Positions 1 to 64,000 of a stretch of DNA of 64,000 nt are shown here, in pieces; the stretch's first letter is position 1, and each line of letters begins with the position of its first letter. The notes under the pieces are model-generated. The model was not told the DNA's origin, searched no databases, and was given only the letters and a program-made list of their open reading frames with translations. A program made the translations under genes and the position numbers. The DNA comes from Reyranella sp. GTDB taxonomy: Bacteria > Pseudomonadota > Alphaproteobacteria > Reyranellales > Reyranellaceae. The stretch lies in assembly GCA_021732285.1 (NCBI GenBank), contig JAKFVH010000009.1, positions 28,309 through 92,308 on the forward strand. Reading direction: 5' to 3'.

Positions 1-626
1 AGCCACTGCTTCGGATCTCTATCCCAGTTCTCGCGCGAGGGTTCGGGCTTCGACTTGAAGAGCACTTTGCCGTCGGGCCCCTCGCGATAGATGTTGGCTT
101 CGTCTTCGATGTCGGAGAGATCGAGGAAGACGTAGATTTCGCTGGGCTTGCGGCCGATCTTGTCGGCGGCGGCCTCGACCTTCCGCCAGTAGATGATCGG
201 GCTGTAGGACGACACGCCGAGGTTCCACACCGCCTTGTTCTGCCGGGCGGCGTCGCAGGCCATCAGGCCAACAAAACTCTGCTCGTAGCTCGAGCCGATC
301 GCCTCGACGAAGGAATCGCCGATGACGAAGATCGCGGGCCACGCCTTCTCGGCCTCGCCCGGCCCGCAGGTTCCGGTGCGGAAGCCGTGCTTGTCGGACT
401 TCCAGGGATAGATGATGCGGCCCCAGACGCGCGTCATGTCGTGGCCCGGGAAGATGTCGTGGTGATGGTCGGCGTGGATGTAGGCGCGGAGGTTGCCGGC
501 TTCGGCGGCGTCGCGATCGGTGTTGATCACCCCGGGCAGGAGCGTGGCGGTGACGATGGCATCGAGGAGAAGCGTGATGGCGCCGATCGACAGCACCGTG
601 CCGACGATACGAAAAGCCTTCCTCAT
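1..626 (-). CDS. SGNH-hydrolase-like protein, partial (runs off the left edge)
   Basis: Read on the minus strand from ATG at 626: MRKAFRIVGTVLSIGAITLLLDAIVTATLLPGVINTDRDAAEAGNLRAYIHADHHHDIFPGHDMTRVWGRIIYPWKSDKHGFRTG...AIFVIGDSFVEAIG...; N-terminal TM and a GDS-type motif. Absent from the ORF track because there is no stop inside the window. Confidence 0.7.
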   Translation of the reverse strand, partial: MRKAFRIVGTVLSIGAITLLLDAIVTATLLPGVINTDRDAAEAGNLRAYIHADHHHDIFPGHDMTRVWGRIIYPWKSDKHGFRTGTCGPGEAEKAWPAIFVIGDSFVEAIGSSYEQSFVGLMACDAARQNKAVWNLGVSSYSPIIYWRKVEAAADKIGRKPSEIYVFLDLSDIEDEANIYREGPDGKVLFKSKPEPSRENWDRDPKQW

Positions 627-707
627 GACGGATATTGCCGCCCGAGTTCCATCGCGTTCTCTCCCCCGCTCGGTCTATCCTAGCGCGGGAAAACAAAGAG
701 GGTAGCC

Positions 708-1874
708 GTGACCTTGCCGTTGGAAGGCATACGCGTGATCGAGGTGGGCCAAGCCCTGGCCGGGCCGTTGGCCGGCGTGCTTTTGGCCGACATGGGCGCC
801 GACGTGATCAAGATCGAGAAGCCCGACGGCGGCGACGATGCGCGCATCTGGGGTCCTCCGTTCGGGCCGGACGGCGTGACCTCGCTCTACTTCTACAGCC
901 AGAACCGCAACAAGCGCTCGGTCTCGCTCGACCTCAAGTCGGCTGACGACATCGACAAGCTCCACAAGCTCTGCGAGACGGCCGACATCCTGATCCAGAA
1001 CCTGCGGCCGGGCGTGGTCGACGAGATCGGCATCGGCCCGGAGGCGATGCTGAAGCGACATCCGCGCCTGATCTATTGCTCGATCTGGGCGTTCGGCTAC
1101 CAGGGGCCGCTCAAGATGAAGCCGGGTTTCGATCCGCTGCTGCAGGCCTATGGCGGCATGATGTCGGTCACCGGCCGGGCGGAGGATCCGCCGACCTTCT
1201 GCGGCGCCTCGATCAACGACAAGGCGACCGGCATGTTCTGCACCATCGGCGCGCTGGCGGCGCTGCGGCTGCGCGACAAGACGGGCAAGGGCTGCCTGGT
1301 CGACACCTCGCTGTTCGATTCGGCGGTCCACTGGGTCGAGGGCCAAGTCAACAACTACATCGCGAGCGGCGCCGTCCCCAAGCGGCACGGCACCGGCGGC
1401 GCGGTGATCGTGCCCTACCAGACCTTCGACACCGCCGACGGCAAGCCGCTCTGCCTGGCGCCCGGCAACGACCGGCTGTGGGCGCGCTGCGCCCAGGCGC
1501 TGGGCCATCCCGAATGGCAGACCGACCCCAAGTACGCCAAGAGCGCGGCGCGCGTGAAAAACAAGGACGAGCTGCTGCCGATGATCACCCAGGCGATGCT
1601 GCGAAAGTCGCGCGCCGACTGGATCGAGGCCTTCGAAAAGGCGGGCGTGCCCTGCGCCGCCGTCAACGACATCAGCGAGCTCGCCAACACGCCGCAGTTC
1701 GCCGCTTCCGAGATCGTGCAGGAGCTGCCGGGCGGCGGCCCCAAGGTGGTCGGCCTGCCGATCACCTTCGATCGTGTCCGTCCACGCTCGGCGCGGCCGT
1801 CACCTAATTTAGGCGAACATACGGACGAGGTGCTGACCGCCCTCCTCCGTCATCCCGACCGGAGCCGAGCGTAG
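708..1874 (+). CDS. CaiB/BaiF family (class III) CoA-transferase
   Basis: LPLEGIRVIEVGQALAGPLAGVLLADMGADVIKIEKPDGGDDARIWGPPF and NRNKRSVSLDLKS, typical of the family. Confidence 0.93.
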   Translation: MTLPLEGIRVIEVGQALAGPLAGVLLADMGADVIKIEKPDGGDDARIWGPPFGPDGVTSLYFYSQNRNKRSVSLDLKSADDIDKLHKLCETADILIQNLRPGVVDEIGIGPEAMLKRHPRLIYCSIWAFGYQGPLKMKPGFDPLLQAYGGMMSVTGRAEDPPTFCGASINDKATGMFCTIGALAALRLRDKTGKGCLVDTSLFDSAVHWVEGQVNNYIASGAVPKRHGTGGAVIVPYQTFDTADGKPLCLAPGNDRLWARCAQALGHPEWQTDPKYAKSAARVKNKDELLPMITQAMLRKSRADWIEAFEKAGVPCAAVNDISELANTPQFAASEIVQELPGGGPKVVGLPITFDRVRPRSARPSPNLGEHTDEVLTALLRHPDRSRA

Positions 1875-1958
1875 CGAGGCGGAGTGGAGGGACCTGTTCA
1901 TATGCGGCCAACGAAGAAGAGGTCCCTCCACTCCGCTTCGCTCCGGTCGGGATGACGG
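1847..1958. repeat. Large imperfect intergenic palindrome (family A)
   Basis: ccgtcatcccgaccggagc...ggagtggagggacct / aggtccctccactccgcttcgctccggtcgggatgacgg. Confidence 0.9.
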
Positions 1959-1961
1959 TTT

Positions 1962-2834
1962 TTAGGCCGCCACCACCGGCTCGTGGCCGACGATTGTCGT
2001 GCGGTGCATGACGCGCCGCTCGTTGGGATCGTGCGGGGTGACCGCATGCACGGTGCAGCGGTTGTCCCACATCAGCACGTCGTGCGGCTCCCATTCGTGC
2101 CGGTACATGTATTTCGGCTGGGCGGCGAAGGCTGACAGCTCCTCGATCAGCCGGCGCGCGGGTCCGTCTTCCAGGCCCTCGACGGCGTCGTTGTAGATCG
2201 AGCTGATGTAAAGGCACTTGCGGCCGGTGACGGGATGCTTGCGCACCATGGGATGCCACACCGGCGGCATGGCAGCCTTCTCCTTGTCGGTCGGCGGCGG
2301 CGAGCCGACCAGCCGGCTCAGCATGCTGAAATCGTGCCGCGCCTTGCGACCCTCGACCTGGCGCTTCAGGTTTTCCGGCAGCTCGTCGTAGACCATGTAC
2401 ATGTTGATGAACTGCGTGATGCCGCCGGTGCGGCTGATCTCGATGCCGTGCAGCAGCGAGCCCATGGAGGGCACCGGCCGATAGCTCGAATCGGTGTGCC
2501 ATTGCTGCGACGAGGAGAGCTGCTTCTGCCCAGGGTCGCTCGGCTTCAGGAGGTGGTTCTGCTCATCGACGTTGGACACCAGGAAGATCTCGCGTACCCG
2601 GTCCGAGCGCAGATGCAGCGAGGTCTGGTGGAAGATCTCCGCTTCGCCGAAGTTGCGGGTGAAGTCGACATGCTCCTGGTCGGTGATCCGCTGGTCGGGG
2701 AACACCACGACCAGATGCTTCATCCAGGCGTCGTGGACCTCTTTCACCGTCTCGGCATCGACCGGCTTCGTCATGTCGACGCCGCGGATCTCGGCGCCCA
2801 GGGCGGGGTGTCGTGGCTTGACCGTGATCGCCAT
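1962..2834 (-). CDS. TauD/TfdA family Fe(II)/2-oxoglutarate dioxygenase
   Basis: MAITVKPRHPALGAEIRGVDMTKPVDAETVKEVHDAWMKHLVVVFPDQ...WHTDSSYRPVPSMGSLLHG; HxD motif. Confidence 0.93.
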   Translation of the reverse strand: MAITVKPRHPALGAEIRGVDMTKPVDAETVKEVHDAWMKHLVVVFPDQRITDQEHVDFTRNFGEAEIFHQTSLHLRSDRVREIFLVSNVDEQNHLLKPSDPGQKQLSSSQQWHTDSSYRPVPSMGSLLHGIEISRTGGITQFINMYMVYDELPENLKRQVEGRKARHDFSMLSRLVGSPPPTDKEKAAMPPVWHPMVRKHPVTGRKCLYISSIYNDAVEGLEDGPARRLIEELSAFAAQPKYMYRHEWEPHDVLMWDNRCTVHAVTPHDPNERRVMHRTTIVGHEPVVAA

Positions 2835-2844
2835 CGTTTCCTCC

Positions 2845-3543
2845 TCAACTGTTCTTGATGTCGTAGCGCAGCCAGAGCGCGTCGTCCTCCAGCCTCTCGC
2901 AGCTCTTCAACGTCATGGCCGTGACTGGCGCGGTCGGGCCGGTCATCTCGGTCTCCGAATCGAACACGTAGGGTCCGCCTCTGGCGCCGTCGACGGTCGG
3001 CACGATCGCGAGGCTGAGCTCATCCAAAAGGCCGGCGCGCAGGAACGAGCCGTTGACCTTGCCGCCACCCTCGATCAGCAGGCGCTTGATGCCGAGCTCC
3101 TCGCTCAGGATCTCCAGCAAGAGCGTCAGGTCGAGCTTCGTCTTGCCGGCGAAGACATAGGACACGCCTTCTCCGCGCAACGCCTCGAGATGCGAATCCG
3201 GGACCTGCTCGGTCAGCACGACCACGATGGGATCGCCGCCGATGTCGGAGCGGCCCCAGGCGATCTTGCCCTGGGCGTCGATCACGATGCCCCAGACCTT
3301 GGCGCCTTTGGTCGCGAACCAGGATGTGCGCGGCCAGGTCTGGCTGGCCGGCTTCGCGGGATAGGCATCGCGCTTGGCGAATTCCCGGCCGGTCACGCGC
3401 CCGACGAGCCAGGCATCGCCCTCCAGCTTGTCATGCAGGACCTCGAACAGGTTGCCCGACTTCTCGCGCGCCGGCCGCTGGCGGCTTTGCCAGGTGCGCC
3501 CATCGACGCTCGAGACCATGTGGCAGATGACATAAGGCTTCAT
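2845..3543 (-). CDS. RibD C-terminal (dihydrofolate-reductase-like) domain protein
   Basis: MKPYVICHMVSSVDGRTWQSRQ...GIKRLLIEGGGKVNGSFLRAGLLDELSLAIVPTVDG. Confidence 0.9.
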   Translation of the reverse strand: MKPYVICHMVSSVDGRTWQSRQRPAREKSGNLFEVLHDKLEGDAWLVGRVTGREFAKRDAYPAKPASQTWPRTSWFATKGAKVWGIVIDAQGKIAWGRSDIGGDPIVVVLTEQVPDSHLEALRGEGVSYVFAGKTKLDLTLLLEILSEELGIKRLLIEGGGKVNGSFLRAGLLDELSLAIVPTVDGARGGPYVFDSETEMTGPTAPVTAMTLKSCERLEDDALWLRYDIKNS

Positions 3544-3675
3544 GGTCCGGCGAGGCTATCAAGGACAGCCAGCCGCTGCATCCGGGCGGTGCGCGCACAG
3601 CGGAACAGGTCTTGCTTGACCGGCTCTGCCTCGCCTGGAGAACATCGGTCCGGGGCAGACTGAAGGGGGCCTAAA

Positions 3676-4641
3676 ATGCGTCACGTGTCGCGTCGCACCG
3701 TTCTTCTGTCGGCGTTGGCGGCACCCGCGGTGGCGCGGGCGCAGAGCGACTTTCCCAACCGCAGCATCCGGCTGGTGATCCCCTGGCCGCCGGGCGCGTC
3801 GGCCGACGCCTTCCTGCGCAGCATCGCCGACCAGGCGGGCAAGCGGCTCGGCCAGACCGTGGTGCCCGACAACAAGCCCGGCGCCAACGGGACCTTCGGC
3901 GCCATCGCGCTGAAGGATGCCAAGCCCGACGGCTATACGCTGGCGCAAATCCACACCGGCGTCGTGCGCGCCCAGCTCATGGCCGAGCAGCCCACCTACG
4001 ACGCGCAGACCGACTTCACCTACATCATCCAGCTCTCCGGCTCGGCGCACGGCATCGTCGTGCGCGCCGACAGCCCCTACAAGACGCTCGAGGACCTGGT
4101 CGCCGCCGCCAAGGCCAATCCCGGCAAGCTGAACTACGGCACGTTCGGTCCCTCTTCGGTCCAGAACATGACGATGGTCGATCTGCAGCAGCGGCTGGGC
4201 ATCGAGCTGACGCATGTGCCCTATCGCGGCGGCAGCGAGCTCTACCAGGGCCTTTTAGGAAACCAGATCGACATCATTGCCGACGCCAGCGGCTGGATCC
4301 CGCTGGTGCAGAGCGGCCAGTTCCGCCTGCTCGTCGTGTGGGGGTCCAACCGCATGAAACTCTTTCCCGAAGTGCGGACCTTCAAGGAAGCCGGCATCGA
4401 CCTGGTGGTGAACTCGCCCTACGGCATCGGCGGGCCCAAGGGCATGGACCCGGCCATCGTGAAAAAGCTCCACGACGCCTTCAAGGAAGCGCTGTTCGAC
4501 GCGGCCACCCAGGCCGTCATGGAGAAGTTCAGCATGCCCACGCTCTATCTCGACGGCGCAGGCTACGCCGCCGCCTACAAGGAGCTGGAAGGCGTCGAGC
4601 GCGCGAACCTCAAGCGCGTCGGCATGCTGGGCAAGAGCTAG
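3676..4641 (+). CDS. Tripartite tricarboxylate transporter (Bug family) substrate-binding protein
   Basis: Signal peptide; FPNRSIRLVIPWPPGASADAFLRSIADQAGKRLGQTVVPDNKPGANGTFGA. Confidence 0.93.
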   Translation: MRHVSRRTVLLSALAAPAVARAQSDFPNRSIRLVIPWPPGASADAFLRSIADQAGKRLGQTVVPDNKPGANGTFGAIALKDAKPDGYTLAQIHTGVVRAQLMAEQPTYDAQTDFTYIIQLSGSAHGIVVRADSPYKTLEDLVAAAKANPGKLNYGTFGPSSVQNMTMVDLQQRLGIELTHVPYRGGSELYQGLLGNQIDIIADASGWIPLVQSGQFRLLVVWGSNRMKLFPEVRTFKEAGIDLVVNSPYGIGGPKGMDPAIVKKLHDAFKEALFDAATQAVMEKFSMPTLYLDGAGYAAAYKELEGVERANLKRVGMLGKS

Positions 4642-5018
4642 CCGGCCTTTTCGACCTCTCCGCCGGCGTCGACCCAGCCCTTGAAGCCGCCGAGGTTCAG
4701 CACCTTGGCATAGCCCATGTCCTTCAGCGTCTTGCCGACCAGCGCTGAGCGCCCGCCCGAGGCGCAGTAGGCCACCACCGTCTTGGAACGGTCGAACGCC
4801 TTGTCGTGCATGGCCGAGGCGGGATCGGCGCGGAACTCGACCAGGCCGCGCGGCACGGCGACGGCGCCCGGCACCTTGCCGGAAGCCGTGACCTCAGGCG
4901 GCTCGCGCACGTCGAGGAACAGCACGTCGGCCTTGCCGACCAGTTTCTTCGCCTCGTCGGGGCTGATGCGCGGTACCGCAGCGTTCGCCTCATCGAGCAT
5001 CGATTGGACGGTCTTCAT
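4638..5018 (-). CDS. Rhodanese-like domain protein
   Basis: ADVLFLDVREPPEVTASGKVPGAVAVPRGLVEFRADP...VVAYCASGGRSALVGKTLKDMGYAKVLNLGGFKGW. Confidence 0.93.
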   Translation of the reverse strand: MKTVQSMLDEANAAVPRISPDEAKKLVGKADVLFLDVREPPEVTASGKVPGAVAVPRGLVEFRADPASAMHDKAFDRSKTVVAYCASGGRSALVGKTLKDMGYAKVLNLGGFKGWVDAGGEVEKAG

Positions 5019-5029
5019 GGAATCCTCCG

Positions 5030-5869
5030 TCAGTGAGCCAGCAGGAGCGGGATCGGGCAGGCGGCGATCACCTTGGCGGTGGCGCCGCCCAGCCCCAGAA
5101 AGTTGGACAGTTCGCCATGTCCATAGGCGCCCATTACCAGAAGATCTGCCCTCTTGTCCTTGGCATAGCCGAGCAGTGCCCGGCCGCGGCCACGACCGCT
5201 CAGCGCGTGGAATTTTGCCGTATCGACGGTGGCCGTGATGCCGCGGCGGCCGAGATTGCGCAACAGCAGCGGGGCTGCAACCTCGTCGGGCTCGGCATCG
5301 GCCACCAGCAGGGTCACCTTGGTGGCTTTGGCGAGAAAGGGTAGCGCCGAGCCGACGGCGCGCGCGGCCTGGCTGCTGCCGTTCCAGGCGACGACGACCG
5401 AGGCGATCGGTCCCGCTTTCAGATCGGGCGGCGCGATCACCACCGGGCGGACGCAGTCGTAGATCGCCGCCTTGACCGTGTCGGGCGAGATGTTCTCGTC
5501 GTCGGCGCCCGGCCGGCCGATCACCACCAGGCTGGCGAACCGCCCGCTGCGGACCAGTTCGTCGCGCGTCATGGTCTGATCGCCTGTGAAGATGGCGCCC
5601 TTCAGCGGCGCCAGCAGCTCCAGGAAGGCGCGCTGTGATTCCAGCGCCCGCGCCTTCACCCGGTCATCGGACAGCCGCGAGAGGAACGGCATCGATTGCA
5701 CGGTGATGTCGGACTCGTGCTCATGATGCTCGGCGAAATGCACGGCATCGACGGTGCCCTCGAACAGTGCGGCGATTCGCGCGGCCAGGCGAAACGACAT
5801 GACGGCATCCGGGCCGCCTTCGGAAACCGCAAGAATGGATTTGTACACGCTCCCCGTCCCCTTCGACAC
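5030..5869 (-). CDS. Universal stress protein (UspA family), two Usp-like halves
   Basis: VYKSILAVSEGG...VNVLV-like core, ADLLVMGAYGHGELSNFLGLGGATAKVIAACPIPLLLAH; probable GTG start. Confidence 0.85.
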   Translation of the reverse strand: MSKGTGSVYKSILAVSEGGPDAVMSFRLAARIAALFEGTVDAVHFAEHHEHESDITVQSMPFLSRLSDDRVKARALESQRAFLELLAPLKGAIFTGDQTMTRDELVRSGRFASLVVIGRPGADDENISPDTVKAAIYDCVRPVVIAPPDLKAGPIASVVVAWNGSSQAARAVGSALPFLAKATKVTLLVADAEPDEVAAPLLLRNLGRRGITATVDTAKFHALSGRGRGRALLGYAKDKRADLLVMGAYGHGELSNFLGLGGATAKVIAACPIPLLLAH

Positions 5870-5971
5870 GTCCTACGACTACTGCCATTGCCCGAGAGCT
5901 TTTTCCATGGGACGATGCTTTGCTCGGATGCTGGGGAGCGTGGCGGGCCGTGGGTGTGGTCCGGGAATAGT

Positions 5972-8900
5972 ATGCAGTTCAGTGGGTTGCGGCCGTCCGT
6001 CGTGTGGGATGGCGTTACCCTGAAGCGCCTGGCGCTTCTGGGGAGCTTGGGATTTGTCGCATTGTCGGCGGGCACCGCGCAGGCGGTCGACGCCACCTGG
6101 ATCGGTCCCGGCGTCTCGTGGACGACGCCCGGCAACTGGTCGGGGGGCACCCAGCCGGACGGTACCGCCACCTTCACCAACAACGGCGCGCCGACGGCGA
6201 TCACCATAACGAACACCACCGCCATCGACACGATGGAGTTCACGGCGGCGGCGCCTGCCTACTCCTTCACCGTGACCAACGGTGCGACCTTTACGATCAA
6301 CAATGCGGTCAATACCAGTTCGGGGTCCCCGCCGACCTTCGCGGTCAACGCAGGCGCGACGCTGACCGTCGGCGACGCCGCTGATGTCGCCATGGGCACG
6401 CTTGCCAACGGATCATCCGGCGGCGGCACCGTCGTCATCGGCCCCACCAGCCTCGCCGCCTTCCTGACCCTCACCCCGACCACCAGCACGACCTTCTCGG
6501 GTTCGTTCTCGGGCGCGGGCTCGCTCGAGCTTTCCAACACCTCGACGACGCTCACCCTCACCGGCGCCAGCACCGGCGGCAACATCGGCACGATCGGCGG
6601 CGACCTCACGCTGTGCAACTGCTTCGGTGGTGGGCTCACGATCGACGGCGGTTCGCTCACCGTGAACGGCCTTGGCCAGGGCGTCTTCGTCAACGGAGGT
6701 ACGCTCTCGGTGGTGAATGGCGGCAGGCTGCAGGACAATCTCGATCTCCTGGTATCGAGCGCCATGGTCATCTCCGGGTCCGGCTCGTCGGCCACGGTGG
6801 CCGGCTTCACCGGAGTCGGCATCTTCGCCGCAGGCACTCTCACCATCAGCAATGGCGGCACACTCAACAGCCAAACCGGCGCCGAGATCGATGGCTTCTT
6901 CGGTACGCCCGGCGTCACGGTGACGGGCGCCGGATCGGCCTGGACGGTTGGCGGCGCCGGCCTTGCAGTCGGCGGCGGCTCCACCAGCGGAGCGGGGACG
7001 CTCACCGTCGCCAATGGCGGCCAGGTGAACGTCACAGGTACCGTCGGCGTGGGCGATCAGACGACAGGCACGTCGTTCATGACCGTCACGGGGGCGGGCT
7101 CAACGGTGACCGCCAGCAACAGGCTTTTGATCGGTCAGACCTCGGTCGCCATCGGCACGGTCACCATCGCTGACGGCGGCATGGTGAGCGCCGGCACTCG
7201 CACCAGGATCGGCCTCGGCAGCACGCTCAATCTCGGCGTGGGTGGCCTCAGCGGTGCGCTCGTCACCCCGCTGATCGACAATGAGGGCGCGATTGTCGCC
7301 AACTTCACCGATACGCTCACCATCGCCGCGAACATCTCGGGCACCGGGACGCTCAGCAAGGCGGGCGCGGGCACCCTGATCCTCTCTGGAACCAACAGCT
7401 ATTCGGGCGGCACGACGGTGACCGGCGGCCTGGTCAACTTCGTGGTCGGTGGTCTCGGCACCGGCACGATCACCGTGAACGGCGCCGGTCTGCAATGGGC
7501 GGCGGGCAACACGTCCGACATCTCCGCGCAGCTCGCGGCGATCGGATCGGGCGGCGCCACCTTCGATACCAACGGCAACAACGTGAGCTTCGCCACGACC
7601 CTGACGGGCAGCGGCGGCCTCACCAAGGCGGGCAGCGGCACCCTGACCTTGGCAGGCGCCAGCTACAGCGGCGCCACCAACGTCAACGGCGGTACGCTTC
7701 AGGCGGGTGCCGCGAATGTCTTCGCCTCGTCGAGCGCCGTCACGGTCGCGAGCGGCGCGACGCTCGCCTTCAACGGCTTCAATCAGACCCTCGCCTCGCT
7801 CGCCGGGGCGGGCTCGGTGACGATGGGCGCGGGCAGCATGGCGGTGGGCGGCAACAACGCCAGCACGACCTTCTCCGGCACGATCAGCGGCTCGGGCGGC
7901 CTGACCAAGAACGGCACCGGTGCGCTGACGCTGAGCGGCGCCAACACCTATACCGGACTCACCACCGTCAACACCGGCACGCTGATCGTGAACGGCATCA
8001 TCGCCGGCGCGGTGACGGTGAACAGCGGTGGTCAGCTGGACGGCACCGGGCGGATCGGCGCCCTGGTGAGCAACGGCGGCATCATCGCCCCCGGCAACTC
8101 GATCGGTACGCTGAACGTCAACGGCAACCTCACCCTGAACGGCGGCACCTATCAAGTCGAGGTCAACGCCGCGGGCCAGAACGATCGCGTCAATGTCGCC
8201 GGCAGCGCGACCCTGAACGGCGGCACCGTCCAGGTGCTGGCCCAGTCGGGAAGCTACGCCCGCAACACCACATACACGATCCTCAATGCGACCAGCGGCC
8301 TGAGCGGCGCCTTCTCGGGCGTGACCAGCAACTTCGCCTTCCTGACGCCGTCGCTGTCGTACGACGCCAACAACGTCTACCTGCTGCTGTTCCAGTCGGC
8401 GAGCGCCTTCGCAGCAGGTGCCCAGACGGCCAACCAGTATGCCGTCGGCACGGTGCTCGACCAGGTCAACACCACGGCGACGGGCGACCTCAACACCGTC
8501 CTGAACGCATTGAGCGCCCTCAGCACGCAGCAGGGACCGACAGCGCTGAACGCCATCAGCGGCCAGCAGTATGCCGACTTCGGCACGACCAACATCCAGA
8601 GTGGCTACCTGTTCACCAATGTTGTCGGCCAGCAGATGGCGGCAGCGCGCGGTGGCGCGAGCGGCGGCCAGCGCCAGGCGCTGGCGCAGGCCTGCGAGAT
8701 CGAGGCGTGCGACGGCGCGAGCCCGTGGAGCGTCTGGGCAAGCGCGCTGGGCGGACTGGGTTCGGTGGCGGGCAACGGCAACAGCTCGACGCTCACCTAC
8801 AATTTCGGCGGCACGGCGGCCGGCATCGACTATCGCCTCGATCCGCGCTTCCTGGTCGGCCTCGGTGCGGGCTACGCCGCGGGCAACCAGTGGGTCGACA

Positions 8901-9565
8901 GCTTCATGGGCCGCGGCTGGACCGACATGGTGAGCGTCATCGGCTACGGCTCGTTCACGAATGCCGGCTTCTATGCCGATGCGCTGGCGGGCTACGCCTG
9001 GTCGGGCAACCAGATGCAGCGGCAGATCCAGTTCCCCGGCCTGCAGCGCACCGCCAACGGCAGCACCGGCGCCAACCAGTTCCTGGGCCAGATCGAGACC
9101 GGCTATCGCATCGGCCTCTACGCACCCGCGGCGGCGAGCGTGACGCCGTTCGCGCGCCTGCAGGGCTCGACGGTGACGCAGAACGCCTTCTCGGAATGGG
9201 GCGCCAATTCGCTCAATCTCAACGTGGCGCAGCAGACGACCAACTCGCTGCGCACGGTGTTCGGCGCCAACCTCGCCGGCGCCGTCCCGCTCGGCAGCGA
9301 GCGCAGCCTCGCGCTCGACCTGCGCCTGGGCTGGCTGCACGAGTATGCCGACACCGGCCGGCCGATGACGGCGGCCTTCGCCGGGGCGCCGTCCAACGCC
9401 TTCACCGTCTATGGCGCCACGCCGCAGCGCGATGCCGCGGTGATCGGCTTCTCCGCCGGCACCACCATCGCCGAGACAACACAGCTCTACCTGCGTTACG
9501 ACGGCGAGGTCAGTACGGGATCGAGCAACCACACGCTCAATCTCGGCCTGCGCATCTCCTGGTAG
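5972..9565 (+). CDS. Autotransporter outer-membrane beta-barrel protein with PATR-type passenger repeats
   Basis: MQFSGLRPSVVWDGVTLKRLALLGSLGFVALSAGTAQAVDATWIGPG...; repeated GGLTKAGSGTLTLAGASYSGATNVNGGTL; C-terminal barrel ending LYLRYDGEVSTGSSNHTLNLGLRISW. Start placed at ATG 5972, not ORF-track 5696. Confidence 0.92.
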   Translation: MQFSGLRPSVVWDGVTLKRLALLGSLGFVALSAGTAQAVDATWIGPGVSWTTPGNWSGGTQPDGTATFTNNGAPTAITITNTTAIDTMEFTAAAPAYSFTVTNGATFTINNAVNTSSGSPPTFAVNAGATLTVGDAADVAMGTLANGSSGGGTVVIGPTSLAAFLTLTPTTSTTFSGSFSGAGSLELSNTSTTLTLTGASTGGNIGTIGGDLTLCNCFGGGLTIDGGSLTVNGLGQGVFVNGGTLSVVNGGRLQDNLDLLVSSAMVISGSGSSATVAGFTGVGIFAAGTLTISNGGTLNSQTGAEIDGFFGTPGVTVTGAGSAWTVGGAGLAVGGGSTSGAGTLTVANGGQVNVTGTVGVGDQTTGTSFMTVTGAGSTVTASNRLLIGQTSVAIGTVTIADGGMVSAGTRTRIGLGSTLNLGVGGLSGALVTPLIDNEGAIVANFTDTLTIAANISGTGTLSKAGAGTLILSGTNSYSGGTTVTGGLVNFVVGGLGTGTITVNGAGLQWAAGNTSDISAQLAAIGSGGATFDTNGNNVSFATTLTGSGGLTKAGSGTLTLAGASYSGATNVNGGTLQAGAANVFASSSAVTVASGATLAFNGFNQTLASLAGAGSVTMGAGSMAVGGNNASTTFSGTISGSGGLTKNGTGALTLSGANTYTGLTTVNTGTLIVNGIIAGAVTVNSGGQLDGTGRIGALVSNGGIIAPGNSIGTLNVNGNLTLNGGTYQVEVNAAGQNDRVNVAGSATLNGGTVQVLAQSGSYARNTTYTILNATSGLSGAFSGVTSNFAFLTPSLSYDANNVYLLLFQSASAFAAGAQTANQYAVGTVLDQVNTTATGDLNTVLNALSALSTQQGPTALNAISGQQYADFGTTNIQSGYLFTNVVGQQMAAARGGASGGQRQALAQACEIEACDGASPWSVWASALGGLGSVAGNGNSSTLTYNFGGTAAGIDYRLDPRFLVGLGAGYAAGNQWVDSFMGRGWTDMVSVIGYGSFTNAGFYADALAGYAWSGNQMQRQIQFPGLQRTANGSTGANQFLGQIETGYRIGLYAPAAASVTPFARLQGSTVTQNAFSEWGANSLNLNVAQQTTNSLRTVFGANLAGAVPLGSERSLALDLRLGWLHEYADTGRPMTAAFAGAPSNAFTVYGATPQRDAAVIGFSAGTTIAETTQLYLRYDGEVSTGSSNHTLNLGLRISW

Positions 9566-9606
9566 TGACCTCGACAGGGCCGCCCGCCGCCCCTAGCCTG
9601 CCCATC

Positions 9607-9849
9607 ATGAGCCTTGCCGACGTCGAGCGTTTCTCGAAGGCATCGCCTGTCGTGGCCAGCCTGCTGGCAGAAGGGCGGACGGACAGCCTGAAGGCTGCCG
9701 TCAGCATCGCCGCGGCGTGCGGCTTTCATTTCACGGTCGAGGAAGCGCGGACCTTCTTCTCCAGCCAACCCACAGCCGCGGTCCGGCACCTCACCGACGA
9801 GCAGCTCGAGAAGGTGACCGGAGGGCTGGGCTCGGGCGAACCTTCATAA
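9607..9849 (+). CDS. Nif11-type double-glycine leader peptide (RiPP/bacteriocin-type precursor), 80 aa
   Basis: MSLADVERFSKASPVVASLLAEGRTDSLKAAVSIAAACGFHFTVEEARTFFSSQPTAAVRHLTDEQLEKVTGGLGSGEPS; Nif11-like helical N-part plus LTDEQLEKVTGG; lies next to NHLP export genes. Real start is internal to ORF 7495..9849. Confidence 0.85.
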   Translation: MSLADVERFSKASPVVASLLAEGRTDSLKAAVSIAAACGFHFTVEEARTFFSSQPTAAVRHLTDEQLEKVTGGLGSGEPS

Positions 9850-9850
9850 G

Positions 9851-9978
9851 CCTCCCCATCGTCTTGCGATGGGGAGGTGTCCGCGAAGCGGACGGAGGGG
9901 TCATGAGCATCAGTGATGGTGCTCATGACCCCTCCGTCGGCGTAAGACGCCGACACCTCCCCAGCGAAGCTGGGGAGG
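9851..9978. repeat. Compound palindrome (family B), five nested/adjacent hairpins
   Basis: cctccccatcgtcttgcgatggggagg; cggaggggtcatgagcatcagtgatggtgctcatgacccctccg; cctccccagcgaagctggggagg. Confidence 0.9.
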
Positions 9979-9983
9979 AAGGT

Positions 9984-12800
9984 CTACAGCAGCTGGCGTC
10001 GGGCGAGGCGGTGGAAGGCGCCGCGCTTGGCCAAAAGCTCGTCGTAGCGGCCGGTCTCGACGATGCGGCCTGCCTCCAGGACGATGATGCGATCGGCGTC
10101 ACGGATGGTGCTCAGCCGATGGGCGACGATGATGCGGGTGGCGTTCATGCGCTCGATGCTGCGCTGGACGGTCGCCTGCGTGCGGTTGTCGAGCGCGCTT
10201 GTCGCCTCGTCGAAGAACAACAGGCGCGGCTTGTTGACCAGGGCGCGGGCGATGATCACGCGCTGACGCTGGCCGCCCGAGATCTGGCCGCCGCCGTCGG
10301 TGACGGCGCTGTCGAGCCCCATCGGCATGTTGGCGATGTCGGCCTCCAGCCCCGCCAGCCGGACGGCGTCGAGGACCTGATCGCGCGACAGCGGCGAGGA
10401 GCCCGCGATGTTCTCGTGCAGGCTGCCGGGAAACAGGGTCGAGCTCTCGAGCACGGTGCCGATCTGACGCCGCACCAGCCTGAGATCGAGATCCTTGAGG
10501 TCCTTGTCGTCGTAGGAAATGCTGCCGCGCGTCGGCGCTTCGAGCCCGAGCAGCAGGCGGAGCAGCGACGACTTGCCCGAGCCCGAGGGCCCGACGATGG
10601 CGATGCTCTCGCCCGGCCTGACGTGGAAGTCGACGCCCTCCAGCACCCACGGCCCGTCGTCGCAATAGCGGAACCACAGGTCGCGCACCGTGATGGCGCC
10701 GCTCAGCGGGCCGGGATCGGTGCGGTGCTGCTCGACCTCGAGCGGTGCCGCGAGGATGGGACGCAGCCGGGAGAAGATCGGCAGGACGTCGATCGAACTG
10801 TTCACGGCATTGGCGAGACTCATGATCGCAGCCGTGAACTGGCCGAAGGCGGCGTTGAACGCGGCGAAGGCCCCGACATCGATCAGGTTGTCGCCGCCGG
10901 CGGCGATGCCGAAGATGCCGATGGCGCCGACGAACGGCAGGCTCGAGGCGGCGACCGCCTGCAGGGCGTTGGCGCGCAGCGCCCCGGCGGCGCTGCGCCG
11001 CTGATGGGCAAAGGCGGTCGACCAGCGCGTGAAAGCGCGCAGCTCGGCGGCGGCGACGCGCAGCTTGGCGATGCCGCCGATCAGCTCGATCAGAAGGCCC
11101 GAGACGATGCCCATATGGGTGAAGACCTGCTGCTGCTTGCGTTTCTGGACGCGACCGATCGCGAACAGAAGCCCGCCTGCCACGAAGGCATAGCCGACGG
11201 CGAACAGCGTGAGCGCGCCGTCGTAGATCAGCATGATCGCCAGGCTGGCCAGCGAGAAAACGCCACCGATCACCGCATTGACCGACTGGCCGGTCAGGAT
11301 GCGGCGCATGGTGTCGACGCCGAGGATGCGCCATGTCAGGTCGCCGGTCAGGTACTGGCGGAAGAACGACAGGCGCAGCCTGAGCACGCGGTCCCAGACG
11401 GCGGCCTGCAGGCGCTGGTCGAGCTGGGTGCCGAGGCGGACCAGCGACATCGCCCGCGCCATCTGAAAGCCCGTGCCACCCACCGCGGCAGCGATCAGCA
11501 GCAGCAGCATGTCGCTCAGTAGCGTGTAACGCCCCTCGGGGATGGCTGTCCCCAGGATCGCACCGGTGGCGACCGGCATCAGCAGCGCCACCGCCGCAGC
11601 GGCGGCCGAGGCGATCAGCAGCCGACGAATGTCGCCGCGCACGCCGTAGGTCGAGAAGCGCCAGATGTCGCGGCCGCTGGGTTTGTCGGGCAGCGGCGCA
11701 TAGAGCATGTAGCCCATGGGCCTGAGGCCTGCCGCCAGGGTCGCGTCGACCGCCGTCTCGCCGAGCGTCTCGGGATCGACGACGTGCCAGCGCCGTCCGC
11801 GACACACCATGGCGAGCGGCCCGCCGGTCTTGTCCTGGACGGCGATGAAAGGCGGGCCCTGCCTCAGCCACCAGTCCCCGGTGAGCGTGATCTCGCGGAA
11901 GCCGAAGCCGCTGGCAACGGCATAGGCCTTCAACCGCTCGAACAGGGGCGCATGCACCCGGTCGTGCAGCGGCGTCCTGAGCTCGAAGCCTTCGGCGTCG
12001 GCCAGCACCCCGAGCACGCCGGGCAGCGGATCCTGGCCAGGACGGGCGACCAGGATGGGCGCCGTCGGGCGAAACAGGACGACGTCGCGCAAGCCCTTCA
12101 GCGCATGCGCGGCCCGTACCTCATCGATCTCCCGCGTCTGCTGCCAGCGCTGACGGCGGTTGGCATCGCGCTTGGTCAGGGCGACAGAGATGCGCCGCGC
12201 AATCGGCAGCGAGGCCTCCCCCAGCATGGCGGGCGAGGACCGGGCCAGCAGGGTCGCGGTGTCGATCGCCAACACGTCGTTGTCGGCCGTGATCTCGGCG
12301 CGGATCTGGTTGGCGAGAACGAGGCGCGTCGTGGCAGGCGATGCCTCGGCGCCGCCGCCGGTGGGATAGCGCAGGATCGGCGCTGCCGATTCGAGCCAGA
12401 GAATCTGCCGCGCGGTCACGCAGGCACGGGCGGCAAAGGCGCGGCTGTCGCCCTGCGCCAGCGGTTCGGTGTCGGCATCGCCGTGGGGCATTCCCGGCGC
12501 GCCGAGCAGCGCCTCGTACCACGCGTCGATGGCAGCGGCGTCGGGGGCCGCATTGGCGATCAGAGGCTTCGGCGAGGGTGGCCCCTGCTCGTGCAGCATG
12601 AAGCGGACACCCGGCGCCGCCAGCGCAAAGACGGCCGCGCCTTCGGACAGGCCGGCGAGGAACTGGTACGGCCCCGGATTGTCCGACCCGTCGAGGACGA
12701 CCGCATAGAGTCGCGCCGCACGCACCAGCCTTCCGGGCGCGCCGAGGACGCCAAGGTCGAACGGACCCGGCGGTCCGGACGTCGAGGCCGGCGCGTTCAT
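9984..12800 (-). CDS. NHLP/NHLM bacteriocin-system ABC transporter, permease/ATP-binding subunit (no peptidase domain)
   Basis: 938 aa; long N-terminal extension, TM domain, Walker A GPSGSGKSSLLRLLLG, signature ISGGQRQRVIIARAL; adjacent to peptidase-ABC and HlyD genes. Confidence 0.92.
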   Translation of the reverse strand: MNAPASTSGPPGPFDLGVLGAPGRLVRAARLYAVVLDGSDNPGPYQFLAGLSEGAAVFALAAPGVRFMLHEQGPPSPKPLIANAAPDAAAIDAWYEALLGAPGMPHGDADTEPLAQGDSRAFAARACVTARQILWLESAAPILRYPTGGGAEASPATTRLVLANQIRAEITADNDVLAIDTATLLARSSPAMLGEASLPIARRISVALTKRDANRRQRWQQTREIDEVRAAHALKGLRDVVLFRPTAPILVARPGQDPLPGVLGVLADAEGFELRTPLHDRVHAPLFERLKAYAVASGFGFREITLTGDWWLRQGPPFIAVQDKTGGPLAMVCRGRRWHVVDPETLGETAVDATLAAGLRPMGYMLYAPLPDKPSGRDIWRFSTYGVRGDIRRLLIASAAAAAVALLMPVATGAILGTAIPEGRYTLLSDMLLLLIAAAVGGTGFQMARAMSLVRLGTQLDQRLQAAVWDRVLRLRLSFFRQYLTGDLTWRILGVDTMRRILTGQSVNAVIGGVFSLASLAIMLIYDGALTLFAVGYAFVAGGLLFAIGRVQKRKQQQVFTHMGIVSGLLIELIGGIAKLRVAAAELRAFTRWSTAFAHQRRSAAGALRANALQAVAASSLPFVGAIGIFGIAAGGDNLIDVGAFAAFNAAFGQFTAAIMSLANAVNSSIDVLPIFSRLRPILAAPLEVEQHRTDPGPLSGAITVRDLWFRYCDDGPWVLEGVDFHVRPGESIAIVGPSGSGKSSLLRLLLGLEAPTRGSISYDDKDLKDLDLRLVRRQIGTVLESSTLFPGSLHENIAGSSPLSRDQVLDAVRLAGLEADIANMPMGLDSAVTDGGGQISGGQRQRVIIARALVNKPRLLFFDEATSALDNRTQATVQRSIERMNATRIIVAHRLSTIRDADRIIVLEAGRIVETGRYDELLAKRGAFHRLARRQLL

Positions 12801-14980
12801 GCGTCGGCCTCGGCCGAGATCAGCCGGGCATAGGGACCGCCCGCCGCCACCATGTCGGCGTGGGTGCCGCGCTCGACGATGCGGCCGCGCTCGAGCACGA
12901 TGATCTCGTCGCAGTCGCGAATCGTGCTGAGGCGATGGGCGATCAGCACGCAGGTCATGCCGCGCCGTCGCACCGCGCTCAGGATCTTGTCCTCGCTCTC
13001 GGCATCGAGGCTGCTGGTTGCCTCGTCGAGCACCAGCACCGCCGGCTCCTGCACCAACGCCCGGGCGATCTCGATGCGCTGGCGCTGGCCGCCATTCAGA
13101 TTGCGCCCGCCTTCCTCGATGACGCCGTCGATATCACCCGAGAGATGCTTCACGACATCGCCGAGGCCTGCATCGTGCACCGCGGCAAGCAGGGTGCGAT
13201 GGGTAATCGTCTCGTCCCACAACGCGATGTTGTCGCGCAGCGTGCCATGGAACAGGCAGATATCCTGGTCGACCGAGGAGACGATATGGGCAAGCCGATC
13301 GCGGCCCCACTCGGCGAGCGTATGGCCGTCGATGCGAATCTCGCCGCTGCGCGGCGTATAGAGGCCGGTGATGAGCTTGCCCAGGGTCGACTTGCCGCTG
13401 CCCGAATCGCCGACCAGCGCCACCCACTGGCCGGGCGCGACCTCGATGGACACATCGTCGAGCAGCGGCGGCTCGAGCGGGTTGTAGCCGAAGGTCACGC
13501 CTTTCAGCGACAGGCGGCCGGCGGCGAAGGTCTCGACCGGCGTCGATGCCTCGGAGAAGCGCCAGTCGCGCTTGTATTGCAGCACGTCGTCGAGCCGGGT
13601 GATGTCGGCCGAGGCCTGCTGCACCTTGGCGGCCGTGCCGACCATCTGGGCGATCGGCACCGAAAAGCTCAGCACCAGGCCCTGGAAGGCGACCAGTTCG
13701 CCGACGCTCAGCGTGCCCGCGACCACCTGCACGGCGCCGACGCCCAGCACCGCGGCGGTGGTCAGGCTCGACACCAGGGGCGGCAGCAGGTTGGAGGCCT
13801 GCTGATAGACCGCGAGCTTCTGCTCGGAGTTCATCGCGCGCGCATGGTGGCCGGTCCACTTGGCGAAGAAGTCGCTCTCGGTGCCGGTGGCCTTCAGCGT
13901 CTCGATGGATTGCAGGCCGACGACCGAGACGGCGTACAGCTTGCCCATCTCGGTCTGCAGGCGCAGCACGACGTCCTGCAGCACGCGCTGCATCAACGTC
14001 AGCAGCCCGACATTGAGCGCGGCCCCGCCGATGGCGATGGCCGCCAGCGTGGGGTCGTAGAGCAGCATGACGATGCCGAGGACCGAGGCGGTGAAGCAGG
14101 TCGCCGCCGCCTGGCCGCAATCGCGCGCCAGCAGCCGGGCGACCCGGTCGTTGGAATCGATGCGGTTGGCGAGGTCGCCGGCGAAGCGCTGATTGAAGAA
14201 CTCCACCGGCAGGCGAAGCACATGCCAGGTGAACCGCGCCGACTCCTCCAGCGCCAGCTTGAGCTCCAGCCGCAGCAGCGCCATCTGCTGCACGGCCGAC
14301 AACGCGACCTGCAGCACGAACATGACGGCGAGCCCGACCAGCAGCGGGCTCAGCCAACCTTCGAAGCGCTTGACCAGGATGTCGTCGACGAAAGCCTTGG
14401 TCGCACCCGGCAGGACGAGCCCCGGGATGACCATCATCAGGCTCAGCCAGGCGATGATGGCGAGGCCCACGTGGCAGCCGGACAAGCGGTGGCCCAACTG
14501 GGCCAACAGGCCGACCGACACGCCGCCGGGCTTGAACTCGGGGCCAGGGGCGAAATGCAGCACGACGCCGGTGAAGCTCTGGCCGAACTCCTCTCGGCCG
14601 ATGCGGCGTGGGCCGGTCGCCGGGTCGTTCAGGAAGACCTCGCTATCCGAGGCGCCCTCGAGCACGAGGAAATGGTTAAAACCCCAATGGACGATGACCG
14701 GAAAGGGGCCGGCCAGGACCTCGTCGAACTCGAGACGGTGGCCCTCGGCGTCGAGGCCGTAGCGGCGCGCCGCACGCACGATGCTGGAGGCCTTGCTGCC
14801 GTCGCGCGAGACGCCGCAGGCGACGCGCAGCTCCTCGAGCGACACGCGTCGCCCGAAATGGGCGAGGATGATGGCCAGCGCGGCGGGACCGCACTCGGTG
14901 AGCTCCATCTGCAGGATGGTCGGCGTGCGGACACGGTTTCGGCGGTCGAGTCCGAGCATGCGTCGAACCCAGGAGATCAT
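12797..14980 (-). CDS. NHLP/NHLM bacteriocin-system ABC transporter with N-terminal C39 peptidase
   Basis: MISWVRRMLGLDRRNRVRTPTILQMELTECGPAALAIILAHFGRRVSLEELRVACGVSRDGSKASSIVRAARRYG...VIVHWGFNHFLVLEG (Cys and His of C39); GDSGSGKSTLGKLITG; LNGGQRQRIEIARAL; ATGA overlaps with both neighbours. Confidence 0.94.
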   Translation of the reverse strand: MISWVRRMLGLDRRNRVRTPTILQMELTECGPAALAIILAHFGRRVSLEELRVACGVSRDGSKASSIVRAARRYGLDAEGHRLEFDEVLAGPFPVIVHWGFNHFLVLEGASDSEVFLNDPATGPRRIGREEFGQSFTGVVLHFAPGPEFKPGGVSVGLLAQLGHRLSGCHVGLAIIAWLSLMMVIPGLVLPGATKAFVDDILVKRFEGWLSPLLVGLAVMFVLQVALSAVQQMALLRLELKLALEESARFTWHVLRLPVEFFNQRFAGDLANRIDSNDRVARLLARDCGQAAATCFTASVLGIVMLLYDPTLAAIAIGGAALNVGLLTLMQRVLQDVVLRLQTEMGKLYAVSVVGLQSIETLKATGTESDFFAKWTGHHARAMNSEQKLAVYQQASNLLPPLVSSLTTAAVLGVGAVQVVAGTLSVGELVAFQGLVLSFSVPIAQMVGTAAKVQQASADITRLDDVLQYKRDWRFSEASTPVETFAAGRLSLKGVTFGYNPLEPPLLDDVSIEVAPGQWVALVGDSGSGKSTLGKLITGLYTPRSGEIRIDGHTLAEWGRDRLAHIVSSVDQDICLFHGTLRDNIALWDETITHRTLLAAVHDAGLGDVVKHLSGDIDGVIEEGGRNLNGGQRQRIEIARALVQEPAVLVLDEATSSLDAESEDKILSAVRRRGMTCVLIAHRLSTIRDCDEIIVLERGRIVERGTHADMVAAGGPYARLISAEADA

Positions 14981-16269
14981 CCTTCGAGGCCGAGCAGGTG
15001 CCGCATGGCGGGGATGACGAGGGAAATAGGCGCCTGGCGCTCGACGATGACGTCGACCGCCACGCGCGTGCCCCGCGTCACCGAATAGGGCGGGCCGCGA
15101 CCGCCCCACCAGGCGAAGCCGCTCGGCGTCTGCTTGTCGAGGACCACCCCGATCTTGGCCAGCAGTGGCGCGGAAGTGCCCATCAGCACGTCGGTGAGCT
15201 GCGGGTTGCGCAGGATGGCGTTGAGCTCGGCCTTGGACACACCAAGCTCGGTGATCGACAACACGCGGCCGCGCATCGCCCCATGCTCCTCCCGCCTGAC
15301 GCTGGACGGGTGCACATGGACGTCCAAGCCGGTCGTGATGCGCTTGGCCATGTTGTTGTCGAAGACGGCGACGACCTCGAAGGCTTCGGGCACCACCCGG
15401 CCGATGGTGGCGATGATGGTGCCGGGCGCCACCACGTCGCCCTGGCCGACGCGGATCTCCTCGATGCGCCCGGCGACGGGCGCTTTCACCATCGAGCCGA
15501 GGCTGACCTCGACGCTGAGCCGTGACGCCTCGGCCTGCAGCGCATCGATGTGCTCCTGCTTCTGGCGCTCGAGCTCGGCGATGTTCCCGCGCTTGGCGCC
15601 AGCCAGCTCCTCGACTTCGATGGTGCGCGCCCGGGCGTTGGCGATGTCGAGCATCGTCCGGTCATGGTCGGCGCGGGCCTGGGCGACCTCGAGACGGCTG
15701 ATGATGCCGCGGCTGAACAGCGATTCGTCGGCTGTAAGCATGTCCTGCAGACCCTTGGCGCGCACCTGCCCCGCCGTGATCTGCTCCTCGGCCACCGCCT
15801 TCTGCCGCTGCAGCATGATGTCGACCTGGCGGAGTTCCAGCTCATTCGCCTTCTTGAACTGGTCCAGATCGACCCGCAGCACGGCCAGCCGCGTGTCCAG
15901 GCTGTCGAGCTGGGTCTGCAGTGCCACCTGCTGGACGCGGGCCACGTCGGTGTCGACATCGACCATGTCGCCGCGCTTGACTAAAAGCTCGATGATCGGT
16001 CCGGCAACGATCGGCTGCACCGTATGGGCCGCCTTGCCGTCGGCCAGCAGCACGCCTTGGCCGATGACACGCGTCGGCACGGAGCCGAACAGCCCCCAGA
16101 TCAGGCCGGCGGCGACGATGACGGTGAGCGACGCCACCATCATGCGCATCGCCGGCGGAATGAGAACGATGCGCTCGGTGAGCTGATCGGACGAGCGCAG
16201 GCGCCGCAGCGCCTCGCTCCGGAAGACGATGCCCGATGAATCGGGTGTGGATGGTTTCTGCTCGGCCAT
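14977..16269 (-). CDS. NHLP/NHLM bacteriocin-system secretion protein, HlyD-like membrane fusion protein
   Basis: Single TM, coiled coil, lipoyl-like halves: VKAPVAGRIEEIRVGQGDVVAPGTIIATIGRVVPEAFEVVAVF. Confidence 0.9.
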   Translation of the reverse strand: MAEQKPSTPDSSGIVFRSEALRRLRSSDQLTERIVLIPPAMRMMVASLTVIVAAGLIWGLFGSVPTRVIGQGVLLADGKAAHTVQPIVAGPIIELLVKRGDMVDVDTDVARVQQVALQTQLDSLDTRLAVLRVDLDQFKKANELELRQVDIMLQRQKAVAEEQITAGQVRAKGLQDMLTADESLFSRGIISRLEVAQARADHDRTMLDIANARARTIEVEELAGAKRGNIAELERQKQEHIDALQAEASRLSVEVSLGSMVKAPVAGRIEEIRVGQGDVVAPGTIIATIGRVVPEAFEVVAVFDNNMAKRITTGLDVHVHPSSVRREEHGAMRGRVLSITELGVSKAELNAILRNPQLTDVLMGTSAPLLAKIGVVLDKQTPSGFAWWGGRGPPYSVTRGTRVAVDVIVERQAPISLVIPAMRHLLGLEG

Positions 16270-16446
16270 GGTAGCCCCCGCTGGACCGATAGCCTCCCCT
16301 CAACCCGGCGCCATCTACGACGGGTTGTACGGTCATCATGGCCGCCAGTCGGGGGCGGCTGCCATTGCCATTTGCGCATAGCAAGGGGCGCTACGGCGGA
16401 ATGGTGCAGTGCCATGGAAACAAAACGGGGACGCGCAACCGCTTTG

Positions 16447-16552
16447 CCTCACCCTGAGGAGCGGCCGCAGGCCACGTCTCGAAGGGTGGCCTCAGTCGTG
16501 TTGTTGCCCACCCTTCGAGACGCCGCGCTGCGCGCGGCTCCTCAGGGTGAGG
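16447..16552. repeat. Large intergenic palindrome (family D)
   Basis: cctcaccctgaggagcggccgcag...cgtctcgaagggtgg / ccacccttcgagacg...ctgcgcgcggctcctcagggtgagg. Confidence 0.9.
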
Positions 16553-16561
16553 TCAAGTGGT

Positions 16562-18124
16562 TCACCACACGCCGAAGAAGATCCCGTGCTTCTTGTGCGT
16601 GGCCGTGCGCGCCTCGACGTAGGCGTCGTCGACCGTAACGCGCGTCTTGCGGGCCTTCAGCCAGGCGGCCATGCGCTCCTCCATCTCGCGGCGGATTGGG
16701 GCGTGGGCGCTGTCGGCGCCGAGGTCGCGCAGCTCTTTCGGGTCGTTGACCAAATCAAACAGCATCGGCCGGAAATCCTGCCACCAGACGTACTTCCAGC
16801 GGTCGGTGCGCACCATGATGGCACGGCAGTCGCGCGGGCCGCGCTTCAGGATCTTGCGCGCTTCGCGGAATGAGTAATCGAGCTCGGAGAACACCGCGTC
16901 GCGCCAGTGCTCGACCTTGCCGCCACGCAGCAAGGGCAATAGGGAGCGGCCCTCGACCAGGTGGTCGTTTGCAGGCTGTTCCAATGCAGCAAGGCAGGTC
17001 GGCACGACATCGACCGCTTCGACGAAGCGCTCGTCGACCGTGCCGCGCGTGGCATCCGCCGCAGGATCGGGATCGTAGACGATGAAGGGCACGCGCTGCG
17101 CCTCTTCGTAGAACATCTCCTTCTCGCCCAGCCAATGGTCACCCAGGAAGTCACCGTGGTCGGAGGTGAAGACGATCAGTGTGTCGTCGAAGCGGCCAAG
17201 CTTCTTCAGGTGATCGAACAGGCGGCCGAGCCAATCGTCGAGCTGCTTGATCAGGCCCATGTAAGCCGGCCGCACGATCTCCGGCGCGTCGGGGCGCTGG
17301 AACGACTGAGACTCCTCGTGCTGGCGATAGGCCGCGAGCACGGGATGCTGGTCGACCAATTCGCGCTCGTCGCGATTGATCGGCAGGCAGTCCTTGGCGC
17401 CGTACATCTTGTGATAGGGCGCGGGCGCCATGTAGGGCCAGTGCGGCTTGACGTAGCTGAGATGCAGGAACCACGGCCTCTCGCCCATGTCCTCGACGAA
17501 GCGCATGGCCTCGCGCGTCATGTAGGCGGTCTCGGAATGCTCCTCGGCGACGCGCGCCGGCAGGTGCACGTTGCGCATCTGCCAGCCTGACACCGGCCCG
17601 TCGGGACCGTCGGCCGAGATCACGTAGTCGCTCCACGGATCGTCGGAGTTGTAGCCCTGCTGACGGAGATAGGCGGCATAGCCGCTCTCCTCGCCGGGCG
17701 GCGAATGGCCGTCGTAGCGGTCAAGCTCCTCGAAGCGCCCGGCGCGCATCAGGGCCGCGATCGCCGAGCCGCCTCCGATGCCGTAGCGCTCCAGACCGTC
17801 GAGGTCGGGCAGCACGTGCGTCTTGCCAGCCAGCGCGACGCGGATGCCGGCCGGCAGCAGATAGTCGCCGATGGTCTTTTCGCGCAGGCTGAGCGGCACA
17901 CGGTTCCAGGTGGCGCCGTGCGAGAACATGTAGCGGCCGGTGTAGTAGCTCATGCGCGAGGGACCGCAGACACCCGACTGCACGTAGGCGCGCGGAAACA
18001 GCACGCCCTTGGCCGCCAGCGAATCGATGGCGGGCGTCTTGAGATGCGGATGGCCGGCGCACGACAGGTGATCGGCGCGCAGCTGGTCGCACATGATGAA
18101 CAGGATATTCTTGACCTTGCCCAC
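16562..18124 (-). CDS. Type I sulfatase/alkaline phosphatase superfamily hydrolase
   Basis: GTG start after AGGAGAGG: MGKVKNILFIMCDQLRADHLSCAGHPHLKTPAIDSLAAKGVLFPRAYVQSGVCGPSRMSYYTGRY (CxPSR formylglycine motif). Confidence 0.92.
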   Translation of the reverse strand: MGKVKNILFIMCDQLRADHLSCAGHPHLKTPAIDSLAAKGVLFPRAYVQSGVCGPSRMSYYTGRYMFSHGATWNRVPLSLREKTIGDYLLPAGIRVALAGKTHVLPDLDGLERYGIGGGSAIAALMRAGRFEELDRYDGHSPPGEESGYAAYLRQQGYNSDDPWSDYVISADGPDGPVSGWQMRNVHLPARVAEEHSETAYMTREAMRFVEDMGERPWFLHLSYVKPHWPYMAPAPYHKMYGAKDCLPINRDERELVDQHPVLAAYRQHEESQSFQRPDAPEIVRPAYMGLIKQLDDWLGRLFDHLKKLGRFDDTLIVFTSDHGDFLGDHWLGEKEMFYEEAQRVPFIVYDPDPAADATRGTVDERFVEAVDVVPTCLAALEQPANDHLVEGRSLLPLLRGGKVEHWRDAVFSELDYSFREARKILKRGPRDCRAIMVRTDRWKYVWWQDFRPMLFDLVNDPKELRDLGADSAHAPIRREMEERMAAWLKARKTRVTVDDAYVEARTATHKKHGIFFGVW

Positions 18125-18134
18125 GCGCCTCTCC

Positions 18135-18506
18135 TCAGGCTGCCCGCCGCAGTGGCCGCTTCTTTCGAATACTCGAGACCCGAAGACTAAGCCCATCGCG
18201 CTTCTGCAGATAGCCGATGACGCCGAACAAGTTGCGTGCCTGCGGATTCCCACGCGGCCCAAACATGCGGATCAGGCTTTTAGGTGGCGTACCCAGCGCG
18301 CGGCCTAATTTTTCAAAGCCTTCGGTCGCCTTGATATAGTCGCGCAGGATGGTCTTGCCGGTCTCGACGTCGCCCGCCAGCATCGTCTCTATCGCTTCCT
18401 TGATGAGTGCTTCACGGAACGCCGGATCGGACACGATGTAGTCGTCGATCAGCTCCCGCACGCTGCCGGTAAGCGGCGGCCGCTTTGTCCTACGGTTGCG
18501 GATCAT
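18135..18506 (-). CDS. Type II TA antitoxin / addiction-module antidote, HigA-like DNA-binding protein
   Basis: [108 protein letters not shown]. Confidence 0.87.
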
Positions 18507-18832
18507 CCTGCACCTCGCTTGCGTCTCTTGTAATCGGCCCAATAGGCTTGCGCCGTCGCAATGTCGCGTTGCTGGCGAGCCTTGCTGCCGCCAGCCAGCA
18601 GAATGATCAGGGCATCGCCGTCGCGACCGAAATAAAGTCGATAGCCAGGCCCGAAGTCGAGCCTTCATTCCAGAACACCGCCACCGACACTCTTCACGTC
18701 GGACAGGTTGCCGAGCGAGAGCTGGACCAGCGCCTTCGTCACGCGCGCACGCGTCACCGCATCCAGCTCGTCGAGCCATCGCCGCAACGGGCGACGACCG
18801 GCGGAATCGAGATAGTCGCGGAGTTCGATCAC
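18503..18832 (-). pseudogene. RelE/HigB-like toxin interrupted by in-frame TGA (18665-18667)
   Basis: [108 protein letters not shown]; overlaps antitoxin start (ATGA). Confidence 0.85.
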
Positions 18833-18918
18833 GCACGAGATTGGTAACGTATCTGTTACCTAGCGTCAATACGGTTCGCCTGGCTTATCGGCGAGAAAAG
18901 CCGTGCTACGGTCAAATC

Positions 18919-19494
18919 ATGACTTCGACCCCGTCCATCCGCGATGTCCTCGATTTCTGGTTCCTGCCGCTCGACCATCCCGACCACGGCAAGCCGCGCG
19001 ACATCTGGTGGGACGGCCCGCCCGAGTTCGACGCCGAGATCCGCAAGCGTTTTTCGCCTTCCTTCGAGCGGGCGATCGAGGGCGGCCTGGATCACTGGCG
19101 CCAGTCGCCTGACGGCGGGCTGGCGCTGATCGTTCTGTGCGACCAGTTCCCACGCAACATGCACCGCCGCTCGGCACACGCCTTTGCCGGCGGCCCCAAG
19201 GCGATGGAGACGGCGCGGCTGGCGCTGGCAAGGGTCTATCCGGCGGCCTTCAACGCCACCCTGCGGGCATTCTTCTACATGCCGTTCCAGCACAGCGAAT
19301 CGCTGGACGATCAGGAGATGTGCTGTGCGCTGTTCGCTCCGTTCAACGATCCCGAGATGACGAAGATCGCCGTCGAGCATCGCGACATCATCGCCCGCTT
19401 CGGCCGCTTCCCGCATCGCAACGACGCACTGGGGCGTGTCTGCACGGACGAAGAGCTGGAGTACCTCAAGGACGCTAACCGGTTCGGGCAGTGA
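18919..19494 (+). CDS. DUF924 family protein
   Basis: [33 protein letters not shown]...[22 protein letters not shown]...[15 protein letters not shown]. Confidence 0.92.
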
Positions 19495-19978
19495 CCTCGC
19501 GATACAGCGCCGCCACATCCGCGCCGAAGCAGCAGAAGACGACTCGCTCGACGCTGCCTTTGTGTGCCTTCACTTCGCGCACGGCGATTTCAGTCGCAGG
19601 TTCCTTGGGATAGCCATAGACGCCTGTAGAGATCGCGGGGAAGGCGATGCTCTTCAGCCTATGCTGCTCCGCAAGCGCCAGGCTGTTGCGATAGCAGCGT
19701 GCCAGCAAATCAGGCTCGCCGGCCGTGCCGCCGCGCCAGACCGGCCCGACGGTATGGATCACGTGCCGTGCCTTCAGCCGGTATCCCCTGGTGATCCTGG
19801 CTTCGCCGGTCGGACAGCCGCCGAGCGTGCGGCATTCGGCCAAAAGCTCAGGACCGGCGGCGCGATGGATGGCGCCGTCGACGCCACCGCCGCCCAAAAG
19901 GCTTTCGTTCGCTGCGTTGACGATGGCATCGACGTCGAGGCGCGTGATGTCGCCTTCGACGATGTCGATGCGAGGCAT
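19475..19978 (-). CDS. Macro domain protein (O-acetyl-ADP-ribose deacetylase-like)
   Basis: [63 protein letters not shown]. Confidence 0.95.
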
Positions 19979-19982
19979 GGCC

Positions 19983-20729
19983 TTACCAGTAACGAACCGG
20001 ACCGGTGTCGAGGTGGACGAAGCCCGAGCGCGGATAGAAGCCGACGCCGCCCATGTTGAGCGAGTAGGCGGCCTGACGCATCTGGAACACCGGCACGCCC
20101 GGGAAGCGGACGTCCATGGCGTTGCCGTTCATGTGCTGGCTGTCGCGCGCCACGCCGCGGCTGACGCTGGCCAGCCAGGCGTTGGTCGAGGGCGAGCGAT
20201 AGGCCGACAGCACCTCGATCGAGCCGCCGTAGCCCACGATGTGCGCGGTGTGCCACAGCACGTCGAACAGCAGCGGGTCCATTTCCGTCTGCGCATTGTC
20301 CCGCGAGTCGCGCAGGAATTGGTTGAGCTGGTCGAGCGCCTTGCGATGGTAGGCGCCGTTCGACCAGTAAGTGACCGTCAGCACTTCCTGGGTGTTGAAG
20401 TTGACCAGGCTGAGCGAGCGCGGGCTCGTCGTGTCGAGCACCGGCGGCGGGCCGGACGGTGCGGGTGCAAAACCGCCATAGCGCGAGCCGCGCAAGGTCT
20501 CGGGCTTGGTCGTGCGTTGTTGCGGCTGCTGCGCCTGACGCGCCGGCGGCCGGACGACGTTGGGTTGGTTGGTGGGCTGGCTGGCAACGGCGGCGGTCTT
20601 CTTGACCGCTGGGTTAGCGCTCGACCCGCGGATGACCTGGGGAGTAGCCGTACCGGTGGTGTTGGATTGGGCGAAGCTTGGGCCGGTGACAGCCAGCACG
20701 GCGGCAAGACTCAACACAAAGCTGCGCAT
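19983..20729 (-). CDS. DUF882 / YcbK-like peptidase M15-type protein, signal peptide
   Basis: [49 protein letters not shown] (read as [16 protein letters not shown]); start [21 protein letters not shown]. Confidence 0.88.
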
Positions 20730-20770
20730 CCCCCGCCCTCGCTGTTGCATTTTTGTCACGATTCTCCTTA

Positions 20771-22177
20771 TCAGAGACCGATTCGTGACACAAAGCGAAA
20801 TTCGGGATCGCGCGCCAAAGCGAGGCCGATGACTTCACCAATCATGCAGAGTGTTGGCCCCTCGAGCGCAACGCGCCGCGCCTGCTGCTCGATGGTGGCG
20901 AGCGTGCCGACGACTCGCCGTTCCTGATTGGTCGTGCCGTTCTCGATCAACGCGACGGGTGTCGACGAGGGCAATCCATGCTCGACCAAGCGTGCGGCGA
21001 TGATCGGCAAGGTCTCAGCGCCCATGTAGACGACGACGGTCTGGCGCGGCCGCGCCAGCATCGGCCAGTCGAGCGCGACGGTGCCGTCCTTGAGCTGGCC
21101 GGTGACGAAGATGCAGGCCTGCGCATGGTCGCGATGGGTGAGCGGGATCGCGGCCGACGCAGCACATCCCAGCGCCGCGGTGATGCCGGGCACGACCTCG
21201 ACGGCGATACCGGCGCGCACCAGCGCCTCGATCTCCTCGCCGCCGCGGCCGAACACCAGTGGATCGCCGCCCTTCAGCCGCACCACGCTGTTGCCGGCGC
21301 GCGCCAGGGAGACAAGTCGCTGGTTGATCTCCTGTTGCGTCGAGCCGTGATCGGCGCGCCGCTTGCCGACGAAGATGCGTTCGGCATCGCGCCGCGCCAT
21401 CGCCAGCACCTCGGGCGAGACCAGACGGTCGTAGACGATGACGTCGGCACGCTGCAGCAGGCGATGGGCCTTCATGGTGAGAAGGTCGGGATCGCCGGGA
21501 CCGGCGCCCACCAGATGGACCATGCCGGCCGGTGCATTCTCGTTGCGCGTCGAATCGAGCAGCCGGATCAGTTCGCGGCGAGCGGCGATCTCGTCGCCGG
21601 CCAGCGCCAGCTCGCCGATGCGGCCGGCGAACACGCGGTCCCAGAAGCGACGGCGGTCGCGCGAGTTCTCGAGCGTGCGGCGCACCTGAGCGCGGAAGAT
21701 CTCGGCAAAGCGCGCCAGCCGGCCGATCGCCGCCGGCAGGGCACGCTCGATCTCGGCGCGAATGCGGCGCGCCAGCGCAGGCGCAGCGCCGCCGGTCGAG
21801 ATGGCGATGGTGATGGGCGCGCGATCGACGATCGCCGGCATGATGAAGCTGGAGAGACGCGGTCGGTCGACGACGTTGACCGGAAGGCTGCGCTGCTGGG
21901 CGGCGTGCGACACGCGCGCGGCCAGCGCCTCGTCGTCGGTCGCCACGATCACCAGCGCCATGCCCGAAAGGTCGTCGTCATCGAAGCGACGGCCGGCCCA
22001 CGAGATGCGCGCCTCGGCGATCAATTGGGCGATGTCGCCCACCACCGTGTCGGCGATCAGGCTGATGCGCGCCCCGGCCGACAGCAGCAGCTCGACCTTG
22101 CGCGCCGCCGGCTCGCCGCCGCCGACCACGAGCACGGGGCGATCCTGCAGGGCGAGGAAGATGGGAAAGGTCTGCAT
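20771..22177 (-). CDS. cysG: Siroheme synthase CysG (uroporphyrinogen III methyltransferase/precorrin-2 dehydrogenase/ferrochelatase)
   Basis: MQTFPIFLALQDRPVLVVGGGEPAARKVELLLSAGA; VHLVGAGPGDPDLLTMKAHRLLQRADVIVYDRLVSPEVL. Confidence 0.95.
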   Translation of the reverse strand: MQTFPIFLALQDRPVLVVGGGEPAARKVELLLSAGARISLIADTVVGDIAQLIAEARISWAGRRFDDDDLSGMALVIVATDDEALAARVSHAAQQRSLPVNVVDRPRLSSFIMPAIVDRAPITIAISTGGAAPALARRIRAEIERALPAAIGRLARFAEIFRAQVRRTLENSRDRRRFWDRVFAGRIGELALAGDEIAARRELIRLLDSTRNENAPAGMVHLVGAGPGDPDLLTMKAHRLLQRADVIVYDRLVSPEVLAMARRDAERIFVGKRRADHGSTQQEINQRLVSLARAGNSVVRLKGGDPLVFGRGGEEIEALVRAGIAVEVVPGITAALGCAASAAIPLTHRDHAQACIFVTGQLKDGTVALDWPMLARPRQTVVVYMGAETLPIIAARLVEHGLPSSTPVALIENGTTNQERRVVGTLATIEQQARRVALEGPTLCMIGEVIGLALARDPEFRFVSRIGL

Positions 22178-22179
22178 CG

Positions 22180-24792
22180 TTACGCCGCCTGCCGTGGCCG
22201 CGCCGCACGCAGCAGGGCGCGGATCTCGGGCCGACAGGAGCCGCAGCTCGTCCCGGCCTTGGTGACGGCGCCGACGGCGTCGAGCGTCATGGCGCCATTG
22301 GCGATCGCGGTCTGCACCGAAGCACAGGACACGCCGAGGCAGGCGCAGATCTCGCCGCCCCGATCCGCGGCATCGCCGCCGTGCAGCAGGACTTGCCGCT
22401 GCTCACTGTCGAGCTGGGCCATCGCCATGAACGGCGCCAGCCGGTCGCGGGCGGTTTCGTCGTGCGCCTTGCCGATTCTCATGACCGCTTCGAGCCGACC
22501 GTCGCTGATGACGGCCCCCAGCGCATCCTCGCCGTCTGCCCACGGGCCTGGATTGGCCGTACGCATCGCGGCCGACAGCGCGCGGCGCGCCGAGGCCAAA
22601 GGTTGCTCGCCCGCCAGCAGGTAGGCGTGGCATCCGGCGCCCCTGATACGCGCCCAGTAGGTGACCTCGGGCAGCATTATCGGCCTGCGAGCGAGAATCG
22701 TGCCATGCCACTGAACGGCGACCCGGCGGACCTCGACCGGCGTGTGCTTGAGCTCGGGCTGGCCGGAAATGGGATCGACCGCGGGATTGACGGCGGCATT
22801 GATGCGGCCGGCCCGCGAGAGCTGCGCCGTCCAGTGCATGGGCGCGAAGGCCTCACCCTGGCGCAGTGCCGTCGAGAGATGCACACGCAGTGCGGCGCGA
22901 CCCCAGGCGCTGGTCACTTCGGCGATGTCACCGTCCTGCAACCCGCGCTGCGCGGCATCGATGGCGTTGAGCTCGATGGTCGGCTCGGGGCGATGGCCGG
23001 CGAGCCGCGGCGACTTCGCCGTGCGCGTCATGGTGTGCCACTGGTCGCGCACGCGGCCGGTGTTCAGTCGGATCGGCCATTCATTGCTGGGGGCGTGAAG
23101 GGGTTCGCGCGCGGCCGTGGCGATGAAACGGGCGCGCCCGTCGGAATGGAAGAAGCCGCCGTCGGCGAAGAACCGGGTCTTGGTCGCAGGCGAGCCCTTG
23201 GCCGCCGGCCAGACGAAGGGTTTCAGCGAGTCATAGGCGCCGTCATCGATGTCGGCATAGGCGCCGATATTGAAGTCGCGCTGGCCTTCGTTCTCGAAGG
23301 CCGAGAGGCTGGCATGCTCACGGAAGATGTCGGCGACGCCCCTCCAGGCGAATTCCTCGCCATGGCCCAGGCGGCGCGCGACCTCGGCGATGATCCACCA
23401 GTCCTGGCGCGCCTCGCCGGGCGGCGGCAGGAACGGACGCTGGCGCGAGATGCCACGCTCGGAGTTGGTGACGGTGCCGTTCTTCTCCGCCCAGGCAAGT
23501 GCGGGCAGGCGGACGCGGCAGGCATCGACGGTGTCCGACGCGCGCACCGCTTCGGAGACGACGGAGAGCTCGCAGGCGGCGAGTGCGGCACGCACGGCGT
23601 CGGCGTTGGGCAAGCTGGCGACGGGATTGGTCGCCATGATCCACACCGCCTTGACGCGGCCGGCACGCACCGCCTCGAACAGCTCGACGGCCTTCAGGCC
23701 GGCCTTGCGGGGCACGCGGTTGGTGTTCCAGAAGCGGCCGACGCGACCGACATCGTCCAAGGCGAAGTCCATGTGCGCGGCCAGCGTGTTGGACAGTGCG
23801 CCCACTTCGCGGCCGCCCATGGCGTTGGGCTGGCCAGTGATCGAGAACGGCCCCGTGCCCGGCCGGCCGATGCGGCCGGTCAGCAGATGGCAGTTGATCA
23901 GCGCATTGACCTTGTCGACGCCGGCGCTCGACTGGTTCACGCCCTGGGAATAGAGCGTGACGGTCTTCTCAGTCCTGGCGAACCAGTCGAAGAAGGTCTC
24001 CAGGTCGGCCTTGGGCAGGTCGCACTGGGCGACGTCACTGGCGCGCGCGGCGATCAGGGCGTCGTCCATGCCGACCGTGTGCTTGTCGACGAAGCGCTTG
24101 GCCGTGGCGCCGCGGCGCTGCAGCTCGGCCAGCAGCGCATTGAACAGGGCAACGTCGCTGCCGGGCCGCAGGCCGAGGTGCAGGTCGGCGATATCGCAGG
24201 TCTCGGTGCGGCGCGGGTCGACGACGACGATGCGCATGGCCGGCCGCGCCCGCTTGGCCGCCTCCAGGCGCTGAAACAGCACGGGATGGCACCAGGCGAG
24301 ATTGCTGCCGACCAGCACGACGAGGTCGGCCTGCTCGAAGTCCTCATAGAGGCCGGGCACGGTGTCGCTGCCGAAAGCGCGCTTGTGGCCAGCCACCGAC
24401 GAGGCCATGCAAAGCCGCGAGTTGGTGTCGATGTTGGCGGTGCCGATGAAGCCCTTGATGAGCTTGTTGGCGGCGTAATAGTCCTCGGTCAGGAGCTGGC
24501 CGGAGACGTAGAAGGCGACGGCATCGGGGCCGTGGCGTGTGACGATCTCACGGAAGCCGTCGGCCACGGTGTCGAGCGCGGTGTCCCACGACACGCGGCG
24601 ACCATCGACCTCGGGATGGAGCAGCCGGTCTTCCAGCGACAGCGTCTCGCCCAGCGCGGCGCCCTTGGAACAGATGCGCCCGCGATTGGCCGGATGATCG
24701 GGATCGCCGACGACATCGGCGCCGCCCTTGCCGTCCGGCGTGATCTTTAGGCCGCAGCCAACGCCGCAATAGGGGCAGGTCGTGCGGATCAT
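22180..24792 (-). CDS. nasA: Assimilatory nitrate reductase, molybdopterin catalytic subunit with C-terminal BFD-like [2Fe-2S] domain
   Basis: MIRTTCPYCGVGCGLKITPDGKGGADVVGDPDHPANRGRICSKGAALGETL; C-terminus ICACLGVSCASVQTAIANGAMTLDAVGAVTKAGTSCGSCRPEI. Confidence 0.94.
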   Translation of the reverse strand: MIRTTCPYCGVGCGLKITPDGKGGADVVGDPDHPANRGRICSKGAALGETLSLEDRLLHPEVDGRRVSWDTALDTVADGFREIVTRHGPDAVAFYVSGQLLTEDYYAANKLIKGFIGTANIDTNSRLCMASSVAGHKRAFGSDTVPGLYEDFEQADLVVLVGSNLAWCHPVLFQRLEAAKRARPAMRIVVVDPRRTETCDIADLHLGLRPGSDVALFNALLAELQRRGATAKRFVDKHTVGMDDALIAARASDVAQCDLPKADLETFFDWFARTEKTVTLYSQGVNQSSAGVDKVNALINCHLLTGRIGRPGTGPFSITGQPNAMGGREVGALSNTLAAHMDFALDDVGRVGRFWNTNRVPRKAGLKAVELFEAVRAGRVKAVWIMATNPVASLPNADAVRAALAACELSVVSEAVRASDTVDACRVRLPALAWAEKNGTVTNSERGISRQRPFLPPPGEARQDWWIIAEVARRLGHGEEFAWRGVADIFREHASLSAFENEGQRDFNIGAYADIDDGAYDSLKPFVWPAAKGSPATKTRFFADGGFFHSDGRARFIATAAREPLHAPSNEWPIRLNTGRVRDQWHTMTRTAKSPRLAGHRPEPTIELNAIDAAQRGLQDGDIAEVTSAWGRAALRVHLSTALRQGEAFAPMHWTAQLSRAGRINAAVNPAVDPISGQPELKHTPVEVRRVAVQWHGTILARRPIMLPEVTYWARIRGAGCHAYLLAGEQPLASARRALSAAMRTANPGPWADGEDALGAVISDGRLEAVMRIGKAHDETARDRLAPFMAMAQLDSEQRQVLLHGGDAADRGGEICACLGVSCASVQTAIANGAMTLDAVGAVTKAGTSCGSCRPEIRALLRAARPRQAA

Positions 24793-24794
24793 AT

Positions 24795-24853
24795 GGGAGC
24801 GCGGGCCTCTGGCCCGCTCATGATCATGATGCGGGCCAGAGGCCCGCGCTCCC
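24795..24853. repeat. Inverted pair of hairpins (family E) inside the nas operon
   Basis: gggagcgcgggcctctggcccgctcatgat/catgatgcgggccagaggcccgcgctccc. Confidence 0.92.
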
Positions 24854-24855
24854 GA

Positions 24856-26421
24856 CTAGTAAACATCGCGCTGATACCGGCCAGCCTTGGCGAGGGCGTC
24901 GAGCCAGGCCTTCGCCTGCTCCGCGCTCTTTCCGCCCTGCTCGACAGCGATCGCGAGCAGCGTGTCCTCGACGTCCTTGGCCATGCGCTTGGCGTCGCCG
25001 CAGACATAGAAGTGCGCGCCGTCCTCCAGCCATTGCCAGAGCTCGGCGGCAGCCTCCTGCATGCGGTTCTGGACGTAGATCTTCTCCGCCTGGTCGCGCG
25101 AGAAGGCGAGGTCGAGACGGTGCAGCACGCCGCGGCGCTGCCAGTCCATGATCTGGTCCTCGTAGAGGAAGTCGGCCGAGCGCTTCTGGTCGCCGAAGAA
25201 CAGCCAGTTCCTTCCCTTTGCGCCGCGCGCCTCGCGCTCCTCGAGGAAGGCGCGGAACGGCGCGATGCCGGTGCCCGGGCCAACCATGATCGCCGCCGCG
25301 CTGTCGTCGGCCGGCGGGCCAAAACCGTGGCTCTTCTGCACGAAGATCGGGATGACGTCGCCCGGCTTCGCAAAGTCGGCGAGATAGCAGGAGCCGATGC
25401 CGTGGCGCTGGCGCTCGTTGCTGTCCCAGCGCACGGCCGACACGGTGAGATGCACTTCGCGCGGATGCGCCTTGGACGACGAGGCGATCGAATAGAGGCG
25501 CGGCTGCAGGCGATCGAGCGACTTCAGCAGGCCCGGCAGCGATGGCATCACCGACGGAAACGCCATCAGGAGGTCGAGCAGGTCGGCCTCGGCCAGCTCG
25601 GCCGGCCCCTCGCCGCGGGCCAGCGCCTGCAACTTCAGCGCTTCCTCGCCATCGAAGGCGCGGGTGGCCAGGAACTCCATGCATTCGTCGCTGGGTCGAG
25701 CGATGTCGACCTTGCTTAAAAGGACCTGGCGCAGCGGCAGGGCGTCGCCATCGAAGGCCACCATCTCCTCGCCGGTGGCGCCGACGCGATCGAGCACGGC
25801 CTGCACCAGCTGCGGGTTCTTGCGGGCGAAGACGCCGAGGCTGTCGCCTGCCTCGTAGGTAAGGTCGGTGGACGACAGGTCGAACACGACGTGGCGCACG
25901 TCCTTGCCCGAGCCCGGCCGGTTGAGCGGATGGGCATCGACCAAAGTGGCAAGTGCCGGCCGGTCGCGCGAGCCGACGGGTGCGGCCGACTTCGCGGCTG
26001 GTACCGCCGGCGCGCCGTCGCGCTGCGGTTCCAGGGCGGCCAAAAGCTCCTTCAGCTTGCGCTGGGTCTCCTTGCCGCCCGGCACACAGCGGCCCATGTC
26101 GGCCTCGCCGCCCGACCACACAGCCTCGGCATAGGTCTGGCAGAGATAGCCGCACTGGCCGCAATCGAGCTGGGCCATGGCGGCCATGAGCTGGCGCTCG
26201 GGCTTGGCGCCCTTGGCGAGCTCCAGCCGCTCGGGCATCGCCAGCGACGCGTCGTGCCAGGGGAAGTCCTCGTCAGGCTCGGCGGCGGCGTCGGTGTGGC
26301 CCACTGCCTCGCCGCTCACGCCAAGGTAGGCGGCGAAGAAGCCGTTCAGCCAGGCGCGCTGCTCGGTCGAGAACGGCGCGGTCTCGGGGATGATCGACGG
26401 GACGGGCGTGATGGCGTTCAT
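24856..26421 (-). CDS. CysJ-like NADPH:flavoprotein reductase with N-terminal RnfB-type Fe-S motif (annotated elsewhere as sulfite reductase alpha subunit)
   Basis: MNAITPVPSIIPETAPFSTEQRAWLNGFFAAYLG...LDCGQCGYLCQTYAEAVWSGGEADMGRCVPGG...FAD domain YSIASS, NADPH domain MVGPGTGIAPFRAFLEERE; C-terminal DVY. Confidence 0.88.
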   Translation of the reverse strand: MNAITPVPSIIPETAPFSTEQRAWLNGFFAAYLGVSGEAVGHTDAAAEPDEDFPWHDASLAMPERLELAKGAKPERQLMAAMAQLDCGQCGYLCQTYAEAVWSGGEADMGRCVPGGKETQRKLKELLAALEPQRDGAPAVPAAKSAAPVGSRDRPALATLVDAHPLNRPGSGKDVRHVVFDLSSTDLTYEAGDSLGVFARKNPQLVQAVLDRVGATGEEMVAFDGDALPLRQVLLSKVDIARPSDECMEFLATRAFDGEEALKLQALARGEGPAELAEADLLDLLMAFPSVMPSLPGLLKSLDRLQPRLYSIASSSKAHPREVHLTVSAVRWDSNERQRHGIGSCYLADFAKPGDVIPIFVQKSHGFGPPADDSAAAIMVGPGTGIAPFRAFLEEREARGAKGRNWLFFGDQKRSADFLYEDQIMDWQRRGVLHRLDLAFSRDQAEKIYVQNRMQEAAAELWQWLEDGAHFYVCGDAKRMAKDVEDTLLAIAVEQGGKSAEQAKAWLDALAKAGRYQRDVY

Positions 26422-28184
26422 GCCACGAGCTCGGCGGGCGCGCGGTCGGCAAGGTCGCGCAGGACGGCAACCTCGTGGCGGCGCGTGAATTCGAAAAAGG
26501 ACTCGGTCGGCACCGCGCGATGGGCGAGCCAGGCGGCCAGCAGTCTCTCGAGCAGCGGCGGCAGGTCGTCGAACGCGACCGACTTCGCGTATTCGCGTGC
26601 CATCGCCTGCTCGGCGGTCGAGGCGGCGCCACCGCCGATATAGACGTGATAGCCCTCGACGCTGTCCTCGCCGCGATCGACCTTGGCGGCTAAAAGGCCG
26701 ATGTCGCCGACATAGTGCTGGGCGCAGGAATGGTGGCAGCCGGTGAGATGGACGTTGATCGGCAGGTCGACCGCCACGCGTGCCTCGAGATAGTCGGCGA
26801 GCCTCAGCGCATGGCCCTTGGTGTTCGAGGCGGCGAACTTGCAGCCGGCATTGCCGGTGCAGGCGACCAGGCCGCGGCGGATGGCGCTCGCCTCGATGCC
26901 CAGGCCCAGCGCGTTGATGGCGGCTATGCAGATGCCGACATCGCGGTCGGCGACGTCGGAGATCAGGAGGTTCTGCCACACGGTCAGCCGGATGGTGCCG
27001 CTGCCGAAGCGCTCCGAGATCTCGGCCAGGCCGCGCATCTGCTCCGACGTCAGCCGGCCGACCGGCAAGACCAGCCCGAGATAGTTGCGGCCGGCCTGCT
27101 TCTGGCGGTGCGCGCCGATATGGCCGTGCTTGTCGGCCATCGGCCGCGGCGCGATCACCGCGCCGGCGGCGCGGCGCAGCGGCTTTCCGTATTGCTTCTC
27201 GACCTCGGCCACGAAGGCGTCGCGGCCCATGCGGTCGAGCACGTATTTCAGGCGCGCCTTCTGGCGGTTGGTGCGATCGCCGTGCGCCACGAAGGCGCGC
27301 ACGACGGCGGCCGCCACGGCCACGCACTCGTCGGGCTTGAGCAGGATGCCGGTCTCGAAGGCGAAATCGAGATGGCCGGTGATGCCGCCGAGCTGCAGGT
27401 GGAAATAGATGCCGGGCTCGATGCCATCGGTGACCCGGCAGGCGACGAAGCCGATGTCGTTGGTGTCCTCGAGGGTCGGCACGCGCCCGCCGCCGTCGAA
27501 GGCGATGTTGAACTTGCGCGGCAGGCCGTACATCTCGCGGTGATCGAGGATGTAGTGGTGCATGGCGCTGCACAGCGGCCGGGTGTCGAAAAGCTCTTGC
27601 GGGTCGATGCCCGCGGTCGAGCTGCCGGTGATGTTGCGGATGTTGTCGGCGCCCGAGCCGCGCGCGGTGAGGCCGAGCGCCTGCACCGCGTTCAACAGGT
27701 CGATCGCGTGCGCCGCGCCGATCTCGCGGATCTGCAGGTTGGCGCGCGTGGTCACATCGGCGTAGCCGCCGCCCCAGGCATCGGCTGCCTCGGCGAGGCC
27801 GCGGAACTGCCAGGCGCTTAAAATGCCGTTGGGGATGCGCAGGCGGCACATGAAGGAGTCCTGGGCCGGCGCGACATAGAACAGGCCCTGATACTTGGTC
27901 AGGAAGACGTCCATGCCCTTGGGGAACTGCCCCGCCTTGGCGCGACCCGCGACTTCGTCCATGCGGTCCAGGGGATGACGCTGGCGCTTGGCGGTCTCCT
28001 CGGCGACCAGCTTGCCGCCGGCCGCGAGCGCGCGGTCCTGGGCGGCGGTCTGCAGGGCATCGAGGTTCGACGGCGCAGCCGCGGCAGCGCTGCGGTTGGT
28101 CAGCTTGTCGGCGGCCTTGCGGGCCTCCAGGCCGCTGACGAACCCTTGCAGCCACTGTTTCTGCTGGTCGTCGAACTCGGTCAT
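26418..28184 (-). CDS. nirA: NirA-type ferredoxin-like nitrite/sulfite reductase (siroheme/4Fe-4S)
   Basis: Two ferrodoxin-like half domains; NIRNITGSSTAGID; CTGNAGCKFAASNTKGHA...INVHLTGCHHSCAQHYVGDIGL (siroheme/4Fe-4S Cys motifs). Confidence 0.9.
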   Translation of the reverse strand: MTEFDDQQKQWLQGFVSGLEARKAADKLTNRSAAAAAPSNLDALQTAAQDRALAAGGKLVAEETAKRQRHPLDRMDEVAGRAKAGQFPKGMDVFLTKYQGLFYVAPAQDSFMCRLRIPNGILSAWQFRGLAEAADAWGGGYADVTTRANLQIREIGAAHAIDLLNAVQALGLTARGSGADNIRNITGSSTAGIDPQELFDTRPLCSAMHHYILDHREMYGLPRKFNIAFDGGGRVPTLEDTNDIGFVACRVTDGIEPGIYFHLQLGGITGHLDFAFETGILLKPDECVAVAAAVVRAFVAHGDRTNRQKARLKYVLDRMGRDAFVAEVEKQYGKPLRRAAGAVIAPRPMADKHGHIGAHRQKQAGRNYLGLVLPVGRLTSEQMRGLAEISERFGSGTIRLTVWQNLLISDVADRDVGICIAAINALGLGIEASAIRRGLVACTGNAGCKFAASNTKGHALRLADYLEARVAVDLPINVHLTGCHHSCAQHYVGDIGLLAAKVDRGEDSVEGYHVYIGGGAASTAEQAMAREYAKSVAFDDLPPLLERLLAAWLAHRAVPTESFFEFTRRHEVAVLRDLADRAPAELVA

Positions 28185-28191
28185 GCCGTCC

Positions 28192-28992
28192 TCAGGCAGC
28201 GCGGGCCGGCACGCGATGCCGGGCGTAGAGGAATTCCAGCACGGCCGCGCGGCAGCGGGCGTACTCGGCGTCGGTCGCGAGCTCGAGCCGGCGGCGCGGC
28301 CGCGCCAGGGGCACCTTCAGGATCTCGCCGATGGTGGCCGACGGACCGTTGGTCATCATGACCACGCGGTCCGACAGCAGCACCGCCTCGTCGACGTCGT
28401 GGGTGATCATCATCACCGTGTTGCCGAGGCGGGCATGGATCTCCATGACGCTGTCCTGCAGATGGGCGCGGGTCAGCGCGTCCAGCGCGCCGAACGGCTC
28501 ATCCATCAAGAGCACCTTGGGCTGCATGGCGAGCGCGCGGGCGATGCCGACGCGCTGCTTCATGCCGCCGGAGACCTCGTGCGGGCGCTTGTCCTTCGCT
28601 TGCGCCATCTGGACGAGTTCGAGATTGTGCATCACCCAGTCGTGGCGCTCGGCCTTGGTCTTGGACGAGCCGAACACCTTGTCGACCGCGATCGCGACGT
28701 TGCCGTAGACGGTGAGCCAGGGCAGCAGGGAATGGTTCTGGAAGACGATGGCGCGGTCGGGCCCGGGCTCGTCGACGACCTTGCCTTCGAGGAAGACCTC
28801 GCCGGTGGTCGAGGTCAGAAGCCCGCCCAGGATGTTGAGCAAGGTCGACTTGCCGCAGCCGGAGTGGCCGATCAGGGAGACGAACTCGCCCTGGTCGATG
28901 GTGAGGTTGACGTCGCGCAGCACTTCCGTCGCCATCTGGCCGCGGCGGAAGCTCATGCCGATCTGCTCGAACTTGAGGTAGCTCTTGTCCAT
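28192..28992 (-). CDS. nrtD: Nitrate ABC transporter ATP-binding protein
   Basis: LIGHSGCGKSTLLNILGGL; VSGGMKQRVGIARALAMQPKVLLMDEPFGALDALTRA; position in nas locus. Confidence 0.92.
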   Translation of the reverse strand: MDKSYLKFEQIGMSFRRGQMATEVLRDVNLTIDQGEFVSLIGHSGCGKSTLLNILGGLLTSTTGEVFLEGKVVDEPGPDRAIVFQNHSLLPWLTVYGNVAIAVDKVFGSSKTKAERHDWVMHNLELVQMAQAKDKRPHEVSGGMKQRVGIARALAMQPKVLLMDEPFGALDALTRAHLQDSVMEIHARLGNTVMMITHDVDEAVLLSDRVVMMTNGPSATIGEILKVPLARPRRRLELATDAEYARCRAAVLEFLYARHRVPARAA

Positions 28993-29002
28993 GGTCCGCC
29001 TC

Positions 29003-29917
29003 CTACTGAGCTGCGACGCCGTGGGAGACGAAATGGCCGACGGTGGCGATCAGCTTGTCGAGCAGGAAGCCGACGATGCCGATGTAGACCAGGGCCACGA
29101 TGATGTCGCTGATGCGCGAGCTGTTCCAGGCATCCCAGATGAAGAAGCCGATGCCGACGCCGCCGATCAGCATCTCGGCCGCGACGATGGCGAGCCAGGA
29201 GAGGCCGACGCCGATGCGCAGGCCGGTGAAGATGTAGGGCACGGTCGCGGGCAGCGTGATCTTGTAGAACACTTCCCACCAGGAGAGCCGGATGACCGCG
29301 GCGACGTTGCGATAGTCCTGCGGGATGTTCCGGACGCCCACCGACGTGTTGATGATGATCGGCCAGATCGAGGTGATGAAGATCACGAACAGGGCCGAGG
29401 GATGCGAATCGCGGAAGCCTGCCAGCGACAGCGGCAGCCAGGCGAGCGGCGGCACGGTGCGCAGGACCTGGAAGATCGGATCGAGGCCGCGCATCGCCCA
29501 GGTGCTCTGGCCGATCAGCACGCCGAGCGCGATGCCGACCACGGCGGCGAAGCTGAAGCCAATGGCCACGCGGCCCAGGCTCTTGGAGATCTGCCAGAAC
29601 GCGCCCTTGTCGATGCCGCCATTGTCGTAGAACGGGTCGACGATGAAATCCCAGGCGTCGGCCACGACCTTCGACGGCGGCGGCAGGCGCGCGCCGGGCT
29701 CGGAACACAGGAGCTGCCAGACGAACAGCGTGATCGCGAGCACGATCAGCGGCGGCAGGATGACCTGGACCAGATGCCGCGCGGTCTCGCCCACGCGCTC
29801 CAGCATCGGCCGCATCGGCGGCCGGAAGGGCATGATCTCCGCCGACCGCACCGGCGCGTCGGGCACCGGCATGTCGGCCGTGACGGCGACCGCGGTCGCC
29901 TTGTTCGCGACTGCCAT
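29003..29917 (-). CDS. nrtB: Nitrate ABC transporter permease
   Basis: MAVANKATAVAVTADMPVPDAPVRSAEIMPFRPPMRPMLERVGETARHLVQVILPPLIVLAITLFVWQLL...; BPD-type permease; follows nrtA with TGATG overlap. Confidence 0.92.
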   Translation of the reverse strand: MAVANKATAVAVTADMPVPDAPVRSAEIMPFRPPMRPMLERVGETARHLVQVILPPLIVLAITLFVWQLLCSEPGARLPPPSKVVADAWDFIVDPFYDNGGIDKGAFWQISKSLGRVAIGFSFAAVVGIALGVLIGQSTWAMRGLDPIFQVLRTVPPLAWLPLSLAGFRDSHPSALFVIFITSIWPIIINTSVGVRNIPQDYRNVAAVIRLSWWEVFYKITLPATVPYIFTGLRIGVGLSWLAIVAAEMLIGGVGIGFFIWDAWNSSRISDIIVALVYIGIVGFLLDKLIATVGHFVSHGVAAQ

Positions 29918-31209
29918 CACGCCACCTTCTTGATCTGCAGGCTGGCCAGGTAGCCCTTGGGATCGGCCGGATCGAACACCTTGCCGTCGAAGAAGGTCTC
30001 CTTGCCGCGCGAGGTGCCGGCCGGCATGTCCTTGGCGGCGACGCCGATCGCCTTGGCGGCCTCGCGCCACAGATCCTCGCGGTTGACCTTGGCGATGATC
30101 GCCTTGGTGTCGAGATCGGCGGCCATCATGCCCCAGCGCTGGTTCTCGGTGAGGAACCACAGCTCGTGGCTCTGGAACGGATAGGAGGCGTGGTCGCGCC
30201 AGAACTTCATCGACAGGTCGCGGTTGTCGATCTTCCGGCCGTCGCCGTAGTTCACCTTGCCCTCGATGCGGTTGATGATGTCGGCCGGCGGGCAGTTGAA
30301 CCACTGCCGCTTGCCGACGATCTCCGACAGCTCCTTGGCGTTCTCGAGCTTGTCGCACCACTGCGCGGCCTCGAGCACGGCCTGCAGCACGGCGAGCGCC
30401 GCCTTCGGGTTCTTGTCCGCCCAGTCGGCGCGCACGGCGAGGCTCTTCTCGGGATGGTCCTTCCAGATGTCGCCGGTGGTGCAGGCCGAGTAGCCGATGC
30501 CCTGGTTGACGAGCTGCTCGTTCCACGGCTCGCCGACGCAGAAAGCCTCCATGCTGCCGACCTTCATGTTGGCCACCATCTGCGGCGGCGGCACGACGAT
30601 GGTCGAGACGTCCTTGTCGGGATCGATGCCGCCGGCGGCGAGCCAATAGCGGATCCACATGTCGTGGGTGCCGCCGCGGAAGGTCATGGCGCACTTAACC
30701 TCCTTGCCGCCGGCCTTCATCTTGGCGAAGGCCTCCTTGAGCGGCGAGGCATCGGTCTTGGCGCCGGCCGGCATCAGGTCCTTGGCGACCGAGATCGCCT
30801 GGCCGTTGGTGTTGAGCCGCGACAGCACGTACATCGGCACCGGCTTGTTCTCGGGCGTCGTGAGGCCGAGCGAGATCTGATAGGGCTTGGGCGTCAGGAT
30901 GTGCGCGCCGTCGATGCCGCCTGCACTCGAGCCCAGCACGATGTTGTCGCGCGTGGTGCCCCACGAGGCCTGCTTGGCGACGTTGGCATCGGTGATGCCG
31001 TACTTGTCGAAGATCTTCTTTTCCTTGGCGATGATCAGCGGCGAGGAATCGGTGAGCGCGATGAAGCCCAAGGTGACCTTGTTGGTCTCCGGTCCGGCGG
31101 CCTGGGCGAAGGCGCCCGACGGGAAGGAGGCGCGCATGGACGCCATCAACGCCGCGGTGGCGGTGGCGCCCTTGAGGATGCTGCGTCGTCCGAACTTGGT
31201 GGTGGTCAT
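29917..31209 (-). CDS. nrtA: Nitrate ABC transporter substrate-binding protein (NrtA/CmpA family), Tat-like signal
   Basis: MTTTKFGRRSILKGATATAALMAS...TNKVTLGFIALTDSSPLIIAKEKKIFDKYGITDANVAKQASWGTTRDNIVLG...MEAFCVGEPWNEQLV. Confidence 0.93.
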   Translation of the reverse strand: MTTTKFGRRSILKGATATAALMASMRASFPSGAFAQAAGPETNKVTLGFIALTDSSPLIIAKEKKIFDKYGITDANVAKQASWGTTRDNIVLGSSAGGIDGAHILTPKPYQISLGLTTPENKPVPMYVLSRLNTNGQAISVAKDLMPAGAKTDASPLKEAFAKMKAGGKEVKCAMTFRGGTHDMWIRYWLAAGGIDPDKDVSTIVVPPPQMVANMKVGSMEAFCVGEPWNEQLVNQGIGYSACTTGDIWKDHPEKSLAVRADWADKNPKAALAVLQAVLEAAQWCDKLENAKELSEIVGKRQWFNCPPADIINRIEGKVNYGDGRKIDNRDLSMKFWRDHASYPFQSHELWFLTENQRWGMMAADLDTKAIIAKVNREDLWREAAKAIGVAAKDMPAGTSRGKETFFDGKVFDPADPKGYLASLQIKKVA

Positions 31210-32345
31210 ACACGTCTCCTGAAAGAAAGAGCCTCGGTTTTGTCTTGTGTTGTCGAAAGAGGTTCGCCATGGCCGCCGGGCGGCAGGCGATCGGTCGCAG
31301 GGCAGTCGACGCCCATCTCGCGCGCGGCGGCGCGGTAGATGTCCGTGCGGTAGACGCGGTCGGCGACGGCCTTGATGTCGATGTCGGCGGGCGCCTGCTT
31401 CCAGCGCACCATCTGCGCCAGGAACCAGTCGGCGTGGCTGCGCCACGGGAAGTTGGCGGCATCGCGCTGGAAGACGTGGAAACCCGGCAGCTCGAGCGTG
31501 CGCGCCATGACGTCGGCCGGCATGTTGAGATAGCGCGGGCTCGACAGGATGCGCGCGGCCTCGGCGCGGTTGGCGGGCTCGTCGAGCCACAGGCAGGCCT
31601 CGATCAGGGCCTTGATCAGCGCCTTCAACGTGTTGGGATTGTTGGCCGCCCAGGATTCGGTGGTGCCCAGCACCTTCTCCGGCATGCCCTTCCAGATGTC
31701 GGGGCCGGTGAGCGCGATGCGGCCGATGCCGAGTGCTTCGGACTGCTGGTTCCACGGCTCGCCGACGCAGTAGCCGTCGATCACGCCGCCCGACAGATAG
31801 GCAACCGTGTGCGGCGGCGGCACGACGGCGAGGCGGACGTCGCGGTCGGGATCGAGTCCGGCCGACGACAGCCACAGCCGCAGCATGTAGTTCTGCACCG
31901 AGTAGGGGAACACCGACGCCAGCACGATGGGCTTGGCGCGAGCGGCTGCCCGCTTGGCGACGACGGCGGCGAGCGCGCGCGCATCAAGCGGCGCGCGGCC
32001 GTCGCCGACCAGCTCGGGTGCCGCCTCTTCCATCTCCTGCCACAGGCCCTTGGACAGGGTCAGCGCGTTGCCGTTCACCTGCAGGGTCATGGCGTTGATG
32101 AGCGGCACGCTGACGCTGTCGATGCCGAGCGTCAGCGCCAGCGGCAGAGGCGCCAGGATGTGGGAGGCGTCGAGCTTGCCCAACGCCAGCTTGTCGCGGA
32201 CGTTGGCCCACGAGACTTCGCGGCGGATCTCGACTTCCAGGCCCTGGCGCTCATAGGCGCCCAGCTCCTCGGCCAGCACGATCGGTGCGCAGTCGATGAT
32301 CGGGATGAACCCGACTTTGATCCTCGCTTGCTCCAGATCGGCCAT
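31206..32345 (-). CDS. nasS: Cytoplasmic NrtA-like nitrate/nitrite sensor NasS (no signal peptide)
   Basis: MADLEQARIKVGFIPIIDCAPIVLAEELGAYERQGLEVEIRREVSWANVRDKLALGKLDASHILAPLPLALTLG; adjacent to ANTAR regulator gene. Confidence 0.87.
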   Translation of the reverse strand: MADLEQARIKVGFIPIIDCAPIVLAEELGAYERQGLEVEIRREVSWANVRDKLALGKLDASHILAPLPLALTLGIDSVSVPLINAMTLQVNGNALTLSKGLWQEMEEAAPELVGDGRAPLDARALAAVVAKRAAARAKPIVLASVFPYSVQNYMLRLWLSSAGLDPDRDVRLAVVPPPHTVAYLSGGVIDGYCVGEPWNQQSEALGIGRIALTGPDIWKGMPEKVLGTTESWAANNPNTLKALIKALIEACLWLDEPANRAEAARILSSPRYLNMPADVMARTLELPGFHVFQRDAANFPWRSHADWFLAQMVRWKQAPADIDIKAVADRVYRTDIYRAAAREMGVDCPATDRLPPGGHGEPLSTTQDKTEALSFRRRV

Positions 32346-32362
32346 TCCGTACGCACTCCACA

Positions 32363-32413
32363 AACGAAAACAGCGTCCCGCTCGGCCGGCAGGCTGCCGA
32401 CCGCTCAGGACGC
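32363..32413 (-). terminator. Intrinsic terminator in the nas leader
   Basis: RNA-sense GCGTCC-TGAG-CGGTCGGCAG-C-CTGCCGGCCG-AGCG-GGACGC then TGTTTTCGTTT, upstream of nasS. Confidence 0.8.
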
Positions 32414-32425
32414 CGTTGTCCAATC

Positions 32426-32478
32426 GACGGACCGCCTTTGGACCGTCTTTAACTCATAAGGAGCCCGCCATTGGGCTC
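32426..32478 (-). promoter_or_regulatory. ANTAR-type two-hairpin antitermination RNA element (P1 32461..32478; P2 32426..32447)
   Basis: P1 GAGCCC-AATGGC-GGGCTC; P2 GACGGTCC-AAAGGC-GGTCCGTC (one T/T mismatch). Both loops are 6 nt with A at 1 and G at 4; 13-nt linker. Confidence 0.82.
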
Positions 32479-32492
32479 ACGCCGATAGAGGG

Positions 32493-32508
32493 AGCAGCAA
32501 GCATGCCA
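32493..32508 (-). promoter_or_regulatory. Sigma54 (-24/-12) promoter candidate for the nas operon
   Basis: TGGCATGCTTGCTGCT: GG-N10-GC spacing, near-match to TGGCACG-N4-TTGCW; predicted start ~32482, just before P1. Confidence 0.65.
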
Positions 32509-32636
32509 AGCACGCTGCAACGCACTAAGTGATTGAAATATAGAGATTCATAAGGATCGCTCTGTAAAATTGGCTGCCCGCAGGCGATCAGAATTCTGAT
32601 GCTCGCATGTGCAGCATGATCGATCCACAGGCACGC

Positions 32637-33224
32637 CTAAGATTTAAGCACTTTTGCGTAAGTCACCATTTCCCGGGCGACTTCGCCGATCCGCTTATTC
32701 TGATCCATGGCGAGCTTGCGCAGGAGCTTGTAGGCGGCGTCCTCGCTGAGGCCCTTCTGCTCCATCAGAAGACCCTTGGCGCGCTCTACCGTCTTGCGCT
32801 CGACCAGGGACAAGCGGGCGCGGTCGAGCTCCTCGCGCATGGAGTGGTAGCGATTGAAGTGGGCGACGGCGACGTCGACGACCGGACGTACACGGTCCTG
32901 CGCCAGCCCTTTCACCACATAGGCCGAAACGCCTGCATCCATTGCGGCCGCAATGGTCGCGGGATCGGAATGGTCGACGAACAGCGCGATCGGCCGCGGC
33001 ATGAGATCGGTCGTGCGCCGCATGTCCTCGATAGTGTCGCGGCTGGGGCTGTCGATGCTGACGACCACGACGTCGGGCTCGAGCTCGCGCACGCGGGCAA
33101 TGAGATCCTGCGTACCTTCGAGACGCGCCAGCAGGCGATAGCCCGCGGCCGCCAGGCCCGTCTCCACGATTTCGGCGCGGGCGGGATTGTCGTCGATCAG
33201 CAGGACGGAGAGTGGCTTGGTCAC
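32637..33224 (-). CDS. nasT: NasT-type response regulator with C-terminal ANTAR RNA-binding domain
   Basis: MTKPLSVLLIDDNPARAEIVETGLAAAGYRLLARLEG...; ANTAR ERKTVERAKGLLMEQKGLSEDAAYKLLRKLAMDQNKRIGEVAREMV. Confidence 0.92.
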   Translation of the reverse strand: MTKPLSVLLIDDNPARAEIVETGLAAAGYRLLARLEGTQDLIARVRELEPDVVVVSIDSPSRDTIEDMRRTTDLMPRPIALFVDHSDPATIAAAMDAGVSAYVVKGLAQDRVRPVVDVAVAHFNRYHSMREELDRARLSLVERKTVERAKGLLMEQKGLSEDAAYKLLRKLAMDQNKRIGEVAREMVTYAKVLKS

Positions 33225-33269
33225 GGTTGGCTCGCTGCAGCGCTGGGGCGCAACAACCGTGCCAGCCGG

Positions 33270-35159
33270 TCAAGGCGTTGTTTCTACTGACTTTCCATCT
33301 TCCCAACGGCCCGATTGGACCTTGCCGTCGGCACTTGTGACCTGCCCATAGCCGTTGCGCTTGCCGCCGCGGAAGCCACCTTCGTAGCGCTGGTCGCCCA
33401 CGGTCTCGACGCCCGGGCCCTCCAGCAGGTCGGCGCGGAACTCACCCGACTGGACGGTCGCGGGCTCGCCGAGCGTGCGGCGCACGCCGAGGCCTTCCAG
33501 TCGGCCTGCGACGAAATTGCCCTCGGCGCGATCGACGCCGGGCTTCTCGCGCGACCCCAGTCCGCTTGCCTGGCCGTCGCGCCACTGGCCGGCATAGCGC
33601 GTGTCGTCGGCGAAGCGCACGGTGCCGAGGCCGTTCAGGCGATCGTCCTGGAAGTCGCCGGCCTGACGCTCGCCGTTGCTGAGCTCGACGACGCCCAGAC
33701 CCTGGCGCTTGCCGTCGCTCACTTGGCCGACATAGCTCACGCCGTCATTGCTGAGCCGCTCGGCGTTCGGCAGATCCGGCCGCGCGGCGCGCGCAGCGAC
33801 GATGCGTGCCTCCCCAGCCATGGCGCGCGCGGCCCGGGCAGCTTCGTCGGCGCGTTCCAGCACCGCCTTCGCCGGCACGGCCGCGCGGGCGGCCTGGTCG
33901 ATCAAGGCTTGCTTGGACGTATCCGGCGCCGGTGCGGGTGCGGGAGCAGGCCGCGTCACCGGCGGCGTCGGCGTGGGCGTGGGTTGCGATGGCTGTGGCG
34001 TGGGCGCAGGCACCGGCGGCGTGACCGGCTGTGCGACCTCGACCGGACGCGGCGTGCTGGAGAACAGCGCCTGCAGCTCGGGCCTGAACCGCCGCTCCAA
34101 GACCGTTCCGGCGATGACGATCAGCAGGATGACGACCCATGGCCTCATGCGTCGCCGCCATGACCGGCGCGGCGGTTCCGACGGTGCGACCTCCGGCGGC
34201 TCCGCCTCGCGCCTCGCGCCGCCGAGACGCGGCGTGGCACCGGCGCTGCCCAGCCGTTGCGTCGGCGCGTCGGCGACACGGGCAATCGAACGGCCGAACA
34301 AGGTGGCCCATTCCTCGACGGTCTGCGGCCGGTCGGTCGGCACGAAGGCCAGCGCCCGATCGATCGCGCCGAGAAACGCCGACTCGAAGCGGCCGGCCTG
34401 CGTGATCGAGAGCGGACGATAGGGGTCCGTGCCGACGCGCGCGGCGGCGTCGGGCGGCGGTTGTCCGGCGATGGCGTGATGGAGCACGGCGGCGGCGGAG
34501 TAGATGTCGCTCCACGGGCCCTGATTGCCGTCGAGCGCGTATTGCTCGATCGGCGCATATTGCGGCGTGAGCACGCCGGTCAGCGTGCGCGATCGTTCGC
34601 CCATCGCCTGGCGCGCCGCGCCGAAGTCGATCAGCACGGGAATGCCGTCGCGACGGATGATGATGTTGGACGGTTTGATGTCGCGATGCAGGAAGCCCTG
34701 GGCGTGCACGGCGCTCAGCCCGCCGATCAACCCGTCGGCCAGGCGCTGCACGTCGTCGGTCGCCAGGCGCCCCTCGGGCTGGCGCAGCAGCTCGCCCACG
34801 CTCTTGCCGTCCTCGAACTCCATGACGGTGTAGGCCGTGCCGTTGGCCTCGAAGTAGCGCAGCACCGGCACGATGTGCAGATGGCGGAAGCGGGCGAGTG
34901 CCCGCGCCTCGTCGAGGAAGCGCTCGCGGCCCCAGGCGAAATCCTCGGCGAAGCGCGCGCCGCGCGGCACCACGTTGCCGTCGCCGCCGCGCACGGCGAA
35001 CTCGACCGGCAGGTACTCCTTGATGGCGACGAACTTGGCGAGCTGGGTGTCGAAGGCGCGATAGGTGATGCCGAAGCCGCCATGGCCGATCACGGCATCG
35101 AGCCGATAGTCGCCGAGCCGTGTGCCGGGGGTCAGGGCCTGGACGTTATCGGAGGACAT
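33270..35159 (-). CDS. Eukaryotic-like Ser/Thr protein kinase with TM segment and C-terminal MORN repeats
   Basis: GDYRLDAVIGHGGFGITYRAFD...GFLHRDIKPSNIIIRRDGIPVLIDFGAARQ; TM WVVILLIVIAG; MORN YVGQVSDGKRQGLGVVELSNGERQAGDFQDDRLNGLGTVRFADDTRYAGQWRDGQ. Confidence 0.93.
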   Translation of the reverse strand: MSSDNVQALTPGTRLGDYRLDAVIGHGGFGITYRAFDTQLAKFVAIKEYLPVEFAVRGGDGNVVPRGARFAEDFAWGRERFLDEARALARFRHLHIVPVLRYFEANGTAYTVMEFEDGKSVGELLRQPEGRLATDDVQRLADGLIGGLSAVHAQGFLHRDIKPSNIIIRRDGIPVLIDFGAARQAMGERSRTLTGVLTPQYAPIEQYALDGNQGPWSDIYSAAAVLHHAIAGQPPPDAAARVGTDPYRPLSITQAGRFESAFLGAIDRALAFVPTDRPQTVEEWATLFGRSIARVADAPTQRLGSAGATPRLGGARREAEPPEVAPSEPPRRSWRRRMRPWVVILLIVIAGTVLERRFRPELQALFSSTPRPVEVAQPVTPPVPAPTPQPSQPTPTPTPPVTRPAPAPAPAPDTSKQALIDQAARAAVPAKAVLERADEAARAARAMAGEARIVAARAARPDLPNAERLSNDGVSYVGQVSDGKRQGLGVVELSNGERQAGDFQDDRLNGLGTVRFADDTRYAGQWRDGQASGLGSREKPGVDRAEGNFVAGRLEGLGVRRTLGEPATVQSGEFRADLLEGPGVETVGDQRYEGGFRGGKRNGYGQVTSADGKVQSGRWEDGKSVETTP

Positions 35160-35231
35160 CGATCGGGATATGGCACGCGCACCTCGCTCCTAGATGCGCG
35201 TTCCCGGGCGGGCGCACAAGCGCCCAACGAC

Positions 35232-35411
35232 TTATCGAGCGACGGCGGTGGTGACCGTCGTGCTGGAGATGCGGTTCAGACCGCCCTCACTGAATTGCGG
35301 CAGCAATTGCATGACCATGATGAACACGCACAGGCCGATGGCCGTGAGCATGGTTGCAGGTCGTGTGCGCAGAACAGGTGTCGGGCTCTTCGCCCGGCGG
35401 TCGTCCGACAT
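35232..35411 (-). CDS. Small predicted membrane protein, 59 aa
   Basis: MSDDRRAKSPTPVLRTRPATMLTAIGLCVFIMVMQLLPQFSEGGLNRISSTTVTTAVAR; one TM helix; just under the ORF-track cutoff. Confidence 0.5.
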   Translation of the reverse strand: MSDDRRAKSPTPVLRTRPATMLTAIGLCVFIMVMQLLPQFSEGGLNRISSTTVTTAVAR

Positions 35412-35674
35412 GACGGACCCCTCTGAAAAATTGCTTCGTCAAAACCACGGCCAGCAGCCCCGAATATTGGGCCAAGCCGTGAAGACCATAAAACACAGGC
35501 TGATCCCATTCAAGAAAAATGTATCAATCACAACAAGTTAGAACGTGAAATGACAATTTCACTGGAACATACAATAGATCGCGGTCCAAGCCCTCGATGG
35601 CCACCTCTTATTGTCGCGGGCCCGGCTTCCAATATCTGTCGCGCCATTGCCGTGGAGGCAGAGTAGGATCGCTC

Positions 35675-36433
35675 ATGATGAATGCGTCGCCTCGTCTCGA
35701 CAACGCACGGACCCTGGTGCTGACCGGTGCAAGCCGCGGCATCGGCCATGCCACGGTGAAGAAATTCAGCGCCGGCGGCTGGCGGGTGATCACCGTATCA
35801 CGCCAGCCCTTCAGTGCGCTCTGCCCGTGGCCGGGCGGCGACAAGAACCATGTGCAGATCGACCTTGCCGATCCGAACGATGTCGGCCGCGGTATCGAAG
35901 AGATCCGCGACCGCCTGGGTGGCGGACGGCTCGATGCGCTGGTGAACAACGCCGCAATCTCGCCCAAGGACGAGACGGGCGGCCGCTTCGGCGCCATCGA
36001 CACGCCCTTCGACCTGTGGCGGCAGGTATTCAACGTCAATTTCTTCGCCCCGGTGGCGCTGGCGCGTGGCCTCATGCGCGAGCTGTCGGAAGCCCGCGGC
36101 TGCGTGGTCAACGTCACGTCGATCGCCGGCAGCCGCGTGCACCCCTTCGCCGGTTCCGCCTATGCGACGTCGAAGGCGGCGCTGGCCGCGCTGACGCGCG
36201 AGATGGCGCACGACTTTGGGCCGCGCGGCATTCGCGTCAACGCCATCGCGCCCGGCGAGATCGACACCTCGATCCTGTCGCCCGGCACCGAGAAGATCGT
36301 CGAGGAGCAGATCCCGATGCGCCGGCTGGGTACGCCCGATGAAGTGGCGGATGTCATCCACTTCCTGTGCGAGAAAGGCGCGAGCTATGTCAGCGGCGCC
36401 GAGATCCAGATCAACGGCGGCCAGCACGTGTAG
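35675..36433 (+). CDS. SDR family NAD(P)-dependent oxidoreductase
   Basis: ARTLVLTGASRGIGHATVKKFSAGGWRV; SAYATSKAALAALTREMAHDFGPRGIRVNAIAPGEIDT. Confidence 0.94.
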   Translation: MMNASPRLDNARTLVLTGASRGIGHATVKKFSAGGWRVITVSRQPFSALCPWPGGDKNHVQIDLADPNDVGRGIEEIRDRLGGGRLDALVNNAAISPKDETGGRFGAIDTPFDLWRQVFNVNFFAPVALARGLMRELSEARGCVVNVTSIAGSRVHPFAGSAYATSKAALAALTREMAHDFGPRGIRVNAIAPGEIDTSILSPGTEKIVEEQIPMRRLGTPDEVADVIHFLCEKGASYVSGAEIQINGGQHV

Positions 36434-36442
36434 GAGTAGCCG

Positions 36443-37243
36443 ATGGACACGATTACCAGCATCAAGGGCGAGACCGGACGCGACGCGCGTCGTCGAATCC
36501 GCGCAGGCGGCTTCCGGCAGCCGACCTCGGGCATGGCGCCAGGCTACGTGCAGGGCAACCTCGCGATCCTGCCCAAGGAGCTTGCCGCCGACTTCACGCG
36601 CTTCTGCGTGCTCAATCCCAAGCCCTGCCCGCTGCTCGGCCAGTCCGAGCCGGGCGATTGGCGCCTGCCGATGCTGGGCGAGGATCTCGACATCCGCACC
36701 GACATCCCGCGCTACCGCGTGTGGAAGAAGGGCGAGCTGATCGAGGAGGTCGATGACCTGAAGAAGGTGTGGCGCGACGATCTGGTGTCGTTCGTTCTGG
36801 GCTGCTCCTTCTCCTTCGAGGAGGCGCTGATCGACAATGGCCTGGAGATTCGCCACCAGAGCTGCGACGTGAACGTGCCGATGTACCGGACCAACATCCA
36901 GTGCACGCCGGCCGGTCCGTTCCACGGGCCGATGGTGGTGTCGATGCGCCCGTTCAAGCCGGCCGACGCGATCCGCGCCGTGCAGGTGACGACGCGCTTT
37001 CCCTCGGTGCACGGCGCGCCCGTGCATCTCGGCAAGCCCGAGCTTATAGGCATCAAGGACATCGCCAAGCCGGACTATGGCGACGCCGTGCCGGTGCGCG
37101 ACGATGAGCTGCCGGTGTTCTGGGCCTGCGGCGTCACCCCGCAATCGGTGGTGGTCACGGTGAAGCCCGAGTTCTGCATCACCCACGCGCCGGGCTACAT
37201 GCTGGTGACCGACCTTCTGAATTCGCAGCTCGCCGTCCTCTGA
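36443..37243 (+). CDS. DUF1445 putative hydro-lyase / D-glutamate cyclase-like protein
   Basis: [71 protein letters not shown]. Confidence 0.92.
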
Positions 37244-37908
37244 TGGCGCGCGTCGAGCTCGACGGCCGCCCCTATGACATCGATGACTTGGTAATCGCCG
37301 GCTGGACCGGCCGCGATGTCGCGGCGCTGGAACATCATATCGAGGAGCTGAAGGCGATCGGCGTGCAGCCGCCCTCCAAGGTGCCGCTGTACTACCGCGT
37401 CGCGGCGAGTCTGTTGACGCAAGCCGAGGCCATCCAAGTGGTGGGCGACGACACGTCGGGCGAGGCCGAGCCGGTTCTGGTCGGCACGGCCGATCGGCTA
37501 TGGGTCACGGTCGGCGCCGACCATACCGACCGCAAGCTGGAAACCTACGGCGTCGCCCAGTCCAAGCAGGTCTGCGCCAAGGTGATCGGCCGCTCGGCCT
37601 GGCGCTTCGAGGAGGTCGAGCCGCACTGGGATCAGCTGATCCTGCGCAGCTTCATCGAGCAAGGCGGCAAGAAGGTCCCGTATCAAGAAGGCCTTTTGGC
37701 CAAGATCCGCGCGCCGCGGGACCTCGTCGCCGGCTGGCACAACGGCGACAAGCGCCTGCCGGCCGGCGTCGCCATGTTCTGCGGCACACTGCCGGCGATC
37801 GGCGGCATCCGGTCCTCGTCGCGCTTCGACATGGAGATCGAGGATCCGGTGCTGGGCCGCAAACTCGCGCACTCTTACATCGTGCAAACGTTACCCATCG
37901 TCTCCTGA
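37243..37908 (+). CDS. DUF2848 family protein
   Basis: GWTGRDVAALEHHIEELKAIGVQPPSKVPLYYRVAASLLTQAEAIQVVGDDTSGEAEPVL; translationally coupled (TGATG) to DUF1445 gene. Confidence 0.85.
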   Translation: MARVELDGRPYDIDDLVIAGWTGRDVAALEHHIEELKAIGVQPPSKVPLYYRVAASLLTQAEAIQVVGDDTSGEAEPVLVGTADRLWVTVGADHTDRKLETYGVAQSKQVCAKVIGRSAWRFEEVEPHWDQLILRSFIEQGGKKVPYQEGLLAKIRAPRDLVAGWHNGDKRLPAGVAMFCGTLPAIGGIRSSSRFDMEIEDPVLGRKLAHSYIVQTLPIVS

Positions 37909-38714
37909 GCGACGAAGTCGACAACGGCACGCACGACGACGGGATCGGCCAGCAGACGATTGTGGCCAAGGCCGCGCGTGACCATCAGCTCGGCGCCCGG
38001 CAGGACGTGAGCAGTTCTGGCCGATTCGAGGACCGGGACCTGCCGATCGTTCTGGTCGTGGACCAGCAGCAGCGGCAAGTCGACCTTGCCGGCGATGCGG
38101 CTGACATCGAAGTCCGCTGCCGGCCGCCCGACATGCGCCTCGACCGAGGCGATGAACGCCTTCCTGCCGCGGTCAGAGAGGCCGACGGCGGAGGCGAAAC
38201 GATTTAGCTCACGCGTCAGCGACGACGGCGCGGAGATCAGCGCCACTCGGTTCGCACCACCGGTGTGGGCGACGGAATAAAGGCTCATCGCAGCGCCGAG
38301 CGAATGGCCGATCACGGCATGGACGGGCGCCAGCTGCGCCAAAGTACGTTCGATCGCGGCGATGAACTTCACGGCCGTCAGGTCGTCGCCGGCCGATTCT
38401 CCGTGAGCCGGTACGTCGAGGGCGACGGCGGCGAAGCCACGCTCGACCAGCGCCGCGACGATGGCCGCGAACTGCGCGCGGTTGCCTTCGAAGCCGTGGA
38501 CCAGCAGCACGCGTGGCCCCTCGCCCCAGCGCCAGGCGACAAGCCCGTCGCCGAGATCGATGCGCTGGTCGGCGAGCGGCAGCGACAGCAACGGCGGCGG
38601 CCGCACATGGCGGCGTGGGTTCAACATCATGCGGCGGAAGAACGGCGCCACCAGCGCGGGCGCGACATGGCTGGCGGCGGCAAGAGCGGCGATCGGCAGG
38701 GGAAGAGCGGGCAT
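37875..38714 (-). CDS. Alpha/beta hydrolase
   Basis: VLLVHGFEGNRAQFAAIVAALVERGFAAVALDVPAHGES...VIGHSLGAAMSLY. Confidence 0.9.
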   Translation of the reverse strand: MPALPLPIAALAAASHVAPALVAPFFRRMMLNPRRHVRPPPLLSLPLADQRIDLGDGLVAWRWGEGPRVLLVHGFEGNRAQFAAIVAALVERGFAAVALDVPAHGESAGDDLTAVKFIAAIERTLAQLAPVHAVIGHSLGAAMSLYSVAHTGGANRVALISAPSSLTRELNRFASAVGLSDRGRKAFIASVEAHVGRPAADFDVSRIAGKVDLPLLLVHDQNDRQVPVLESARTAHVLPGAELMVTRGLGHNRLLADPVVVRAVVDFVAQETMGNVCTM

Positions 38715-38891
38715 GCCAGAGCTCCAGTTAAGTGCAATTGCACCTAATTGGGCTGCAACGAGGCTCCGCTCAAACGAAGAAGTCTGCGCGTTTACGTAAC
38801 TTTTCTTCATGCGCATGGCTTCCCTGCAGGTCGGACCTTGCTCGACCGCCGCCGGTAAACGTACGTTCAGCGGACCGGGAGGAGCGGGTTC

Positions 38892-40091
38892 ATGATCAAA
38901 GGCGCGTACGACGGCATCACCGTGCTCGACTTCACGCAGGGCGTGGCCGGGCCGCATGCCACGATGCTGCTGGCGCTGCACGGTGCGGACGTCATCAAGA
39001 TCGAGCCGCCCGAGGGCGATTGGGGCCGCGCGCTGGGCGAGCTCAAGGGCGATCACTGCGCCCACTCCGTCGCCTTCAACCGCGGCAAGCGCTCGATCGC
39101 ACTCGACCTCAAGTCGGCCGACGGCAAGGCCGTGGTGAACAAGCTGATGGCCAAGGCCAACGTCGTCATCGAAAGTTTCAGGCCGGGCGTGATCGCGCGG
39201 CTGGGCTTCGGCTACGAGGACGCCAGGAAGGTCAATCCCAAGGTCGTCTACTGCTCGGTGTCGGGCTTCGGCCAGACCGGGCCCTACAGCAAGCGGCCGA
39301 CCGTCGACGGGCTGATCCAGGCGTTCAGCGGCATGATGGTGATGAACCGCATGCCCGACGGCACGCCGTGGCGTCAGGGCATGATCGCCGTCGACGTCAC
39401 GACCGGCCTCTACACCTTCCAGGCGCTGGCGCCGGCGCTGATGCGCCAGCTGCGCTACGGCGAGGGCAGCTACATCGATTCCAGCCTGATGAAGGCGGCG
39501 GCGGCCTATCAAGGCGCCAAGCTGATGGAATGGGTGTTTTCCAACGGCACGCCGCCGCCGCTCTACATGCCGGCCGGCAGCTACAAGACCGCCAACGGCT
39601 ACATCATGCTGAGCGCCATGCGGCCGCACCATTTCCAGGCCCTGTTCGAGCTGATCGGCCGCAAGGACATCGCCGACGATCCCGAGCTGCAGGGCCACGA
39701 GGCGCGCATCCGCAACGCCCCGCGCATCATCAAGGCGCTGCAGGAAACCATGCCGTCGAAGACCACCGAGGAATGGATCGCGCTGCTGCAGCCCAAGGAA
39801 GTGTTCTGCGAGCGGGTCAACAACTACACCGACTACCTCGAGCACCCGCACGTCAAGGAATCGGGCGCCATCGACTGGATCGAGCAGGACGGCTTCGGCC
39901 GCATGCCGGTCGCCAACATCCCGGGCCTGCCACCGGCCTCCGAGCACGATGCCCAGCAGCACGCGCCGCACACCGGCGAGAACGGCCCGGAGATCCTGGA
40001 GGAGCTGGGCTACAGCGCCAACGAGATCGACGCCATGTTCTCGTGCGGCGGCGTGCGTGCGCCGGTGCCGTTGGCGAAGGCTGCCGATTAG
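38892..40091 (+). CDS. CaiB/BaiF family CoA-transferase
   Basis: YDGITVLDFTQGVAGPHATMLLALHGADVIKIEPPEGDWGRALG. Confidence 0.93.
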   Translation: MIKGAYDGITVLDFTQGVAGPHATMLLALHGADVIKIEPPEGDWGRALGELKGDHCAHSVAFNRGKRSIALDLKSADGKAVVNKLMAKANVVIESFRPGVIARLGFGYEDARKVNPKVVYCSVSGFGQTGPYSKRPTVDGLIQAFSGMMVMNRMPDGTPWRQGMIAVDVTTGLYTFQALAPALMRQLRYGEGSYIDSSLMKAAAAYQGAKLMEWVFSNGTPPPLYMPAGSYKTANGYIMLSAMRPHHFQALFELIGRKDIADDPELQGHEARIRNAPRIIKALQETMPSKTTEEWIALLQPKEVFCERVNNYTDYLEHPHVKESGAIDWIEQDGFGRMPVANIPGLPPASEHDAQQHAPHTGENGPEILEELGYSANEIDAMFSCGGVRAPVPLAKAAD

Positions 40092-40098
40092 CTCATAC

Positions 40099-40126
40099 GG
40101 ACCGCGGGCCTAAAGGCCCGCGGTCC
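40099..40126. terminator. Bidirectional hairpin between convergent genes (half-unit of palindrome family E)
   Basis: ggaccgcgggcc-taaa-ggcccgcggtcc, perfect 12-bp stem. Confidence 0.75.
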
Positions 40127-41125
40127 TTAGACCTGAAATCCGTGCGCGAAGGGATCGCGGTCGTCGACGAAGATGGTGTTGATGCCGTGCTGGCGCGCCC
40201 AGCCGGCGATCGAGGGCACGATGGCGTCGTGATTGCCGACGCGCGCTGAGCCTTCGACGCGGCCGTCGAACAACGAGCCGATGATGCTCTCGTGGACGAA
40301 GTCGTCGCCCGTCGAAAGCTTGCCGTGTGCCGCGAGCTGGGCCATGCGCGCCGAGGTGCCGGTACCGCAGGGGGAGCGGTCGATCGCCTTGTCGCCGTAG
40401 AACACCGCGTTGCGGGCATGGGCGCGCGCATCACGTGGCTTGCCCGTCCACATGACGTGGCTCACGCCCTTGATGGTCGGGTTCTCCGGATGCACCGGAT
40501 GGATCTTGTCGTTGAGCAGGCGGCGCACGATCGGCGAAAGCCGCAGCACGTCGCCCGCCGACATCGATTCGAGGCCGGCAAAATTCTTCTGCGGCTCAAG
40601 GATCGCATAGAAGTTGCCGCCATAGGAGATGTCGAACACCAGCTCGCCCATGCCCGGCACGTCGACGGCGATCTCGCTCGCCGCCAGATACGAGGCGACG
40701 TTGGTGATGCGGACGCTTTCGACGAAGCGGCCCTGCTGCTCGTAGCGCGCCACAACGCGGCCGGCCGGCGCGTCTATGTTGAGCGTGCCCGGAGTCGCCG
40801 GCGCGACCAGCCCGTTTTCGACCGCCATGGTGACGGTGCCGATCGTGCCGTGGCCGCACATCGGCAGGCAGCCGCTCACCTCGATGAACAGGATGCCGAC
40901 GTCGCAGTCGTCGCGGGTCGGCGGATAGAGCATCGAGCCCGACATCACGTCGTGGCCGCGCGGCTCGAACATCAGCGCCTTGCGGATCCAGTCGTGATTG
41001 GCGAGGAAATCGAGCCGCCGCTCGCTCATGGTGGCGCCTTTGAGCAAGGGCGCGCCACCCGACACCAGCCGCACCGGATTGCCGCAGGTATGGCCATCGA
41101 GACAGGAGAAGGTATGGACCGACAT
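40127..41125 (-). CDS. Proline racemase family, 4-hydroxyproline epimerase-like
   Basis: MSVHTFSCLDGHTCGNPVRLVSGGAP; both catalytic Cys contexts present: LPMCGHGTIGT and DRSPCGTGTSA. Confidence 0.92.
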   Translation of the reverse strand: MSVHTFSCLDGHTCGNPVRLVSGGAPLLKGATMSERRLDFLANHDWIRKALMFEPRGHDVMSGSMLYPPTRDDCDVGILFIEVSGCLPMCGHGTIGTVTMAVENGLVAPATPGTLNIDAPAGRVVARYEQQGRFVESVRITNVASYLAASEIAVDVPGMGELVFDISYGGNFYAILEPQKNFAGLESMSAGDVLRLSPIVRRLLNDKIHPVHPENPTIKGVSHVMWTGKPRDARAHARNAVFYGDKAIDRSPCGTGTSARMAQLAAHGKLSTGDDFVHESIIGSLFDGRVEGSARVGNHDAIVPSIAGWARQHGINTIFVDDRDPFAHGFQV

Positions 41126-41127
41126 GT

Positions 41128-41697
41128 TCAGTGCATCATCACGAAGCGTTCGACCTCGCGCTTGTTCTGCAAGCGTATCACACGCTTCTCCCTGGCGAGA
41201 CCTTTGAACTCGGTGGCGTATTTCTGCCGGTTCCGGCGATGGGTTTTCAGTGCCCACAGCAGGATCGACTGCCGGCTGAGGAAGGAATTGCGGAAAGTCT
41301 CGCGGTTGCCGGTGCCCCAGAGCTCGGTCTTGTTCGCCGCGCGCCGCACCGTGCGACGCACCAGGCGCCACATCACGAGCGGGAGCGGCAGGTCGAGCCA
41401 GATCAACGTATCGGCGTTGGGCCATACGAGGTCGCGGACCTGGCCGTAGTTGCCGACCACGATCCAGCCGTCGCCCTTGGTCTCGCGCTCCACCCGGTGG
41501 CGGAACAGCTCCAGCGGTACCGGCTGCCAGTCCTTGCCCCAGAACAGCGCGTCGAGCTCGATCACGCGCAGGCCGTTCTGCGCCGCCAGCCGTTCTGCCA
41601 GCGTGCTCTTGCCCGATCCCGTTGTGCCGATGACGACAACGCGCCGCACCAAAACCCCCTCGAACTCTGCAAACTGTAGCGCCAAACCGGCAGCCAT
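41128..41697 (-). CDS. P-loop NTPase, adenylate-kinase-like (FlaR/DNA topology modulation-like)
   Basis: VVVIGTTGSGKSTLAERLAAQNGLRVIELDALFWGKDWQPV...DGWIVVGNYG. Confidence 0.85.
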   Translation of the reverse strand: MAAGLALQFAEFEGVLVRRVVVIGTTGSGKSTLAERLAAQNGLRVIELDALFWGKDWQPVPLELFRHRVERETKGDGWIVVGNYGQVRDLVWPNADTLIWLDLPLPLVMWRLVRRTVRRAANKTELWGTGNRETFRNSFLSRQSILLWALKTHRRNRQKYATEFKGLAREKRVIRLQNKREVERFVMMH

Positions 41698-41731
41698 CGT
41701 AGGGTGCGCGGCCCATGTTGGGGGAGCGTTG

Positions 41732-42970
41732 ATGCCGCAGATCCTTTTCAAGAATTTGAACCTGCTCGACCCGCGCTGGAACGAGGCGCGCGGTGGCTAC
41801 GAGGTGCTGGTCGAGGGCGACACGATCAAGGAAGTGTCGCCGAAGCCGATCAAGGCGGCCAAGGCCAAGGTCGTCGACTGCGGCAAGCGCACCCTGATGC
41901 CGGGCCTGATCGACTGCCACGTCCATGTCTTCCTGGTCGAGGTCAACATCCGCAACCTCGAGCACGTGCCCTTGACCCTGCTGACGGCACGGTCGGCCGA
42001 CTTGATGAAGGGCATGCTCGACCGCGGCTTCACCACGGTGCGCGACACCGGCGGCGCCGACTGGGGCATCAAGACCGCCGTCGATACCGGCCTGATCCCC
42101 GGCCCGCGGCTCTTCATCTCCGGCCGGGCGATCGGCCCGACCGGCGGCCACAGCGATTCGCGCCGCCGCACCGACATTTCCGGCGCGCCCTGCGGCTGCT
42201 GCAACGCCATGGTCTATTGCATGGCGATCGCCGACGGCGCCGACGAAGTGCGCAAGCTGGTGCGCGAGCAGATGCGCCAGGGCGCCGACCAGGTGAAGAT
42301 CATGTGCTCGGGCGGCGTTGCCTCGCCCTACGATCCACTCGATTCATTGCAATTCTCCGAGGCCGAGATCGCCGCGGCGACCGACGAGGCCAAGGCGTTC
42401 GGCCGCTATGTGCTGGCCCACGCCTACACGCCCGAGGCCATCACGCGGGCCGTCAACAACGGCGTGCGCACCATCGAGCACGGCAACCTCATCAACGCCA
42501 AGGCCGCCAAGCTCTTGAAGTCCAAGGACGGCTACATGGTGGCCAACCTCGTGACCTACTTCATCATGAAGGAGCGCGCTGCCCAGTTCGGCATGACCGC
42601 CGACATGCTGGCCAAGAACGAGATCGTGCTCGACGGCGCGCTGCGCTCGCTCGAAGTCTGCAAGGAGGCCGGTGTGAAGGTCGGCTACGGCAGCGACCTT
42701 TTGGGCCAGCTTCAGGTCGAGCAGAGCCGCGAGTTCATGTTCCGCGCCGAGGTGCTGAAGCCGATCGAGATCATCCGCCAGGCAACCACCGTCGGCGCCG
42801 AGATCCTGCGCCACGAAGGCAAGCTCGGCGTCGTCGAGCCCGGCGCCTTCGCCGACCTGATCGTGGTCGACGGCAATCCACTGAAGAAGCTGGAGCTGTT
42901 CCTTGACCAGGGCGCCCATCTGCCGGTGATCATGAAGGCCGGCAAGTTCCACAAGAACACGTTGAAGTAG
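41732..42970 (+). CDS. Amidohydrolase family protein (copy 1)
   Basis: VVDCGKRTLMPGLIDCHVHVFLVEV...DRGFTTVRDTGGADWG...LAHAYTPEAITRAVNNGVRTIEHGNLI...FADLIVVDGNPL. Confidence 0.92.
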   Translation: MPQILFKNLNLLDPRWNEARGGYEVLVEGDTIKEVSPKPIKAAKAKVVDCGKRTLMPGLIDCHVHVFLVEVNIRNLEHVPLTLLTARSADLMKGMLDRGFTTVRDTGGADWGIKTAVDTGLIPGPRLFISGRAIGPTGGHSDSRRRTDISGAPCGCCNAMVYCMAIADGADEVRKLVREQMRQGADQVKIMCSGGVASPYDPLDSLQFSEAEIAAATDEAKAFGRYVLAHAYTPEAITRAVNNGVRTIEHGNLINAKAAKLLKSKDGYMVANLVTYFIMKERAAQFGMTADMLAKNEIVLDGALRSLEVCKEAGVKVGYGSDLLGQLQVEQSREFMFRAEVLKPIEIIRQATTVGAEILRHEGKLGVVEPGAFADLIVVDGNPLKKLELFLDQGAHLPVIMKAGKFHKNTLK

Positions 42971-42977
42971 GCATCCG

Positions 42978-44210
42978 ATGTCTTTCCTGTTCAAGAACCT
43001 GCGCCTGCTCGATCCCCGCTGGAAGGAAGCGCGGGCCGGCTATGAAGTGCTGGTCGAGGGCGACACGATCAAGGAAGTGTCGGCCAAGCCGATTAAGGCG
43101 TCGAAGGCCAACGTGGTCGATTGCGGCAAGCGCACGCTGATGCCGGGCCTGATCGACTGCCACGTGCACACGCACCACAGCGAGGTCTACATCAACCGCA
43201 TGGAGGCCGTGCCGCTCACCCTGATGATGGCGCGCTCGGCCGGCCGCCTGAAGCGCATGCTCGACCGCGGCTTCACCACCGTGCGCGACGCGGGCGGCGC
43301 CGACTGGGGTACCAAGACCGCCGTCGAATCGGGCCTGATCCCGGGGCCACGCATGTTCATCTCCGGTCGATCCATCAGCCCGACCGGCGGCCACAGCGAT
43401 CGCATGCGGCGCACCGACACCGTTGGGCCGCCGTGCCTTTGCTGCAACGGCATGGTGTTCATCCGCTACCTGGCCGACGGACCCGACGCCGTGCGCAAGG
43501 GCGTGCGCGAGCAGATGCGCCAGGGGGCGGACCAGGTGAAGCTGATGGTGTCGGGCGGCGTCGCCTCGCCCTACGATCCGCTGGAATCGCTGCAGTTCTC
43601 GGTAGAAGAGATCACCGCTGCCGTCGAGGAGGCCCATACCTTCGGCCGCTACGTGCTGACCCACGCCTACACGCCCGAGGCCATCCAGCGCGCCGTCAAA
43701 TGCGGCGTGCGCACCATCGAGCACGGCAACCTGGTCGACGCGCCGACCGCCAAGCTGATGGCGCAGAAGGGCGTCTATATGGTGCCGAACCTGATCGCCT
43801 ACGACGCCATGAAGCGGCGCGCCGCCGAGCTCGGCATGCCCAAGGAGATGCTCGACAAGAACGACGAGGTGCTGAAGTACGGCTTCGCCGAGCTGGAACA
43901 CTGCCGCAAGGCCGGCGTGCGCATGGCCTACGGTTCCGACCTTCTGGGCGCGCTGGAGGACGAGCAGACTGTCGAGTTCCAGATCCGCGGGCGCGTCATG
44001 CCGGCGATCGAGGTCATCCGCTCGGCCACCCTGATCGGCGCGGAGGTCGTGCGCCAGGAGGGCAAGCTCGGGGTCGTCGAGTCCGGCGCCTTCGCCGACC
44101 TGCTGGTGGTCGACGGCGATCCCCTGAAGAATCTCGGCCTGTTCAAGGATGGCGGTCCGCACCTGTCGGCCATCATGAAGGGCGGCCGTTTCCACAAGAA
44201 CACGCTGTGA
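42978..44210 (+). CDS. Amidohydrolase family protein (copy 2, tandem paralogue)
   Basis: Collinear with copy 1: MSFLFKNLRLLDPRWKEARAGYEVLVEGDTIKEVSAKPIKASKANVVDCGKRTLMPGLIDCHVHTHHSEV. Confidence 0.92.
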   Translation: MSFLFKNLRLLDPRWKEARAGYEVLVEGDTIKEVSAKPIKASKANVVDCGKRTLMPGLIDCHVHTHHSEVYINRMEAVPLTLMMARSAGRLKRMLDRGFTTVRDAGGADWGTKTAVESGLIPGPRMFISGRSISPTGGHSDRMRRTDTVGPPCLCCNGMVFIRYLADGPDAVRKGVREQMRQGADQVKLMVSGGVASPYDPLESLQFSVEEITAAVEEAHTFGRYVLTHAYTPEAIQRAVKCGVRTIEHGNLVDAPTAKLMAQKGVYMVPNLIAYDAMKRRAAELGMPKEMLDKNDEVLKYGFAELEHCRKAGVRMAYGSDLLGALEDEQTVEFQIRGRVMPAIEVIRSATLIGAEVVRQEGKLGVVESGAFADLLVVDGDPLKNLGLFKDGGPHLSAIMKGGRFHKNTL

Positions 44211-44237
44211 GCGCCAGACACGCCGTTCTTGTCATGC

Positions 44238-44335
44238 TCCTCTCCCCCTTGGGGGAGAGGCTGGGTGAGGGGGTGTTGCAGGAGACAACCTTCGCGTTGA
44301 CCCCCTCACCTAACCTCTCCCCCAAGGGGGAGAGG
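44238..44335. repeat. Large intergenic palindrome (family C)
   Basis: cctctcccccttgggggagaggctgggtgagggggt / accccctcacctaacctctcccccaagggggagagg. Confidence 0.9.
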
Positions 44336-44355
44336 AACATGAGCGTGAGGCTCTG

Positions 44356-45183
44356 ATGGCGGACGTTCTTGCCCTCGTGCGCCGCCGTGCCCGCCGCTGG
44401 GCGCTCAACGGCGCGGCGACGGTGGCGCTGGCCTACATCTTGCTGCCGCTGATCTTCGTGGTGTGGCTCGCGTTCTTCCGCCAGGAAATCCCGTCCTTCC
44501 CGCCCGAGGGCTATAGCCTGCGCTGGTTCGCGGCCATTCTCGACCAGCGCAAGTTCGTCAACGGCTTCTCCATCAGCTTCCAGGTCGCCGCACTCGCCAT
44601 GACGGTCGGCCTGCTGTTCGGCGTGCCGGCCGCACTCTGCCTGGCGCGCTACAATTTCAAGCTGCGCGGGCCGCTCGCCAACCTGCTGCTGATGCCGATC
44701 ATCGTGCCGGGCGTCGTGCTGGGCACCGCCATGTACGTCTTTCATGTCGAGGTCGAGAACGGGCTCGACATGGACGTGATCGGCACCTTCTACGCCCTGG
44801 TCGCGGGCCATGTCGTGATCGTCATCCCCTGGGTGGTGCGCCTGGTCACGGCGAGTCTTAGCGGTGTCGATCGCGCCACCGAGGAAGCCGCGCAAAACCT
44901 CGGCGCCAACCCGTGGGTCACCTTCTGGCGCATCACCCTGCCGGCCATCCGGCCCGGCATCGTGGCGGGCGCGCTGTTCGGCTTCGTCACTTCGTTCGGC
45001 AATCTCGAGATGAGCCTGTTCCTGGTCGGGCCCGGCCGCACGACCCTGCCGATCGTCATCCTCCAGTATCTCGAGTGGAAGATCGACCCAACCATCGCCG
45101 CGGTGTCGGTCGTACAGATCCTGCTGATCGGCATCGCCATGCTGATCACCGACCATTACGTCAAGCTGGCGCGGGTGGTCTGA
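44356..45183 (+). CDS. PotC-like ABC transporter permease
   Basis: BPD permease; EEAAQNLGANPWVTFWRITLPAIRPGIVAGALFGF. Confidence 0.9.
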   Translation: MADVLALVRRRARRWALNGAATVALAYILLPLIFVVWLAFFRQEIPSFPPEGYSLRWFAAILDQRKFVNGFSISFQVAALAMTVGLLFGVPAALCLARYNFKLRGPLANLLLMPIIVPGVVLGTAMYVFHVEVENGLDMDVIGTFYALVAGHVVIVIPWVVRLVTASLSGVDRATEEAAQNLGANPWVTFWRITLPAIRPGIVAGALFGFVTSFGNLEMSLFLVGPGRTTLPIVILQYLEWKIDPTIAAVSVVQILLIGIAMLITDHYVKLARVV

Positions 45184-45184
45184 C

Positions 45185-46237
<1,053 letters not shown>

Positions 46238-46261
46238 ACAACAAGATCGCAGGAGGTCACC

Positions 46262-47302
46262 ATGTCGAAGAGCTTCATGATCAATCGCCGAACGGCACTA
46301 GGTGGCGCGGCCGCCTTCGCCGCCGGCTCAGCCCTGCCCGCCCACGCGCAGGACAACAAGCGCATCGTCGTCGGCACCTGGGGCGGCGACTATTCCAAGC
46401 TGCTCGCCAAGAACATCGAGACGCCGCTGCTGGCACCCGAGGGCTGGGACGTCGTCAAGGACGAGGCCCAGGCGCCGCCGCGTCGCGCCAAGATGATGGC
46501 CGAGAAGGCGCTGCGCCGCGGCACGTCCGACATCCAGGGCCTGTCGGCCAACGACATGTTCGAGGTCAACGAGCAGGGCCTCGCCGAGCAGATCGACTAT
46601 TCCAAGATGCCCAATGCCGCGAATCTCATTCCGGCGATGAAGTATCCCTACGGCATCGGCCACATCTATTCGGGCAAGGTCGTGCTCTACAATCCCAAGC
46701 TCATGGCGGCGCCGACGGGCTTCGCCGACACGCTCGACCCCAAGCATGGCGACAAGCTCGGCATCATCGACATCCAGTACCAGTTCACCCTGGTGGCGGC
46801 GGGCCTGGCCTCGGGCGGCACGATGAGCAACCTCGATCCGGGCAAGGAACGGCTGCTCGCCTGCAAGAAGGCGGGCGCGCGCATCTATCCGTCCAACGAG
46901 GCCTTCGCCCAGGCGCTCAAGACCGAGGAGATCGCCTGCGGCATCATGTGGAAGGCGCGAGCCGTGCAATGGCAGAACGCCGGCATCAACGTCGCGACCG
47001 TGGCGCCCAAGGAAGGCGTGCCGATGTACGTCTCGGGCTTCATGATCCCGAAGAACGCGCCCAACAAGGCCGGCGCCTACGCCTATCTCAACGCCATGAT
47101 GGCGCCGGCGGCGCAGGAAGGCTTCGCCGTCGACATGGGTTACAACCCGACCGTGACCAACGCCAAGGTGCCGGCGGCGACGCAGGAGCGCATCGGCTTC
47201 ACCGAGGAGGAGAAGAAGCGCCTGGTCGACCTCGACTACGGCTACATGGCCAAGAACGACGCTGCGTTCCAGGAGTGGTGGAACAAGTCGTTCAAGGGCT
47301 GA
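46262..47302 (+). CDS. PotD-like extracellular solute-binding protein
   Basis: Tat-like signal NRRTALGGAAAFAAGSALPAHAQ; KRIVVGTWGGDYSKLLAKNIETPLL; lies between ATPase and permease genes. Confidence 0.9.
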   Translation: MSKSFMINRRTALGGAAAFAAGSALPAHAQDNKRIVVGTWGGDYSKLLAKNIETPLLAPEGWDVVKDEAQAPPRRAKMMAEKALRRGTSDIQGLSANDMFEVNEQGLAEQIDYSKMPNAANLIPAMKYPYGIGHIYSGKVVLYNPKLMAAPTGFADTLDPKHGDKLGIIDIQYQFTLVAAGLASGGTMSNLDPGKERLLACKKAGARIYPSNEAFAQALKTEEIACGIMWKARAVQWQNAGINVATVAPKEGVPMYVSGFMIPKNAPNKAGAYAYLNAMMAPAAQEGFAVDMGYNPTVTNAKVPAATQERIGFTEEEKKRLVDLDYGYMAKNDAAFQEWWNKSFKG

Positions 47303-47303
47303 T

Positions 47304-48197
47304 GTGGCCGACGTTGCTCTGACCCATGGCCCCGTCGCCGACAAGCGGCGGGGCGAAGGCCTCACGGCGGCGACGCTGATCACGCCGGCGACGCTGTTCG
47401 TCGCCTTCTGCCTGCTGGCGCCGTTGGTTGTCCTGTTCCGCTACAGCCTGAACGAGTTCATCCCGGCCAAGAAGATGATGGTCGAGGCCGTGACGGTGGC
47501 GAACTACATCCGCTTCTTCACCGACCCCTACTACACCTCGATCCTGGCAACCACGGTGCGCGTGGCCGTCATGGTGACGGCGATCTGCCTGGTGCTGGGC
47601 TTTCCGCTGGCCTATGTCGTGGCCCGCACGCAGAGCCGCTTCAAGCACCTGCTGATCATCTCCATCATCCTGCCGCTGTTCGTCGGCAACGCCGTGCGCG
47701 CGGCGGGATGGATGACCATCTTCGGCAGCAAGGGTGCGGTGAACGCCACGCTGATGGGGCTCGGCCTGATCGACAAGCCGCTAGAAATCATGTTCACCGA
47801 GAAGGCGGTGATCATCGGCATCATCGCCGTGAACCTGCCCTTCATGGTGCTGACCCTGCAGAGCGTCATCGAGGGCATCGACCGCGCCGTCGAGGAAGCG
47901 GCCTTCAGCCTGGGTGCGCCGCCCGGCACCATGTTCCGTCGCGTCCTGTGGCCGCTCGCCCTGCCCGGCATCCTGGCGGGCACGATCCTCACCTTCATCC
48001 TGGCGATGAACGCCTACGCCACGCCGTTCCTGCTGGGCGGCCCGCTGTTCAAGATGATGGCGCCGCTGGTCTACAATCAGTTCACGCAGCAGGCGAACTG
48101 GCCGTTCGGCGGCGCCATCGCCTTCATCCTGATGACGGTGACCCTGCTGCTGACGGTCGCCGCCAACCTGATCTTCCAGCGCCGCGCGGCGCGCTGA
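47304..48197 (+). CDS. PotB-like ABC transporter permease
   Basis: BPD permease; DRAVEEAAFSLGAPPGTMFRRVLWPLALPGILAGTILTFILAMNAYATPFLLGG; GTG start. Confidence 0.9.
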   Translation: MADVALTHGPVADKRRGEGLTAATLITPATLFVAFCLLAPLVVLFRYSLNEFIPAKKMMVEAVTVANYIRFFTDPYYTSILATTVRVAVMVTAICLVLGFPLAYVVARTQSRFKHLLIISIILPLFVGNAVRAAGWMTIFGSKGAVNATLMGLGLIDKPLEIMFTEKAVIIGIIAVNLPFMVLTLQSVIEGIDRAVEEAAFSLGAPPGTMFRRVLWPLALPGILAGTILTFILAMNAYATPFLLGGPLFKMMAPLVYNQFTQQANWPFGGAIAFILMTVTLLLTVAANLIFQRRAAR

Positions 48198-48319
48198 GCG
48201 ACTGCAAATAGGCATCATCCCTGCGGGTAGCCGGCGCTGAGCCGTTTCGCCTCGTTGCTTTTGTCGCCGTCCGCCTCTAAGCCCGGGAGGTTCGGCACGG
48301 CTCGCTTGCCTGTGCCATT

Positions 48320-49372
48320 TTGCACAGGAAAGCCCCCCGCTTGAAAAGCAGACAGGACTCCGCGGCTGTCGTTGAGACAGTGAGGGACGCTCGCGCCTGG
48401 ACGCAAATTCTCGCCCGCTACCGGCAACCGAGCACCGGCCGCAGCCTCGTTGAGATCGCCATCACGATCGTGCCGCTCGCCGCCCTTTGGGTGCTGGCAT
48501 GGGCAACGCTCGATATCGGCTATTGGCTGGCCCTGCCGCTGGCGATCGCCGCTGCCGGCTTCCTCGTGCGGCTGTTCGCCATCCAGCACGATTGCAGCCA
48601 CGGCGCCTTCTTCCGTCACCGATTGGCCAACGACTGGTTCGGCCGCATCACCGGTGTGCTGACCTTCACACCGTACGACGTGTGGCGCCACGCACACGCC
48701 ACGCACCACGCCACCACCGGCAATCTCGACCGCCGCGGCATGGGCGACATCGAGACACTCACCGTCGAGGAGTACCGTGCCCGCTCCTTCTGGGGCCGGC
48801 TGCGCTATCGCCTGTATCGCCATCCGCTGGTGATGTTCGGCCTCGGGCCGGCTTATCTCTTCATCCTGCAGCATCGCCTGCCGGTCGGCCTGATGCGCGG
48901 CTGGCGGCCGTGGGCGAGCAGCATGACCACCAATCTGGTGATCGCCTCGCTCGTTGCCCTGATGATCTGGCTGATCGGCCTCAAGGCGTTCCTGCTGGTG
49001 CATCTGCCCAGCCTGCTGCTGGCCGCCTCGGTCGGGGTCTGGATGTTCTACGTGCAGCATCAGTTCGAGCAGACGAGCTGGGCGAGCGACCGCGAGTGGA
49101 ACCTGCATGACGCGGCGCTGCATGGCAGCTCGCATTACGACCTGCCGGCGTTCCTGCACTGGTTCACCGGCAACATCGGCGTTCACCACGTGCATCATCT
49201 CAACAGCCGCATCCCCTACTACCGGCTGCCGCGTGTGCTGCGCGATCATCCGGAGCTGCGCCATGTCGGCCGGCTGACCTTGCTCGACAGCTTCCGCTGC
49301 GTGCGCCTCGTGCTGTGGGACGAGACGCAGCGACGCCTGGTATCGTTCCGCGAGGCCCGCTTGGCGGCCTGA
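48320..49372 (+). CDS. Fatty acid desaturase family protein
   Basis: Histidine boxes HDCSH, HATHH, HHVHH; multiple TM helices. Confidence 0.9.
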   Translation: MHRKAPRLKSRQDSAAVVETVRDARAWTQILARYRQPSTGRSLVEIAITIVPLAALWVLAWATLDIGYWLALPLAIAAAGFLVRLFAIQHDCSHGAFFRHRLANDWFGRITGVLTFTPYDVWRHAHATHHATTGNLDRRGMGDIETLTVEEYRARSFWGRLRYRLYRHPLVMFGLGPAYLFILQHRLPVGLMRGWRPWASSMTTNLVIASLVALMIWLIGLKAFLLVHLPSLLLAASVGVWMFYVQHQFEQTSWASDREWNLHDAALHGSSHYDLPAFLHWFTGNIGVHHVHHLNSRIPYYRLPRVLRDHPELRHVGRLTLLDSFRCVRLVLWDETQRRLVSFREARLAA

Positions 49373-49396
49373 GGCGCGGCGCGCTAAAAGCTACCC

Positions 49397-50065
49397 ATGC
49401 ATATCGGATTGATCGGCGGCATCGGCCCCGCCGCCACCGACTTCTATCACCGCGGCCTGATCGAGCGGCACCACGCCTCGAGCATCCCGCTCGAGCTCAC
49501 CATCGCCTACGCCGACGTGCGGGTGATGAGCCGCAACCTGAACGAAAAGCGGCCCGACCGGCAGGCCGAGATCTTCGCCCGGCTGGTCGGCCATCTGAAG
49601 GGCGCGGGTGCTGAGGCCGCGGCCGTCACCTCGATGGGCGGCCATTTCTGCATCAAGGAGCTGGAGCCGATCTCGCCGTTGCCGCTGATCAACGGCCTCG
49701 ACCCGGTCGATGAAGCCATCAATCAGCGCAAGCTCAAGAAAGTCGGCATCATCGGCACGCGCGTCGTCATGGCGAGCAAGCTCTACGGCAAGATCACCAA
49801 GGCCGAGGTCATCGCCCCCGAAGGCGACGAGTTCGAGCGCGTCCAGCAGTGCTACGGCGACATGGCGGGCATCGGTCGTGTCACCGACGAGCAGCGCCGC
49901 ACCTTCTTCGAGGCCGGCCGCCGGCTTGCCGATCGCGGCGCCGAGGCCGTGCTGCTGGGCGGCACCGACCTGTTCCTGGCATTCACCGGCCACGACTGCG
50001 GCTTCCCCGTCATGGACTGCGCCGACGTTCATATCGGCGCGATCTATAAGAAGTCATCTGCGTAA
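49397..50065 (+). CDS. Aspartate/glutamate racemase-like protein, divergent active site
   Basis: MHIGLIGGIGPAATDFYHRGLIERHH...VTSMGGHFCIKELE...LGGTDLFLAFTGHDCGFPVMDCADVH. Confidence 0.85.
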   Translation: MHIGLIGGIGPAATDFYHRGLIERHHASSIPLELTIAYADVRVMSRNLNEKRPDRQAEIFARLVGHLKGAGAEAAAVTSMGGHFCIKELEPISPLPLINGLDPVDEAINQRKLKKVGIIGTRVVMASKLYGKITKAEVIAPEGDEFERVQQCYGDMAGIGRVTDEQRRTFFEAGRRLADRGAEAVLLGGTDLFLAFTGHDCGFPVMDCADVHIGAIYKKSSA

Positions 50066-50156
50066 CGACGCGCTCTTTGCCCCTTCAAGCACGGCCGCAG
50101 GCTGGTGCAGGCACTGCTGTCAGTTTTGCGACTTTCCGGCATTCCCGGTATTTCCG

Positions 50157-50246
50157 GCAGAGCGTCTGGTGTGCCCTCTGCGGCGATACCCCTATCGGTT
50201 GGGGGCCCCGCAGCAACCCAACCGGGTCCGACAGCGGTCGTCGGAC
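50157..50246. other. Three consecutive hairpins in a convergent intergenic gap
   Basis: gcagag/ctctgc (50157-50181), cggttggg/cccaaccg (50196-50224), gtccgac/gtcggac (50226-50246). Confidence 0.5.
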
Positions 50247-50349
50247 GCTCGCATGTGAATCGGATCGACGATGAGAAAGAGCGATAGAGTCGCCGACCCT
50301 ATCATAAACCCCAGTGCTGGTCAATAACTATAGTTCTGGTGGCGCTCGC

Positions 50350-52311
50350 TTACTCGCACTTCTGCAAGAGGTTGCTCGCCGCCATGTCGCCGGGCAGCTT
50401 CTGCAGGGACTCCTCGAAGAACCGGCGGGCGCAGACCAGATCGTGGCGCGCCAGCGCCTCGACACCCGACTGCAGCAGGTCGCGTGTGCTGGCCTTGGCA
50501 GCCCGCAACTCGGCCGGGTCGCGCTGGAACACTTCGCAGATCGTGACCGGGTGGGTCTTGCCCTTGACCACGACGACGTCGATCGGGCGGATGTCGTAGG
50601 CCTTGGGATCGGCGAGGCCCTCCACGGTGTATTGCGAGACCAGCAGGCCGACGTGATAGGTCTTGGTCAGGCTCTCGATGCGCGAGGCGAGGTTGACGGC
50701 ATCGGAGATGACCGTGCCATCCATGCGGTGCTTCTCGCCGATCGTGCCCATCATCAGGGTGCCGGAGTTGAGGCCGACGCCGATGTTGATCGGCGACTGG
50801 CCGGCGGCGCGGCGGTCGGCATTGAAAGCCTCGAGCGTCTCGAGCATGCCGAGCCCCGCCTTGATCGCATCGTCGGCCGATTCGAACAGCGCCATGATCG
50901 CGTCGCCGATGTACTTGTCTATAAAGCCGTTGTGGTCGCGGATCACCGGGCCCATGCGCTCGAGATAGGCATTGATGAAGGCGAAGTTCTCGTCCGGCGT
51001 CATGGCTTCCGACAGCGTCGTGAAGTTCCTGATGTCGGAGAACAGGATCGTCATGGTCTTGCGCTTGTTGTCGCCGAGCTCGACCTCGACGATCGACGGC
51101 TTGCCGACGATCGCCAGGAAGGCCTGCGGCACGAAGCGCTCGATCGAGATGTTGGTGTCCTTGAGGTCGGTGATGGTCTTGCGCACCGCGTCGCGCATGG
51201 CGGCGAAGCTCCGGGCCAGCTGGCCGATCTCGTCGCGCCGGTCGGTGTTGGCGATCGCCAGGTTGAGGTCGCCCTGGGCGATGGCGCCGGCCTCGCCGCG
51301 CAGGTTGAACAAGGGATCGAGCAGCTGCTTCTGTAGCAGCCGCGAGGCGATCCAGAACACCACCGGCATCAGCAGCGCCAGCACGACCATCGCGCTCAGG
51401 AAGACCTGGATGACCGCCTCGCGCGCCAGGCCGACGTCGTAGGTGATCTTGCGAATCACGCGCTTGGCCGTCACCGGATGGTCGGGCTGGGTCGCCGACG
51501 CCGTCTGTTCGCCGCTGTAGACGGTGAGATAGCGGCCATCACCGCTGCTGATCTCCTCGCGGTGGTTCTTGATGATGTGCTCGGCCAATGCCGGATCGAG
51601 CTTCTGGCCGGGGTGGATCAGCGACCAGGTGCCGGCCTGGTTGATCAGGTAGATGTCGAGTTCCTTGACCGAGGGATTCGACCGTATCGGGTCGGTCAGC
51701 AATTCGTCGAAGAAGTATCTCGCCATCCAGCCGTAGCCGGTCGCGTCGAGGCTGCCGCGGACGTCGGTCGAGGTCTCTACGATATAGTCTTTGTCCTTGG
51801 GCCCGAAGTAGCTGTAGGTCTTGAGCGTTCCGGTGGCCTGGCTGAGATCGATACCGTCGCTCATCACCCGGTTCGCGCCGTACACCGAATCGAGGAACTC
51901 GGTGAACGTGCCCTTGGGGAACGCAAGGTTCATGTCCGGAGGAAAGTTGGTCTGGAACACGACGTGCGCGCGATTGATGAAATAGATGTGCTGCACACCG
52001 TGCCGTTGCGCCAACGCCGTCAGCTCGTCGCTCGACAGATCGGCGGGCGCCCGGCCCATCGCCTGCAGCTCCTGTGCGATCGCCGGCAGCACCTTTTCCA
52101 TGTGCGACGTGATGCGCTCGTGCTGGTCGCTCAGCATCTGCTCGAAGACGACGAAGCGATCGCTGAGGCTCGCCTCGATCTTGCGGATCTCCTCGGCATA
52201 GCGCTGCGAGGCCAGGCGATACATGGCGAGCGAGGTGACGATGATGGCGCCGATGCTGACAGCCACCATCACCGCCAGCAGGAACAGCCCGACCTTGCGC
52301 TTCACGGCCAA
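50350..52311 (-). CDS. Membrane adenylate/guanylate cyclase: periplasmic sensor region, HAMP, class III cyclase
   Basis: Two TMs, HAMP-like LFNLRGEAGAIAQGDLNLAIANTDRRDEIGQL; cyclase MTILFSDIRNFTTLSEAM...FIDKYIGDAIMALF...GLNSGTLMMGTIG. Confidence 0.92.
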   Translation of the reverse strand: MAVKRKVGLFLLAVMVAVSIGAIIVTSLAMYRLASQRYAEEIRKIEASLSDRFVVFEQMLSDQHERITSHMEKVLPAIAQELQAMGRAPADLSSDELTALAQRHGVQHIYFINRAHVVFQTNFPPDMNLAFPKGTFTEFLDSVYGANRVMSDGIDLSQATGTLKTYSYFGPKDKDYIVETSTDVRGSLDATGYGWMARYFFDELLTDPIRSNPSVKELDIYLINQAGTWSLIHPGQKLDPALAEHIIKNHREEISSGDGRYLTVYSGEQTASATQPDHPVTAKRVIRKITYDVGLAREAVIQVFLSAMVVLALLMPVVFWIASRLLQKQLLDPLFNLRGEAGAIAQGDLNLAIANTDRRDEIGQLARSFAAMRDAVRKTITDLKDTNISIERFVPQAFLAIVGKPSIVEVELGDNKRKTMTILFSDIRNFTTLSEAMTPDENFAFINAYLERMGPVIRDHNGFIDKYIGDAIMALFESADDAIKAGLGMLETLEAFNADRRAAGQSPINIGVGLNSGTLMMGTIGEKHRMDGTVISDAVNLASRIESLTKTYHVGLLVSQYTVEGLADPKAYDIRPIDVVVVKGKTHPVTICEVFQRDPAELRAAKASTRDLLQSGVEALARHDLVCARRFFEESLQKLPGDMAASNLLQKCE

Positions 52312-52328
52312 TCCTCAGGCGGAGGAGC

Positions 52329-52407
52329 GCTGGGGGCGCGCCATTCCAGTGGCGCGATCTTTCTCTGCATCGACAAAGACGCGCGACTGGAGTCGCGCGC
52401 CCCCAGC
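52329..52407. repeat. Intergenic palindrome (family F)
   Basis: gctgggggcgcgccattccagtggcgcg / cgcgcgactggagtcgcgcgcccccagc. Confidence 0.88.
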
Positions 52408-52450
52408 CGTCCCTCGGGGTGAGGCATTCGCCTTGGCCAATGTCGCATGG

Positions 52451-53554
52451 CTAGGCCGTGCCCCAGACCGCGCGGGCGGTGTCGACGATCAGGCCGAGCT
52501 TGGCCCATTGCGTGTCCTCGTCGATCGAGTTGCCGCCGGCAACGCTGGCGAAGCCGCATTGCGAAGAGAGCGACAGGCGCTCGAGGTCGACGAAGCGCGC
52601 CGCCTCGTCGATGCGCCGCCGCAGGTCGTCGGGGCTTTCCAGGACCGGCGTCTTGGTCGACACCAGGCCCAGCACGACGTGGCGATCCTTCGGCACATGG
52701 CGCAAGGGCGAGAAGTCACCGGCGCGCTGGCTGTCGTACTCCAGGAAATAGACGTCGACCGGAATGTCGTTGAACAGACGCGCCGCCACCGGCTCGTAGC
52801 CGCCCGAGGCCATCCAGCGACTGCGGAAGTTGCCGCGGCAGAGATGCATGCCGATCGTGATGCCCGCCGGCCGATCTTCCAGGATGCGGCACATCACGCC
52901 GACATAGAGGTCTAAAAGCTTGTCGGGATCGCCGCCCTCGGCCTTGGCCTGCTCGCGCACCAGCGGATCGCACAGCATCGCCACCGGCACCTCGTCCATC
53001 TGCACGTAGGTGCAGCCGGCCTGGGCAAGCTCGGCGAGCTCGCTGCGGTAGACCGCTACAAGGTCGTCGAAGTAGCGCTGCTGGTCGTAGACCGCCGGAT
53101 CGAACGGCTGGGTGAAGCGGAAGAAGTGGAAGGCGCTGGGCGTCGGCAGGGTCGCCTTGGGCAGCGCTGTCTTGGTGAACCGCTTCACGCGTTGGTATTC
53201 GGCCAGCGTGATCGGGGCGCGGCGACGGATCGGGGCGGCGGCGACGCAGGTCGGCCATTCGAAGCTGCCACCCTCGGTGTCGCGAAAGCGGAACAGCGAG
53301 GGTTTTAGGCGAAAGCCGTCGAGACCTTCGAAGAAGAAACCGAACCACGAGGTGCGGCCGAACTCGCCGTCGGTGGCGACCCGGAGGCCAAGCTCCTCCT
53401 GCCGGGCGACGACGCGGGCGATCTCGCGCTCCAGCACGGTCTGATAGTCGGCCGCCGCAGCCTTGCCGTTGGCGATTGCGGTCGCGGTGTCCTTGAGGGT
53501 CCGCGGCCGCAGCAGGCTGCCAATGACTTCGGCACGAAACGGCGGATCGCCCAT
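52451..53554 (-). CDS. Cobalamin-independent methionine synthase (MetE C-terminal-like) family protein
   Basis: PPFRAEVIGSLLRPRTLKD...ATDGEFGRTSWFGFFFEGLDGF...QMDEVPVAML...GMHLCRGNFRSRW. Confidence 0.88.
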   Translation of the reverse strand: MGDPPFRAEVIGSLLRPRTLKDTATAIANGKAAAADYQTVLEREIARVVARQEELGLRVATDGEFGRTSWFGFFFEGLDGFRLKPSLFRFRDTEGGSFEWPTCVAAAPIRRRAPITLAEYQRVKRFTKTALPKATLPTPSAFHFFRFTQPFDPAVYDQQRYFDDLVAVYRSELAELAQAGCTYVQMDEVPVAMLCDPLVREQAKAEGGDPDKLLDLYVGVMCRILEDRPAGITIGMHLCRGNFRSRWMASGGYEPVAARLFNDIPVDVYFLEYDSQRAGDFSPLRHVPKDRHVVLGLVSTKTPVLESPDDLRRRIDEAARFVDLERLSLSSQCGFASVAGGNSIDEDTQWAKLGLIVDTARAVWGTA

Positions 53555-53559
53555 TATCG

Positions 53560-54183
53560 TCAGCTGTTGGTCCAGAGCCTCGTAGTGTAGGCGCCTTCGA
53601 CACCGGCGTCGATCTGGGCGGCAACCGTCGCATCCGCACCGATGCGCGGTGCGATGATCTTGCCGAAGGAGATACGGCCGGGCGCCGGCCAAGCCATGGG
53701 ATCCCACAGCTTGGCGCGCACGATCGAACGGGCGCAGTGGAAGTAGCAGTGCTGGATATGCACGCGCGTGGCCAGCAACGCCGGCTTGCCCAGCGAGCTC
53801 AGCGACGACACCAGGTCTGCATCGTCGAAGATCTCCGCCGTACCCGACACGCGCAGCGTCTCGCCGGTTGCCGGGACCAGCGCGATCAGGCCGATCTTGC
53901 CGGTCGCCAGGATGTTGCTGAGGCCGAAGGCCAGGTTGTTGCCGACGCGCTCGGGGATCAGCAGGGTCTTGGGATCCTCGACCCGGATGAAGCCCGGCTC
54001 GTCGCCCTTGGGTGAGACTTCTATGGTGCCGTCGGCGGCGGTCGTGCCGACCAGGGCGAAGGGGCAGCGCTTCAGGAAGTCGATCGACTGCTCGTCGAGA
54101 GCATCGAGGATCTTGCTGCGCGTGGCGGGGCGCGGCTCTTTGATGACGCGGCGAAGGTCGTCGGTCGAGGTCAGGCGGGCCAT
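53560..54183 (-). CDS. Pyridoxamine 5'-phosphate oxidase family flavin-binding protein
   Basis: IDFLKRCPFALVGTTAADGTIEVSPKGDEPGFIRVEDPKTLLIPERVGNNLAFGLSNIL. Confidence 0.9.
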   Translation of the reverse strand: MARLTSTDDLRRVIKEPRPATRSKILDALDEQSIDFLKRCPFALVGTTAADGTIEVSPKGDEPGFIRVEDPKTLLIPERVGNNLAFGLSNILATGKIGLIALVPATGETLRVSGTAEIFDDADLVSSLSSLGKPALLATRVHIQHCYFHCARSIVRAKLWDPMAWPAPGRISFGKIIAPRIGADATVAAQIDAGVEGAYTTRLWTNS

Positions 54184-54244
54184 GGGTCTGTTCCTTGCGA
54201 ATCGTTCGCAGGAACCATCGGCCATTCGGCGTCATGTTTCAACT

Positions 54245-54305
54245 CTTCCGGACCGCGCGCGTCCCGCGCGCTCATGAGGCGCGCGGGACGCGCGCGGTCC
54301 GGAAG
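54245..54305. repeat. Inverted pair of hairpins (family E)
   Basis: cttccggaccgcgcgcgtcccgcgcgctcatgaggcgcgcgggacgcgcgcggtccggaag. Confidence 0.92.
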
Positions 54306-54306
54306 A

Positions 54307-54741
54307 CTATGACTCGAGCTCGTCCATGTTGGCGTACAGCCGGCGCAAGGCCGCCTTCAGGACTTCCGTCTCGCCGGCACTGAAGCCGGCAAGCGCCACC
54401 GCTTCGTAGCGTTCGGCGATCGGCAGGATGCGCTGGGTGAGGCGCCGGCCGGCCGGCGCGACATGGAGCAGGATGGCGCGCGCATCGTTGGCGTCGCGGC
54501 GGCGGGCGACCAGGCCCTTCTGCTCCATGTTGTCGACCAGGCGGGTCAGGGTGGAGACCTCGATCGAGGTGGTGTCGGAGAGGTCGCCCATGCGCCGGCC
54601 GTCATGCTCGCGCAGGGCCGCCAGCACGCGCCAGATCTGCAAGGTGGCGCCGAGCGGCCTCACCTCTTCGTTGAACGCCGTGGCGATGCGCGCTCCGGCG
54701 CGGTTCAGGAGATAAGGGAGATAGGAATCGAGCGGGCCCAT
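54307..54741 (-). CDS. MarR family transcriptional regulator
   Basis: VLAALREHDGRRMGDLSDTTSIEVSTLTRLVDNMEQKGLVARRRDANDARAILLHVAPAGRRL. Confidence 0.94.
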   Translation of the reverse strand: MGPLDSYLPYLLNRAGARIATAFNEEVRPLGATLQIWRVLAALREHDGRRMGDLSDTTSIEVSTLTRLVDNMEQKGLVARRRDANDARAILLHVAPAGRRLTQRILPIAERYEAVALAGFSAGETEVLKAALRRLYANMDELES

Positions 54742-54757
54742 GGCGCCCGCATGCCTA

Positions 54758-55840
54758 TCACGCGGCGGCGATCATGACATCCCGCGTGTCGAAATGCGGC
54801 GCCACCTCGCGCATGAAGCGGTCCATCTGCGCCTTCACTTCGGCGTGGGGCATCTGGCCGTAGTTGAAGTAGAGGATGACCTCGGCGATGCCGGCCTTCT
54901 CGACCTGCTTCAGGGTATCGACGATGTGCTGCGGGCTGCCGCACAGGATCGACTTGTCTGTGAGCTTCTCCGGCCGCATGTCGCGCAGGATGTTCACGAT
55001 GTCGACGAAGTACTTGTAGGTCGGCGGCACCTTCTCGCCCGACGACGAGGGGAACGCCGCGATCAACGCATCCTGGAAGTAGCGCACCAGCGCTTCCTTG
55101 CCGTACTGCTCCTCGGCCGGCGTCGAGGCGATGTGTACGAAGTAGGAGCACATGGCCCGCCGCATCGGCCGCTTGTGGGCGCTCTCGCAGGTGTCCTTGT
55201 AGACGCGCACCGCGTCGGCCAGCGAGCCGTAGACCATGGCGGCGGCGAAGGGCGCGTAGATCACGTTCCAGTCGTTCTTGGCGGCGAGCTCCATCGACGG
55301 GCGCGAGAAGCAGGCGACGTAGGGGCGCAAGGGCTTCTGCGCCGGGCGCGGCCGGATCTCGACATCCTTGAACTCGTAGAACTTGCCCTTGTGCGACCAC
55401 TTGCCGGTTTCGGTCCAGGCCCGCCACACGATCTCCAGGCCTTCGGCGAACAGCTCGGCCGAGTCATCGAACGAGGCCTGGAAGGGTTCGTACTCCTTGC
55501 GGTCGTAACCGCGGCCAGCGGCGAAGTCGACGCGGCCGCCCGAAAGCAGGTCGAGCGTCGCCCATTCCTCGGCGACATGCAGCGGGTGATGCACGGGCAA
55601 CAGCGTCACGGCGGGCGCCAGGCGAAGCTTGGTCGTGGCGCCGGCAAGCTGGGCCAGGATCGCCAGCGGCGAGGCATTGACGCCCAGAAGGTTGAAATGG
55701 TGCTCGCCGATCCAGGCCGAGTTCAGGCCGATCTTCTCGGCGTACAGGGCCTCGGCATAGATGTCCTTGATGAAGTCCTCGGCCTGCCGCGGATTGTTGG
55801 GATAGCGGTTGTCGCTCAGGGTGAAGTAGCCGAATTGCAT
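54758..55840 (-). CDS. LLM class flavin-dependent oxidoreductase (luciferase-like)
   Basis: MQFGYFTLSDNRYPNNPRQAEDFIKDIYAEALYAEKIGLNSAWIGEHHFNLLGVNASPLAILAQLAGATTKLRL. Confidence 0.93.
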   Translation of the reverse strand: MQFGYFTLSDNRYPNNPRQAEDFIKDIYAEALYAEKIGLNSAWIGEHHFNLLGVNASPLAILAQLAGATTKLRLAPAVTLLPVHHPLHVAEEWATLDLLSGGRVDFAAGRGYDRKEYEPFQASFDDSAELFAEGLEIVWRAWTETGKWSHKGKFYEFKDVEIRPRPAQKPLRPYVACFSRPSMELAAKNDWNVIYAPFAAAMVYGSLADAVRVYKDTCESAHKRPMRRAMCSYFVHIASTPAEEQYGKEALVRYFQDALIAAFPSSSGEKVPPTYKYFVDIVNILRDMRPEKLTDKSILCGSPQHIVDTLKQVEKAGIAEVILYFNYGQMPHAEVKAQMDRFMREVAPHFDTRDVMIAAA

Positions 55841-55980
55841 GAGGTTTCCTCCATCTTTGGCCGGAGCATGACCGATTCCCATTTATTTGTAAATGCAAAT
55901 ATTGGTCCGGCTTGTGATCCATCTTGGCCAGGGATACGTAACTATCGATAACGACGAGCAAAACCGGGATGGAGATCGCA

Positions 55981-56722
55981 ATGAAGCGTCTGTTGGTTCT
56001 GGCCTTGCTCGTGATGCCGCTGCCGGCCGCTTCGTAGAGCAACCCCGCTCTGATCGAGCAAGGCAAGGCCCTGTTCAACGATCCCAAGCTCTCGGCCAGC
56101 GGACAGGTCTCCTGCGCCACCTGCCATCCCATGAACGGCCACACCGACAACAAGACCTATGTCGGGCTCGACATCGTGGCCGACGGCGATCCCAAGGGCC
56201 GCAGCACGCCGACCCTGTGGGGCTCGGGCATCCGCCAGGCCGAGTGGTCGTGGGCCGGCAACATCCCGTCGATCGAGACCAACATCAGGGGCATCATCGT
56301 CAACCGCATGAAGGGCGCGGAGCCTGCCAAGGAAACGCTGGATGCGCTGGCGGCCTATGTGAAGTCGCTGCCAAACGGGCCGGCGCCGTTCCTCAACCAG
56401 GATGGCATGCTGCGCGACAACGCCCAGGCCGACGCCACGCGGCTTCGCGCTGTTTTCGGGCAAGGCGGGCTGCATGACCTGCCACGTGCCCGCCTCGTAC
56501 GACAAGAAGGGTCCGGAGGATGTCGGCAGCGGCGGGCCGTTCAAGGTGCCCTCGCTGCGCAACGTGTCGAAGACCGGGCCGTACTTCCACGACGGCCGCT
56601 TCAAGAGCCTCGATGAGGCGGTCACCTTCATGTTCGACTTCTACAAGAAGAAGAACGACAGCAAGGACACGCTGAGCGACGCCGAGAAGCGCGACATCGT
56701 CGCGTTCCTGCGCACGCTGTAG
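55981..56722 (+). pseudogene. Di-heme cytochrome c peroxidase/MauG-like gene, broken by TAG and a frameshift
   Basis: MKRLLVLALLVMPLPAAS*SNPALIEQGKALFNDPKLSASGQVSCATCHPMNG...then frame change near 56431-56450 to RGFALFSGKAGCMTCHVPASYDKKGPEDVGSGGPFKVPSLRNVSKTGPYFHDGRFKSL; two CxxCH. Confidence 0.88.
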
Positions 56723-56858
56723 GCTGGGGGCGCGCCACTCCAGTGGCGCGTCTTCTCATGATTCGGACCGCGGGCCTCTGGCCCGCTCATGATTCATGAG
56801 GCGGGCGGGACGCCCGCGGTCCGAACATGACGCGCCACTGGAGTGGCGCGCCCCCAGC
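56723..56858. repeat. Nested palindrome: a family E unit inside the loop of a family F palindrome
   Basis: gctgggggcgcgccactccagtggcgcg...[cggaccgcgggcctctggcccgctcatgattcatgaggcgggcgggacgcccgcggtccg]...cgcgccactggagtggcgcgcccccagc. Confidence 0.92.
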
Positions 56859-57784
56859 TAAGCCGCGCGCGGCGGCTGTTGCTGCTGCTGTTGCTGCTGG
56901 ACTTCGGCCAGCGACATCATCCAGTCGCGGAAGGCCTTGATCTTGCGCCGACGGATCGCCTCCGGCGGATAGACCAGATAATAGGCAAGCTCGCTCGACA
57001 TCTTGAAGTCGAAGGGTATGACCAGCCGTCCCGCCTTGAGGTCGGGCGCCACCAGGGCGTGACGACCGAGGGCCACGCCCAGCCCGTCCATCGCCGCCTG
57101 ATAGGCGGCAAGAGAAAAGTCGAAGGAAACACCGCGTGTGGAATCGACGCCCTTGACCCCCGCAGCGGTCAGCCAGATCTGCCAGTCGTCCGGGAAGTTG
57201 CCGATATGCAGCAGCGTGAAGCGCTTGAGGTCGGCCGGCTTCTTCAGTCCAGTCGGCCCCTTGACCAACGAGGGCGCGCAAACCGGCATGATGTCCTCGC
57301 TCAACAGCCGCTCCGCCGTGAGCGACGGCCACTGACCGCGGCCGTAGCGGATGCCGATGTCGACATCCTCACGGCCGAAGTCGACCAGGCCGGTGGTGGT
57401 GCTAACGCGCACGTCGATCTCGGGATTGGCCCGCTGGAAGCCGCCGAGCCGCGACACCAGCCACTTCATGGCGAACGAAGCAGTGGTCGTGACGGTGAGA
57501 TGCCCGCCGCGATCCTTCTGCAGAAGCTTCTCGGTCGCTTCGTTCAGTTGGTCGAACGCGGCGCGCACTGCCGGCAGATAGGCCTGGCCTGCTTCGGAGA
57601 GCAGCAGCGAGCGATTGCGACGCACGAACAATTTTAATCCGAGGCGCTGTTCCAGCCCGCGCACCTGGTGGCTTATCGCGGCCTGGGTGACCGAGAGCTC
57701 GTCGGCAGCGTCGGTAAAGCTCATATGGCGGGCGGCGGCTTCGAAGGCGCGCAATCCATTGAGCGGCGGCAGGGTTCGCTTCAT
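56858..57784 (-). CDS. LysR family regulator (GcvA-like) with C-terminal poly-Gln tail
   Basis: MKRTLPPLNGLRAFEAAARHMSFTDAADELSVTQAAISHQVRGLEQRLGLKLFVR; tail EVQQQQQQQQPPRAA. Confidence 0.94.
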   Translation of the reverse strand: MKRTLPPLNGLRAFEAAARHMSFTDAADELSVTQAAISHQVRGLEQRLGLKLFVRRNRSLLLSEAGQAYLPAVRAAFDQLNEATEKLLQKDRGGHLTVTTTASFAMKWLVSRLGGFQRANPEIDVRVSTTTGLVDFGREDVDIGIRYGRGQWPSLTAERLLSEDIMPVCAPSLVKGPTGLKKPADLKRFTLLHIGNFPDDWQIWLTAAGVKGVDSTRGVSFDFSLAAYQAAMDGLGVALGRHALVAPDLKAGRLVIPFDFKMSSELAYYLVYPPEAIRRRKIKAFRDWMMSLAEVQQQQQQQQPPRAA

Positions 57785-57904
57785 CGCTGTCCCTTCACAT
57801 GAGGTATTCTTATCAAAACAGGACAAACGGTTGTTTGTAAAGCGCGCCCTCGAAGGCCAAATCCCCAATCATCAAGGCGTTCACTTTATTCGGGGAGTAA
57901 TCCC

Positions 57905-58108
57905 ATGGCCGACCTCTCGCTTCATTACACGTCCAAGGCGCCGCTGGCCGGCACCTTCACCGCGTTCAACCAGATCTTCGCTACCTGGCGCCGCCGCGCC
58001 AAGGAGCGCAAGGAGCTTGCCAGCCTCGATGCCCGCACACTGCGCGATCTCGGTTTGAGCTCCAGCGACATCAATTTCGAGGTCAACAAGCCCTTCTGGC
58101 GTAGCTAG
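57905..58108 (+). CDS. DUF1127 domain protein
   Basis: MADLSLHYTSKAPLAGTFTAFNQIFATWRRRAKERKELASLDARTLRDLGLSSSDINFEVNKPFWRS. Confidence 0.88.
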   Translation: MADLSLHYTSKAPLAGTFTAFNQIFATWRRRAKERKELASLDARTLRDLGLSSSDINFEVNKPFWRS

Positions 58109-58173
58109 CGCACCCGAATCCGGAGCCGGCCCGTTTTGTTACCCTGCGCGGGCCTTACCCTCTCCGGACACTG

Positions 58174-58223
58174 GCCGGCGGTCGATCCTCAGCCTCCCTG
58201 TCGACCGCCGGCTTTTTCTTTTT
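58174..58223 (+). terminator. Rho-independent terminator after the first DUF1127 gene
   Basis: gccggcggtcga...tcgaccgccggc followed by tttttcttttt. Confidence 0.85.
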
Positions 58224-58282
58224 GAGAATTGCCCATCACGGGCCGGATAGAGTGAATCCGGCGGCGCTGCTTTTGTGGCGCC

Positions 58283-58441
58283 ATGACCCTTCAACTTGTC
58301 CGGCAATTCCTGCGCGAATGGCGCCGCCGCATGCGCAGCCGCCGCGAAATCGCGACGATCACCTATTGCACCCAGCGCGACCTCGGGCTCAGCGCCAGCC
58401 AGATGCGCTTCGAGGCACAAAAACCATTCTGGCGAGCCTGA
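58283..58441 (+). CDS. DUF1127 domain protein, short paralogue (52 aa)
   Basis: MTLQLVRQFLREWRRRMRSRREIATITYCTQRDLGLSASQMRFEAQKPFWRA; not in the ORF track (<60 aa). Confidence 0.82.
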   Translation: MTLQLVRQFLREWRRRMRSRREIATITYCTQRDLGLSASQMRFEAQKPFWRA

Positions 58442-58456
58442 TATTTTCTGCTTGAA

Positions 58457-58496
58457 GCACTTTCCGTCCGGCTGGGATCAGCCGGACGGAAAGTGC
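58457..58496. repeat. Perfect 18-bp-stem palindrome
   Basis: gcactttccgtccggctg-ggat-cagccggacggaaagtgc. Confidence 0.92.
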
Positions 58497-58522
58497 CCTG
58501 CCTTGATGTTGGAACAACGCAT

Positions 58523-58565
58523 TTCCGAAGGGATGGAACCGTAAAACGGTTCCATCCCTTCGGAA
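58523..58565. repeat. Perfect 20-bp-stem palindrome
   Basis: ttccgaagggatggaaccgt-aaa-acggttccatcccttcggaa. Confidence 0.92.
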
Positions 58566-58584
58566 GCTGCGCTAGACGCGGCGG

Positions 58585-59799
58585 GTGGCCCTCTCCGACC
58601 TTCAGATCCAGACCCTGGCCCGCGACGCCGTGCAGCGCGCGGCCGCCGGCGACTTCGCCGGCGCCGAGCCGTTGCTGGCGCAGGTCGCCGAGGCTCGGCC
58701 CAACTCCGGGCAGGCGCTGCATCTGCTGGGCCAAGCCCGGCTGAAGCTCGGTCGTTTCGCCGAAGCACGCGAACCATTGGAACGCGCGGCCAAGTTCCTG
58801 CCCAAGGAAGCCGCAGCCCAGGTCAACCTGGCCGGCTGCCTGTCAGTGCTGGGCGATCATGCGGCCGCATTGGCGGCCCTCGATCGCGCTCAACGCCTGA
58901 AACCTGGCGACGCCGCCATCGCGCACAACAAGGGACGTTCCCTCGAGGCGTTGGGCCGTCCCGACGAGGCCGAGCACGCCTACAACGAGGCCTTGTCGAT
59001 CGACCATCGCCTGATGCCCTCGCTGTCGGCGCGCGCCAGTCTTCTGGAGAAGCGTGGCGACTGGATGGGCGCTCTGGCCGATCTCGACATGGCGCTGACC
59101 AGCCGGCCCAGCGATCCGCCTCTGCGCCTGCGTCGCGGCGAGCTGCTGCTGCGCCAGGGCGATTGGCTGCGCGGTCTCGGCGACTACGAGGCGCGGCTGG
59201 AGATCGCCGGCGACCGCTACGCGCCCAACCTGCCGCGCTGGCAGGGCGAGCCTGTGACGGGCCGGCTGCTGATCTACCCCGAGCAGGCCGACATCGAGAG
59301 CGATGCCGCGCTGCGCGACACGCTGATGCTGGCGCGCGGCGTCGATGCGATTGTGCAGTGCGCGCCCGAGCTCACCAAATGGCTGGGCATGCCGACGATC
59401 GAACGCGGCGCGGCGCTCGATGGATTTGTCGCAGCAGCTCCGCTGCGCAGCCTGCCGCACCTTTTGGGTTGGACCCTCGATTCCCTGCCGCCGCTCGTCC
59501 TGACGCGGTGCGCCGAGCCGTCACCGCGCATCGGCTGGTTCAGCCAAGCCGAGCCGCCGGCCGGCGTCGACATCGAACGCAGTCCCGATGAACTGACGCG
59601 ATGTCGTCTGGTGGTCGGCGATGATGCCTGGCCCACGCATCTTGCCGCGCGGCGCGGCATCCCGACAATCGTCCTGCTGCCAATGACGGCTGATTGGCTG
59701 TGGGGCCCACGGCGTGGCCCTTCTCCCTGGTATCCATCCGTCGAGCTTCTGTCGATCGACGACGCCGATGCACTGGCGTCTCGGCTCGTCACCTCATGA
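58585..59799 (+). CDS. TPR repeat protein, C-terminal region resembling TPR-associated glycosyltransferase-like proteins
   Basis: Tandem TPRs (GQALHLLGQARLKLGRFAEAREPLERAAKFLP; AAIAHNKGRSLEALGRPDEAEHAYNEALSIDHR); GTG start. Confidence 0.85.
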   Translation: MALSDLQIQTLARDAVQRAAAGDFAGAEPLLAQVAEARPNSGQALHLLGQARLKLGRFAEAREPLERAAKFLPKEAAAQVNLAGCLSVLGDHAAALAALDRAQRLKPGDAAIAHNKGRSLEALGRPDEAEHAYNEALSIDHRLMPSLSARASLLEKRGDWMGALADLDMALTSRPSDPPLRLRRGELLLRQGDWLRGLGDYEARLEIAGDRYAPNLPRWQGEPVTGRLLIYPEQADIESDAALRDTLMLARGVDAIVQCAPELTKWLGMPTIERGAALDGFVAAAPLRSLPHLLGWTLDSLPPLVLTRCAEPSPRIGWFSQAEPPAGVDIERSPDELTRCRLVVGDDAWPTHLAARRGIPTIVLLPMTADWLWGPRRGPSPWYPSVELLSIDDADALASRLVTS

Positions 59800-59933
59800 G
59801 CACGCGGTCCGAAAGATCCTGACGGGCCGTCGTCCATTCACGCATCCGCGACAGACTTTCAGCCGGTCCTGCCCTGCGCAAATCGCCTTCCTTCGGGCGG
59901 TGGCGGATGCTGATATCGACCCGGGAGGAACCA

Positions 59934-61328
59934 ATGGCCAAGACCCTGTTCGACAAGATCTGGGACAGCCACGTCATCACCGATCTCGGCAACGGCTTCG
60001 TGCTCCTGCACATCGACCGCCTGCTGCTGCATGACCTGTCGGGTGCCCGCGCTCTGCGCGAGGTCATGGAGAAGGGCTATACCCCTGCCCAGCCGAGGCT
60101 GATCTACGCCACGCCGGATCACGCGATCTCGACCATGCCCGGCCGCACCGAGGAGACTTTCCCGCCCGGCGCGCCGCTGCTGAAGGGCCTGCGCGAGAAC
60201 ACCAAGAAGTTCGGCATCCACCTGTTCGACATCGGCAAGGACGGCAACGGCATCGTCCATATCGTCGGCCCCGAGCAGGGACTGACCCTGCCCGGCACGA
60301 CCTTGGTATGCGGCGACAGCCATACCTGCACCCATGGCGGCATGGGCTCGCTTGCCTTCGGCATCGGCTCGTCGGAGCTGGAGCACGTGCTGGCGACGCA
60401 GACCATGGTGCAGCGCAAGCCCAAGCGCTTCCGCGTGCAGTTCGAAGGCAAGGTGCCCGAGGGCGTGACCGCCAAGGACATGATCCTGCACCTGATCGGC
60501 GATGTCGGCACGGCCGCCGGCACGGGCCATGCGGTCGAATATGCCGGCTCGGCGGTCCGCGGCCTCACGGTCGAGGGCCGACTCACGCTGTGCAATCTCT
60601 CGATCGAGATGGGCGCGCGCACCGGCATGGTCGCGCCGGACGACACCACCTTCGAGTTCCTGGCCGGCCGCGACTTCTCGCCCAAGGGCGCGATGTGGGA
60701 CCGCGCCGTCACGCACTGGCGCACCCTGCCGTCCGATCCCGACGCCGACTTCGACCGCGAGCACACGATCGACATGGCCAAGGTGGCGCCGCAGATCACC
60801 TGGGGCACCAGCCCCGAGCATGTGATCGCCGTCGACCGGGCGATCCCCGACCCCGACAAGGGACCGGAGGACAAGCGCGCGGCCTGGGCGGCGGCGCTGC
60901 AATACCAGGGGCTCGAGCCCGGCAAGCCGATCGAGGGCACCAAGGTCGACTGGGTGTTCATCGGCTCGTGCACCAACAGCCGCATCTCCGACCTGCGCGC
61001 CGCCGCGGCCATCGCCAAGGGCCGGCAGAAGGCGCCGCATGTGAACGCCTGGATCGTGCCGGGCTCCGAGCGCGTGAAGCGCGAGGCCGAGGCCGAGGGG
61101 CTCGACCGCATCTTCAAGGAGGCGGGCTTCGAATGGCGCGAGCCCGGCTGCTCGATGTGCATTGCCTCCAACGGCGAGCGCGTGCCGCCGGGGCAGCGCA
61201 GCGTCTCGACCTCCAACCGCAACTTCGTCGGGCGCCAAGGCCCCGGTGCGCGCACCCATCTCGCCAGCCCGGCCATGGCCGCGGCAGCGGCGATCAAGGG
61301 CGCCATTGCCGACGTGAGGAAGCTTTAG
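59934..61328 (+). CDS. leuC: 3-isopropylmalate dehydratase large subunit
   Basis: MAKTLFDKIWDSHVITDLGNGFVLLHIDRLLLHDLSG; CGDSHTCTHGGMGSLAFGIGSSELEHVLATQ; FIGSCTNSRISDLRAAA. Confidence 0.96.
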   Translation: MAKTLFDKIWDSHVITDLGNGFVLLHIDRLLLHDLSGARALREVMEKGYTPAQPRLIYATPDHAISTMPGRTEETFPPGAPLLKGLRENTKKFGIHLFDIGKDGNGIVHIVGPEQGLTLPGTTLVCGDSHTCTHGGMGSLAFGIGSSELEHVLATQTMVQRKPKRFRVQFEGKVPEGVTAKDMILHLIGDVGTAAGTGHAVEYAGSAVRGLTVEGRLTLCNLSIEMGARTGMVAPDDTTFEFLAGRDFSPKGAMWDRAVTHWRTLPSDPDADFDREHTIDMAKVAPQITWGTSPEHVIAVDRAIPDPDKGPEDKRAAWAAALQYQGLEPGKPIEGTKVDWVFIGSCTNSRISDLRAAAAIAKGRQKAPHVNAWIVPGSERVKREAEAEGLDRIFKEAGFEWREPGCSMCIASNGERVPPGQRSVSTSNRNFVGRQGPGARTHLASPAMAAAAAIKGAIADVRKL

Positions 61329-61329
61329 T

Positions 61330-61395
61330 CTTCCGGACCGCGCGCATCCTGCGCGCTCATGATCATGAGCGCGCAGGATGCGCGCGGTCCGGAAG
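61330..61395. repeat. Inverted pair of hairpins (family E) between leuC and leuD
   Basis: cttccggaccgcgcgcatcctgcgcgctcatgatcatgagcgcgcaggatgcgcgcggtccggaag, perfect palindrome. Confidence 0.93.
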
Positions 61396-61415
61396 AACAT
61401 GAAAGGAAAGCAGGG

Positions 61416-62033
61416 ATGGAAAAGTTCACCAAGGTCACTGGCGTCGCCGCTCCGCTGATGCGCCAGAACGTCGACACCGACCTCGTCATCCGGATCGAGC
61501 GGCTGGTCAACAACACCGGCCGCAAGGGGCTCGGCCCCTACTGCTTCGAGCAGATCCGCTTCAAGCCCGACGGCAGCGAAAACCCCGATTGCGTGTTCAA
61601 CCAGGAGCCCTATCGCGGCGCGCCGATCATCCTGTCGGCCGAGAATTTCGGCTGCGGCTCCTCGCGCGAGGGTGCGGTGTGGGCGCTGGCCGGCATGGGC
61701 GTGAAGGCGGTGATCGCGCCGTCCTACGGCGACATCTTTTACAGCAACTGCTTCCAGAACGGCGTGCTGCCGGTGGCGCTGCCGATCGAGGAGGTCGAGC
61801 AGCTGGCCGACGAGATGCGCGCCTCGCCGGGCAATGCCCGCGTCACGGTCGACCTCGAGAACTGCCAGGTCGTGTCGCCGACCGGCCGCGTCATCCCCTT
61901 CAAGATCGACGCCCGCCGCCAGCGCGCCCTGCTGAACGGGCTGGACGACATCGCCCAGACCATGACCCACAAGGCCAAGGTCGAGGCCTGGCAGACGAGC
62001 GACAAGAACGCCCGGCCGTGGGTCTGGCTGTGA
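61416..62033 (+). CDS. leuD: 3-isopropylmalate dehydratase small subunit
   Basis: MEKFTKVTGVAAPLMRQNVDTDLVIRIERL; ENFGCGSSREGAVWALAGMGVKAVIAPSYGDIFYSNCFQNGVLPV. Confidence 0.96.
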   Translation: MEKFTKVTGVAAPLMRQNVDTDLVIRIERLVNNTGRKGLGPYCFEQIRFKPDGSENPDCVFNQEPYRGAPIILSAENFGCGSSREGAVWALAGMGVKAVIAPSYGDIFYSNCFQNGVLPVALPIEEVEQLADEMRASPGNARVTVDLENCQVVSPTGRVIPFKIDARRQRALLNGLDDIAQTMTHKAKVEAWQTSDKNARPWVWL

Positions 62034-62037
62034 TCGC

Positions 62038-62901
62038 TTGACGCCGCTTCACACGCTCGCCGCGATGCTGATCGTGGCGATGTGGGGCCTGAACTTCACC
62101 GTCATCCGCTTCGGCCTCGACGAATTCACGCCCTTCACCTTCGCCACCTGGCGCTTCGTGCTGAGCGCGCTGCCGATCGTGTTCGTGCCGAAACCCGCGG
62201 TCTCGTGGGCCACCCTGGCCGGCATCGGCGGCTTCATGTTCGGCGGCCAGTTCATCTTCCTTTTCTTCGCCATGGAGGCCGGCCTGCCGCCGGGACTGAC
62301 CTCGGTGCTGGTGCAGCTGCAAGGGCCGCTCACCGTCGTGCTGGCCGCGTTGTTCCTGCGCGAGCACGCGACGCGCGGACAATGGCTGGGGCTGGCGGTG
62401 GCGGGCGTCGGCGTGGTGCTGATCGCGCAGTCCGTCGAGGGATCGGTCGGCGTGTTCCCGGTTCTTCTGGCACTGATGTCGGCGCTGACCTGGGCGGCGG
62501 GCAACCTCTTCTTCCGCTCCGCCCGCGGCGTGTCGATGTTCGCCGTCACCGTCTGGGCGAGCCTGCTGCCGCCCCTGCCCTTCGCCCTGGTCGCCCTTGT
62601 CCTGGACGGCCCCGGCCCGATCCTCACCCCCATCCTGGCGCCGACCTGGAAGGGCTGGTTCGTGCTGTTCTATACGGTCGCCCCCGTGATGTGGCTGGGC
62701 TACCTGATCTGGGGCACGCTCTTGCGCACCTACCCCGCCGCCAAGGTCGGGCCGATCTCGCTCCTGGTGCCGTGCACGGCGCTGGTCTTCGCCGCCCTGC
62801 TGGTCGGCGAGCCGATCGGCGGGCTGCGCCTCGTGGGCGTGGTCGTCGTGCTGGGCGGCGTGGCGCTAGGCCTGTTTGCGTCGGCCCGCCGCCTGCGCTG
62901 A
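62038..62901 (+). CDS. EamA family (DMT) transporter
   Basis: Ten TM-like segments; MWGLNFTVIRFGLDEFTPFTFATWRFVLSALPIVF; start codon uncertain (TTG or downstream ATG). Confidence 0.9.
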   Translation: MTPLHTLAAMLIVAMWGLNFTVIRFGLDEFTPFTFATWRFVLSALPIVFVPKPAVSWATLAGIGGFMFGGQFIFLFFAMEAGLPPGLTSVLVQLQGPLTVVLAALFLREHATRGQWLGLAVAGVGVVLIAQSVEGSVGVFPVLLALMSALTWAAGNLFFRSARGVSMFAVTVWASLLPPLPFALVALVLDGPGPILTPILAPTWKGWFVLFYTVAPVMWLGYLIWGTLLRTYPAAKVGPISLLVPCTALVFAALLVGEPIGGLRLVGVVVVLGGVALGLFASARRLR

Positions 62902-62903
62902 AC

Positions 62904-62934
62904 AAAAAAACGGGAGCCATCGGCTCCCGTTTCT
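62904..62934. terminator. Bidirectional intrinsic terminator
   Basis: aaaaaaacgggagccatcggctcccgtttctt. Confidence 0.85.
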
Positions 62935-63080
62935 TAGTCCCCCCAATGCGGCTCCCGAGGCGTCATTTCCGACAAAGCCCGAACTCGCGAGGGGAAGCTA
63001 TGACGGTGCCGTTACACGGTCAATGCGCCGGTGGCCGTTGGAAACACATGAAACCCGATTGATCCTCAAGCTGTGCTCGA

Positions 63081-63998
63081 TCACCTCGACCAGCGCAGCA
63101 CCAGCGGATCGTTGCGGCGCGCGACCTCGATCAATCCGGCGCGGGTTGCCGGATGCAGGGGAAGCACCGGATGGCGCGTCATCTCGGAGCGAATGACGCC
63201 ACCCTCCTGCATCAGCACCTTGGCGGCGATGAGCCCGCATTGCCGATTCTCATAGTTGATCAGCGGCAGCCAGCGCTGGTAGGCCGCCACCGCCGCTTCG
63301 CGATCGCCCACGGCGAACGGGTCCATGATCTGCCGGATACCGTCGGGATAGCCCGCACCGGTCATCGCCCCGGTGCAGCCTGCGTCGAGGTCGGCCATCA
63401 GGGTGATGCCCTCTTCTCCGTTCCACGGACCGACGATCGCATCGCCGCCTTCGGCGATCAGGGCGCGCAGCTTGTTCGCGACCTGCGCCACCTCGACCTT
63501 GAAGTAGGAGACGTTGGGGATCTCGCGCGCCATACGCGCCAGCAGGGGCACGGAGAGCGGCGTCCCCGCGACGGGCGCGTCCTGGATCATGATCGGGATG
63601 CTGATTGCATCGGAAACCCGGCGGAAGAAGTCGTAGATGCCCTGCTCGGAGGCCCGGATAGTGGCGCCGTGATAGGGCGGCATTACCATGACCATGGCAG
63701 CACCTGCTGCCTCGGCCCGCCGGCTGCGCGCGGCACAGACTTGCGAGCCAAAATGCGTCGTCGTGACGATCACCGGCACGCGGCCGGCCACATGGGACAG
63801 CACGCAGTCCATCACGCGCTCGCGCTCGTCGTCGGTCAGCACGAACTGCTCGGACCAGTTGGCCAGGATGCAGATGCCTTGCGAGCCGGCATCGATCATG
63901 AAGTCAGTGCAGCGCTTCTGGCCCTCGAGATCGAGTTCGCCGTTCCCGTCGAATACGGTGGGCGCCACGGGAAAGACGCCGCGATAGACCGGTTTCAT
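63081..63998 (-). CDS. Dihydrodipicolinate synthase (DapA) family protein
   Basis: YRGVFPVAPTVFDGNGELDLEGQKRCTDFMIDAGSQGICILANWSEQFVLTDDERERVMD. Confidence 0.93.
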   Translation of the reverse strand: MKPVYRGVFPVAPTVFDGNGELDLEGQKRCTDFMIDAGSQGICILANWSEQFVLTDDERERVMDCVLSHVAGRVPVIVTTTHFGSQVCAARSRRAEAAGAAMVMVMPPYHGATIRASEQGIYDFFRRVSDAISIPIMIQDAPVAGTPLSVPLLARMAREIPNVSYFKVEVAQVANKLRALIAEGGDAIVGPWNGEEGITLMADLDAGCTGAMTGAGYPDGIRQIMDPFAVGDREAAVAAYQRWLPLINYENRQCGLIAAKVLMQEGGVIRSEMTRHPVLPLHPATRAGLIEVARRNDPLVLRWSR

Positions 63999-64000
63999 GG

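Follow-up and report, generated by a model that had tools for sequence, protein, structure and literature searches.

The operon at positions 16269..9984 of the window (the whole 64,000-nucleotide stretch of DNA analysed here, from the soil alphaproteobacterium Reyranella sp.) is a complete, intact NHLM exporter, and the convergent 80-aa ORF at its end appears, from its profile matches and motif, to be a divergent Nif11-type leader peptide that scores under both curated cut-offs. On balance we think that this gene encodes one of the exporter's own substrates, a Nif11-type precursor that would be cut to the heptapeptide LGSGEPS. The locus is a real, fairly ordinary example of a known peptide-secretion system, and what is odd about it is a very short, 7-aa tail, which the original prediction did not mention.

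Exporter operon and convergent peptide gene

The three exporter genes run from right to left in the order HlyD, ABC1 and ABC2, with the peptide gene (9607..9849, + strand) convergent to them. They encode an NHLM HlyD-like membrane fusion protein of 430 aa (14977..16269, - strand), ABC1, which joins a C39 peptidase to a permease and ATPase (12797..14980, - strand; 727 aa when counted from the ATG in the HlyD overlap), and ABC2, a permease/ATPase of 938 aa (9984..12800, - strand). The ATGA overlaps by which the genes had been said to be coupled were both read directly, as aaggATGAtctc at the HlyD/ABC1 junction and gcATGAacg at the ABC1/ABC2 junction. Using the curated NCBIfam equivalog cut-offs for the NHLP/NHLM exporter, we found all three proteins to be above threshold, with ABC1 scoring 938 bits against TIGR03796 (cut-off 853.3), ABC2 768 bits against TIGR03797 (cut-off 709.4) and HlyD 215 bits against TIGR03794 (cut-off 156.2). 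The catalytic residues C42, H115 and D131 of the ABC1 C39 domain are intact (numbered on the 739-aa translation of 12800-15016), and the nearest solved structure to this domain is LahT150 (PDB 6MPZ, E=5e-42). Membership of ABC1 in the HlyB, LssB or bacteriocin_ABC families was ruled out by the cut-offs and by a phylogenetic tree, where the 17 copies from the genus group in a single clade (100/100) among NHLM loci. Three proteins above cut-off, an intact triad on ABC1 and a linked Nif11-like ORF that is kept in relatives together identify the complete export system that the original prediction had described.

The peptide gene, with the full translation MSLADVERFSKASPVVASLLAEGRTDSLKAAVSIAAACGFHFTVEEARTFFSSQPTAAVRHLTDEQLEKVTGG followed by LGSGEPS, encodes a putative leader of residues 1-73, ending LTDEQLEKVTGG, and a predicted 7-aa product. 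Its matches to TIGR03798 leader_Nif11 (E=2.9e-4; 21.0 bits, cut-off 32.3) and to Pfam Nif11 (PF07862; E=1.8e-3; 18.9 bits, cut-off 23.8) are significant and fall below both cut-offs. The leader carries L-12, L-7 and V-4, and its conserved region ends in GG; these are all the positions that LahT150 needs. When the six frames of the 64-kb window were searched for the motif L[STDEAN]xxxLxx[VIL]xG[GA] there were two occurrences, one of them in the 80-aa ORF, compared with 0 or 1 in each of ten shuffles; the other (3463, +) lies in an unsupported frame, and no second GG precursor of this motif was found in the window. An AlphaFold2 model of the peptide (23 sequences) was all-helical and of low confidence, with a pLDDT of 62.

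The closest named genome, that of Rhodospirillales bacterium URHD0017 (G056; 99% complete), hereafter the sister species, has an ABC1 that is 94% identical and a counterpart of the 80-aa ORF that is 90% identical and sits in the same convergent position. Between the two species the ORF shows a dN/dS of 0.26 (ABC2, 0.16; HlyD, 0.13), with 12 of its 20 substitutions at third codon positions. This shows that the ORF is more than chance and is under purifying selection, and a spurious reading frame at 9607..9849 was ruled out by its conservation, its dN/dS and the rarity of the motif in shuffles. The Nif11-type leader that had been proposed from the letters of this DNA is upheld by a sub-threshold family match and by the recognition residues that it carries.

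Flanking sequence and conservation in relatives

Directly before the peptide gene lies a 44-nt block (9563..9606, + strand) that is conserved in the sister species despite a different neighbouring gene. It contains TCGACA-N17-TAGCCT 7 nt before the ATG (6 nt in the sister species) with no Shine-Dalgarno sequence, and while a promoter scan gave nothing at threshold, this element is a possible promoter of a leaderless mRNA. Further upstream is an autotransporter gene (6002..9565, + strand), confirmed by PF03797 and PATR, and its shared strand and a stop codon only 41 nt before the peptide gene would fit a peptide that is a partner of the autotransporter and not of the exporter. However, upstream homology between the window and the sister species begins exactly at the autotransporter stop, and the sister locus has both peptide and exporter with no autotransporter there, which makes such a partnership extremely unlikely. 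On the other side, a palindromic dispersed repeat of 134 bp (9850..9983), found in at least 40 places in the genome, fills the gap between the convergent stop codons; the sister species lacks the repeat, and there the peptide gene and ABC2 share their last 4 nt.

Co-occurrence was examined across the taxonomic family (75 genomes), counting an ABC1 match at E<=1e-140 as presence of the exporter. A Nif11-like ORF was detected in 12 of 13 genomes with the exporter compared with 3 of 62 without it (Fisher p=2e-10, relatedness ignored). The profile used here included peptides found near exporters, and a single-sequence search gave 10/13. Twelve of the 14 Nif11-like peptides, the window's included, match TIGR03798 (best 3.8e-11), and the peptide of one genus relative (G056:C32) is above its cut-off with 32.6 bits. 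Their tails are diverse, being Cys-rich, Gly/Ala-rich, poly-Pro or very short. A convergent Nif11-like ORF after ABC2 likewise occurs in G042, in G020, as a precursor array, and in operons of the type found on contig C35 of the window's own genome. The syntenic ORF of G042 has a diverged N-terminal part with L-12, L-7, V-4 and GG kept, and a tail of WGAYK. The locus extends Nif11/NHLM secretion in the Alphaproteobacteria, where TIGR03796 exceeds its cut-off in 23 of the 387 genomes sampled. Our literature searches returned no report of such a system in this lineage.

The seven-residue tail and its predicted processing

LahT150 cuts Nif11 leaders and needs positions -4, -7 and -12 and the double Gly, with charged substitutions at -4, -7 and -12 harming cleavage, and it accepts 13 leader residues with a 4-residue tail (PMC6363468). 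By analogy, the ABC1 C39 domain would recognise the leader end through L-12, L-7 and V-4 and cut after GG, as the original prediction expected, to give LGSGEPS. The ABC1/ABC2 pair may then export this heptapeptide by way of HlyD and a TolC-type channel encoded elsewhere. Because a 13-residue leader end and four further residues are enough for LahT150, a 7-residue tail should be long enough for cleavage. The locus resembles the lah cluster (PMC6363468) in that its C39 domain is, among solved structures, closest to LahT150, the leader residues needed by that enzyme are kept and the leaders are of Nif11 type. Unlike lah, where the precursors have long and diverse cores (core masses of LahA4 and LahA7, 2352 and 2660 Da), it has only one precursor, whose tail is 7 aa long, and in addition a HlyD partner and a second ABC protein. 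This is a compact system of C39 domain, leader with known recognition residues and 7-aa tail, and as such could be tested in vitro.

The tail and the sub-threshold leader are both mild oddities. With two Ser and no Cys, LGSGEPS differs at 2 of 7 residues from the LVSGEPP of the sister species, and G042 has WGAYK; since the tail varies in this way between relatives, its sequence is not visibly constrained. Loss of a longer core to the repeat at 9850..9983 was ruled out, as the repeat-free sister species also has seven residues, and the short tail must be older than the repeat insertion. Cores of 7-10 aa after GG are also seen beside NHLM genes in Pelotomaculum, Desulfosporosinus and other Bacillota. 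Four of the Pelotomaculum/Desulfosporosinus loci (L007, L008, L026 and L038) have 7-9-aa cores after VAGG beside the same exporter family, but in contrast to the window's tail these are hydrophobic, often with Cys or Trp, and L007 and L008 have rSAM_ocin_1 nearby (L008 also PoyD), which the window locus does not.

So short and poorly conserved a tail, behind a leader below the family cut-offs and in a genome with other precursors, could belong to a core-less precursor that is decaying or productless, the exporter being kept for other substrates. We consider this quite improbable, as the gene is under purifying selection, the short tail predates the repeat, and the syntenic ortholog in G042 is short-tailed as well and keeps the protease motif. 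If LGSGEPS is instead a genuine product, as we favour, it is most likely unmodified, because the tail is without Cys and the locus lacks a tailoring enzyme, and it might act as a signal or in a microcin-like manner. A broader proposal is that Nif11 genes with short tails in this lineage (LGSGEPS, LVSGEPP, WGAYK) export unmodified cell-cell signals of 5 to 7 residues via a full NHLM system, a Gram-negative use of Nif11 leaders without RiPP chemistry, and this we regard as unlikely. Were the tail unmodified, the Nif11 leader would serve as an export tag that does not depend on RiPP chemistry, in keeping with the view of Haft et al. that these leaders are conserved by the transporter and not by the enzymes (PMC2887384).

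Modification enzymes, precursors and exporter variants elsewhere

No LanM, YcaO or rSAM_ocin_1 above cut-off was found in the window's own genome, and no radical SAM gene on its contig, C1, which agrees with the original prediction that no modification enzyme is linked; as the genome is 81% complete, the genome-wide absence is not final. These searches thus gave no tailoring enzyme, either at the locus or elsewhere in the genome, of the sort that would define a lanthipeptide, TOMM or radical SAM product. The absence had been put forward as noteworthy, and this was overstated. In a survey of 47 NHLM loci from outside the genus, each spanning 20 kb or more, a BLAST match to LanM, YcaO, rSAM_ocin_1 or PoyD queries was seen in only 8; the survey is crude and its enzyme count a lower bound. 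The lack of a nearby tailoring enzyme is not unusual for NHLM loci, in other phyla as well. Haft et al. likewise reported that the exporter is a stronger correlate of NHLP leaders than the tailoring enzymes are, and that NHLP precursors can lie far from their enzymes (PMC2887384).

It had also been suggested that enzymes and extra precursors might be unlinked, and for precursors this is supported. In the same genome, C57 carries an NHLP precursor above cut-off with the tail YPATWDRQPGTPSLTRGAR, C62 two NHLP-like ORFs without GG, and C35 another NHLM operon, which adjoins a Nif11-like ORF of its own (a TIGR03793 search at E<=1e-3 gave weak matches in nearly every family genome, and only those above cut-off were used). 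For enzymes it applies to the sister species only, where five NHLPs have a SagD-type YcaO and a SagB dehydrogenase next to them and the 20 kb read contain no NHLM gene. Contig C55 of that species carries rSAM_ocin_1 and another YcaO. A linked arrangement is seen in G048, where PoyD-type and rSAM_ocin_1 genes separate the precursors from the exporter. The unlinked NHLPs of the window's genome and the separation of YcaO, SagB and NHLP genes from NHLM in URHD0017 indicate that precursors, enzymes and exporters are partly uncoupled in this lineage. Given these unlinked precursors and the exporter-less YcaO/SagB cluster, the exporter may serve substrates elsewhere, and it is probably common to precursors encoded at other places in the genome. 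Such scattering of precursor, exporter and enzyme also means that gene-cluster mining undercounts these systems.

The same observations bear on whether the working clients of the exporter are modified RiPPs encoded elsewhere, with enzymes that are unlinked too, the tailoring genes being missing from the draft or on other contigs. The NHLP precursor on C57 and the NHLP-like ORFs on C62, the YcaO/SagB cluster and the C55 enzymes of the sister species, and the incompleteness of the window's genome would all accommodate this. Nevertheless, it seems somewhat unlikely, since the enzymes sought were not found in that genome, the orthologous locus of the nearly complete sister genome shows no evident enzyme, and the 7-aa tail offers two Ser only and no Cys.

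Measured against the N11P/NHLM systems of Haft et al. 2010 (PMC2887384), the locus shares three exporter genes above cut-off, a Nif11-type leader with a GG site, a precursor that adjoins the exporter and a leader more conserved than the core. It differs in its leader below the TIGR03798 and Pfam cut-offs, its 7-aa tail without Cys, the lack of a linked LanM, YcaO or radical SAM gene and its alphaproteobacterial host. Taken with the enzyme-poor NHLM loci, the short cores in Bacillota and the 23 alphaproteobacterial genomes noted above, this comparison places the locus in a known kind.

A protease-less sister clade of the exporter is more unusual than the window locus and more deserving of separate study. 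Within the genus clade of the ABC1 tree, one subclade has lost the protease, with three copies showing Cys replaced by Ser and no His, and three having no C39 domain, including G000:C114 of the genome analysed here. In G018 (99% complete) only protease-less copies were detected in the family search. Long, conserved tails are seen in the Nif11-like ORFs that adjoin the Cys-to-Ser copies. A glycosyltransferase-radical SAM-SPASM fusion is encoded close to two of the subclade's members, G000:C114 and G018:C51.

NHLM ABC1 copies without a working protease

One subclade of the NHLM exporter ABC1 component (C39 peptidase/permease/ATPase) has lost its protease, either by replacement of the C39 cysteine with serine together with loss of the histidine, or by absence of the C39 domain. 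The former was found in loci L149 (G047:C34), L150 (G018:C51) and L152 (G045:C88), and the latter in L139 (G000:C114, in the window's own genome), L151 (G018:C51) and L153 (G045:C38). In our family search all ABC1 copies found in G018, a 99% complete genome, were protease-dead, and one of these is adjoined by a Nif11-like precursor with a GG motif.

Close to protease-less NHLM operons, L184 (7496-9502; G000:C114:17496-19502) and L150 (210-2123) encode a protein in which glycosyltransferase 2 and radical SAM/SPASM domains are joined, with AsnB-like, carbamoyltransferase and PhyH genes as neighbours.

Candidate precursors and substrates beside NHLM operons

Nif11-like ORFs lie beside the Cys-to-Ser exporters on the minus strand of L149 (4604-4942), L150 (8598-8948) and L152 (5968-6297). 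Their tails, common to three species, start with PCWYW and end with GQFDFDHGRYWS(L/V)GP, a conservation that is unusually high compared with the usual hypervariable cores.

A further Nif11-like ORF (L138 9118-9327; L141 14894-15103), convergent with the C35-type NHLM operon (the type of the second NHLM operon in G000), has a deletion in the middle of its leader, which ends in LSDAELETVAGA, and a poly-Pro tail, GDGGKGNPNDKPPPPPANSV, that does not differ between the two species. Immediately after an NHLM-like operon, L156 (15379-20000) encodes a protein of at least 1540 aa with LDLDRVAGGLT within its N-terminus; it had no match in Pfam or NCBIfam and is possibly a very large double-glycine substrate.

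NHLP precursors and NHLP-like ORFs

In the sister species URHD0017, a TOMM-type cluster (L180 7667-13203; G056:C33) encodes a SagD-type YcaO fusion, a SagB dehydrogenase and five NHLP precursors, all five above the cut-off. No NHLM exporter was found near it in the 20 kb read, and its exporter presumably acts in trans. Two tandem NHLP-like ORFs without GG (L179 9428-10059; L181 9936-10556) adjoin a ribosomal protein operon, and the pair is kept in both sister species.

Surroundings of the 80-aa peptide

The Nif11-like peptide (window 9607-9849, plus strand) adjoins an autotransporter with PATR repeats (PF03797; 6002-9565), which is missing from the corresponding place in the sister species. 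An imperfect palindromic repeat lies between two convergent stop codons at 9850-9983 and occurs at 40 or more dispersed genomic places.
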